Shown one piece after another: positions 1 to 40,612 of a DNA stretch of 40,612 nt (position 1 is its first letter; every line of letters begins with the position of its first letter). A model generated the notes under the pieces. The model worked only from the letters and a program-made list of their open reading frames with translations, ran no database searches and had not been told where the DNA came from. Made by a program: the position numbers and the translations under genes. Source of the DNA: Chryseobacterium gleum. GTDB lineage: Bacteria > Bacteroidota > Bacteroidia > Flavobacteriales > Schleiferiaceae. Where the stretch lies: positions 1-40,612 of the forward strand of contig CAMCXO010000024.1 in NCBI GenBank assembly GCA_945883565.1, in the 5' to 3' direction.

Positions 1-17
1 AAAAATTGTCTGGAATT

Positions 18-38
18 ATGTCGCCCCTTCGGGGCTTT
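18..38. repeat. TTCG hairpin repeat, copy 1
   Basis: A 21-base unit (ATGTCGCCCC, then TTCGGGGCTTT) identical to that at 67-87. Each contains GCCCC and GGGGC arms around a TTC loop, so each can fold into a short, very GC-rich hairpin followed by T residues. Similar GCCCC-TTC-GGGGC elements are, to my knowledge, frequent in intergenic DNA of Bacteroidota; whether they act as terminators, as RNA-protecting ends or as passive repeats cannot be told from here. Confidence 0.75.
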
Positions 39-66
39 AGGTTGTGGGTACGGTTATTCTATAATC

Positions 67-87
67 ATGTCGCCCCTTCGGGGCTTT
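67..87. repeat. TTCG hairpin repeat, copy 2
   Basis: Perfect second copy of the 21-base hairpin unit at 18-38, in the same orientation and starting 49 bases after it. The sequence between the copies is A/T-rich and not itself repeated. Two units are too few, and the unit too palindromic, for a CRISPR array. Confidence 0.75.
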
Positions 88-212
88 GTTTTAGTTTATT
101 TTTTTCTCTTGTTTTTCAAGTCAGCTTCCTGAAAGGGATGAGGATTTGAATGGTGTTTGTTGGGACAAATGGGACTTTAGGGACGAAGCTGTATGCTGTT
201 TGGGATTTGCGG

Positions 213-375
213 CAGGGATTGCAGCGGAAAGCCCGGAAGCGCAATGTGGTATTTGGTACTGGAGAAAGAATTTATTAGGCGCTGAGGACTTGGAGCGGAA
301 AGCCCGGCCCGCGAGGGGCACGATAATACCTTGATTTTGCTAAAACCATTTGCCCCGCGCGGGGGCGCCCAAATG
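213..375. repeat. Composite structured intergenic repeat, copy A
   Basis: Three conserved blocks are separated by diverged spacers. Block 1 is at 213-234 (core TTGCAGCGGAAAGCCC). Block 2 is at 284-318 (core GAGCGGAAAGCCCGGCCC, ending GCGAGGGG). Block 3 is at 359-370 (GCGGGGGCGCCC). Copy B at 29034-29190 has the same blocks, with the same 71-base block 1 to block 2 distance and a 74- versus 75-base block 2 to block 3 distance. In the first spacer AGCGC (238-242) can pair with GCGCT (279-283), directly against block 2. Block 3 here also sits in a larger hairpin closed by CATTTG and CAAATG (347-375). The element lies about 20 bases beyond the stop of the minus-strand gene ending at 396, so a 3'-end role is possible. 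Confidence 0.85.
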
Positions 376-395
376 ATTGGGTTAATGGTTGGTGA

Positions 396-1313
396 TTAGT
401 TTATTTGAAGTACGACATTGCCTTTTTTGCGGCCGCTGTCTATGTAGTGATGTGCTTGTACGATTTGCTCGAGGGGGTAAACTCGGTCGATGCAGGCGGT
501 GTATTGGCCATTTTCGAACCAAGTTTTTAACTGTTCTACTTGGTGTAGGCTTTCGGCGGCTACTTCGAGGGCGCCTACGGTTTTAAATTGGCCTTGTGGG
601 GCCAATAGGTGGGCGATTTGCTTTTTATGGGTTTTGCCGATGGCGTCGAATATGGCGTCGTAGGTTTTGTTGAGGGTATGGTAATCGAGGTTGTTGTAAT
701 GCCATATTTGTTGGGCGCCGAGGCTTTTTACAAGGTCCTCGCCTTTTTGTCCGCACACCACATCTACCTCGGCTTTAAAGTTTCGGGCTACTTGAATGGC
801 GGCGGTGCCCACGGCTCCACTGCCTCCAATTATAAGTACTTTGGCTGATGGGTTTTGAGCTAGGCCCATTTTTTCGAGAAAATAGATGGCCGTTTGTCCG
901 CCAAAAACCAAGGCTGCCGCTTCCTGGTGGGTGGCGTTGTGGGGCATAAGGTGAAAATGGGCGGTTTCGGGGAGGCAGAGGTATTCGGCATAGGTGCCGA
1001 AGCGCATTCCGGTCATGCCAAAAACGGCATCTCCAGGTTTAAAGCGTTTAACATTATTGCCTACTGATTCGACTACGCCCGAAAACACATTGCCCAAAAT
1101 GGGTTTGCGCGGTTTATTAAAGCCTAATACCAAACGCATAATGGGTTTTAAAAGTCCTTTTACCACCAAGCCTCTTACCCGGGCATCGCCTGAATTTACC
1201 GCACTGGCTTTAATTTGGATTAAAACTTCGTGCGGTTTTGGAGTTGGCTTTGGTAATTCGACCAGTTTTAACACCTCGGGAGGGCCGTACTGGGTGCAGA
1301 CAATGGCTTTCAT
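396..1313 (-). CDS. MDR-family NAD(P)-dependent oxidoreductase (zinc-free quinone-reductase-like)
   Basis: A 305-residue member of the medium-chain dehydrogenase/reductase superfamily. The N-terminal GroES-like domain (about 1-125) begins with the usual MKAIVCTQYGPPEVL pattern, and a Rossmann nucleotide-binding motif GGSGAVG is at about 163-169. The cysteine and histidine ligands of the zinc alcohol dehydrogenases are not evident, so a zinc-independent quinone or enone reductase using NADPH is more likely; the substrate cannot be inferred. The length is slightly short but within range for the family. It starts only 18 bases after the peptidase gene upstream, so the two are probably co-transcribed although functionally unrelated. 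The composite repeat hairpin lies just beyond its stop. Confidence 0.85.
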   Translation of the reverse strand: MKAIVCTQYGPPEVLKLVELPKPTPKPHEVLIQIKASAVNSGDARVRGLVVKGLLKPIMRLVLGFNKPRKPILGNVFSGVVESVGNNVKRFKPGDAVFGMTGMRFGTYAEYLCLPETAHFHLMPHNATHQEAAALVFGGQTAIYFLEKMGLAQNPSAKVLIIGGSGAVGTAAIQVARNFKAEVDVVCGQKGEDLVKSLGAQQIWHYNNLDYHTLNKTYDAIFDAIGKTHKKQIAHLLAPQGQFKTVGALEVAAESLHQVEQLKTWFENGQYTACIDRVYPLEQIVQAHHYIDSGRKKGNVVLQIN

Positions 1314-1331
1314 GGAGAAGGGAGTGTTTTA

Positions 1332-2510
1332 TTAAAGTCCTAATTGCCTTGCTATGGCTTTTGGCAGGGCTTTTTTGTGCAAGACGAAGCTGATGGTTTT
1401 ATGCTTAACAAACGATTCGGAGGCGTATAAATAGCCGTTTTTATAAAAGGGGTTTTCGAGTTCGCCCCAAGAATTTTTAACCAGATAGAAACGTTTGCCG
1501 TTTTGGTCTTCGCTTATTCCGGTTATTTGCATGCCGTGGTCGTCGGTGGTTTCCCAATTGTCGAAGCTTTTTTGACGCAGGGCTTCGTCTACTTGAAGTT
1601 CGGGAAATCCTGGAAGAAAGATATCGTCGAGTCCCAGCGCGGCAGCAGCTTGACGGTCGGGGTTTACGGCCAGTCCTTTTCTAATGTTAAATCCTTTTTC
1701 GCTTACATCGGTGGCCCAGGCCAGCGAATGGTTTTGGCTAAGGGCGTGGTTTACACATTCCATAAGGTCGTTAAGGGGCAAATTATAGGCGGTGCCCCAC
1801 ATCCAGTTGTCGGGTACTTCTATAAACATAGAAGTGTAATAGGGCTGATGGGTAAAGCTGGTGATTTGGATATAATCGCTGGCCGAAATTTTAAGCACTT
1901 GGTCGGCGAAGGATCGAGGGCTGTATTTTTTGCCTTCCCAATTAAATTCGTTGGGTACCGCGCCCATATAAGCATCGAGGAGGGCGTTTACCGAGGTTTT
2001 CCAAGTGTTTGAAATGGTTTTGCCTTCGTTTTTTAATACCGCATCCAAAACCGCTTTGAGGGCGGTTTCCAGTTCGTCGTGGTTTATTTGGGTCTGGCCT
2101 GTTGGCAAACCGCTGTATACAGCTTGTGGCAAGGCGCCAAAAGATTGCAGTACCATGAGGGCATCGGGCAAAGCCCCGCCTTGGGCAAAATTGATACGGC
2201 CGTGCATGCGGATGTATTTTTCGGCCTTGAGTTCGTAGGTTTTTCGCACCACGTACAATTCGCTTAGGTCTATGAACTTTTTATTTTGGCGTAGATACTC
2301 GGTTTCGAGGAAGCTCACAGTTGAAAAGCTCCAGCAGGTACTTGATCGGCCTTGATCGCTTACAGGTCCTGCTTCTACATTGATAACTTCTTTGAATTGA
2401 TAGGCATCGGCCCCTGCGCCTTGGTTGTCTTTTACTTTGTTTATTAAATCGACCTGTGCGTAGGTGTTAAAGGCGCATAAAACCGCCAATGACCAGAAGA
2501 GCTTCTTCAT
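1332..2510 (-). CDS. Secreted C1-type cysteine peptidase (bleomycin hydrolase/PepC-like)
   Basis: A 392-residue papain-fold peptidase of the C1B type. The catalytic Cys59 is in DQGRSSTCWSFS with the oxyanion Gln53; the His lies in TTDDHGMQITGI and the Asn in YLVKNSWGE near the C terminus, so the catalytic set is complete. Residues 1-18 (MKKLFWSLAVLCAFNTYA) are a signal peptide, giving a periplasmic or secreted enzyme, unlike the cytoplasmic PepC of firmicutes. The ATG at 2510 is chosen over an in-frame GTG at 2570, because that GTG falls inside the terminator of the preceding gene and would bury the signal peptide. It probably acts as an aminopeptidase or oligopeptidase. The oxidoreductase gene follows 18 bases later. 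Confidence 0.88.
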   Translation of the reverse strand: MKKLFWSLAVLCAFNTYAQVDLINKVKDNQGAGADAYQFKEVINVEAGPVSDQGRSSTCWSFSTVSFLETEYLRQNKKFIDLSELYVVRKTYELKAEKYIRMHGRINFAQGGALPDALMVLQSFGALPQAVYSGLPTGQTQINHDELETALKAVLDAVLKNEGKTISNTWKTSVNALLDAYMGAVPNEFNWEGKKYSPRSFADQVLKISASDYIQITSFTHQPYYTSMFIEVPDNWMWGTAYNLPLNDLMECVNHALSQNHSLAWATDVSEKGFNIRKGLAVNPDRQAAAALGLDDIFLPGFPELQVDEALRQKSFDNWETTDDHGMQITGISEDQNGKRFYLVKNSWGELENPFYKNGYLYASESFVKHKTISFVLHKKALPKAIARQLGL

Positions 2511-2558
2511 GTTTAAAACAATTTGCTCAAATATAGCAGACAGAGCCTGTGGCCAAAT

Positions 2559-2593
2559 AAAAAAAGGCACCTCTGTTAAGAGGTGCCCTTTTT
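2559..2593 (-). terminator. Rho-independent terminator, bidirectional
   Basis: A perfect 9-base-pair stem, GGCACCTCT (2566-2574) with AGAGGTGCC (2579-2587), has a GTTA loop. It is flanked by seven A's on the left and five T's on the right, so it can terminate in both directions. On the minus strand it lies about 27 bases after the LruC-protein stop and ahead of the peptidase start at 2510, separating the two genes into different transcripts. Confidence 0.9.
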
Positions 2594-2613
2594 GAACCTA
2601 AAACCTAAAACGA

Positions 2614-5600
2614 CTATTTTGAGCGTTGAGCGGGTGTTTTTGAGGGGGCATCAATCGGGTTGCGCTTGCCGGTGCTGCCTTGGTTGCCGCTGTTGTCGAG
2701 CTGAATGTTGTATATGTTGCCGCCCTCTCTAAATCCGGGTAAATCGATAAACCAGTTTGGGTATAAAGCGCCTCCACTTTCGGCCCAGATTTTAAACTTT
2801 GGATAAGCCAAGAGGATGTTGACTTGTTCGCGTGGGTAATCGTATGTGCCTGAAATGTTAAGGGCCCAAGGGTGGTTTTTGTTGTTCACGTAGTAACGGT
2901 TACTTTCCGGTTTCGAATCGTCTGATGCACTGCCAACCAGCGCCACATTGGCCAAATCGGTTGGAGCATAATGAGGAAGGTGTACTTCGCGTCCACGGTT
3001 TTGGTTAACGATTAAGAAGGGGTTGAAATTTTGAATGTTCAAATCGTTAATGTGGTACTTATTGGGTGTAAAGGTGAAAGTGGCCTTCATGGTAACAGGG
3101 GCCACCACCGGGTTGTCGGGGTTGGTGTTGATGCCTACGCCAACACCACCAGGGAATGGCATGATGTTAAAGCTGTTGTCGTACAGAATAAAGGTTGGTT
3201 TGCTTTGACCAGCTTCTAAGCCATTTGCTGCAAGGTTAACGTAGTTTTCGCTTAAGATGCTGCCACTGGCCTGTATATCGTTTAAATCGAAAGCGGTGGA
3301 GTTGAACTGGAAACCAAAACCGTTTCGGTATTCTGCCCCAACGGCTCTCAAAATAAAAGTGACTTCTACTTCTTTGAGCATATTGGTCATAGAGGTTACA
3401 ATTTTAAACTGGTAGTCGATAACCAAGTCGTTCAAATCGTAGTCTCCTTCGTAAGGCCACATGTCTTCGGCGGCAAAAGCGTTAAATCCAAAGTTGGGGT
3501 AGTAGTTCACAATTTCGCCTCCTGCTGTGGCAAAAGGCACAACGGCTTGGGCAGGAAGAAGGCTTTCGAAGCCTGCATTGTCGATTGCAAAGAATGGAAT
3601 ATTTACGCTTACATCGCCATCTACAGGATCAATTTCCATTATGTTGAGAGGACGGCCCTGAGCGTCGGTATTTAACACAATACCCTGAACTGGGAAGTTT
3701 GATGAGGTGTAGTTGGTGCCGTCTATGTTAAGGGCATTGGCCTGACTTGGGAAAGCTGAAATGCGGATAGATACCACTTGACCGTCGGGATCGTTACCGC
3801 CAAACAAAGTGGCTGGAAGGGATACGAAGGAGTTGCCGCCCGGATTGCTTTGCGATAATGCGGTTTGACCTGTGGCTGTAGGCAACTGTTGAATGCCAAA
3901 ATGGGCATGGGTGGTGATGCTCCCCGAAACCACAGTAACGGTTAATTTAGCATCAATAAGACCATCGCTTCCGGCCGCATTTCCAAGGTTTTCGCCGGTG
4001 AACACCCAAGCAGAAGGCAGGCTAATAGCGGGTAAAGGCTGCCCGGTGCTTGCCGTTAATTGGCTAATGGCTACTGTATAATTGCCCGCATTGAGGTTGC
4101 TGAAGGCGAAACTTCCATCGGCACCCAATTGAACGCTTTGTAGAACGGCGGTTGGAGTTTGGTAAACCAAAGCATAAAGTGGCGAGCCGCCGGCAGCGCC
4201 AACCCCTGTTCCGTTTACGGTATTATCCTTTAAGCCATTGGCATCTAGAAACACCTGTCCGGTTAGACCGCTTAACATTTCCTGAATGCCAAAGTTGGCT
4301 TGAGATGTGGTAACCAATGCCGACACTGTAACGGATAATATGCCGTTTGCGTTGCCATCGTTTCCGTTCAAGCCCACGTTTTCGCCAGTGTTAATCCAGT
4401 TAGATGGCAAAGAAGCCGTGGTTCCGTTTAAATTGGAAGTGAGTACCAAATTGTAGCTACCGGCGCTTAGGCCGCTGAAACTATAAGTTCCATCACTCGC
4501 AATGCCTACAGAGCTAACTAAGGCGTTTGAGCTGTTTAATAAAGTGGCGTATAGTTGGGTAGAAGCCGGATTGTATATGGCAGTTCCATTTACATCGGCA
4601 TTGCCGTCTGTATCGTTAAATACAGAGCCGCTTATACCACCCAAATTCTCACGGATTCCAAAATTTACATTGGCTGTGGTATTGCCTGCGGTAACACTTG
4701 CTGATACCACACCATTGGCGGTGCCGTCGTTTCCAACTAAGCCAACATTTTCGCCGGTGTTTATCCAGTTGGCTGGTAAAGAAGCCGAGGTTCCATTCAA
4801 AATGGTAGTAATAATTACGCTGTAGTTACCGGCGCTTAAACCGCTGAAACTGTAGGTGCCATCGTTGGCAATGGCTATAGAGTTAACCAAGGCGTTGACA
4901 TTATTTAACAATGTAGCATAAAGCTGAGTGTTCGTCGGGTTATAGACGGCAATTCCGTCTACATCGCTGTCGCCATCGGTATCGTTAAATACCAGTCCGC
5001 TAATACCACCTAAATTCTCACGAATTCCAAAATTTACATTGGCTGTGGTATTGCCTGCGGTAACACTGGCTGATACCACACCATTGGCGGTGCCGTCGTT
5101 TCCAACCAAGCCAACATTTTCGCCGGTGTTTATCCAAGTTAGAGGGAGTGCAGCCGTGGTTCCATTTAAAGTGGTGGTTAATACCACCGAATATTGGCCA
5201 ACTGCTACTGAACTAAAGCTATAAGCACCATTGTTGCCAATGGCTACAGAAGCTACCAAGGCATTGCTGCTGTTAAACAGGCTAGCGTATAATTGTGTAG
5301 AGGCCGGATTAAAAACAGGTGTTCCGTTTACATCGGTATTGGCATCTGTATCTTGGAAAACAAAACCACTAATGCCTCCTACATTCTCGCGAATGCCAAA
5401 GTTTACGTTAGAGGTAGTGTTGCCTGATGTAACTGCAGCCGATACCAATCCGTTGGCGGTACCGTCGGTGCCACTCAAACCCACATTTTCGCCTGTGTTT
5501 ATCCAATTGGCTGGCAAAGAAGCTGTGGTGCCATTTAAAGCCGTGGTCAGTACCACACTGTAGTTGCCTGGGCTTAAACTGCTATAGCTGTAGGTGCCAT

Positions 5601-7206
5601 CGTTGGCAATGGCAACTGAGCTAACCAAGGCGTTTGAGGCGTCTAGTAAAGTGGCGTACAATTGGGTTGAAGCCGGATTGTAAACGGGCGTACCGTTTAC
5701 GTGGGCATCGCCGTTTTGGTCTAGGTACACATTGCCATTTAAGACTCCTGGGGGGGTGGCACAAGTGGTTCCATTGCAATTCATTACTTGGGTAAAGTCG
5801 GCTGTGGTAAACGAAGCAATTTGACCGCTGGTGCCTGCTTTGGCAGAAAACTGCTGATCTTGAAGGCTGCTTAAGGTATAAGTTATGGTGAATGAGCCTG
5901 CAAGGCCACCGCCTATACCGCTGGTGTTGTCGAGTTTAAATCCACTGAAAGGGTCGCTTCCCAAATTTGGGCCGTTTACGTAGTTGTAGTTTAATCCACC
6001 GCTCAAAACATTTACGCTTACATTAGAATAAGAGCCCGGGATGGCTTCAACCGAAAAATGCGAGAGCGTTTTGCAGGTGGGGCCACCGCAGCCATTGTGA
6101 TCGACTTTTACCGTAATGGTGTAGGTGCCGTTGCAATTTTGAACTACATCGGTTATGGTGGTGGTAAATCCTCCGCCATTGCTGCCGCTCACGTTGCAAC
6201 TTGGTGGTGGTGGTGGGCTGGAAGCGTTCATGCCTTCGGGATTGCAGGCCGTAACCGGAATGCTGGTGGTGCATGCCATTGAGGCTGGGGCGTTAATTAA
6301 GCCTGCACCTGTAAAACTTCCTCCAATGCATAGATCGGTTGTGCCTGAAACATAAGCACCGCCGTTTGAGTTAAGATTTCCGGTAATTTTTACTCCATTG
6401 GTATTTCCGCTGCCTTGAATGTTGCCATTTAGCCACATACTGCCGGCCGAAAGCATGGCGCCATCGTATAAACGGGCGCTGCTGCCGCCATTGATGTACA
6501 TAATAAGGCCCGATTTGGCGTAGCCATAATTGTGGAAGGTGATGTTCACATGAATTTCTTTGTCGGCAATCATTGAACATTCGTTGCGCATTTGAGAGCC
6601 ACCGTTTAGTTTAATATCGTTTTTGGCGTAAAGAGATCCGGCATTCAAACCGTTTGGGCTATTGTGGTTGTAGCTGCCGTTGTTCACGCTAATACTCCCG
6701 TGGTTGGTATATTGAGCCGGGTTGTTCATGTTGAAGTCACCACCGCTTACCACCATAGTACCGTAATTGAAGAAGTTGGCATTGGGGGCAAAGCCATTGG
6801 TGAAAGTGAGTTGATTGCTCCAGTTGTAAAATCCCTGGCAACCGGAGTTTATGCCGCCACTGTTTTGAACCGTTACCGTTGCGCCTGAGGTTATTTCTAT
6901 GGAAGAATTTTGGTCGAAACTCCATGAAGTGATGGTGGCATTGCCACAAATGCGAATGTGGGCGTTTCGGGCGTTGATGCTGCCATTAAACGTACCGGTA
7001 ATGCAGAATTTTTTGCCTGCATTGGGGTCGTTGTTGTTTAGGTTGAGGTTTAAATTGCCAGAGTGGTTGTTGTATACAATATCGCAACCCGAGCTGCAAT
7101 CCGGACTAGCGGGAAGGCTCACTACATCGTCGGCCATGGCCACAGAGCCTAGAAAGCTTAAAGTAAGCAAGGCGAGTTTCGTAAACAGTCGCTTCATCGT
7201 TTTCAT
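2614..7206 (-). CDS. LruC-domain surface protein with five SdrD_B-like repeats
   Basis: A secreted protein of about 1530 residues. Signal peptide 1-25 (MKTMKRLFTKLALL...SVAMA). Residues about 30-330 are Asn/Gly/Ser-rich with short beta-helix-like turns. A Pro run and a cysteine-containing domain follow (about 335-485). Five repeats of about 123 residues (about 488-1108) resemble SdrD_B/Cna_B-type beta-sandwiches, each with DTDG-like loops, TINTGENVGL-like and NFGIRE segments. The C-terminal part (from about 1225) has the AEDMWPYEGDYDLNDLV signature of LruC domains (DUF4842 type), which are acidic and perhaps calcium-binding. No lipobox and no obvious type IX sorting tail is visible, so the anchoring route is unclear. 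The ATG at 7206 (or 7197) is preferred to that at 7242 because it starts the signal peptide. Likely an adhesin or matrix protein. It sits alone between a hairpin and a strong terminator. Confidence 0.85.
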   Translation of the reverse strand: MKTMKRLFTKLALLTLSFLGSVAMADDVVSLPASPDCSSGCDIVYNNHSGNLNLNLNNNDPNAGKKFCITGTFNGSINARNAHIRICGNATITSWSFDQNSSIEITSGATVTVQNSGGINSGCQGFYNWSNQLTFTNGFAPNANFFNYGTMVVSGGDFNMNNPAQYTNHGSISVNNGSYNHNSPNGLNAGSLYAKNDIKLNGGSQMRNECSMIADKEIHVNITFHNYGYAKSGLIMYINGGSSARLYDGAMLSAGSMWLNGNIQGSGNTNGVKITGNLNSNGGAYVSGTTDLCIGGSFTGAGLINAPASMACTTSIPVTACNPEGMNASSPPPPPSCNVSGSNGGGFTTTITDVVQNCNGTYTITVKVDHNGCGGPTCKTLSHFSVEAIPGSYSNVSVNVLSGGLNYNYVNGPNLGSDPFSGFKLDNTSGIGGGLAGSFTITYTLSSLQDQQFSAKAGTSGQIASFTTADFTQVMNCNGTTCATPPGVLNGNVYLDQNGDAHVNGTPVYNPASTQLYATLLDASNALVSSVAIANDGTYSYSSLSPGNYSVVLTTALNGTTASLPANWINTGENVGLSGTDGTANGLVSAAVTSGNTTSNVNFGIRENVGGISGFVFQDTDANTDVNGTPVFNPASTQLYASLFNSSNALVASVAIGNNGAYSFSSVAVGQYSVVLTTTLNGTTAALPLTWINTGENVGLVGNDGTANGVVSASVTAGNTTANVNFGIRENLGGISGLVFNDTDGDSDVDGIAVYNPTNTQLYATLLNNVNALVNSIAIANDGTYSFSGLSAGNYSVIITTILNGTSASLPANWINTGENVGLVGNDGTANGVVSASVTAGNTTANVNFGIRENLGGISGSVFNDTDGNADVNGTAIYNPASTQLYATLLNSSNALVSSVGIASDGTYSFSGLSAGSYNLVLTSNLNGTTASLPSNWINTGENVGLNGNDGNANGILSVTVSALVTTSQANFGIQEMLSGLTGQVFLDANGLKDNTVNGTGVGAAGGSPLYALVYQTPTAVLQSVQLGADGSFAFSNLNAGNYTVAISQLTASTGQPLPAISLPSAWVFTGENLGNAAGSDGLIDAKLTVTVVSGSITTHAHFGIQQLPTATGQTALSQSNPGGNSFVSLPATLFGGNDPDGQVVSIRISAFPSQANALNIDGTNYTSSNFPVQGIVLNTDAQGRPLNIMEIDPVDGDVSVNIPFFAIDNAGFESLLPAQAVVPFATAGGEIVNYYPNFGFNAFAAEDMWPYEGDYDLNDLVIDYQFKIVTSMTNMLKEVEVTFILRAVGAEYRNGFGFQFNSTAFDLNDIQASGSILSENYVNLAANGLEAGQSKPTFILYDNSFNIMPFPGGVGVGINTNPDNPVVAPVTMKATFTFTPNKYHINDLNIQNFNPFLIVNQNRGREVHLPHYAPTDLANVALVGSASDDSKPESNRYYVNNKNHPWALNISGTYDYPREQVNILLAYPKFKIWAESGGALYPNWFIDLPGFREGGNIYNIQLDNSGNQGSTGKRNPIDAPSKTPAQRSK
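3885..5745 (-). repeat. Five in-gene tandem repeats of about 369 bp
   Basis: The SdrD_B-like modules are also visible as DNA repeats with a period of 369 bp (123 codons). Between the second/third and third/fourth modules, 4640-4767 and 5009-5136 differ at only 4 of 128 positions, far less than the rest of the modules. The two outer modules are more diverged and the last one is longer. The pattern indicates recent duplication or gene conversion of the inner modules, so copy number may vary between strains. Confidence 0.85.
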
Positions 7207-7355
7207 ATTTATAGATTCATAATTAAGACAGAATGTGCCCATAAGGCATAACCCTCCATCTTAAAGAGTATCAAGCCTTATACCTAAATTAAAGCTATTT
7301 GCAAAATCATGATAATCGCGCTTTTACAGAAATCTCCTTCGCCCCAAGATTCCCA

Positions 7356-7379
7356 TTATTGGAAAGGGTTCCCCAATAA
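7356..7379. terminator. Hairpin just after the MutS2-type gene, possible terminator
   Basis: TTATTGG (7356-7362) pairs with CCAATAA (7373-7379) over 7 bases, with inner GG/CC pairing. It lies 6 bases beyond the minus-strand stop at 7385. No T run follows in the transcribed direction, so it may be a weak terminator or an mRNA 3'-end structure. About 140 bases separate it from the LruC-protein start, and the promoter of that gene must lie there; no promoter was assigned with confidence. Confidence 0.4.
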
Positions 7380-7384
7380 ACCAC

Positions 7385-9604
7385 TCACTTTTCTTTTTTG
7401 GTTTCTGGTACAGAAGGGTTTTCTGCAGGAAGTACGAGTTTAATAATTTTATCGCGTTCGAGGCTGGTCATTACATTTCCGAATTGCACTTGGTATTTTT
7501 GGTTTTTAATGGCCAGTACCACGCCTTTTTGCCGGGTTCCCACAAGTTTTACTTCGTCGCCAACTTCAATTGGAATGGCCAAAAGTTTTTGCATTCTGGC
7601 TTCGTCTTGTTGTTTTTGCTTTTGTTCGGCTTTTTTGTTAAGGCTCTTTATTTGACCGGCCTGTTCGCTTAGCATACTCACCATGCGTTCGGTAACCGTT
7701 TGCTTGTCTTTTTTATTTCGGGCCTTTAACCATTCGTTTACCAGAGATTGAAAGCGTTTACCCCACATAAGGTGTAAGCTGCTTTTTTCGTTCATGTCGG
7801 TTTGCCGTTTAAGCTTTTCCTCCAAGCGCTTAATGGTTTCTTCCTGCTTTTGCTTCAGGTTTTTAAGTGACTTGAGTTCGTCTTGGGTTTTGAGCCTTTC
7901 TTCTTTAAGCCGTTGTTTTTCTTGTTGAATACCAGTTAGTAGTCCATCAAGACGCACTTTATCGCGTTCCAGTCTATTTTTTGCGGCTCTTATCAGGTCG
8001 TCGCTCAAGCCTGCCCTTTTGGCCACTTCAAAGGTGTAGGAGCTACCGGGTTCGCCAATTTGTAAACGGTATTCGGGTAAGAAGTTTCGTTGGTCGAAGG
8101 CCATATTGGCATTAAGGGCGCCACTTAAATGGGCGGCTAAGGCCTTTATGCGGTTGTAATGGGTGGTTATAACCCCCAAAGCGCCGCTGTTGTGTACCCT
8201 TTCCAGCACCTCTTCGGCCAAGGCGCTTCCTAAATCGGGGTCCGAGCCTGAGCCAAATTCGTCGACCAGAATGAGCGATTGGTGGTTGGCTTCTTCTAAG
8301 AACACCCGCATTTTAGCCAGCCTCGAGCTGTAGGTTGAAAGTTCATTTTCGATGGACTGGCTGTCGCCAATATCGCCCATAAGCTTATCGAAAAAGCACA
8401 TATTGCTTTGGGCATCTGCCGGAATAAGCAAACCCGACTGTAGCATGGCCACGCATACCCCCACGGTTTTTAGAGTAACCGATTTGCCCCCGGCATTGGG
8501 TCCACTTATTACCAGCAAACGGTCGGTGGCATCCAATTCCATATTAAAGGGTATGGTTTTTTTGCCTCGTTCGCGGTTGTGCAGGGCCAAAACCGGATTG
8601 TGTACGTGCTTGAGGTGCAACTTGCCTATTCGGTTAATTTGGGGAAGCACGCATTGGTTTTTAAAAGCAAAATAGGCCTTGGCTCTTATAAAATCGTAGC
8701 GCTCCAAAAGCCCAGTAAAGGCCAAAAGGTTTGGATGGTATACCGAGATTTGACTGGTTAGCTCGGTCAATATCCGCCTAACTTCTTTACGTTCTTGGTC
8801 AATAAGTTGGGCCACTTCGTTGTTGACTTCCAAACACTCGCCCGGTTCTACGAACAGCAAACTTTGTTTGGCAGAACTGCCGTGAATAATACCATTTATT
8901 TGGCCCTTAAACGTGGATTGAACGGCCAATACCCGACGGTTTTCGTATACAGTTTCGGAAATATCGCCCAGTATATTTTTGCTGAGATAGCGTTGCTTGG
9001 CGCGGTAAAAAATGCGGTCGGCGGCACTTCGGGCTTTGCCCAAGTCGGATCTGATTCGGCCCAATGCGGCACTTGCGGAGCTTCTTACTTCGCCTTGAGG
9101 GTCGAGAACTTTATGAATACTTTGGGCAATTTGGGGCAGGGGAGGGTCGAAATCGAAAAGAGCCGCCATGGTGGTGGCCATGTCTTTAAATTCTATGCAA
9201 AAGCGGTAAATGCTTGCATAATTCTCGCAAATGCCTGAGAGTTCGCGAAATTGATCGGCATTTAAACAGGCATTTTTTACTCGAAGCAAGGGCAAGGTGT
9301 CGGTGCTTAGATCGTACCCCGATGCCGGAAGCAAATGTCCCCTTTCAAACAAGCCGAGTGCTTCATTGGTAAGGGTGAGGGCAGAAAGTGTTAAAGGCAG
9401 GTTGCGCATGGGCCTTAAAGCCAGCACCATTTCTTTAGCCTTGGGGGTACTGCAATGTTTGGCAGTATGTTCCAGAATCTCAAAAAAATCCAGACTTTGC
9501 AGCAAGCTGTCGGGATGAACAAACATGCCGGGAAACTCGGCTTCAAATTCCCGGGTTTTTGCTTCACCGATTTCAAAAACCCTATTGCCCAGACTTAAAT
9601 CCAT
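7385..9604 (-). CDS. mutS2: MutS2-type DNA-binding ATPase lacking the Smr domain
   Basis: A 739-residue MutS-family ATPase of the MutS2 branch. The lever/core helices (about 1-340) are followed by the Walker A motif GPNAGGKS at about 369-376, and by a Walker B/signature stretch LVDEFGSGSDPDLGSALA near 446-463. A long charged coiled coil (about 530-625) and a small KOW-like beta domain (VGDEVKLVGTRQKGVV, about 678) come next. The protein then ends in a short charged tail. Canonical MutS2 carries a C-terminal Smr endonuclease domain of about 75 residues; none is present here. MutS2 proteins act on branched DNA or collided ribosomes rather than in mismatch repair; which activity remains without Smr is unknown. 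Its ATG overlaps the stop of the upstream hybrid kinase gene (TAATG), indicating translational coupling. Confidence 0.88.
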   Translation of the reverse strand: MDLSLGNRVFEIGEAKTREFEAEFPGMFVHPDSLLQSLDFFEILEHTAKHCSTPKAKEMVLALRPMRNLPLTLSALTLTNEALGLFERGHLLPASGYDLSTDTLPLLRVKNACLNADQFRELSGICENYASIYRFCIEFKDMATTMAALFDFDPPLPQIAQSIHKVLDPQGEVRSSASAALGRIRSDLGKARSAADRIFYRAKQRYLSKNILGDISETVYENRRVLAVQSTFKGQINGIIHGSSAKQSLLFVEPGECLEVNNEVAQLIDQERKEVRRILTELTSQISVYHPNLLAFTGLLERYDFIRAKAYFAFKNQCVLPQINRIGKLHLKHVHNPVLALHNRERGKKTIPFNMELDATDRLLVISGPNAGGKSVTLKTVGVCVAMLQSGLLIPADAQSNMCFFDKLMGDIGDSQSIENELSTYSSRLAKMRVFLEEANHQSLILVDEFGSGSDPDLGSALAEEVLERVHNSGALGVITTHYNRIKALAAHLSGALNANMAFDQRNFLPEYRLQIGEPGSSYTFEVAKRAGLSDDLIRAAKNRLERDKVRLDGLLTGIQQEKQRLKEERLKTQDELKSLKNLKQKQEETIKRLEEKLKRQTDMNEKSSLHLMWGKRFQSLVNEWLKARNKKDKQTVTERMVSMLSEQAGQIKSLNKKAEQKQKQQDEARMQKLLAIPIEVGDEVKLVGTRQKGVVLAIKNQKYQVQFGNVMTSLERDKIIKLVLPAENPSVPETKKEK

Positions 9605-12600
9605 TATTGGGTCAAAGCCCGGTTTCGGTGGTAAACAATGCTGTTTTCAACTTCATTCATTATGCCAATTAATTCTTGGGTTAATTGCATGCACTCTGTT
9701 TCTTTTCCGTTGGTAAGCGCCAAAGTTTCTACTTCTCTGATTTTTTGTTTGAGAACGTTAACGTGAAGTTGGTCGATGCTCGGTTTAATTTTATGAGCGG
9801 CTTTTTTAATGGCCGAGAAATCGTTGATTTCTATAGCCCCTTTAAACTGAACCCGTGTTTCTTCTAAAAGTTTTATAAAAATGTCGAGCATTTTTTGAAC
9901 AAAGGTGTCGTTACCCCGGCTCATTTCGTACAAACTTGCTGCATCGTATAAGAGCGGTACTTCCTCGCTTGCAGCAGTGTTGAGATTCAAATTACCTTCT
10001 TCATTTGATTTTTGCTCAGAAACCGATTGGGCATTTAAATGGATGTATGCCTCTAGTTTTTTAAAAAACTCTTGTTCGTCGTAAGGTTTTGTTATGAAGT
10101 CGTTCATGCCAATTGACAAATAGAGGTCAATATCGTGTTTGAATGCATTGGCGGTTAGAGCAATAATGGGTAAACCGAGATTGAGTTCGGTTCTTATTTT
10201 GAGGGTCGCTTCTACGCCATCCATTTCGGGCATTTGGATGTCCATAAGCACCAAATCGAACGATTCTTCTTTAAGTTTTTGGATAGCATCTTTTCCATTA
10301 ACTGCCTCTACCACGTCACAGCCGGCAAACGATAAGCTTTGCATACAAATGAAACGGTTCATTTCATTGTCTTCGGCCAGAAGTACTTTTCGGCCAACGA
10401 AAGCGTCTTTTTTAAAGGTGCTGTTTTTGCCCACCAGTTCGTTTGGATCGCCAATTAGGAGACTAAAATTCACTTTAAACAAACTGCCTTTGTTTTTTTC
10501 GCTTATTACTTCAATATCGCCCCCCATTAGTCGAATAATATCGCGCGAAATGGCCATTCCCAAACCGGTTCCTTCGTAGCGCCGGTTTGCGCTGTCTTGT
10601 TCCTGACTAAATTTATCGAATATGCGGGCCACAAAGCCATTGCTCATGCCAATGCCTGTATCTTCTATTTCAATTTGAAGGTTTTGCATCTCTTGAGTGG
10701 TTTCTAGTACGTTGATCCGCATAGAGACGAAACCCTTTTCGGTAAACTTTATAGCGTTGCCCAAGAAGTTAATGAGCACCTGCCTTAACCTCACTTCATC
10801 GCCTTTATGGGCCGTTTTTAAATCGGGCGAAATGGCCATTCTAAACTCTATGCCTTTTTCAACGGTTTGAGAGTATAAAATGCTGTGCACATTATTGGCC
10901 AAGGCTTGAAAGCTAAAGTTTTTCTTTTCCAAGCTCAATTCACCAGCTTCAATTTTGGCCATATCCAAAATGTTATTCAAAATGGTGAGCAGGTGTTTCG
11001 CACTGGCTTCCGATTGTTTTACATAAAACGACTGCTGGCCGCTGAGTTTTTCTTTGTTTAACTGCCTCACCATGCCAATGATGACGTTTAGTGGGGTGCG
11101 TATTTCGTGACTCATATTGGCCAGAAAGAGTTCTTTGGCCTTTGCCGCCTGTTCGGCCACTTCGCGCGCTTCGCTGAGTTCTTTTTCGAGTTGTTTTTGC
11201 TCGGTGATGTCTAAAAAAATACCAATAGAGCCCATTAATTCGCCGCGGTCGTTGTAGTTGGGTGCTTTGCTTATAAACCACCAAACCCTTTCGCCATGTT
11301 TGTTTTGGGTTTCAATCTCGAACCCTTTGTAGGCCAGTTCTTCCGAAGCGGTTAAACTGTAGGCCATAATGGGGTTTAGCGAACGGTCGATGATGATTTC
11401 GCTTGAGAGTCTTCCTTTAAGTTCGTCTAAGCCATAGCCGGTAATTTCGCAAAAACTTTGGTTGGCAAAGAGAATTTCATCATTTAGGTCTATTTCCAAT
11501 AAACCCAAATTCATGTTTTCAATAATGTTACGGTATTTTTCTTCCTGAATGCGAATTTGTCTTTCCCAAATTTGTCTGTTTCGCACATTGATGAGCATTT
11601 GGGCAAAAACGAACAACAGTTTTCGTTCTTTTTCAGAGTATTCGTGTTTATTTCTTACCGAATCGAAGCCCACAAAGCCCAACAATTCATCTTGATAAAG
11701 CATGGGGATGGCAATCAAGCTTTTAATGCCCTGAGGTTCCAAGATTTCGCGCAATCCCAATTCTTCTTCGCCTACCAATTCGCTTACATCCGGAATGTAG
11801 AATGCTTGACCTTGTTTGTGGGCGTTAACCCATTGCGGGAAATACTCCATTGGAACTTCCTGCAAATTTTGAATTTCGGGTTCTATTCCGGGCGCGCACC
11901 ATTCGTACGTATTGGAGGTGGTTTGACTCATAAAATCGTAATCGAAAATATAAGCACGGTCGGCCCCTACAAATTGACCCAATTCTTCAAGCGAGCGCTG
12001 AACATTGTCTTCTACTTCTTCTAAACCAATGTTAATGTATGTTGAGGATACTTTAATAAGAAGGTCTTGCAGTTGCATTTCTTGCCTCAGTTTTTCTTCG
12101 GCTTCAAACTGCCCGCTTCTGTCCGATACAAAGACATCTAAGCGCTCGGCTTCTTTGTGAGCGTTGAGCACAAATTTCCCACGGCTAAATACCCACTTAA
12201 CCTGCCCATTAAGGGCTACAATTCGGTATCTTACTGAGAAATCTCTTTTTCGACTAATGAGGTGTTCAATTTCTTCGATTACCGTTAGGTCTTCGGGGTG
12301 GATGAGCTGCGCCCACCATTGTGAATTGTGAAGCCAAGGTTCGCCTTCAAAACCATATAGGTTTTTATAGGAAGGGGTAATAAAAAGTATTTCGCGTTCG
12401 GGCAACTTTTCAGACCACACCACGTCGGCCATTTCGTTGAAAATGCTTTCAAGTTGTTGCTTGGCTTTAATAAGCTCTTGTTCGGAAGTTTTGCGGGCGC
12501 TTATATCTCTCGAATTCGCAATAATGAACACCCGATTGCCCACCTCAATGCGTTTTACGGTTACCTCAACCGGAATTTCCTGCTTGGTTTCCTGATTGAG

Positions 12601-13272
12601 GTTTCGTCCTTCCATTACCAAGTAATCTACTTTTTTTAAAGCGTCGACATGCTCATTCCACTTTTGCTCATTGGTAAACAGGGCTTCGAAATCCCATACA
12701 AAATACGATTGCACTTTATGGCGGGGGATGCCCAAACGCATTGAGGCCACTTCATTTAAATAGTATAAACGACCATCTTCGGTCGAAACCTGAATGGCAT
12801 CGGACGAGCTGCCTATTAATTTTTGAAAGAGCTTCAGTTTTTCATCTTCCTGTTGCTGGTAAAAGCTTCTTCCTAATTGTTTGCAAGCTTGCTCCAAGCC
12901 TTTAAGCAAAGCGTCGGGCAGAGGCAATTCGCGCCCCAAAGCAAACCAACCAAAATGCGCTAATTTAAATACATACAGGTTTAAATCGTTGTGCTTAAGA
13001 ATTCGAGGAAATGATGAATCTGGTTGCTTAAAAATATTCTCGGTAACTAATAGGTTTTTAATGTTGGTTATATCGAGGGTGTTCGGGCATACCCATTCTT
13101 GTTTTTCATGGCCAATGATGAGCGCCAAATGGGCATGAAGTTTTTGAGTAAAGTGCTTAACATACCAAGCGCCATCATCGGTGGGTTGGCCCAAACTGCC
13201 ATCCTGACTCATTAACAGCTCCAAAAGCAGCTTGTTTTTATCTTCTTCCGACATAGAAAGTAATTGGCTCAT
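9604..13272 (-). CDS. Hybrid sensor histidine kinase (PAS-PAS-GAF-PAS-HisKA-HATPase-REC-Hpt)
   Basis: A cytoplasmic hybrid kinase of about 1222 residues with no clear membrane segment. An unrecognised N-terminal region (about 1-140) precedes PAS domains at about 145-265 and 280-395, a GAF domain at about 405-575 and a third PAS at about 580-710. The HisKA phosphohistidine is in ANMSHEIRTPLN (about 720). The HATPase has N, G1 (DTGIGM) and G2 (GTGLGMA) boxes (about 820-935). A receiver with LAEDNEMN and DLVLMDIQMPEMDG (about 960-1080) and a C-terminal Hpt domain with AAHKIKP (about 1159) complete an internal phosphorelay, as in BarA/ArcB. No partner output regulator is adjacent. The ATG at 13272 is chosen; the longer frame to 13341 would add a Cys/Ile-rich unrelated tail. 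The stop overlaps the MutS2-type start. Confidence 0.9.
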   Translation of the reverse strand: MSQLLSMSEEDKNKLLLELLMSQDGSLGQPTDDGAWYVKHFTQKLHAHLALIIGHEKQEWVCPNTLDITNIKNLLVTENIFKQPDSSFPRILKHNDLNLYVFKLAHFGWFALGRELPLPDALLKGLEQACKQLGRSFYQQQEDEKLKLFQKLIGSSSDAIQVSTEDGRLYYLNEVASMRLGIPRHKVQSYFVWDFEALFTNEQKWNEHVDALKKVDYLVMEGRNLNQETKQEIPVEVTVKRIEVGNRVFIIANSRDISARKTSEQELIKAKQQLESIFNEMADVVWSEKLPEREILFITPSYKNLYGFEGEPWLHNSQWWAQLIHPEDLTVIEEIEHLISRKRDFSVRYRIVALNGQVKWVFSRGKFVLNAHKEAERLDVFVSDRSGQFEAEEKLRQEMQLQDLLIKVSSTYINIGLEEVEDNVQRSLEELGQFVGADRAYIFDYDFMSQTTSNTYEWCAPGIEPEIQNLQEVPMEYFPQWVNAHKQGQAFYIPDVSELVGEEELGLREILEPQGIKSLIAIPMLYQDELLGFVGFDSVRNKHEYSEKERKLLFVFAQMLINVRNRQIWERQIRIQEEKYRNIIENMNLGLLEIDLNDEILFANQSFCEITGYGLDELKGRLSSEIIIDRSLNPIMAYSLTASEELAYKGFEIETQNKHGERVWWFISKAPNYNDRGELMGSIGIFLDITEQKQLEKELSEAREVAEQAAKAKELFLANMSHEIRTPLNVIIGMVRQLNKEKLSGQQSFYVKQSEASAKHLLTILNNILDMAKIEAGELSLEKKNFSFQALANNVHSILYSQTVEKGIEFRMAISPDLKTAHKGDEVRLRQVLINFLGNAIKFTEKGFVSMRINVLETTQEMQNLQIEIEDTGIGMSNGFVARIFDKFSQEQDSANRRYEGTGLGMAISRDIIRLMGGDIEVISEKNKGSLFKVNFSLLIGDPNELVGKNSTFKKDAFVGRKVLLAEDNEMNRFICMQSLSFAGCDVVEAVNGKDAIQKLKEESFDLVLMDIQMPEMDGVEATLKIRTELNLGLPIIALTANAFKHDIDLYLSIGMNDFITKPYDEQEFFKKLEAYIHLNAQSVSEQKSNEEGNLNLNTAASEEVPLLYDAASLYEMSRGNDTFVQKMLDIFIKLLEETRVQFKGAIEINDFSAIKKAAHKIKPSIDQLHVNVLKQKIREVETLALTNGKETECMQLTQELIGIMNEVENSIVYHRNRALTQ

Positions 13273-13448
13273 ATGCACAATTTTTATATAAATGATTTGG
13301 CAATAAAGGCAATTAAGCTGAGGGTGGCCGTTTAAAACCAAGAATCCATCAAATGCCTTATTTTATACGAATTTACACCCCAAAGGTTTAACTGAAACAC
13401 GCATTTAAGAACATATTACATTAAGTTCGTGCTTTAAGATTTGTTGCC

Positions 13449-14222
13449 ATGCAAAATATTTTAGGCATTATTCCAGCCCGATGGGCATCATCGAGATTTC
13501 CGGGCAAACCACTGGCTCTCATAAACAATAAACCTATGGTATGGTGGGTGTACCGGGCTTCCAAGCAAGTGTTGGAGCATGTAGTGGTGGCTACCGACGA
13601 TGCCCGAATAATGGAAGCAGTAAAGGCTTTTGGGGGTGAGGCGGTTTTAACCTCGTCTGATCACCCTAATGGCAGTACCAGGTGTTTAGAGGCACATAAA
13701 ATTTACAGCGAGCAAATGGGCCTAAGTTTTACCGATGGCATAATCAATATTCAGGGCGATGAACCGATGCTAGAGCCCGAACTTCTTCAAAGGTTGGTTG
13801 AGATTTTAAAAGAGGATGAAGTTAATGTGGGTACTTTGGTGAGCAGGGTAGAAGACGCACGAGATTTAGAAAACGAAAGCGAGGCCTTTGTTTGCCTCGA
13901 CCACGCCCACAACGCCCTGTATTTTAGCCGCAGTGTTATTCCTTTTGTAAGAGGGGTTTCGAGAGCCGAATGGCTGGACCACCATGTTTTTTACAAACAT
14001 TTGGGCCTTTATGCTTGGCGGCCCAATGCATTGGCTGCTTTTTGTGGGTTGCCCATTTCTTCGCTTGAGAAAGCCGAGAGCCTTGAGCAAAACCGATGGC
14101 TAGAAGCCGGTTTTAAGGTGCGCTGTGCCGTGGCCAAAAGCCGGAGTATTCCGGTTGATACCCCTGCCGATTTGCAATTGGTGAGACAAAAAATGGAGGG
14201 CCACTCGCCGGAATGGCTTTAA
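13449..14222 (+). CDS. kdsB: 3-deoxy-manno-octulosonate cytidylyltransferase
   Basis: A 257-residue KdsB that activates Kdo with CTP to CMP-Kdo for lipopolysaccharide inner-core synthesis in the cytoplasm. The N-terminal nucleotide-binding signature IIPARWASSRFPGKPL (about 7-22) is complete, followed by VVATDDARI, the metal-binding INIQGDEPMLEPE and the sugar-binding YKHLGLYAWR. The length matches the family. It is divergent from the hybrid kinase, with about 175 bases between the two ATG codons. A terminator follows at 14255-14284, so it is probably monocistronic. Its presence shows a Gram-negative envelope with Kdo-containing LPS. Confidence 0.95.
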   Translation: MQNILGIIPARWASSRFPGKPLALINNKPMVWWVYRASKQVLEHVVVATDDARIMEAVKAFGGEAVLTSSDHPNGSTRCLEAHKIYSEQMGLSFTDGIINIQGDEPMLEPELLQRLVEILKEDEVNVGTLVSRVEDARDLENESEAFVCLDHAHNALYFSRSVIPFVRGVSRAEWLDHHVFYKHLGLYAWRPNALAAFCGLPISSLEKAESLEQNRWLEAGFKVRCAVAKSRSIPVDTPADLQLVRQKMEGHSPEWL

Positions 14223-14254
14223 AAACCCGCATTCCTTTTGTTTCGGATAATGGC

Positions 14255-14284
14255 AAAGCCTTCAATGCCAAAGCAAGGCTTTTT
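14255..14284 (+). terminator. Rho-independent terminator after kdsB
   Basis: AAAGCCTT (14255-14262) pairs with AAGGCTTT (14275-14282) around a 12-base loop and runs into a T tract to 14284. It lies about 35 bases after the kdsB stop. It falls between an upstream in-frame ATG at 14213 and the ATG at 14324 of the next gene, which supports the later start. Confidence 0.75.
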
Positions 14285-14323
14285 GCGTTATTAGCTAGTT
14301 CAAGGGCTTTTTGGCCTTACCCC

Positions 14324-17300
14324 ATGCTTAAAGAGATTTTGGTTTTCTTTTTTCTTTTGATGGGCTTTATGGCAAAAGCCCAGATGTACGACAGTGTGGC
14401 CGTACCGGAAGGAGCCGATTCACTTTGGCTTTCTAATTCAAATACTGTTTACTTACCGGGTTTGTATTTTACCCTTAAGGGCGATACTGTAAACCTCTCT
14501 TTCAGGGCCATGCCAAACGGAAAAGGGATTCGGTTTTTAACCCCAGCAGCCCAAAGTGGTATAATGGCCCACTTTAGACTTTTGCCTTACGATTTAAGTC
14601 AGCCTATTGCCTTAAGGCCTATCGACCAAATGTATATGAAAGCCACGGGACCTGATGATAAGGCCTACGATTTAGCCTCACAACCGCCCGAAAGGCCTTT
14701 TGAAGGTTTGCAAAGAAGTGGTTCGCTAAGTAGGGGCTTGCGATTGGGAACCAATCAAAACCCTGTTTTGAACAGCCAGTTCAATCTTCAACTTTCTGGT
14801 CAGATCAGTGAAAACACTCAAATAAGGGCCTCGGTGACCGAAAACAGCCTACCTGCCCAAAGTGGAGGGTTCTCACAATCGGTGCGCGAGTTTGACCAGA
14901 TATACATAGAAATTGAAAACCCTAAAATTGGCAAGGTTAGGGCGGGTGACATCGACTTAGAAAGCAATGGCAGTCAATTTTTAAATTTTCAAAAGCGGCT
15001 TACAGGTGGCTGGGTGCAAACCGCCTTTAAACCCAAGCCAAACAGCGAACTGGGTATTCAGGCTATGGGCGCTCTGGCAAGAGGAAGGTTTCACCGAAAT
15101 GTGTTTTTTGGACAAGAAGGCAACCAAGGGCCATACAGACTTAACGGGGCCTATAACGAAGCTTTCATTTTAATTATTTCGGGTTCTGAGCGTGTTTACC
15201 TTGATGGGGTATTGATGAAGCGTGGTGCCGATGCCGATTATACCTTAGATTATACCACGGGTGAAATAACCTTTACCCCCCTTAGGCCTATTGTGCGCGA
15301 AAGGCGAATTAGCGTTGAATTTCAATACACCGACCGAAATTACTTGCGCTCGGCCCTTTACGGAAGCACCTATTTTAAAACCGAGGACTGGCAATTTTAT
15401 GCCCATGCTTACAGCGAGCAAGACAACCCCAATCAGGCCATACAGCAAACGTTGAGCAATGAAGAAAAACAGCTTTTGGCCGATGCAGGCAACCAATGGC
15501 AAAGTTTGGGCATTTCGAGCATAGTGCCGGCTCAAGGCTTGGAAACCGAGTTGCGCTATAAGCTTATCGATACTTTGGGTTTCGACAGTGTATTGGTGTA
15601 TAGCCCGGGAAGCGATTTTACAGGTTTGTATACCGCCACTTTTGCCGACCTCGGACCAGGAAATGGAGATTATATTGTGATAAACAGCGTGGCAACAGGC
15701 AATATTTACCAATGGATAGCGCCCGTAAATGGAGAGAAACAAGGGCGATACCAACCCATTAGGCGTTTGGTAGCCCCCAATCAATTGCAAGTTATTAGCC
15801 TTAGAGCCGAAAACCAAAGTGCTACGAAGGGTCAATTTATGAGCGAACTGGCCTTTAGCGGTTACAACGACAACCGCTTTTCGCCCAAAAGCCAAACCTT
15901 AAGTACCGGTACTGCCTTAAGGTTGGGTTGGAAAGGCATTCCGGCCAAGCGGCAATGGGAAGCCGATTATCAATTTAACCAAGGTACGTTTAAAACCGTT
16001 GAACGCATTAGGCAAGTTGAATTTGCGCGCGACTGGAACTTACAGGGAAGAGATGAGCAGGACATGCATTTAACTAAACTGGCTTTTAATTATGCGCCTG
16101 AATCGGGCAATTTGCTTAAACTTAGTGCCAATGCCGCTTTAGCGGGCAGCGATTTCAAAGCCATTAAACCCGAAATTTACGGTAGATTAAAGCAAGGAAA
16201 CTGGTCATTAGGTGGAAGTGTTTCGGCTCTGTTTAGCCAAGACAGCTTAATACAAAAACAGTTTTTGCGGCAAAAAACCAAACTGGCCTATCGCTGGGGG
16301 CTTTTAAATACGGCTTGGGCCAGCGAGGGCGAATACAATGCCGGTCGCCCTTTGCAATCAGGGGCTTACCGCTTTTTCGATCAGGAATTGTATCAGGAAT
16401 GGGCCGATTCGTCGGCTGCTTTTTATAGCCGTTGGGGCGTTTTTTTGCGAAACGACGACTCGGTATTGGTCACCAGTACCTGGGCCTCTGTGGCCACGGC
16501 AAAAGGATTGAGAACCCATTTTTCACTAAAACCCAATGCCAATTTGGGCTTAACAGGCAGTGTGCAGTTTCGGCAGCTAGAGCTTAAGGATAAAGCCTCG
16601 GTAAACGCTCTCATATCGCGACTTCAATACCGACATAAACTTGCTAAAAATGCTATAAACCTCAACACTTTATATGAAAGTGGTATTAGCAATGAACCCC
16701 TTCGATCCTTTTCGTTTATAAAAGTAGCCGATGGTACCGGAACGTATATTTGGATTGATTACAATTTAAACGGCATTCAAGAACTCAATGAGTTTGAACT
16801 GGCTACCTTACCCGGTGAGGGTAACTACATCCGGTTTTTTAGCCCTGGACGCAGTTTTATAAGCGCCGGTCGCACTTTAATTAGTCAGCAGTTGGCCTTC
16901 CAGCCCTCGGCTTGGCTGAAAAGCCGAAACCGTTCGCCCATGTGGTCGCTTTTTAGTTTTCAATGGAACTATTCTCTTGAAAACACCAATGTGCTCGAGA
17001 ACGGCAGAAACGCCCTAAATCCTTTTTTTGTTCCTGCAGCCGATAGCCTCCAACTAAGCCGGCGAATTACCCAGCGTTTTAGCGTATTTTTTCAAAGGGC
17101 TCAATCTAAGTTGGGCGGCGATTTCTCTGTTCTTCAAAACCAGAATCAGCAAGTATTGGGTTATGGTCTTGAACGAACCAACTTAAACAGCAGCCGTTTG
17201 CAATTGCGCTATCGACCAATTGGAGATCTTTTGTTCAATTTGGCGCTTGAACAAGGTGATAAAAACAGTTTAGTACCGGGTTTTCCAAGTCGGAACTTTC

Positions 17301-17704
17301 AAATTGCGCAACAAAACATTAGTACCACGGCTACTTTGCAATTTAGAAAAAAATGGCGTACAGAATTAGAAGTGGGTTGGCAAGAAAAGGCCAACCGTTT
17401 AGAAGGCCGCGAGTTTATGCGCAGCCTGCGTCAAAAAGTTGAAATTCAATACAGCTTAAGCGGCAATTCGCAGCTTACCGCCACTTTAGATCGACAAGAC
17501 ATTGTATTTAATGGACAGGCTTTTAGCAATGTGGGTTTTGAAATGCTGCAAGGATTACAAGCCGGAACTAATTGGCTGTGGAAAATATACTGGGACCGCA
17601 ACCTTTTTGATTTTCTTCAATTAAACTTTCAATACGACGGCCGACAGCTTCCCGGTTCGCCCATTGTACATACCGGCAGCATGCAAATAAAGGCGCTTTT
17701 TTAG
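14324..17704 (+). CDS. Large predicted outer-membrane beta-barrel protein, Bacteroidota-type, unknown role
   Basis: About 1126 residues with a signal peptide (MLKEILVFFFLLMGFMAKAQ). No named family is recognised with certainty. Residues about 120-200 contain GSLSRGLRLGTNQNPVLNSQ followed by a segment rich in NLQLSGQ-type strands, reminiscent of repeated strands in the large SprA-type envelope proteins of this phylum. A stretch at about 280-340 (VYLDGVLMKRGADADYTLDY, then GEITFTPLRPI) looks like a beta-sandwich module. The second half is dominated by alternating hydrophobic/aromatic strands and the protein ends in Phe (MQIKALF), as outer-membrane barrels usually do. The start at 14324 is chosen because the longer frame overlaps kdsB and spans its terminator. 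It converges on the P-type ATPase gene; the two stop codons overlap by 4 bases. Confidence 0.7.
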   Translation: MLKEILVFFFLLMGFMAKAQMYDSVAVPEGADSLWLSNSNTVYLPGLYFTLKGDTVNLSFRAMPNGKGIRFLTPAAQSGIMAHFRLLPYDLSQPIALRPIDQMYMKATGPDDKAYDLASQPPERPFEGLQRSGSLSRGLRLGTNQNPVLNSQFNLQLSGQISENTQIRASVTENSLPAQSGGFSQSVREFDQIYIEIENPKIGKVRAGDIDLESNGSQFLNFQKRLTGGWVQTAFKPKPNSELGIQAMGALARGRFHRNVFFGQEGNQGPYRLNGAYNEAFILIISGSERVYLDGVLMKRGADADYTLDYTTGEITFTPLRPIVRERRISVEFQYTDRNYLRSALYGSTYFKTEDWQFYAHAYSEQDNPNQAIQQTLSNEEKQLLADAGNQWQSLGISSIVPAQGLETELRYKLIDTLGFDSVLVYSPGSDFTGLYTATFADLGPGNGDYIVINSVATGNIYQWIAPVNGEKQGRYQPIRRLVAPNQLQVISLRAENQSATKGQFMSELAFSGYNDNRFSPKSQTLSTGTALRLGWKGIPAKRQWEADYQFNQGTFKTVERIRQVEFARDWNLQGRDEQDMHLTKLAFNYAPESGNLLKLSANAALAGSDFKAIKPEIYGRLKQGNWSLGGSVSALFSQDSLIQKQFLRQKTKLAYRWGLLNTAWASEGEYNAGRPLQSGAYRFFDQELYQEWADSSAAFYSRWGVFLRNDDSVLVTSTWASVATAKGLRTHFSLKPNANLGLTGSVQFRQLELKDKASVNALISRLQYRHKLAKNAINLNTLYESGISNEPLRSFSFIKVADGTGTYIWIDYNLNGIQELNEFELATLPGEGNYIRFFSPGRSFISAGRTLISQQLAFQPSAWLKSRNRSPMWSLFSFQWNYSLENTNVLENGRNALNPFFVPAADSLQLSRRITQRFSVFFQRAQSKLGGDFSVLQNQNQQVLGYGLERTNLNSSRLQLRYRPIGDLLFNLALEQGDKNSLVPGFPSRNFQIAQQNISTTATLQFRKKWRTELEVGWQEKANRLEGREFMRSLRQKVEIQYSLSGNSQLTATLDRQDIVFNGQAFSNVGFEMLQGLQAGTNWLWKIYWDRNLFDFLQLNFQYDGRQLPGSPIVHTGSMQIKALF

Positions 17705-20091
17705 AGGCCCATTTGTTTGGCTTTCCAATTGGTCATAAGGGTTACAAAAACCACCACGCTAATGCTGCTAAGAGGCATTAAAATGGCGCTGATTACCGGG
17801 CTTAATTGTCCGCTTAAAGCGAAGTACATGCCTATTGAATTGTAGAAAAACGAAAATCCAAAACTGAGCCAAACCACTTGAACGCCCCACTTGGACATTT
17901 GCACAAATTTTGGCAATTGACTCAAATTTTGTCCGTGTAAAATGGCATCACTTGCAGGGGTAAAGGCTCCCGGTTCGTCACTTATGCCAATGCCCACCAT
18001 GCTTTGCCGCAAGGCCCCTGCATCGTTTAACCCATCGCCCACCATGGCACATCGGGCGCCTTGATTTTGTAAATGCTTTATAAACTCTAGCTTGTCTTCG
18101 GGGTTTTGCCTAAAGTGCATGCTTAGATCGTTGCCCATTAAGCGCTTTAAAGGTTCGGCATCGCGTTCGGTATCGCCCGAAAGAATAAAAGTTTGCCAGT
18201 TAAGCGACTTTATGCCGGTATGCATTAGGCCCAAGCCCTCTCTAAACCTGCTTTTTAAAATAAAATACCCTTTATACACCCCATTAATGCCTAAATGAAC
18301 CGCGGCTTCAGGTGATTCTAAATCTAAACGCGCACCCACAAACTCGCTTTTGCCCAAACGGTAAAGCTGTTCGCCAATAATGGCTTCAACCCCTTCGCCC
18401 TCAAATTCTTTAAAACCGCGAAGCCCACTTTGAGGCCCAGCTCCCAACGATTTGTAAACCGCCCTGCTTACCGGGTGTCCACTGTGGTAGGTTAAGGCTC
18501 TCAAATCGGCTTCTATCTGCGCCGTTAAAATGCCACTAAATTGAATTTCGTTGTTCCAGCTTTCGGTTAAGGTTCCGGTTTTATCGAGCACCAACACATT
18601 GCATTCGGCTAAATTTTCAACCACATCGGTGTTTTTCAAAAACAAACGGTTGCGGCCAAAAATGCGCAAAACATTGCCCAAAGCAAAAGGAGCCGAAAGG
18701 GCAAGGGCACAGGGGCATGCTATGATTAGTACTGAAGTGACCACGGTCCAAACCATATCGGCTTGGGTTCTGTACCAATAAGCAGCCCCCAATACGGATA
18801 CTGTAAGAACCACAAAAGTGAAATTTCGTGAAATACGGTCGGTTAAATTTTTAAAGTGCTCGCCTTCTTGCTTTAAATGCATTGGGTCGTTCCACAAACG
18901 GGTAAGTTTGCTTTGTTCCATTGGTCGAAGCACTTCCAAATCAATGGCCCCTCCTCTTTGTCTTCCGCCTGCATACACTTTGTCGCCCGGAAGTTTGTTT
19001 ACCGGCATGGCTTCGCCTGTGGCGAAACTGTTGTCTATAGCACCTTTGCCTTTTAACAGTATGGCATCGGCCGGAATAAGCTCGCCATTGCGAACCCGAA
19101 TTTGATCGCCGGCTTTCAATCCTTTGGCCGGGACGGCCCTTTCTACATCGTCTTCAATAAGGTTTACAAATAAGGGGAAGAAAGAAGTATAATCGCGGTC
19201 GAACCGCAAGGCCTCGTAGGTACGCCGCTGAAAAATCTTGCCCAAAAGCAAGAAGAAAATCAATCCGTTTAAACTATCGAAATAGCCGGGTCCCACCCCA
19301 CTTAAAACTTCATAACTGCTTCGCAGAAACAAAGCCGAAATGCCCAGTGCAATGGGGACATCTAAATTAAAAAAGCCACTCCTCAGGCTTTTGTAAGAAG
19401 AAACAAAGTAGTCTTTGCCGGCATATACCACCACCGGAATGCTTAAACCCATTATTAACAAGCGAAAGAAAGGCAAAAACGACTGAAGCTGCAGGTCGTG
19501 TAGATCTAAATATTCGGGTAAAGCCATTAACATGGCATTCCCAAAAGCAAAGCCGGCAATGCCCACTTTATATGTTAAACTCCTGTCGTGTTTGCGGTTT
19601 CTACCATCGCCGGCATCTAACGAAAAATCGGGTGTATAGCCAATTTTATCGAGCAAATGTGCCAAATCTGATAGCTTGAGAAGGTTTTGGTTGTAGTGAA
19701 TGCGGGCCGTGCGTTTGTTAAAATCGACCTTTACATGCCGAACCCCACTTTGCAACTTAGGCAGGTTTTCGAGCAGCCAAATACACGAGCTGCAATGTAT
19801 GGCCGGTAACGATAGCGTCACTATGCGCAAATTACCCTCTTCAAACTCGGTAAAAACCTCTAAAACCTGAGGCTCGTCTAAATACGCATAGTTTCCCCCA
19901 CCGCTTTTGCTTTTAATGCCCGGGCGTTCGCCAAGTTCGTAGTACAAGCCCATTTTATGGTCGCGCAGCAGCTCGTAAACCGTTTTACAACCAAAGCAAC
20001 AAAACACCTTATCATCGCTTTCAATGCTCGAGTCGCAGGTTTCACCACAATGAAAACACTGCTGTTTTACCGTTTTGCCGGGGGCTTTCAT
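17701..20091 (-). CDS. ccoI: Copper-transporting P1B-ATPase, CcoI/FixI type
   Basis: About 796 residues. An N-terminal cysteine cluster (CFHCGETC and CCFGC, about 12-35) is typical of the CcoI/FixI-specific metal-binding domain; an HMA domain has AIHCSSC at about 93-99; about eight membrane segments follow. The transport site CPC is at about 455 (IACPCALALS), the phosphorylated Asp in DKTGTLTE near 503 and the hinge motif GDGLND near 683. In the family this pump exports copper needed to assemble cbb3-type cytochrome oxidase. The oxidase genes are not in this window. The ATG at 20091 is preferred to an in-frame TTG at 20112. It is divergent from a Crp/Fnr-type regulator, with an Fnr-like dyad centred about 41 bases ahead of this ATG, so oxygen-dependent control is plausible. 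Confidence 0.88.
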   Translation of the reverse strand: MKAPGKTVKQQCFHCGETCDSSIESDDKVFCCFGCKTVYELLRDHKMGLYYELGERPGIKSKSGGGNYAYLDEPQVLEVFTEFEEGNLRIVTLSLPAIHCSSCIWLLENLPKLQSGVRHVKVDFNKRTARIHYNQNLLKLSDLAHLLDKIGYTPDFSLDAGDGRNRKHDRSLTYKVGIAGFAFGNAMLMALPEYLDLHDLQLQSFLPFFRLLIMGLSIPVVVYAGKDYFVSSYKSLRSGFFNLDVPIALGISALFLRSSYEVLSGVGPGYFDSLNGLIFFLLLGKIFQRRTYEALRFDRDYTSFFPLFVNLIEDDVERAVPAKGLKAGDQIRVRNGELIPADAILLKGKGAIDNSFATGEAMPVNKLPGDKVYAGGRQRGGAIDLEVLRPMEQSKLTRLWNDPMHLKQEGEHFKNLTDRISRNFTFVVLTVSVLGAAYWYRTQADMVWTVVTSVLIIACPCALALSAPFALGNVLRIFGRNRLFLKNTDVVENLAECNVLVLDKTGTLTESWNNEIQFSGILTAQIEADLRALTYHSGHPVSRAVYKSLGAGPQSGLRGFKEFEGEGVEAIIGEQLYRLGKSEFVGARLDLESPEAAVHLGINGVYKGYFILKSRFREGLGLMHTGIKSLNWQTFILSGDTERDAEPLKRLMGNDLSMHFRQNPEDKLEFIKHLQNQGARCAMVGDGLNDAGALRQSMVGIGISDEPGAFTPASDAILHGQNLSQLPKFVQMSKWGVQVVWLSFGFSFFYNSIGMYFALSGQLSPVISAILMPLSSISVVVFVTLMTNWKAKQMGL

Positions 20092-20125
20092 AGGACAAAA
20101 GTCTTTTTTCAACTTTTAAAATCAT

Positions 20126-20139
20126 ATGATGCAAGTCAT
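20126..20139. promoter_or_regulatory. Putative Fnr/FixK-type operator
   Basis: ATGATGCAAGTCAT contains the half-sites TGAT and GTCA separated by 4 bases, matching the TGAY-N4-RTCA core of Fnr/FixK sites; the outermost T/A of the classical consensus is not kept. It is the only such dyad noticed in the 97-base gap between ccoI and the Crp/Fnr-type gene. The centre is about 41 bases from the ccoI ATG and 56 bases from the regulator ATG. Binding by the neighbouring regulator is an inference. Confidence 0.5.
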
Positions 20140-20188
20140 TAAAGAGCCCTATATTTAACTAACCAATTGTGCCAAGCGAAAAACGTTT

Positions 20189-20893
20189 ATGAAAGATTCA
20201 GTACCAGTTTCTTGCGAAATGTGCGGAAAGTCTTCAATAAGCTCATTTAAAGAACTTTCCGACGAAGAAATAAAAAAACTAAGCGCCCTTAAAACCTGCG
20301 CCTTTTTTAAAAAAGGACAGGTATTAATGCACGAAGGGGCCCGCGCCGCTGGGGTTTATTGCCTGCACAGTGGACAGGTAAAGCTGTACAGAGTGGGCAG
20401 CGAAGGCCGCGAACAAATAATTCGGTTTGCTAAAGGGGGCGATTTGGTGGGATACAGGTCGGTATTAAGCGGTGAAGCCCTTTCGGCCTCAATAGAAGCC
20501 CTAACTGATACCCACGCCTGCTTTGTGCCCAAGAGCATATTTTTCGAATTTATACAAGAAAACCCCAAGTTTTCGCTCGAAATGATGCGGCAGGCCTGCC
20601 ACGAACTGGGCGAAGCCGGGAAACTCATCACCAATTTGGCGCAAAAATCGGTGCGCGAACGCGTAGCCGAAGTTATTATGGTGCTGCGCGACACTTTTGG
20701 CGAAACCCCTGACGGATATCTTGACATCAGCCTTACCCGTGAAGAAATAGCCTCTATGGTAGGCACTGTAACCGAAACCGCCATACGCATACTCAGCGAG
20801 CTCAAAGATTCGGGTTATGTGGAATTAAAAGGACGTAAAATCAAGGTTTTGCAGAGTAAAGAATTGCTTAGGGTGGCCCAGGTTTTCGACTAA
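20189..20893 (+). CDS. Crp/Fnr-family transcriptional regulator
   Basis: 234 residues. A cyclic-nucleotide-type beta-roll domain (about 30-150) and a C-terminal winged helix (about 155-230) with recognition helix MVGTVTETAIRILSEL, which keeps the Glu and Arg spacing (ETAIR) used by Fnr/Crp proteins to read TGA/TCA half-sites. Cysteines at 9, 12, 37 and 58 resemble, but do not match exactly, the cluster-binding pattern of Fnr, so an iron-sulfur oxygen sensor is possible but unproven. Its location opposite ccoI suggests a role in the switch to low-oxygen respiration. A clear terminator follows at 20918-20944. Confidence 0.88.
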   Translation: MKDSVPVSCEMCGKSSISSFKELSDEEIKKLSALKTCAFFKKGQVLMHEGARAAGVYCLHSGQVKLYRVGSEGREQIIRFAKGGDLVGYRSVLSGEALSASIEALTDTHACFVPKSIFFEFIQENPKFSLEMMRQACHELGEAGKLITNLAQKSVRERVAEVIMVLRDTFGETPDGYLDISLTREEIASMVGTVTETAIRILSELKDSGYVELKGRKIKVLQSKELLRVAQVFD

Positions 20894-20917
20894 AACGTTT
20901 TAATCTACAACTGCAAT

Positions 20918-20944
20918 AAGCGCTCCAATTCAGGGCGCTTTTTT
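20918..20944 (+). terminator. Rho-independent terminator after the Crp/Fnr gene
   Basis: AAGCGCTC (20918-20925) pairs with GGGCGCTT (20933-20940), including one G-T pair, over a 7-base loop, and the 3' arm runs into a T tract to 20944. It lies 25 bases beyond the stop codon. Confidence 0.85.
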
Positions 20945-20962
20945 AATGCAGTAAAATCCGTT

Positions 20963-20981
20963 GGGGCGCCCTCGGGAGGGG
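20963..20981. repeat. Fragment resembling block 3 of the composite repeat
   Basis: GGGGCGCCCTCGGGAGGGG, read on the plus strand, resembles the minus-strand reading of block 3 and its flank in copy B (GGGGCGCCCCCGCTCGGG), with a short deletion. Like the two full copies it lies 3' of a gene and in the sense orientation of that gene. Blocks 1 and 2 are not present nearby, so it would be a decayed or solo relic. Confidence 0.4.
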
Positions 20982-21007
20982 TATCGCAAATAAGAGCCAA
21001 AGCAGCT

Positions 21008-22204
21008 TTAAAACCCAAAAGCAAAGCCCACCGATATTTTAAAGCCGGTAAAAGCATTGTATCCACCTATATTCTTATTAAAGTCGGCCGATTGAATATA
21101 ATCTGCATTTAACCCGAAGGCAATATTTTCGCCTGTTTGGTACATAAAACCAGCCGAAAGCTCGAGGAAAGCGGCTTGACTCTTGAATTTTTTTTCGTTC
21201 CTTTCTATGCCGCTGGCTACATCGCCACTTGCCTCGATATACCTAAACTGAGCAGGCACCACGCCCACCCCAATGCCGGTAAACGGTTTAAAACGGCCTT
21301 TTAAGTAGTAATAATCTATACCAAGGCTAAGGGGCATTAATAACAAACCACCACCCTCTGCATCTATACGGCTACCATTAAGCACCGAGGCGAGGTCGGG
21401 GTTTGGTCTTATGGTTTTTATGAGCAGCCCTATATTAAGGTTGGCCGCTAAAGAGGGCGTCAAAAATCTGGAATAGCTTAGCTGCCATGCCGCTAAATTC
21501 TTAGGAAATTCAATCAACGATTGGGTTTCAGATTTGGCAGAAGGATTAAAATACCATTGGCCATAGCCAAAAGCCATTTGGTTCTTTTCGTTTTTAGCCT
21601 TTGGTTTTTCAAAGTTAAGTTTAATGGCGTCATTCATTATTTTCTGCAGATCGAGAGACCATAAATAGTGTTCTTTGAAGAGTTTGTTGGCGGTATCTAA
21701 AGCTTCGAGGTTTATTTGGTTTACCAAGAATAGTTGAACGTTGTTGTAGAGCTTTAAGCTGTCTTTAAGGTTTGAATAGGAGTTTGGATGGTCTGTTATA
21801 TAGGCCGATGCCGCAAAATAGTAGTTCAGCTCTTCGCGAAGTTTGGCGGTTTTGCCAATGTTTTGGTTAATGGCCAGCAGGTATATTTTATCTTTTTCTA
21901 CCCTGAATTCATGTCGGGTTTTTTGAATAAAGGCCTTAATGGTATCGGTTTCGAAAGGGTGGGCATTGAGGCTGTTTAGCTCCAATATGATGGTTTGCGA
22001 ATGCCCGGCGAAGGTTTTTAAGAGGCTGTTGGTAGCGGGGTGTTTAAAGCAAACCAATAATGGATGGTTTTTGCCCTCAGAGTTGTAATTATTAGGAGTC
22101 ACTACCGAATACTTCTTGTGTTCAAGCCGGTTTTGCTGAGCGCTCAAAGAAATGTGGAAGGTGGCGAGCAGCCAAAACAACCATACAATGGGTTTGGAAT
22201 TCAA
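21008..22204 (-). CDS. Outer-membrane barrel protein with a degenerate hydrolase-like N-terminal half
   Basis: 398 residues with a signal peptide (MNSKPIVWLFWLLATFHISL, cleaved near residue 22). Residues about 30-190 read like the first half of an alpha/beta-hydrolase of the esterase/depolymerase kind: YSVVTPNNYN, then NHPLLVCFKHP, then a KIYLLAINQNIGK stretch where a GxSxG nucleophile elbow would be expected but is absent. Residues about 205-398 are amphipathic beta strands ending in VGFAFGF, the terminal Phe typical of outer-membrane barrels. The only usable start is TTG at 22204, since no in-frame ATG or GTG lies between it and the upstream stop. It is 49 bases after the pump ATPase gene on the same strand, so it is probably the last gene of the efflux operon. 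Its function is unknown. Confidence 0.7.
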   Translation of the reverse strand: MNSKPIVWLFWLLATFHISLSAQQNRLEHKKYSVVTPNNYNSEGKNHPLLVCFKHPATNSLLKTFAGHSQTIILELNSLNAHPFETDTIKAFIQKTRHEFRVEKDKIYLLAINQNIGKTAKLREELNYYFAASAYITDHPNSYSNLKDSLKLYNNVQLFLVNQINLEALDTANKLFKEHYLWSLDLQKIMNDAIKLNFEKPKAKNEKNQMAFGYGQWYFNPSAKSETQSLIEFPKNLAAWQLSYSRFLTPSLAANLNIGLLIKTIRPNPDLASVLNGSRIDAEGGGLLLMPLSLGIDYYYLKGRFKPFTGIGVGVVPAQFRYIEASGDVASGIERNEKKFKSQAAFLELSAGFMYQTGENIAFGLNADYIQSADFNKNIGGYNAFTGFKISVGFAFGF

Positions 22205-22253
22205 TTGGAAGTTTAGATTATGGTGTTGGGCAAAGGGGCTTACGAATTACACA

Positions 22254-22934
22254 TTAAGAAACAATAAGCCCATCGCGCATTTCAATAATTCGGTCGGTAT
22301 TGCCGGCAAAATCGTTGTCGTGTGTTACGCAAATTATGGTTTGCCCATGTTCTTGTGCCAGTTGCTTAAAGATTTCCTGAACCGCCCTTGAGTTTTTAGA
22401 GTCGAGGTTTCCGGTTGGCTCATCGCCCATAATTACAGAGGGGCTGTTAATGAGGGCACGGGCAATGGCCACTCTTTGCTGTTGTCCGCCCGAAAGCCTT
22501 TTGGCGTTTTTCAATTCCTGCCCCTCCAAATCGAGTAATTTTAAACTTTCACAGGCCTTGTGTTCAATTTCTTCGTTTGAGAGTTTGCCCAGTTTAAGTG
22601 CAGGAAGCATCACATTTTGCAAGGCTGTAAATTCGGGCAACAGATAATGAAATTGAAATACGAAGCCAATGTTTTCGTTACGGAAAATGGCCAATTGGTT
22701 TTGTGTTTGCCCGGTAAGCAAACGGCCATTTATTTCCAGCGTTCCTTCGTAATCGGTATCCATGGTAGAAAGCACATACAAAAGGGTTGACTTTCCGGAG
22801 CCTGATTTTCCAATAATAGACAAGAACTCACCCTTATTTACCGAAATGGAAACACCTTTTAAAACCTTGAAGGTTTCGGGTTCGTGAAAGTATTTGACTA
22901 GGTTTTTGATTTCAATAGAAGTCTCCTTTTCCAT
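22254..22934 (-). CDS. ABC transporter ATP-binding protein, LolD/MacB type
   Basis: 226 residues. Walker [10 protein letters not shown] (about 39-47), Q-loop [10 protein letters not shown], the ABC signature [15 protein letters not shown], Walker [14 protein letters not shown] and the H-loop CVTHD are all complete. The sequence and the TGNLDS motif place it with ATPases of the MacB/LolD class, which drive mechanotransmission rather than substrate passage through the membrane. It follows the permease gene by one base. It powers the tripartite pump encoded by the upstream genes. Confidence 0.93.
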
Positions 22935-22935
22935 A

Positions 22936-24183
22936 TTAACCGCGAATAATAATTACCGGGTCTATTTTAGAGGCTTTTCTAGAAGGCAAATAGCCAGCAA
23001 TAAGGGTTGTGAGTATGCCAAAAAGAACCGCAAGCAAGAAATCCTGAGCCCTAAAAAAAATGGGCAAGGTTTCCATTCCTGCAATGGTAAAGGGTACCAT
23101 GTTAATAAGTAATGAGATACCATACCCTAGCACCACTCCAACCAAAGCGCCGGCAAAGCCAATAACAGTGGCCTGGGTTATAAATATGGTTAGAATGTCG
23201 CTTCCCGAGAATCCGATGGCTTTTAGAATGGCGATTTCTTTAATTTTTTCATTAATCGTCATATTCATAATGTTGTAAATGCCAAATCCGGCCACCACCA
23301 AAATGGTGAGCGAAACGGCCACGGCAATAATGTTTCTAAGCTCAGAGCCAGCCACCAATTGTTCGTTGGCCTCTTGCCACGATTCAATTTGATATGGAAC
23401 CAAGGGGGCAATGCTTTTAATGAAGGCCTCTGTTTTATTCCGGTCTTTTATGTTGATTAAAACATCGCTGGCAAAATCTGAGCTTTCGCCTATCAATTGA
23501 CGAGCGGCCTTAATGTTGAGATAGGCCTTGGTTTCGTCCATGGTTTTTAAATTGCTTTCAAAAATGCCCACCACGATATAATTTTTTGAGCTACCGTCGG
23601 AGGTGAGGACATTAATGCTGTTGTTGATTTGCAATCCCAACTTTTCTGCCAACAGTTTTCCTAAAATAATCCCTGTTTGATTCGTTGATAAATCGTTCCA
23701 ATCGCCTATACCAATGGTTGAAGAAGTATTGAATAAATCATCTTCCGATTTTAGTTCGATTCCTGAAACAATGCCATTCACTTTTTTTGAGCCGCTTCTA
23801 AAGAAAACACTGGCATTAACCTGAGGTGTGATGGCGCTTACATCGGGATGGTTTTCTATGGAAGCGATGATAGAAGACGAATTCTTTAATCCGCTGGTGT
23901 ATTGAATGCTTTTTCTATTGAAAATGTTTAAAATGGTCTGAGATTCATCTATTTGACTTTCGATTGGGTTATAGGTATTTTGATTATCCTGATTATATAT
24001 TCTGATATGAGAGAGTGCTCTGAACGCCAAATCGTCCTGGGCCTTGTTTACCCCGTTCATAAAGCTGTTCATGAAGATGTACATAGACACCCCAAAAGTT
24101 ACCCCCAAAACAGCCACAAAAGTTTGCCATATCTTCGAGGTAAGGTGAACCTTGGCTATTTGAAAATTGGTTGATTTCGCCAT
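22936..24183 (-). CDS. ABC transporter permease, MacB/FtsX type
   Basis: 415 residues with the four-helix MacB/FtsX topology: one membrane segment at about 20-40, a large periplasmic domain (about 45-265), then three segments at about 275-300, 325-350 and 375-400. The segment MNMTINEKIKEIAILKAIG is the usual coupling stretch contacting the ATPase. The periplasmic domain fits the MacB core. In the canonical MacB the ATPase is fused in the same chain; here it is encoded separately by the next gene. The protein ends SRKASKIDPVIIIRG, a common MacB-type C terminus. Substrate not predictable. Confidence 0.9.
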   Translation of the reverse strand: MAKSTNFQIAKVHLTSKIWQTFVAVLGVTFGVSMYIFMNSFMNGVNKAQDDLAFRALSHIRIYNQDNQNTYNPIESQIDESQTILNIFNRKSIQYTSGLKNSSSIIASIENHPDVSAITPQVNASVFFRSGSKKVNGIVSGIELKSEDDLFNTSSTIGIGDWNDLSTNQTGIILGKLLAEKLGLQINNSINVLTSDGSSKNYIVVGIFESNLKTMDETKAYLNIKAARQLIGESSDFASDVLINIKDRNKTEAFIKSIAPLVPYQIESWQEANEQLVAGSELRNIIAVAVSLTILVVAGFGIYNIMNMTINEKIKEIAILKAIGFSGSDILTIFITQATVIGFAGALVGVVLGYGISLLINMVPFTIAGMETLPIFFRAQDFLLAVLFGILTTLIAGYLPSRKASKIDPVIIIRG

Positions 24184-24192
24184 TTTGCTGGT

Positions 24193-25278
24193 TTATTTTG
24201 GGAGTAAGATTTCGGTTGAATCGTCTGCACCCGACACTATTTCAATCCACTCTGTGGTTCGAATGCCCACTGTAACCTTAACCTGTCCATTTTTTTTGAC
24301 GTATATAAAATCGCCGGGCAGGAGGTATTGAGAGGGAATTATCAGGGCATCGGCCTTTTCGTTGGTTTTAATATTGGCCTGAAGTTGTGTTCCTGATTTT
24401 AAATTTGCAATGGGTTGGTTGAAAGTGGCTTCGGCAATAAACGATTGCTCGTTATTATCGAAGTAGGGATAGATTTTCGAAAGACGGGCTTTATGGCTTT
24501 TATTCTTATCGGTATTCAACTCGATGTAAACTTCTTGTCCCAGTTTTAATTTGTTGATGTCTTCCTCTACCACATACAGTTTGGCAATGAATTTGCCCGA
24601 GCCCATTTCGGCTACTGCTTCGCCCCGTTTAACCAATTCCCCGGGCTTTTTTTGTATTTGAAAAACAATCCCATCGACTTCGGCTTTAAGCTCGTAAAAA
24701 GAGGCTGTGCTTTGTTGGGCCGAAAGGTTTGCTTTGCTTTTGCTTACTTCTAACTGGAGTTTGGTTTTGGTGTCTGAAATTTGATGGTTAACGAAGATCA
24801 AGTCTTGCTTGGCATTTTCGTAACTCACCTTCACTTTTTCGTAATCAACCTGACTTACAGCATTAGACTTGAGAAGCTTTTTATATCTTACATAGTTTAT
24901 GGAGTCGGCAAAGAGTTTGTTTTCGATTTGGCTTTTTTGAGCCATTAGTTGTTCTAAAACAGGCGAGCGGCTTCCGGTGCTGGAAAGAGCGTATTGGTAG
25001 TTTGCCTCGGCATTAAAAAGTTGGTCGGCTTGTGCTTCATTTTCGAGGCGGAATACAGTTTGACCTTTATTGATAGAATCGCCTTCGTTGAAAAAAGTGT
25101 TAAGCAAATAGCCATCGGCCTGAGAAGCTATGACGTATTGGTTTTCGGTGGTGATGTAGCCACTGGCAAAAACGGCTTCTACAATGTTTTTGCGCGAGGG
25201 TTTAATGGGCTGTTGATTATGGCAAGCGGTAAAGGAGATGGCCAATAAAATTGCCGAAAGTGTTTTTAACTCTTTCAT
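24193..25278 (-). CDS. Lipoprotein periplasmic adaptor subunit (MacA/HlyD-like)
   Basis: 361 residues. The N terminus ends in a lipobox (AISFTAC, Cys about 19), so it is an inner-membrane lipoprotein. A barrel-sandwich/lipoyl half-motif (VIASQADGYLLNTFFNEGDS) precedes a helical hairpin of about 110 residues and the second lipoyl half (LKAEVDGIVFQIQKKPGELV), followed by beta-barrel strands. It links the MacB-type permease to the TolC-like channel. The gaps to its neighbours are 5 and 9 bases. Confidence 0.9.
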   Translation of the reverse strand: MKELKTLSAILLAISFTACHNQQPIKPSRKNIVEAVFASGYITTENQYVIASQADGYLLNTFFNEGDSINKGQTVFRLENEAQADQLFNAEANYQYALSSTGSRSPVLEQLMAQKSQIENKLFADSINYVRYKKLLKSNAVSQVDYEKVKVSYENAKQDLIFVNHQISDTKTKLQLEVSKSKANLSAQQSTASFYELKAEVDGIVFQIQKKPGELVKRGEAVAEMGSGKFIAKLYVVEEDINKLKLGQEVYIELNTDKNKSHKARLSKIYPYFDNNEQSFIAEATFNQPIANLKSGTQLQANIKTNEKADALIIPSQYLLPGDFIYVKKNGQVKVTVGIRTTEWIEIVSGADDSTEILLPK

Positions 25279-25283
25279 TCTGT

Positions 25284-26588
25284 TTAATTGTTTCGTGATT
25301 GAATGATGGCCTTGGTAATAAGGAAATCGGACAAACGGCTGAAGTATTGGTTTTCTACATTTAAATAGTCATCGAAAGCCGATAAATAGTTATCCAGACT
25401 TATTAAACCTTCTGCATATTTTTTATAAGAAAGCTGAACGTTTTCGTTTGCCAATTGCAGATTTTCTTTTGCAGTTTTAGCCGAATGTTTGGCGATAACG
25501 CAGTTATTCAGCAAAATGCTGTCATTTAATGACGATGTTCGTTTGGCTTCATCGTAATGCATTTGGGCAATGTTTCTTGATATTTTAGAAGATTGAAATT
25601 GGTTTTTATTGGCAAAACCCGTGAAAATGGGAATCGATAGATTTAAACCAATGTATCGGTTCTCGAGCCAATCGTTTGAGTTAAACGAAAGGCTTAAATC
25701 GTCTTGATATTGTATGCTTCCCCAATAGGTGATAATATCTAGTTTAGGAGAAAAACGGCCCAATGCTTGTTTGGTAGCGAAATGGGCATTTTCGGTTTGT
25801 ATTTTATAGGTATTCAAGCTCAGATTATCGGGTGAAATGGATTCAATTTTGCTGTTTTCATCCAGTTCTAGTGATTCGCTAAGCCTGAAGGTATCTTTCG
25901 GAGACAAACCCAAAAGGATTTTCAGATTCATTTCATGTTCAAAGAGGTATTTTTTATTTTGCTCGAGCCTGTCAAAAGCGTTGTTTTGGTTGATTTTCGC
26001 CTGATTTAAGGTTAGAATATTTATTAAACCTTGCTGAAAGCTGTTTTGGGTAAGCATAAGGGTAGAGTCGGCCAGCAACAAATCTTTTTCGGCCAAATGA
26101 ACTGCTGCTTGGGAAGTGATTGCCGCGTAGTAAACCTGAGCCAGTTGTTGCTTTAGGTTTTGTTCGAACAAGGCTTTTTCGGCTCTAGCCAAATTGGTAT
26201 TAGAGGCTGCAATTTTGGCTTGGAACTTGGAATGCCAATCCAATAGGGTTTTGCTTACGCTTATGCCTTGGGTATAATTAAAGGTTTGCCCGAACTGGGC
26301 GTAAACGGTTTCGCCCGGCCTGCCAAGCACTTCACCCGGTATGGGTGTTTCGGGGATTTCTAGATTGTATTGACCCGAAATGCCAATTCCAATTTTAGGA
26401 TAGAGATAGCTGTAAGCCGCTTTTTTGTCTTTATTGGCCTTTTCTACCTGCAAATCCCACACTAAATTATTGGGGTTCTTTTGAAGTGCATATGTCCAAA
26501 CTTCTTGTAATGAATGAAAAGTATGTTGGCCATTTGCGGAAAGGATTACTCCAAAAAAGACCCAAACAATGCCAACGAAGCCTTTCAT
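25284..26588 (-). CDS. TolC-family outer-membrane efflux channel
   Basis: About 434 residues with signal peptide (MKGFVGIVWVFFGVILSANG). Two repeats of long amphipathic helices interrupted by short strands, with motifs such as KKAAYSYLYPKIGIGISG in the first half and the matching LGRFSPKLDIITYWGS in the second, are the duplicated TolC fold. The ATG at 26588 is chosen over that at 26600 because it forms the ATGA overlap with the DUF2147 gene stop and begins a clean signal peptide. It is the outer-membrane exit of the pump. Confidence 0.9.
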   Translation of the reverse strand: MKGFVGIVWVFFGVILSANGQHTFHSLQEVWTYALQKNPNNLVWDLQVEKANKDKKAAYSYLYPKIGIGISGQYNLEIPETPIPGEVLGRPGETVYAQFGQTFNYTQGISVSKTLLDWHSKFQAKIAASNTNLARAEKALFEQNLKQQLAQVYYAAITSQAAVHLAEKDLLLADSTLMLTQNSFQQGLINILTLNQAKINQNNAFDRLEQNKKYLFEHEMNLKILLGLSPKDTFRLSESLELDENSKIESISPDNLSLNTYKIQTENAHFATKQALGRFSPKLDIITYWGSIQYQDDLSLSFNSNDWLENRYIGLNLSIPIFTGFANKNQFQSSKISRNIAQMHYDEAKRTSSLNDSILLNNCVIAKHSAKTAKENLQLANENVQLSYKKYAEGLISLDNYLSAFDDYLNVENQYFSRLSDFLITKAIIQSRNN

Positions 26589-27013
26589 TCTCTGGTCCAT
26601 GTTTGGGTTTTGGTAATCCCCGATTTTGACACAAATAGTTTGAGGCGGTTCTTTGACAATAGTTCAACCTTACAATTGGCATAGACGCCTCTTTTAGGGC
26701 TATATATGGTACCTTTTATCCACTTGCCTTCTTCGTAACGCAAGCCGGTCATTATGTCCATGCCCATAATATTCCTGCTTCGCAAATCAGGATTCGGGTT
26801 ATGCTTATCTTTTGGTTGAGTGCCTGAGTGGCCATCTAATTGAGAAATCCAGACCACTTTGCCCGAATATGAATCTTTTGTTTTGTAGATTTCTATTTTG
26901 TTGGTTCTGTCTTCATTGAACCATATCCCTACAATTTGGTCTGACGGTTGCTGAGCTTGATTGCTGTTTAGGAAGCCAAGGGTAAACCACAACATAATGA
27001 GGTACTTCGCCAT
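26585..27013 (-). CDS. DUF2147-family secreted small protein, first gene of the pump operon
   Basis: 142 residues with signal peptide (MAKYLIMLWFTLGFLNSNQA). The pattern IVGIWFNEDRTNKIEIYK, then YSGKVVWI, LRSRNIMGMDIMTGL and WIKGTIYSPKRG matches DUF2147, a lipocalin-like beta domain of unknown function. It is translationally coupled by an ATGA overlap to the TolC-like gene, so it is probably made in step with the pump. Its start lies about 68 bases after a pair of direct repeats that look like a LytTR binding site, which makes it the first gene of the regulated unit. A periplasmic ligand-binding or stress-sensing role is possible but not shown. Confidence 0.85.
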   Translation of the reverse strand: MAKYLIMLWFTLGFLNSNQAQQPSDQIVGIWFNEDRTNKIEIYKTKDSYSGKVVWISQLDGHSGTQPKDKHNPNPDLRSRNIMGMDIMTGLRYEEGKWIKGTIYSPKRGVYANCKVELLSKNRLKLFVSKSGITKTQTWTRE

Positions 27014-27080
27014 CTTGAATTAGTTTATTTTCAGGGCGAAGTTCTATTCTTAAGAAGTGGTTATATGTAAAAAAATAGGG

Positions 27081-27114
27081 GAACTGAACAAAACAAAGGG
27101 TGAATTGAACAGAA
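27081..27114 (-). promoter_or_regulatory. Putative LytTR direct-repeat operator of the pump operon
   Basis: On the plus strand GAACTGAACAAAA (27081-27093) and GAATTGAACAGAA (27102-27114) match at 11 of 13 positions and start exactly 21 bases apart, i.e. two helical turns. LytTR-domain regulators are known to bind pairs of direct repeats spaced by about two turns. The pair lies between the LytTR gene stop and the DUF2147 start, upstream of the pump genes. No strong promoter boxes of the Bacteroidota type are visible between it and the gene, which fits an activator-dependent promoter. Confidence 0.6.
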
Positions 27115-27879
27115 TTAAGACTGTTCTATCCAAGCTAGAAATTCAGTTACTTTCAAACGGCTTACTACGAGAGGTTCTTTGATAATGAGATCGGTTTTAA
27201 CCATAACCTTTCGATTAAAGTAAGGTTGAATTTCCTTGATCGCCTTTTTGTTTAACAGAACCTGACGGTTAATTCTAAAGAATAGAGTTGGGTCGATAAA
27301 AGGTTCCATTTCAGACAAGGATTTAAAAACCGGATAGCGTTGGTTTTCGAATGTAAAAACGTAAAGAATCTCGTTTTCCACTATAAAAAAGGCAATATTG
27401 GCAAGTGGGATGGGAATGAAACTGTCGCGGTAGTTAACCAAAATGGAAGATTTGTAAACCGCTTTTTTATGGTAGGCTTGTTGTAAAAGACTTAAAATTT
27501 CGCTGTTGGGTTTCAAAGTTTCTTTTAAGGATTCATACTTTGTGAGTGCTGATTTTACATCCTCTTCCTTAACAGGTTTCAGAATATAGTCGATACCATT
27601 GGTTTTGAAAGCTTGAAGAGCATATTGATCGTAGGCAGTGCAAAATATAATTGGGCATTTGGGCTTTACTTGAGAGAATATTTCAAAACTCAATCCGTCT
27701 GCCAGTTGAATGTCGGCAAAAATGAGATCCGGCTCCTGAGGCAAATTGGACAAATATTTTATGGCCCCTTCTACGCTTTCAATAGGTTGAAGAATAATGG
27801 CATTTGGGTTAAGTTGCTCAATAATTTCACTTAGTAAATGAGCATTATGGGTTTCATCCTCAATAATCAATACCTTCAT
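27115..27879 (-). CDS. LytTR-family response regulator
   Basis: 254 residues. Receiver domain 1-120 with acidic pocket IIEDETHN, phosphoacceptor Asp at about 56 (DLIFADIQLADG) and Lys in YILKPVKEED. The C-terminal LytTR DNA-binding domain (about 145-254) has NRQVLLNKKAI and ends SRLKVTEFLAWIEQ. Its ATG overlaps the stop of the kinase gene (ATGA), so the pair is translationally coupled. It is the probable binder of the direct repeats at 27081-27114, directly after its own stop, and thereby regulator of the efflux operon. Confidence 0.92.
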   Translation of the reverse strand: MKVLIIEDETHNAHLLSEIIEQLNPNAIILQPIESVEGAIKYLSNLPQEPDLIFADIQLADGLSFEIFSQVKPKCPIIFCTAYDQYALQAFKTNGIDYILKPVKEEDVKSALTKYESLKETLKPNSEILSLLQQAYHKKAVYKSSILVNYRDSFIPIPLANIAFFIVENEILYVFTFENQRYPVFKSLSEMEPFIDPTLFFRINRQVLLNKKAIKEIQPYFNRKVMVKTDLIIKEPLVVSRLKVTEFLAWIEQS

Positions 27880-28898
27880 GGTTCGAGCAATTTTATGGTT
27901 ACGCTGTATACCGATTCATTTGAAAATATTTGAACCCCATTGTAAACATTCAATAAGGCATACCTTTTATCAAGATTTTGCAAACCAATTCCCGATGCTT
28001 CTTCTGTTTGTGATTTGGGTTGTAAATTGTTTTCTACTACAATGCTGTTTATACCGGAATTGTATACTTTAATTCGCAAAGGTTTTTCTTTCGATACAAT
28101 GTTGTGTTTTACACAATTTTCCAGCAATAATTGCAAAGTGAAAGTGGGGATTTTTAAGTTGTGCATTTCTTGTGGAATGTCAATTTCTATGCTCAACCTA
28201 TTCTCGTATCGGGCGAACAGTAGAAACGAATAATCGTCAATAAACTTTAGTTCATCTTTTAATGGAACAGTATCTATTTCTTTGTTGGTTAAGAGCAATC
28301 TGTAGATGTCGGTAAGTTTGATTACAAATTGCTCGGCATTTTTATTCGAAGAGCGAATCATAGAGCGCAAAGAAGAGAGAGAGTTAAACAAAAAATGTGG
28401 ACTTATTTGCTGTCTCAGAATTTCAAATTGTGCCCGAATGTTTTCGGTTTTCAACATTTGATTTTGCAACAAGACGTATTGGTTTTTCGCATTTAGATTT
28501 AAGGTGTATTGAATAAGGTAAATGATGGAAATGCTTACAGTTCCCTTCATTATAATAATGGTGTAATTGTATGCTCTTTCGAGTTGGAAGCTGTTGGGCA
28601 AAAGTGTGTTTAGGAGAACGAATAGCATTAAAAGCAGGCCATTGGCCGGCAGAATAATCAAGATTTTAGCGGTGAGATTCCATTTTTGGTAGTGGAATAG
28701 AAACAGATTGGTGAGCATGGAATTAAGGTACCAGGCTGCCAAGAGGAAACCAAATGCCGGAAACCATAACATCAGAATGTTAGATGTATTTAAGTCTGAT
28801 TGCGGCAAGCTGTTTGTAATAGCGCCGAAGAGCGATAAAATGGCTGAGAACAGCAGGGCTAACTTCCAGTTTTTGATGTTTTTTGGTTTGATTTCCAT
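27876..28898 (-). CDS. LytS/YpdA-type sensor histidine kinase
   Basis: About 340 residues. Four membrane segments fill about 12-135, then a short coiled coil (KNQYVLLQNQMLK), then the His_kinase domain with the phosphorylated His in QQISPHFLFNSLSSL (about 164) and an HATPase part with LQLLLENCVKHNI and EEASGIGLQNLDKRY. It senses with its membrane domain and phosphorylates the LytTR regulator encoded next. The ATG at 28898 is preferred to an in-frame TTG three codons upstream. It is the first gene of the minus-strand locus; the composite repeat copy B lies upstream. Confidence 0.92.
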   Translation of the reverse strand: MEIKPKNIKNWKLALLFSAILSLFGAITNSLPQSDLNTSNILMLWFPAFGFLLAAWYLNSMLTNLFLFHYQKWNLTAKILIILPANGLLLMLFVLLNTLLPNSFQLERAYNYTIIIMKGTVSISIIYLIQYTLNLNAKNQYVLLQNQMLKTENIRAQFEILRQQISPHFLFNSLSSLRSMIRSSNKNAEQFVIKLTDIYRLLLTNKEIDTVPLKDELKFIDDYSFLLFARYENRLSIEIDIPQEMHNLKIPTFTLQLLLENCVKHNIVSKEKPLRIKVYNSGINSIVVENNLQPKSQTEEASGIGLQNLDKRYALLNVYNGVQIFSNESVYSVTIKLLEP

Positions 28899-29326
28899 GA
28901 GGTTCAAAAGTGCAATTAAAGCTCTAATCAGGAGGTTTTGTTGACAGAATTCTTTAGTGAGGCCTTAGACTAAGTGATGAAATGTTAGGTATTGCCTTTA
29001 GAGGCCGCTTTAGAGGATGCAGAATGAATGCGCCAGGGATTGCAGCGGAAAGCCCACAGCCGCGCCCGTATTTGGGTTTGGTTTTGGGCTTTTTTATGCG
29101 CGGCGAGGACTTGCAGCGGAAAGCCCGGCCCGCGAGGGGTAGATGAGATTTGGGTTTTGTGGGTGTTTTATAGCCCGAGCGGGGGCGCCCCATCTGCTAA
29201 ATAAGGGGGTTGAGCTAAGGGCCATAGTTCGTGGGTATGGCTTGGTTTGCGTGCATGGTGCTTGGTGCTTGGTAAGAGAAGCCGTTTTTTGCAGCGGATT
29301 ATACCAGAGCAAAGGATTAATTTGCT
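28899..29326. other. Gene-free intergenic stretch around composite repeat copy B
   Basis: No credible gene is seen. The minus-strand open frames (28954-29193 and 29094-29312) are read through the repeat blocks and share pseudo-peptide strings with the first intergenic region. The stretch holds copy B of the composite repeat (29034-29190), a minor TGGTGCT duplication (29256-29273), and presumably the promoter of the LytS-type kinase gene, for which no clear boxes were found. It is also the 3' region of the phosphodiesterase-sulfotransferase gene. Confidence 0.75.
29034..29190. repeat. Composite structured intergenic repeat, copy B
   Basis: Same architecture as copy A. Block 1 (29034-29055) is identical to 213-234 over 22 bases. 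Block 2 (29105-29139) matches 284-318 at 34 of 35 positions. Block 3 (29179-29190) is identical to 359-370. The spacers differ almost completely in sequence but keep their length (49 bases in the first). GCCGCGC (29059-29065) pairs with GCGCGGC (29098-29104), at exactly the positions of the copy A stem, with both bases of two pairs changed. It lies about 140 bases beyond the stop of the phosphodiesterase-sulfotransferase gene, in the same orientation to that gene as copy A is to the oxidoreductase gene. Confidence 0.87.
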
Positions 29327-31861
29327 TTAAATAAGTTTACTTCTATAAAGGCTTGGGTCGAGTGCAGTCCAAATGCGTTCGTATGGCAGGTCTTTTTCAA
29401 GAAGGGCTTTAAGTAAGGCTTCTATATGGGCATCGCGCTCCATAAGCCGTTCAAAGTCTATTTCTATAAAGTCGATATGTGGCTGGCTTTGCATCCACAA
29501 AAAGGCCTTTTGTTGTTGATTTTCGAGGGTATTGGCCATGGCCAGCGGAAAATCGCGCATGGCTTTTGCCCGATTTTTGCCAAGCATAACTTGTTGGCTT
29601 ACTACAATTTCGGCCATAGAACGACGCATATATACCACTTTATAGCGTTGTTTAGCCGGCAAAAGGGGCAATAGAGGGGCCACTACTTTCACCACTTTGC
29701 CGTGGGCTTGCTTTAGCCAGTCTTTGTCGCTGCCCAAGCGTTTAACCGCATCCAGTTCAAAGTAGCCTTTAGGATTGCTCTCATCGGGTAAACGGCTTTG
29801 GTCGGTTAGGGTTTCGAGGCCTAAAGATTCGAGCATTTGCATCATGAGGCTGGTGCCCGAGCGGGGCAAGCCGGACACTACCACTACGGCATCGCTTTGC
29901 AATTGCTGAATGGTTTGTTTTAGGTATTCCGCTTTTTCTTTTTGGTTTAAAAAATCGCCATACAGTTCTTCGAGTTGAAGCAATATTCGCAAACTACCTG
30001 GATTCATTAAATGGGCTATTTCGAAAGCTTGAGCGCTTTGTTCGTAGGCCCCTAATGCTTTTAAACATTCGCCCAAATAAAAATGGGCTTTGGGTTGGGC
30101 GTAAAGTTGTTCAACAGATTCGAGCAAGCGGTCGAGGGCTTCTTCGTAACGGCCCAAACGCAGCAAGCAAAAACCGGCCCCTGTAAGCGCCAAGGTGTTG
30201 TGAACATCGAGCGAAATGGCTTTTAGGTAATGTTCGAGGGCAGGGGCGTACTCCATTTTTTGTTGATACACTACGGCCACCTGATTAATTAGACCTACAT
30301 CTTGGGGTGCCAGTTTTAATAGCTTATCGAAACCAGTTTGGGCTTGAACAAATTGTCCGGTGGCAGTAGCAATAAGGCTTTCCAGAAACAACAACCTTGG
30401 GCTGTTTTTCAAATTTTCGTCTTCAATTTGCTTTAGCCACTGCGCCGCTTTGGGTGCTTCTTTCATTCGGATGGCCACCCGAACCAATTTATCGAGATAC
30501 CTGAAAGCCGTAGGATCTTCTTCCCAAAGTTCTTGTAATAGGGCATAAGCCTCTCTATACTTACCGCCATCGAGATATGAAACCGCCAGGTTGTACCGGT
30601 TTTCGCGCAAAGCACGGGTCATATGGGCCCGTTTATCGGAGCCTATGGGTTCTATATACCCCAGATCTTCCAGTTGTTTTAGTCCCTCAGCGGCATTTTC
30701 GTTTTGAGAATGCGCAAAAAGATGTTGCCCACTGTAACCCGGTATTTGTTCCCAGCTGTCGATATAGTTAACGGTTTCTGCTTTTTCAAAACACTGTATA
30801 AGCACACTGCCTTCCATGTCTCGGCCCACCGGAAGCCCAAAAAGATGGAGCAGAGTAGGGGCAATATCGAGCAAGCTGGAGCCATATACTTTTTCATTTT
30901 GTTTAATGCCCGGGCCTTTAAGCGCGAAAATGCCGAAGTGACGGTGTTCGTGAGCAGGAGCTGCCGGCTCTATAGGAAGGACCGTAGGCCGCAAATGGTC
31001 GCTGTGAAAGCCATGATCAGAAATCAGCATCACATAGGTATCGGGTTCTACCATTTGCAAGAGCCGATCGAGCATCATATCGTGAAACATATAGGCCGCA
31101 CTCACCACCTCCTGATAAATCTCAAAGTCTTCTTGTTTAATGTGTTCGCGCTTAGGTGGATGAAAGCGCATGGCCAAATGCGAAAAATGGTCGATGGCAT
31201 CGTGGTAAATGGCCATAAAATCGCAGGCCTTATGTTCCAGCAAATAGGTAGAGGCATTGTGGATGCTGGCGGCATGGCTAAGTACTTTGAGACAATTTTG
31301 AAGCCGTATGTTGCTGGTTATATCTAATTCGCGGGCTTTAGGTATGAATGGCAGCAGCATTTCGGCGGTTAGGTGAGCAGCCGGAAACCTAAGGCTTTTG
31401 AGCTTTTCGTACAATTCGGGAGGATGTATGGCTTCGCGTTCCAAAGGCCATAAATCCGGATGGCCTTCGCTGCCCTTTTGATAAAAATTAGACACCATAC
31501 AGCCATGTATGGGTTCGGCCGGGTGGCTGGGCCACCATCCCACAACATTCGAGCGCAAACCGTTTTGTGTGAAGATGTTCCAGATGGCTTTAACCTTTCG
31601 CGAGCTCACATTTACAGGCCTTAAGGCGCTTCCATCGGGCGTGGCTTCTACAAAACCATGAATGCCATGCTGCCAGGCGCGTTTTCCAGAGGCAATAGAA
31701 GTCCAAAGCATGGGCGATAAAACCGGTTGAAGGGTGGCCAAATTGCCATGAACACCCTCACGAAGAAAAGCCTGAAGGCTTGGCATTTTACCGGCTGCCA
31801 TAAGGGGCTCAATAACTTTCCAATCGGCGGCATCCCAACCAATGAGCAATACTTTAGGCAT
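29327..31861 (-). CDS. Type I phosphodiesterase - TPR - sulfotransferase fusion protein
   Basis: About 844 residues, no signal peptide. Residues 1-360 form an alkaline-phosphatase-superfamily phosphodiesterase/pyrophosphatase: metal ligand in LIGWDAADW, Ser nucleophile region LSPMLWTSIASG, then YHDAIDHFSHL, LISDHGFHSDH (about 280) and an HRHFG His. Residues about 410-650 are TPR-like helical repeats (ALEHYLKAISLDVHNTLAL, FYLGECLKALGAYEQSAQAF). Residues about 655-844 are a sulfotransferase with the PAPS 5'-phosphosulfate loop GLPRSGTS and a 3'-phosphate segment VVYMRRSMAEIVVSQ. Both catalytic ends look intact. The ATG at 31861 is chosen because it begins the conserved beta strand; a longer frame to 32014 overlaps a small gene. 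It may transfer sulfate and hydrolyse a phosphodiester on an envelope glycan or lipid; the real substrate is unknown. Confidence 0.83.
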   Translation of the reverse strand: MPKVLLIGWDAADWKVIEPLMAAGKMPSLQAFLREGVHGNLATLQPVLSPMLWTSIASGKRAWQHGIHGFVEATPDGSALRPVNVSSRKVKAIWNIFTQNGLRSNVVGWWPSHPAEPIHGCMVSNFYQKGSEGHPDLWPLEREAIHPPELYEKLKSLRFPAAHLTAEMLLPFIPKARELDITSNIRLQNCLKVLSHAASIHNASTYLLEHKACDFMAIYHDAIDHFSHLAMRFHPPKREHIKQEDFEIYQEVVSAAYMFHDMMLDRLLQMVEPDTYVMLISDHGFHSDHLRPTVLPIEPAAPAHEHRHFGIFALKGPGIKQNEKVYGSSLLDIAPTLLHLFGLPVGRDMEGSVLIQCFEKAETVNYIDSWEQIPGYSGQHLFAHSQNENAAEGLKQLEDLGYIEPIGSDKRAHMTRALRENRYNLAVSYLDGGKYREAYALLQELWEEDPTAFRYLDKLVRVAIRMKEAPKAAQWLKQIEDENLKNSPRLLFLESLIATATGQFVQAQTGFDKLLKLAPQDVGLINQVAVVYQQKMEYAPALEHYLKAISLDVHNTLALTGAGFCLLRLGRYEEALDRLLESVEQLYAQPKAHFYLGECLKALGAYEQSAQAFEIAHLMNPGSLRILLQLEELYGDFLNQKEKAEYLKQTIQQLQSDAVVVVSGLPRSGTSLMMQMLESLGLETLTDQSRLPDESNPKGYFELDAVKRLGSDKDWLKQAHGKVVKVVAPLLPLLPAKQRYKVVYMRRSMAEIVVSQQVMLGKNRAKAMRDFPLAMANTLENQQQKAFLWMQSQPHIDFIEIDFERLMERDAHIEALLKALLEKDLPYERIWTALDPSLYRSKLI

Positions 31862-32054
31862 TGGTGGTGTTTGTAGAGGGTGGTATAATGGGGTTCGGGT
31901 TGTTGGTTTGTTTAGGCAGGGGTATGTTAATGGGGTAGAGTTCGCGCCATATTTCGACCGCCCGGTAACCATACGCCAAAATGGCCAAGGCGCCTTGTGG
32001 GCCCATTTGAGCAATTAACTGCTTAAGAGCGACATCTTGGGGTGCTTCTTCCAT
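31854..32054 (-). CDS. Small 66-residue protein ahead of the fusion enzyme
   Basis: Starts at an ATG 15 bases after the stop of the preceding gene and ends 8 bases inside the fusion-enzyme gene, a spacing typical of operon genes. The first 40 residues (MEEAPQDVALKQLIAQMGPQ, then GALAILAYGYRAVEIWRELY) form one or two plausible helices with an even mix of charged and hydrophobic residues; the tail is Pro/Asn/Thr-rich (NPNPIIPPSTNTT). No signal peptide or clear membrane segment. No family recognised. The gene is supported by position and composition, not by homology; an alternative is that it is chance coding within a leader. Confidence 0.55.
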   Translation of the reverse strand: MEEAPQDVALKQLIAQMGPQGALAILAYGYRAVEIWRELYPINIPLPKQTNNPNPIIPPSTNTTNA

Positions 32055-32069
32055 ATTACGAGCCGTTTT

Positions 32070-32819
32070 TTAAGCTTTACCCGGTTTTCTAAAACGGGCT
32101 TCTATTAATTCCATAAGGCGCTCAACATATTCTTCTTCTGCACTCCAGTCGTAATCGGGTTTAACCTGAAGGTTGATAAAGGCTTGAGCTTCGCTCAAGG
32201 AATTCAATGTGCTTAGCTGCGAAATTACACGGTTGTAATCGGCGGCATTGTTGGCAAACAGTTGCTTGGTAAGCGCAATGCGGTCGTTTAGACCTAACTC
32301 CCAGCTGCTTCCAACCGAATTGGTTTCAGAAGTTTTTGGAAAGCTTGCTTCGGCATTATGATGTGGCTGAGAGCCCGATGCCATTTCGGGTTGAGGGCTT
32401 TTTTGAAAAGCCACTTCGGTTTTTTCTTCGGTTTCTTGTAAATAAATCAAGGCTTCTTCGGCATCTACCGCTTGAGCCGGAGGCTGAACCTGAACAGTGG
32501 TAGCCTTATAAACCGGAGGCCCTTCCGGGTGGGGCAGCTGCTTTACTTCGGCCGAATGGCTTATAGTTACATCGGCAGGAGGTGTATTGGTGGTAGGACT
32601 TAATGATGCTGAGGCCGCGCTTATTTTGCTCCCGGCCTTTTCAGCTATTCGGTTTAATGCCGCATCGCGGTTTTGAACGAACTCCAAAAGCATAGCATCT
32701 ACCAAAACATCTTCGAGCATAAAACGCATTTGAGAAGCGTTTAAGTTGTTGTTTTTCAATTCGAGCAATAGCTGCTGAAGCCGCATTTCCAATTCGAGTC
32801 GCAAATTTTTCGGGTTCAT
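32070..32819 (-). CDS. Hypothetical protein with N-terminal helical and C-terminal conserved-looking domain
   Basis: About 249 residues, soluble. N-terminal helices (about 1-60, LELEMRLQQLLLELKNNNLN) are followed by a long low-complexity Pro/Ala/Ser/Glu linker (about 65-170). The C-terminal domain (about 175-240, LGLNDRIALTKQLFANNAADYNR, split here as LGLNDRIALTK and QLFANNAADYNR, then DYDWSAEEEYVERLMELI) resembles a short domain I recall at the ends of otherwise unlike Bacteroidota proteins, but I cannot name it. The ATG at 32819 is preferred to a TTG at 32849. It is divergent from tdk with 61 bases between the ATG codons. It precedes the small protein and fusion enzyme, so the three may act together. 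Confidence 0.7.
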   Translation of the reverse strand: MNPKNLRLELEMRLQQLLLELKNNNLNASQMRFMLEDVLVDAMLLEFVQNRDAALNRIAEKAGSKISAASASLSPTTNTPPADVTISHSAEVKQLPHPEGPPVYKATTVQVQPPAQAVDAEEALIYLQETEEKTEVAFQKSPQPEMASGSQPHHNAEASFPKTSETNSVGSSWELGLNDRIALTKQLFANNAADYNRVISQLSTLNSLSEAQAFINLQVKPDYDWSAEEEYVERLMELIEARFRKPGKA

Positions 32820-32880
32820 AAAAAGCAAATGGCTTATGTTAGCATTCAATCATTGGAACAGAAGCGGAAAGTACACACAA

Positions 32881-33471
32881 ATGTTTTTAGAACCGGGTAC
32901 CCACCCAAATTATCAGAGTGGCTGGATTGAAGTGATATGCGGCTGCATGTTTTCGGGCAAAACCGAAGAATTAATTAGACGTTTACGTCGGGCCGAAATT
33001 GCGGGTCAAAAGGTAAAGGTGTTTAAGCCGGCCATTGAAGACCGCTACCATAAAGCCCATGTGGTATCGCACGATCAACGGGCATTTGAGGCCATTCCGC
33101 TTAATCGGGCAGCCGAAATGTTGAACCTTTGTGAAGATGCCCAGGTAATAGGCATAGATGAAGCCCAATTCTTTGAGCCCGATGTGGTAGAAGTGGCTAA
33201 TGCCCTTGCCAATACAGGCAAGCGGGTAGTGGTGGCCGGACTCGATCTCGATTATAAGGGGCAGCCTTTCGGCCCAATGCCTCAGCTTATGGCCACTGCC
33301 GAATTTGTGACCAAAGTACACGCCATCTGCAAGCGAACCGGACAATTGGCCCATTATTCGCATCGAATTAGCCAGGGCAACGAACTCATAGAACTGGGGC
33401 AAGCCGAGGCTTATGAGCCGGTTTCGCGGCAAGTTTTTAATGAATTGAACCGCGACCAAAATGCCCACTGA
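32881..33471 (+). CDS. tdk: Thymidine kinase
   Basis: 196 residues. The start MFLEPGTHPNYQSGWIEVI matches family N termini; the longer frame from 32836 would add an unrelated 15-residue tail. P-loop GCMFSGKTEEL at about 21, the catalytic Glu in VIGIDEAQFFEP (about 95), and the lasso region with VHAICKRTGQLAHYSHR are present. Type II thymidine kinases usually bind structural zinc with four cysteines in the lasso domain; here only one cysteine (AIC) is seen in that region, the rest being replaced. It phosphorylates thymidine in the salvage pathway. Its stop is overlapped by the next gene's start by 11 bases, so translation of the two is likely coupled. Confidence 0.93.
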   Translation: MFLEPGTHPNYQSGWIEVICGCMFSGKTEELIRRLRRAEIAGQKVKVFKPAIEDRYHKAHVVSHDQRAFEAIPLNRAAEMLNLCEDAQVIGIDEAQFFEPDVVEVANALANTGKRVVVAGLDLDYKGQPFGPMPQLMATAEFVTKVHAICKRTGQLAHYSHRISQGNELIELGQAEAYEPVSRQVFNELNRDQNAH

Positions 33472-35923
33472 AGGCCTTCTGTTTTCAGATTTGGCCATGT
33501 GGCCCGAAATAACCACCAATCAACAACCGGGTAAATGGCCTATAGGGGCTTTAATAACCGACAGTCGGCGATTTCAATCTGACGCCTTGGCCCTGTTTGT
33601 AGCCATTAAAGGCAAAGTACACAATGGCCACAACCATCTTTTGGCTTTATACGAAGGAGGTATTCGGCATTTTTTGGTTGAAGAACTTCCCGATTATGTT
33701 CCATCGGACGCCTATTTTTACCAATGCCCCAATACGCTTCGGGCTTTACAAAAGCTCGCCGCATTGCACAGACGTCAATTCCAATATCCTGTGGTGGGCA
33801 TCACGGGTTCTAATGGCAAAACCGTGGTGAAAGAATGGTCTTTTCAATTGCTTCACCGCCATTTCAAAATAAGCCGAAGTCCACGAAGCTATAATTCTCA
33901 GTTGGGTTTGCCCCTTTCGGTTTGGGGTATGGCCCCCTCTCATGATTTGGCCCTTATAGAAGCGGGTATTAGCGAGCCCGGCGAAATGGATTATTTAGAG
34001 GCTGTGTTAAACCCCGATGTGGGGATATTTACCACCCTTGGTTCGGCCCACCAAGAAAATTTCGAAAGCTTAGAGCAAAAAGCTGCCGAAAAATTGCGGC
34101 TGTTTCGGCAAACCCGGCTGCTTATTTATTGCCGCGACCATGCCCTTATTCATCAAAGCATTCTTCAATACCATAAAGGAGAAACCTTCTGCTGGAGCCT
34201 ATTTGATGCAGAGGCCCCATTGTTTGTTAAACAGCAGGAAAATGTGCCTGGCGGATTGAAATTAGAGCTTGAGTACCAAAAAGAGAGCTTTCATGGCTTT
34301 TTGCCTTTTTCCGATAGGGCATCGCTTGAAAACGCTTTGCATGCCTTTTCATTGGGCCTTTGTCTTGGGGTAGAAGCCCGAATTTTGGTCGCCGAAATGG
34401 CGAATTTGCAAGCTGTTAATATGAGACTCGAGCTAAAACCGGCTCGAAAAAATGCCCTGCTTATTAACGACAGTTACAACAGCGACCTCGAATCTTTGCG
34501 CATTGCCCTTGATTTTCAAGAGCAACAAGGACATGGACGCCATTTGGTTTTGGTGCTAAGCGATATGGAACAAACCGGCCTGGCCCCGGAGGTCTGGATA
34601 CAAGAAGTAGCCAAACTGTGCAACAACAGACCGTTGGAAGCACTGGTTTGCGTGGGGCCTTTGTTAAACCAGTATGCCCTTCGGTATTTTAAAAAAGCAG
34701 AATGTTTTGAAAATACCGAGGCCTTGCTTGCCAAATACCGCAGCATGCCCTGGCAAAACAGCATGGTGCTTCTTAAAGGCGCCCGGCGCTTTTCGTTTGA
34801 GCGCTTAGAAGCAGCCTGGGAGGAAAAACGCCATCAAACCGTATTGGAAATAAACCTCAACGCCCTGAACGCCAATTTGCAGAAAACACGGGCCGGCTTG
34901 CCCAAGCAGGTCAAAATTATGGCCGTTATTAAAGCCTATGGTTACGGAGCCGGAAGCGCCGAAATAGCCGCGCTTTTACAGTATCAAAAGGTTGATTATT
35001 TGGCCGTGGCCTATGCCGATGAAGGAGTGGCTTTGAGGCAGGCGGGCATTACTTTGCCCATTATGGTGATGCATCCCGAGCCGGAAGCCCTTGATGTTCT
35101 TATAGAGTACAAGCTGGAGCCCGAAATCTACGCTTTCTACATACTCGAAAAATTCGTGAGCCGTTTGTTGGCCTTGTACAACAAATCGGAGGCTTTCCCT
35201 ATACACATTAAACTTGAAACCGGTATGCACCGCCTGGGCTTCGAAAGCCACGAACTGCAAGCTTTGGCCCAATACGTTAAGGCCGAACCCCTGCTTAGGG
35301 TGGCCAGTGTGTTTTCGCACCTGGCGGCTGCCGACGAGCCGCATCAGCAAACCAAAACCCAAGCCCAAATTGAACAATTTGATGCCTTAAGCAGCCAATT
35401 TACTGAATCCTTAAGGCAAGTCGGTCCGCCCCTTAGGCATTTGTTAAATTCGGCCGGCATTCAACATTACGGCCATGCAGCTTACGATATGGTGCGTTTG
35501 GGTATAGGTCTCTATGGCCTTTCGGACCGAGGCGAGCCCGTAAGCCGATTGCTTACCCGCATAAGCCAGATAAAACATTTGGAAGCAGGCGATGCCCTCG
35601 GATATGGTTTCTCTTTTGTGGCCAGCAGGCCTACCAAAACCGCTACCTTGGCCATTGGCTATGCCGATGGATTGAGGCGAGAATTGGGCAACGGCAAGGG
35701 ACGCGTAAACATAAATGGACAATGGGCGCCTATTGTTGGCCGGGTTTGTATGGATATGTGCATGGTGGATGTATCGCACATAGATTGTAAAGAAGGCGAT
35801 GAGGCCGAAATTTTTGGGCGGTATACCAGTGTTCAGCAATTGGCGGATACCTTACATACCATTCCCTACGAAGTGCTTACGGGCATTTCGCAAAGGGTGA
35901 AACGCATTTACATTCAAGAATAA
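33461..35923 (+). CDS. murF-alr: Bifunctional MurF ligase / alanine racemase
   Basis: 820 residues. The first half (1 to about 455) is UDP-N-acetylmuramoyl-tripeptide:D-Ala-D-Ala ligase, with GITGSNGKTVVKEW P-loop at about 113, an EAGISEPGEMDYL stretch and the C-terminal LINDSYNSDLESL segment. The second half (about 460-820) is PLP-dependent alanine racemase, with the Schiff-base Lys in IMAVIKAYGYGAG (about 491), the catalytic Tyr in LGYGFSFV and the VGRVCMDMCMVDVS signature. The fusion, typical of Bacteroidota, makes D-Ala and supports its attachment (as D-Ala-D-Ala) to the peptidoglycan precursor in the cytoplasm. No ddl gene is in view. It overlaps tdk and its stop shares bases with the flippase start (TAATG). 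Confidence 0.95.
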   Translation: MPTEGLLFSDLAMWPEITTNQQPGKWPIGALITDSRRFQSDALALFVAIKGKVHNGHNHLLALYEGGIRHFLVEELPDYVPSDAYFYQCPNTLRALQKLAALHRRQFQYPVVGITGSNGKTVVKEWSFQLLHRHFKISRSPRSYNSQLGLPLSVWGMAPSHDLALIEAGISEPGEMDYLEAVLNPDVGIFTTLGSAHQENFESLEQKAAEKLRLFRQTRLLIYCRDHALIHQSILQYHKGETFCWSLFDAEAPLFVKQQENVPGGLKLELEYQKESFHGFLPFSDRASLENALHAFSLGLCLGVEARILVAEMANLQAVNMRLELKPARKNALLINDSYNSDLESLRIALDFQEQQGHGRHLVLVLSDMEQTGLAPEVWIQEVAKLCNNRPLEALVCVGPLLNQYALRYFKKAECFENTEALLAKYRSMPWQNSMVLLKGARRFSFERLEAAWEEKRHQTVLEINLNALNANLQKTRAGLPKQVKIMAVIKAYGYGAGSAEIAALLQYQKVDYLAVAYADEGVALRQAGITLPIMVMHPEPEALDVLIEYKLEPEIYAFYILEKFVSRLLALYNKSEAFPIHIKLETGMHRLGFESHELQALAQYVKAEPLLRVASVFSHLAAADEPHQQTKTQAQIEQFDALSSQFTESLRQVGPPLRHLLNSAGIQHYGHAAYDMVRLGIGLYGLSDRGEPVSRLLTRISQIKHLEAGDALGYGFSFVASRPTKTATLAIGYADGLRRELGNGKGRVNINGQWAPIVGRVCMDMCMVDVSHIDCKEGDEAEIFGRYTSVQQLADTLHTIPYEVLTGISQRVKRIYIQE

Positions 35924-37146
35924 TGCTGGGCAAACTCTTGCGTCAGTTTGCCGGAGTGGCTGTTTTACATGGCCTTATTGTGCTGCTGCCCATAGTGGTG
36001 GTGCCTCATTTGGTGCGTCAGTTAGGTCCCGATGGTTTTGGTAGACTAAGCTTGGCGCTTGCCATTTCGGGTATTTTAATGCCTGTTCTTGATATGGGTT
36101 TTCAATTAGAAGCCACGCGCGAACTGGCCAAAAACCATAAACTAAAAAACCGGTTACTGGGCACTTTTTTGCAGCAGCGTTTAATGTTATTCGTGATAGT
36201 GGCCGGTCCATTTGCCACCATTATGCTGGTTATACCTCATCTTCGCGAATTGGGTTGGTTGTTGTTTACAGCTTATCTCTATGCAGTGGTAAACAGTTTG
36301 GTGCCCAATTGGTATTTTGAAGGTCGTGCCAAGTTTAAAACCGTGCAGTTTATTTTTTTGCTTTGGCGCATTTTGTACGCCATTGGGGTACTGCTGGCCA
36401 TTCAAAGCCAAGGACAAGAAAACAGGGCTTTGTGGTTGAATGTTTTAGGAGGAAGCGCCTCGGTTGCCTTATCGGCATTTCTGGTTTTAAAAGAGGGAAC
36501 ACGACCCGTTTTTGGACCTTGGCAAAAGGCTTTCAGGCAATTGTTTACCGGTGCCTCTATGGCTTCAACCCCCATTACCGCCTCCATCATTAGTTTTATG
36601 CCACAAATAGTGGTTAGCTTTTTGCTCGGCCCTGTTCAATTTGGCTATTTCGCATTGGTCGATCGCCTGCTTCAGGTTTTTAGAATGGGCGGTGCCATGT
36701 TTTCTACCCTGGTTTACACCACTTACAGCCAAATGCTGGTATCGGATGCTAAAGCCATTAAACCATTTTACCGAAAAGTGTCTTTTCTGGTGTTTGCAGG
36801 CACCGGTGCTTTGGTGTTAATACTGCAAGTGTTTAAAGTGCCGGTACTGGGCATATTGGCTGAGGTGGTTACACCCGATGCTTTGGCCTTATACACTGTT
36901 TTGCTTTGGGCAGGGGTGTTTATTGTGCAAAGGCTTCATCAACAGCGCTACCTTTTGGCCCTTAAGCGCGAAAATAGGGTAGCTTTGGTTAGTTGGTTGG
37001 CGGTGGTTTTGATGCCCATTTTGCTCATTAGCGGGTATTATTTAAATGGACAAACCGGAACAGCCTGGGGCTTTTTGGCTTTCGAAGCCATTTTTTCTGC
37101 AGCCTTGTATTTAGAAAGCCAAAGACCGGGTATTACACCCAAATAG
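35923..37146 (+). CDS. Oligosaccharide flippase, Wzx type
   Basis: 407 residues with about 12 membrane segments throughout. The N terminus (LLPIVVVPHLVRQLGPDGFG, then RLSLALAISGILMPVLDMGF) is the standard start of the polysaccharide-biosynthesis (Wzx/RfbX) branch of MOP exporters, and a PNWYFEGRAKFK segment is also typical. It would flip lipid-linked oligosaccharide across the inner membrane. No glycosyltransferases are adjacent, so the substrate is unclear. Its start is fused to the murF-alr stop, and glmM follows after 39 bases; the operon context suggests envelope glycan work. Confidence 0.88.
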   Translation: MLGKLLRQFAGVAVLHGLIVLLPIVVVPHLVRQLGPDGFGRLSLALAISGILMPVLDMGFQLEATRELAKNHKLKNRLLGTFLQQRLMLFVIVAGPFATIMLVIPHLRELGWLLFTAYLYAVVNSLVPNWYFEGRAKFKTVQFIFLLWRILYAIGVLLAIQSQGQENRALWLNVLGGSASVALSAFLVLKEGTRPVFGPWQKAFRQLFTGASMASTPITASIISFMPQIVVSFLLGPVQFGYFALVDRLLQVFRMGGAMFSTLVYTTYSQMLVSDAKAIKPFYRKVSFLVFAGTGALVLILQVFKVPVLGILAEVVTPDALALYTVLLWAGVFIVQRLHQQRYLLALKRENRVALVSWLAVVLMPILLISGYYLNGQTGTAWGFLAFEAIFSAALYLESQRPGITPK

Positions 37147-37185
37147 GCTTATGGGGCATCTATCTTTGCCATCAAACTGAATAAA

Positions 37186-38565
37186 ATGACTCTTATAAAA
37201 TCGATTTCCGGCATTAGAGGCACCATTGGTGGGCAGGCGGGTCATGGACTAACCCCTCCGGATGCAGTGGCCTTCGCTTCGGCTTATGCACAATTTATTA
37301 AAAGCCGTTCAGGCAAAGCCAGGCCGAAAGTGGTTATAGGCCGCGATGCACGTCCTTCGGGCCCAATGATACAAGAGTTGGTTTCTTCCACCTTGCTTAT
37401 GTGTGGGGTAGATGTGCTAAACGCCGGGCTTTCGACCACTCCAACGGTAGAAATGGGCGTGGTATTCGAGCAAGCCGACGGGGGCATAATATTAACGGCT
37501 TCGCACAATCCGGTGGAATGGAACGCTCTTAAACTGTTGAACGAAAAAGGCGAATTTTTATCGGCCGAAGACGGCGAAGGCATTTTAGCGGCTGCGGCCT
37601 CGGGTGAAACACATTTTGCCGAAGTGCATGCATTGGGCAATTTGTATATGCTGAACGATTTGTTAGACCAACACATTAACAGCATATTAAAGCTGCCTTA
37701 TGTAAACCGCGAAGCCATTGCCAAGGCAGGTTTTAAGGTTTCGGTAGATGCCGTAAACTCATCGGGTGGTTTCGCCATTCCAGCCATGTTAAGGGCTTTG
37801 GGGGTGAATGAAATTCACGAATTGTATTGCGAACCCAATGGACAGTTTCCACACAATCCCGAGCCTTTGGAGGCGCATTTGGGCGATATTATGAACCTTA
37901 CCAAAAACAAGGGTTGCGATTTGGGCATAGTGGTCGATCCTGATGTTGACCGCTTGGCTCTTATTACCAACGAGGGCAAAATGTTTGGCGAAGAATACAC
38001 CTTGGTGGCTTGTGCCGATTACCTGCTTAACCACAAACCCGGATCTACAGTAAGTAATTTGTCATCGTCGAGGGCCCTTCGCGATTTAACCCGTGCCAAA
38101 GGCCAAACCTATACCGCCGCAGCGGTGGGTGAGGTAAACGTAGTAGCCGAAATGAAAAGCACCGGGGCCGTAATAGGAGGCGAAGGCAATGGAGGGGTTA
38201 TTTTACCCGATTTGCACTACGGCCGCGATGCCCTGGTAGGCGTGGCTTTAATTTTGAGCCATTTGGCCACGAGCGGCAAAACCCTTAGCGAATTAAAAGC
38301 TGCTTACCCCGCTTACAGCATGCTTAAAGAAAAAATAGATCTTCATCCCGGTCTTGATGTTGACGCTTTGCTCCTTAAAGTAGCCCAGGCCTTTGGCAGC
38401 GAAGAGGTAAGCACCATAGATGGGGTTAAGGTGGATTTTGCCCAAGGCTGGGTGCATTTGCGCAAATCGAACACCGAGCCCATTTTGCGTGTTTATGCCG
38501 AAGGTGAAAGTGCCGAAATTGCCAAAGAATTGGTGGAGCGCATGCGGAAGGTTATACTTTCTTAA
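37186..38565 (+). CDS. glmM: Phosphoglucosamine mutase (or related phosphohexomutase)
   Basis: 459 residues of the alpha-D-phosphohexomutase family. The N terminus SISGIRGTIGG, the phospho-Ser loop ILTASHNPVEWNALKLL (Ser at about 106), the metal loop DPDVDRLALI (about 251-256), the sugar loop GGEGNGGVI and the C-terminal phosphate loop RKSNTEPILRVYAE are complete. It would convert glucosamine-6-phosphate to glucosamine-1-phosphate for UDP-GlcNAc, the precursor of both peptidoglycan and LPS; phosphomannomutase activity is the alternative. It follows the flippase by 39 bases and precedes an aminotransferase gene by 20 bases in the same operon. Confidence 0.88.
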   Translation: MTLIKSISGIRGTIGGQAGHGLTPPDAVAFASAYAQFIKSRSGKARPKVVIGRDARPSGPMIQELVSSTLLMCGVDVLNAGLSTTPTVEMGVVFEQADGGIILTASHNPVEWNALKLLNEKGEFLSAEDGEGILAAAASGETHFAEVHALGNLYMLNDLLDQHINSILKLPYVNREAIAKAGFKVSVDAVNSSGGFAIPAMLRALGVNEIHELYCEPNGQFPHNPEPLEAHLGDIMNLTKNKGCDLGIVVDPDVDRLALITNEGKMFGEEYTLVACADYLLNHKPGSTVSNLSSSRALRDLTRAKGQTYTAAAVGEVNVVAEMKSTGAVIGGEGNGGVILPDLHYGRDALVGVALILSHLATSGKTLSELKAAYPAYSMLKEKIDLHPGLDVDALLLKVAQAFGSEEVSTIDGVKVDFAQGWVHLRKSNTEPILRVYAEGESAEIAKELVERMRKVILS

Positions 38566-38585
38566 TCAATTAAAACGAGCCCGTT

Positions 38586-40079
38586 ATGCAAAGCGTTGTA
38601 AGCCCCAAAATCGAAAATCTAGAAGCATTTTTTGAACGCTTCCGCCAAAATATAGTAGGGCAGGATTTGGTTTTGGAAAGTCCCTATGGCAAAAAACCGG
38701 TTTTATATGCCGACTGGACCGCCAGCGGCCGTATGTACCGGCCCATTGAACAACGCATGCTCGAACATTTTGGGCCTTATGTGGCCAATACGCATACCGA
38801 AACCAGCACCACCGGAAAGGTGATGACTTTGGCCTACCACAACGCCAAAGACATTATTAAGAAACATGTAAATGCCTCAAACCGCGATGTGTTGATAGCC
38901 ACCGGTACGGGCATGACTGGCGCTGTGGCCAAGTTTCAGCGCATATTGGGTCTTAAACTGCCCGATATGTGGATGAAAAAAGTGAACATACCCGAAGAAG
39001 ACCGCCCGGTGGTATTCATTAGTCATATGGAGCACCACAGCAACCAAACCTCTTGGCTTGAAACTTTGGCCGAAGTGGTCATCATACCGCACCAACCCGA
39101 TGGCCTGGTTTGCTTAAACCAATTCGCCGAACTTTTGCCTAAATACGCTCATAAAAAGCTCAAAATTGCCAGTGTAACCTCATGCTCGAATGTAACCGGC
39201 ATTAGAACGCCCTACCACCAGATAGCCAAAATGATGCATGGAGTAGGTGGGTACTGCTTTGTTGACTTTGCTTGCAGCGCCCCTTATGTAAACATCAATA
39301 TGCATCCGGAGGAGGAAGGCGCTCATCTTGATGCCATTTTTTTCTCGCCCCATAAATTTTTGGGCGGACCGGGCACCAACGGTATTTTAATTTTTAACGG
39401 CGAATTATACAAAAACACTGTTCCCGATACCCCCGGTGGCGGCACTGTGGCCTGGACCAATCCTTGGGGAGGACACAAATATTTCGACGACATTGAAGTA
39501 CGCGAAGACGGGGGCACACCCGGCTTTCTGCAGCTCATTAGAACAGCATTGGCCATTAGGCTGAAAGAAGAAATGGGGGTAGAAAACATTCTGGAGCGCG
39601 AGCACGAATTGCTCGGTATCCTTCTTCCCGGACTTAAAGCCATTCCCAATGTTAATATTTTGGCCGGGCACATTGAAGACAGACTGGGTGTTGTTTCGTT
39701 TTATATAAACGACTTGCACTTTAATCTTGGCGTTCGCCTGCTCAACGACCATTTTGGTATTCAGGTAAGAGGAGGTTGCTCGTGCGCCGGAACTTATGGT
39801 CATTATTTGCTCAACATTGATTCGCAAACCAGCCACAGCATTACTTCGAAAATAGACCAGGGTTTTTTAAGCGATAAGCCCGGCTGGATGCGGCTAAGTG
39901 TTCATCCAACGGTTACCAACAAGGAAGCGGCCTTTTTGGTAGATGCCATTAAGCAAGTAGCCGAAAACTGGCGCCAATGGGCAAGCGACTATACCTATTC
40001 GGCTACTACCAACGAATGGCATCATAAAAGCGCGGGCGATTATGAGCAACAGTTGGTAGAAAGCTGTTTGCATCTGTGA
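38586..40079 (+). CDS. Class V PLP-dependent aminotransferase, cysteine-desulfurase-like
   Basis: 497 residues, longer than a standard IscS. The PLP Lys lies in FFSPHKFLGGPGTNG (about 255); a binding His pair is in SHMEHHSNQ; a cysteine motif GGCSCAGTYG (about 398) resembles the mobile active-site loop of SufS/CsdA-type desulfurases. An N-terminal stretch VLYADWTASGRMYRPIEQ is the usual family entry. The C-terminal part has about 60 extra residues ending in YEQQLVESCLHL. Cysteine desulfurase or a related selenocysteine-lyase-like or sulfur-transfer activity is possible. Its stop TGA overlaps the GTG of the next, also class V, gene (GTGA). Confidence 0.85.
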   Translation: MQSVVSPKIENLEAFFERFRQNIVGQDLVLESPYGKKPVLYADWTASGRMYRPIEQRMLEHFGPYVANTHTETSTTGKVMTLAYHNAKDIIKKHVNASNRDVLIATGTGMTGAVAKFQRILGLKLPDMWMKKVNIPEEDRPVVFISHMEHHSNQTSWLETLAEVVIIPHQPDGLVCLNQFAELLPKYAHKKLKIASVTSCSNVTGIRTPYHQIAKMMHGVGGYCFVDFACSAPYVNINMHPEEEGAHLDAIFFSPHKFLGGPGTNGILIFNGELYKNTVPDTPGGGTVAWTNPWGGHKYFDDIEVREDGGTPGFLQLIRTALAIRLKEEMGVENILEREHELLGILLPGLKAIPNVNILAGHIEDRLGVVSFYINDLHFNLGVRLLNDHFGIQVRGGCSCAGTYGHYLLNIDSQTSHSITSKIDQGFLSDKPGWMRLSVHPTVTNKEAAFLVDAIKQVAENWRQWASDYTYSATTNEWHHKSAGDYEQQLVESCLHL

Positions 40080-40612
40080 GTGTTTATCTTGATTATGCTT
40101 CTACCACTCCGCTTTGTAAGGCCGCAGTGGATGTGGTGCAACAAGGGCTTCATCTTTTTGGCAATCCCTCTTCGACCCATGCCATTGGCCGCGCCCAAAA
40201 AAGCCAAATAGAACTTAGCAGACGCCAACTGGCCGAAGCCTTAGGGGTAACTGCTGCCGAGTTGTTTTTTACTTCTGGCGCTACCGAAGGCATAAACACT
40301 TTTATGGCTTCCTGGGCTCAAAAACATACGGGTAGAACTCTGTATTGCTCTAAACTCGAGCATAAGGCTGTACTGGATGCTGCCGCATTTTACTGTAAGC
40401 TTTTTGGCTGTCGTTTGGTTTTTCTGTCCAACAATGCCCTGGGAGAAATAGATTTGGAGGTCTTAAATACGGCTCAAAAAAACGACCTCGTTGCCATGAT
40501 GTGGTTCAACAACGAAATTGGCAACCGAAACCCCATCGAAATGGTTTCGCAAATGGCTCTAAAACAAGGATTTTTCTTTTTGTGCGATGCCGTTCAGGGT
40601 CTTGGCCAATAC
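40076..40612 (+). CDS. Cysteine desulfurase, NifS/IscS type (partial, runs off window)
   Basis: An open frame of 179 codons from a GTG start to the window end. It begins VSVYLDYASTTPL, the canonical NifS/IscS opening, then GNPSSTHAIGRAQKSQIELS, LFFTSGATEGINTFM, SKLEHKAVLDAAAFY, MMWFNNEIGNRNPIEMV and LCDAVQGLGQ. These are the PLP-phosphate, His and Asp positions of the family. The Lys and active-site Cys loop lie beyond the window. It would supply sulfur for Fe-S clusters or tRNA thiolation. The GTG at 40076 overlaps the stop of the previous gene by 4 bases, so it is the coupled next member of the operon. Confidence 0.88.
   Translation, partial: MSVYLDYASTTPLCKAAVDVVQQGLHLFGNPSSTHAIGRAQKSQIELSRRQLAEALGVTAAELFFTSGATEGINTFMASWAQKHTGRTLYCSKLEHKAVLDAAAFYCKLFGCRLVFLSNNALGEIDLEVLNTAQKNDLVAMMWFNNEIGNRNPIEMVSQMALKQGFFFLCDAVQGLGQY

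Follow-up and report, generated by a model that had tools for sequence, protein, structure and literature searches.

Two intergenic repeats, copies A and B, in a 40,612-nucleotide stretch of DNA (the window; contig C24 of a 2.86-Mb Chryseobacterium gleum assembly, referred to as G000) were interpreted, with about an even chance of being right, as a REP-like, non-autonomous dispersed repeat selected for the fold of a single strand. The basis for this consisted of a fold with covariation, copy numbers, cores lying in unrelated flanks, a patchy distribution and an A-rich 3' flank.

An earlier, sequence-only reading had paired the two copies, and its account of them was reproduced, its outer limits alone needing to be shifted. 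Block 1 was identical at 22 of 22 bases (213-234 and 29034-29055) and block 2 at 34 of 35 (284-318 and 29105-29139), the 49-base spacers matching at 15 of 49 positions and being otherwise diverged. All five tip-stem pairs (238-242/279-283 in A, 29059-29063/29100-29104 in B) were Watson-Crick in both copies, two of them being double changes from A to B (A-T to G-C, G-C to C-G), and the tip stem of copy B had two pairs more than that of copy A. Block 3, GCGGGGGCGCCC, was read directly at 359-370 (A) and 29179-29190 (B). Copy A had been drawn to position 375; the common part stops at 370, and no common word reaches 375. The element starts move to 209 (A) and 29030 (B) once helix P1 is counted in (Table 1). 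Copy A lay 25 nt beyond the stop of the minus-strand gene at 396-1313, and copy B 136 nt beyond the stop of one minus-strand gene (29327-32014) and 122 nt upstream of the start of another (27876-28907). The plus strand of both copies is antisense to these adjoining genes.

Table 1. Parts of copies A and B and of the adjoining flank, in window positions
Feature	Positions	Strand	Basis or remark
Copy A, whole element (three-way junction)	209-370	+	Alignment A1, pair counts; model match 205-377
Copy A, P1 5' strand GCGGC	209-213	+	One of five pairs mismatched in copy A
Copy A, 5' strand of P2: block 1, including the GNA and GGA sides of the loops, followed by tip stem 238-242	215-242	+	
Copy A, 3' strand of P2: tip stem 279-283 followed by the initial part of block 2	279-305	+	
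Copy A, hairpin P3 (CCCGC-GA-GGGGC ... GCCCC-GC-GCGGG)	308-363	+	
Copy A, P1 3' strand GGCGC	364-368	+	
Copy B, whole element	29030-29190	+	Model match 29026-29197
Copy B, P1 5' strand GCGCC	29030-29034	+	
Copy B, P2 5' strand with seven-pair tip stem 29059-29065	29036-29065	+	
Copy B, P2 3' strand	29098-29126	+	
Copy B, hairpin P3 (CCCGC-GA-GGGG ... GCCC-GA-GCGGG)	29129-29183	+	
Copy B, P1 3' strand GGCGC	29184-29188	+	
5' flank of copy A: repeat common to other copies (cluster U1) and to the end of contig C48	1-208	+	

Fold of the repeat unit

The unit was closed by a helix, P1, and included a long arm, P2, as well as, in its usual form, a hairpin, P3. From a sequence-only alignment of 21 copies of G000, RNAalifold returned this three-way junction without any structure hint, the consensus containing 4 of 5 P1 pairs, most of P2 and 8 of 10 P3 pairs; the covariation term was small (-0.36) because the copies of this genome are alike. 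With a structure drawn by hand, 97.4% of the cells in these copies paired, relative to 37-51% for slid structures, and both sides changed in 6 of 32 pairs. For 43 copies from three other genomes (alignment A3, which was fitted to the model and so favours the structure), 95.3% of cells paired, relative to 31-43% when slid, and both sides changed in 28 of the 32 pairs. With covariation this strong, both in the 21 own copies and in the 43 copies of three genomes, the fold and selection on it, as proposed by the sequence-only reading, were well supported. The stem on which that proposal had been founded is genuine, yet it is just the tip stem of one arm. Numerous copies of random spacing lacking covariation had been named as the outcome that would speak against it: copies were many and their spacing varied (69-75 or 104 nt between blocks 1 and 2 in 21 copies), and the covariation was strong. 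A neutral remnant of an old duplication, which has nothing in its favour beyond the two window copies and which had been denied from the outset, is refuted by the covariation, is also contradicted by the breadth of the family across the class, and retains next to no probability.

P2 carried conserved GNA/GGA loops and an exchangeable tip. In order, it ran GGG, A.G, UU/AA, GNA/GGA loop, GC/GC, GGA/GNA loop, AAG/CUU, C.A, CC/GG and tip stem, the sequence of the last varying from copy to copy. The first loop was nearly invariant in alignment A3 (G17 in 42 of 42, A19 in 42 of 43, G220 in 41 of 43, A222 in 43 of 43), and in the second G22 and A217 were present in 43 of 43, A24 in only 33 of 43 and G215 in 33 of 42. 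G.A mismatches of the GNA/GGA type can stack as sheared pairs. P1 was GCGCC/GGCGC in G000 and GCGTG/CACGC in most of the other copies shown. Three results of this part of the analysis were less favourable. In 4 of the 21 own copies, one of them copy A, one of the five P1 pairs failed; P3 was missing from most copies of G006 and G009; and copy A folded alone was no better than its shuffles on the plus strand (RNA z 1.24, DNA z 0.06), with a weak signal on the minus strand (z -1.05). All three count against the preferred reading. Among 79 rows, 38 had a locatable P3 region (12 nt or longer), and in 28 of these 38 the fold z was below -2.

Rearranged forms were also present. At locus L129 (1240-1710; contig C2 of G000), a P2-like unit occurred four times in succession, at intervals of about 100 bases, followed by block 2 and a P1 strand, a chain that is an expansion between the direct-repeat blocks, and a single-block copy at L395 (1631-1696) represented the deletion form. 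Both forms are expected from recombination between two near-identical blocks. Separately, a motif ATCATGGTTCAGACA and its reverse, with a periodicity of about 11 bases, occurred inside long P2 loops and near unrelated ORFs (L130:1520-1560, L131:1270-1290, L132:1885-1900 and the P2 loop of the copies with 104-nt spacing); 32 sites with at most one mismatch were present in G000.

Family size and relation to Flavo-1

BLAST found 47 pieces of the repeat in G000, and a covariance model built from the 21 own copies gave at least 66 matches, at no fewer than 63 distinct places among those listed, numbers far beyond chance. All copy counts are lower bounds, 69 candidates per genome having been scored with this first model and 19 with the second. 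Such a search, called for by the sequence-only reading, was positive in 13 of 39 relatives at E 0.01 or better (own genome left out), namely G006 (at least 39 copies), G009 (27), G026 (18), G025 (16), G005 (9) and G013 (6), each number again being a minimum, and seven further relatives with one to three matches each; it came out empty in four congeners (80-94% complete), with zero matches to the first model. At the site of copy B, the four congeners had the orthologous gene with a different downstream neighbour and no element. A second model, built on 43 copies of G006, G009 and G025, matched 70 of the 148 further genomes of the class (71 of 149 when G000 is counted), and the shape thus recurs in about half of the genomes sampled. 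The distribution among relatives was patchy, and copy number and neighbours varied widely. The argE of G026 was identical to that of Flavobacterium limi, so that the order of the window takes in Flavobacterium and the phylum is probably Bacteroidota.

P2 aligned to the Rfam Flavo-1 model (RF01705) over all 76 positions, with the same internal-loop pattern and on the same strand. Copies A and B scored 29.3 and 30.9 bits, respectively, and the best match in G000 34.5 bits, relative to a gathering cut-off of 42; at the gathering score, Rfam gave no match in the window or in 20 loci of G000. Flavo-1 copies above the cut-off were present in G025, G026, G029 and G036. The window copies are accordingly not members of Flavo-1 by the Rfam rule, and are an extended relative of it by anatomy. 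Like Flavo-1, of which G026, G029 and G025 each have many copies, the family belongs to Bacteroidota and is present in many copies per genome, and it contains a Flavo-1-type arm with paired strands and GNA/GGA-type loops on the plus strand; it differs in that the 76 model positions do not cover its P1 and P3. Aligned Flavobacterium copies of Flavo-1 had the arm in common and P3 absent, and a three-pair closing helix (AGC/GCU) was possible by eye.

Flavo-1 was described in 2010 and, in the accessible text of Weinberg et al. (PMC2864571), was rated as probably RNA and not cis-regulatory; it has had no assigned function since. In F. psychrophilum, according to the accessible portions of the literature (PMC9723704 or PMC9029176), Flavo-1 matches fell in sense or antisense indistinctly, many of them outside transcribed regions, and some 5' transcribed regions coincided with matches. 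A 2022 review (PMC9723704 or PMC9029176) counted Flavo-1, in the part that was accessible, among the most abundant small-RNA families. No description of the three-way junction was found in the open-access literature as far as it could be consulted (subscription papers and supplements aside).

Strand, gene context and flanks

Among paired columns, G-U cells outnumbered A-C cells by 37 to 7 in alignment A2 and by 20 to 6 in A3, all cells coming from related copies. Because a wobble pair becomes an A-C mismatch when the opposite strand is read, the plus strand is the likelier object of selection, the tally being support and not proof. Of 120 elements sampled from seven genomes, 96 lay outside ORF calls (made with a crude ORF caller) and were countable: 22 were in convergent and 11 in divergent contexts, 21 in tandem sense and 28 in tandem antisense, and 14 had a neighbour on one side. 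The remaining 24 were left out as lying inside ORF calls (G006 14, G000 4 including copy B, G009 4, G026 1, G029 1). The pooled tandem contexts thus had no sense or antisense preference. A structured 3'-end RNA of the minus-strand genes, one of two identities offered by the sequence-only reading, was not supported by these counts, since the wobble cells favoured the strand antisense to those genes and the tandem contexts were divided.

A functional plus-strand RNA, that is, a small RNA or untranslated-region element whose three-way junction binds a protein or ligand and whose dispersal is incidental, is possible, if somewhat doubtful. The strand asymmetry and the near-invariant non-canonical loop residues speak for it, as do the 2010 rating of Flavo-1 (PMC2864571) and the partial coincidence of 5' transcribed regions with Flavo-1 in F. 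psychrophilum, both as far as the accessible texts go; the same F. psychrophilum paper places matches on either strand, with many untranscribed, which argues against it. The near-equal tandem contexts, the wide variation in copy number and neighbours, and the lack of a common promoter-like sequence upstream of 40 copies of G006 and G009 (outside the repeat families of G000) likewise weigh against a functional RNA. An intrinsic terminator was rejected, the 3' flank being A-rich and not T-rich (79 copies).

In the flank beyond the 3' end, A made up 4.05 of 6 nt in G006, 4.0 in G009 and 2.6 in G000. In most copies of G029 and G036, the A-run led into a hairpin resembling, by eye, the terminator of the neighbouring gene. 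The gene beyond the 3' end was convergent in 27 of 36 cases in G000, with its stop within about 80 nt, and in just 6 of 16 in G009, so that the convergent bias of G000 is not general.

The two boundaries behaved differently among 59 own copies fetched with their flanks: the 5' flank was joined with that of other copies in 27 (clusters of 12, 7, 6 and 2, each a different repeat) and the 3' flank in 3, which had a terminator-like hairpin in common. In G036, the numbers were 5 of 7 and 2 of 7, respectively; 5' flanks were shared by 2 of 18 copies in G006, by 0 of 20 in both G009 and G026, and by none in G029. For thirteen of the 59 own copies, the contig broke off less than 430 nt beyond the 5' boundary, a hint of long repeats on that side, and contig C48 ended inside an element. 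Window positions 20-90, within the 5' flank of copy A, contained a pair of GCCCCTTCGGGGC hairpins spaced by about 50 bases, which recurred upstream of other cluster U1 copies, and weak, sub-threshold matches to the Rfam family Acido-Lenti-1 fell in the same region. At L136, L137, L148 and L167, minisatellites built of 21-base units (GTTGAACGTTTGAAGCCGGCA and variants) stopped exactly at the 5' boundary of the element.

Dispersal, the search for a mover and exchange at argE-argH

In the eight most similar pairs of copies from G006, the cores were 93-97% identical, the downstream flanks 31-50% and the upstream flanks 20-57%, save for L196/L201 (76% over short remaining flanks). Spread of cores between unrelated sites was thus well supported, and the second identity offered by the sequence-only reading, a small non-autonomous mobile element, proved right in this respect. 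REP and BIME sequences are short intergenic hairpin repeats with many copies, a patchy occurrence between relatives and tandem or multiplied forms, and the window family resembles them in each of these features; it differs in being a three-way junction with non-canonical loops, not a simple palindrome, and in having no link to a REP-associated Y1 transposase (RAYT). MITE-type elements are small, non-coding and dispersed in unrelated flanks, as are the window copies, whose P1 is a closing helix of 5 bp and not a long terminal inverted repeat, and for which there was no excess of target duplications and no parent transposase among the families tested (Y1_Tnp, RVT_1).

The search for a mover covered these two transposon-related families. 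Thirty Y1_Tnp loci were inspected together with flanks of up to 1.5 kb to either side; two element blocks occurred at none of them, and one (L062) had a convincing half block. A REP sequence mobilised by a RAYT, which would suit the many intergenic hairpin copies and the two Y1_Tnp matches in G000, is extremely unlikely given these loci and the elements present in G005 and G025 without any Y1_Tnp match. RVT_1 was absent from G005, G009, G025 and G026, which bear at least 9, 27, 16 and 18 copies, respectively, and this bears on retroposition, by which an RNA ending in the core would be reverse-transcribed from a T-tract primer. Such a process would account for the constancy of the 3' end, for the A-richness of the sequence beyond it (although the A-run could instead be part of the target) and for 5' flanks being variable or shared in G000, and the excess of shared 5' over 3' flanks in G000 and G036 favours it; with no RVT_1 in four element-bearing genomes, no target duplications, 5' flanks hardly or never shared in G006, G009 and G026, and copies that begin at P1 and are not 5'-truncated, it is very unlikely. 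The likeness to SINE-like retroposons accordingly extended to the A-rich 3' end, and not to the reverse transcriptase or the target duplications.

Three further null results count against the REP-like reading: target duplications were no more frequent than in shuffled flanks across six genomes, plasmids and phages searched with one Flavobacterium copy gave no match, and no clean pair of filled and empty sites was obtained. Half-copies L279 and L280 and the doubtful match L281 were read for an ORF in the P2 loop, and none framed a gene.

If the REP-like reading holds, the folded single strand (ssDNA or RNA) would be recognised by a trans-acting factor and the cores would move as units. Their landing sites would be intergenic gaps where the 3' end abuts an A-tract, in G000 mostly behind a convergent gene, and, by analogy with REP/BIME, the cores might then persist as tolerated intergenic hairpins replaceable by other hairpin repeats. 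More tentatively, Flavo-1 may be the visible arm of a widespread Bacteroidota mobile element and not primarily a regulatory RNA, its folded strand (three-way junction, twin purine loops) possibly serving as substrate to an undescribed transposition system able to join the 3' end to A/T-tracts (for example, terminator tails) and to take 5' neighbours along. Were Flavo-1 one arm of such a branched, dispersed repeat, matches on either transcript strand would be accounted for, and annotating every match as an sRNA would call for caution.

The gap between argE and argH in Flavobacterium (L299-L378) offered a view of a single site. In each of 75 resolved species it held one of three unrelated hairpin repeats, namely Flavo-1 in reverse (34), a AATTCGTGAATTCGTGGC type (28) or a ACCTGTCGGGTTT type (13); 5 of 80 loci were left out for want of a recognised argH start (two hold Flavo-1, three another ORF). 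The three states required 29 changes on the gene tree, relative to a mean of 32.6 after shuffling (no more than 29 in 18 of 200 shuffles), and Flavo-1 alone 20 relative to 25.0 (as low in 14 of 500), fewer than when shuffled and hence indicating weak clustering. Exchange of hairpin repeats in this one gap is frequent, by insertion or by recombination of the whole gap. As far as the accessible accounts of horizontal regulatory transfer (exchange of intergenic alleles) go, the frequent change of whole-gap alternatives on the gene tree resembles it; a difference is that the alternatives here are hairpin repeats of a dispersed kind, exchanged across the species within one genus.

The alternation of the three repeats, with its 29 changes on the gene tree, and the tips that differ between species at this same site are what one would expect if hairpin-bearing intergenic alleles spread by homologous recombination and gene conversion with no transposition at all, the fold being kept because intergenic hairpins are useful. 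That explanation, which rests on the single gap looked at, appears unlikely for the family as a whole, as near-identical cores with unrelated 3' flanks (G006, G009) and the scatter over at least three dozen places in G000 go beyond allelic exchange alone. At six of the argE-argH loci (L310, L311, L316, L328, L365 and L367), about 45 bases (ACGAAGTTCACTGAACTCC...) were inserted within the Flavo-1 arm, apparently as a nested repeat.
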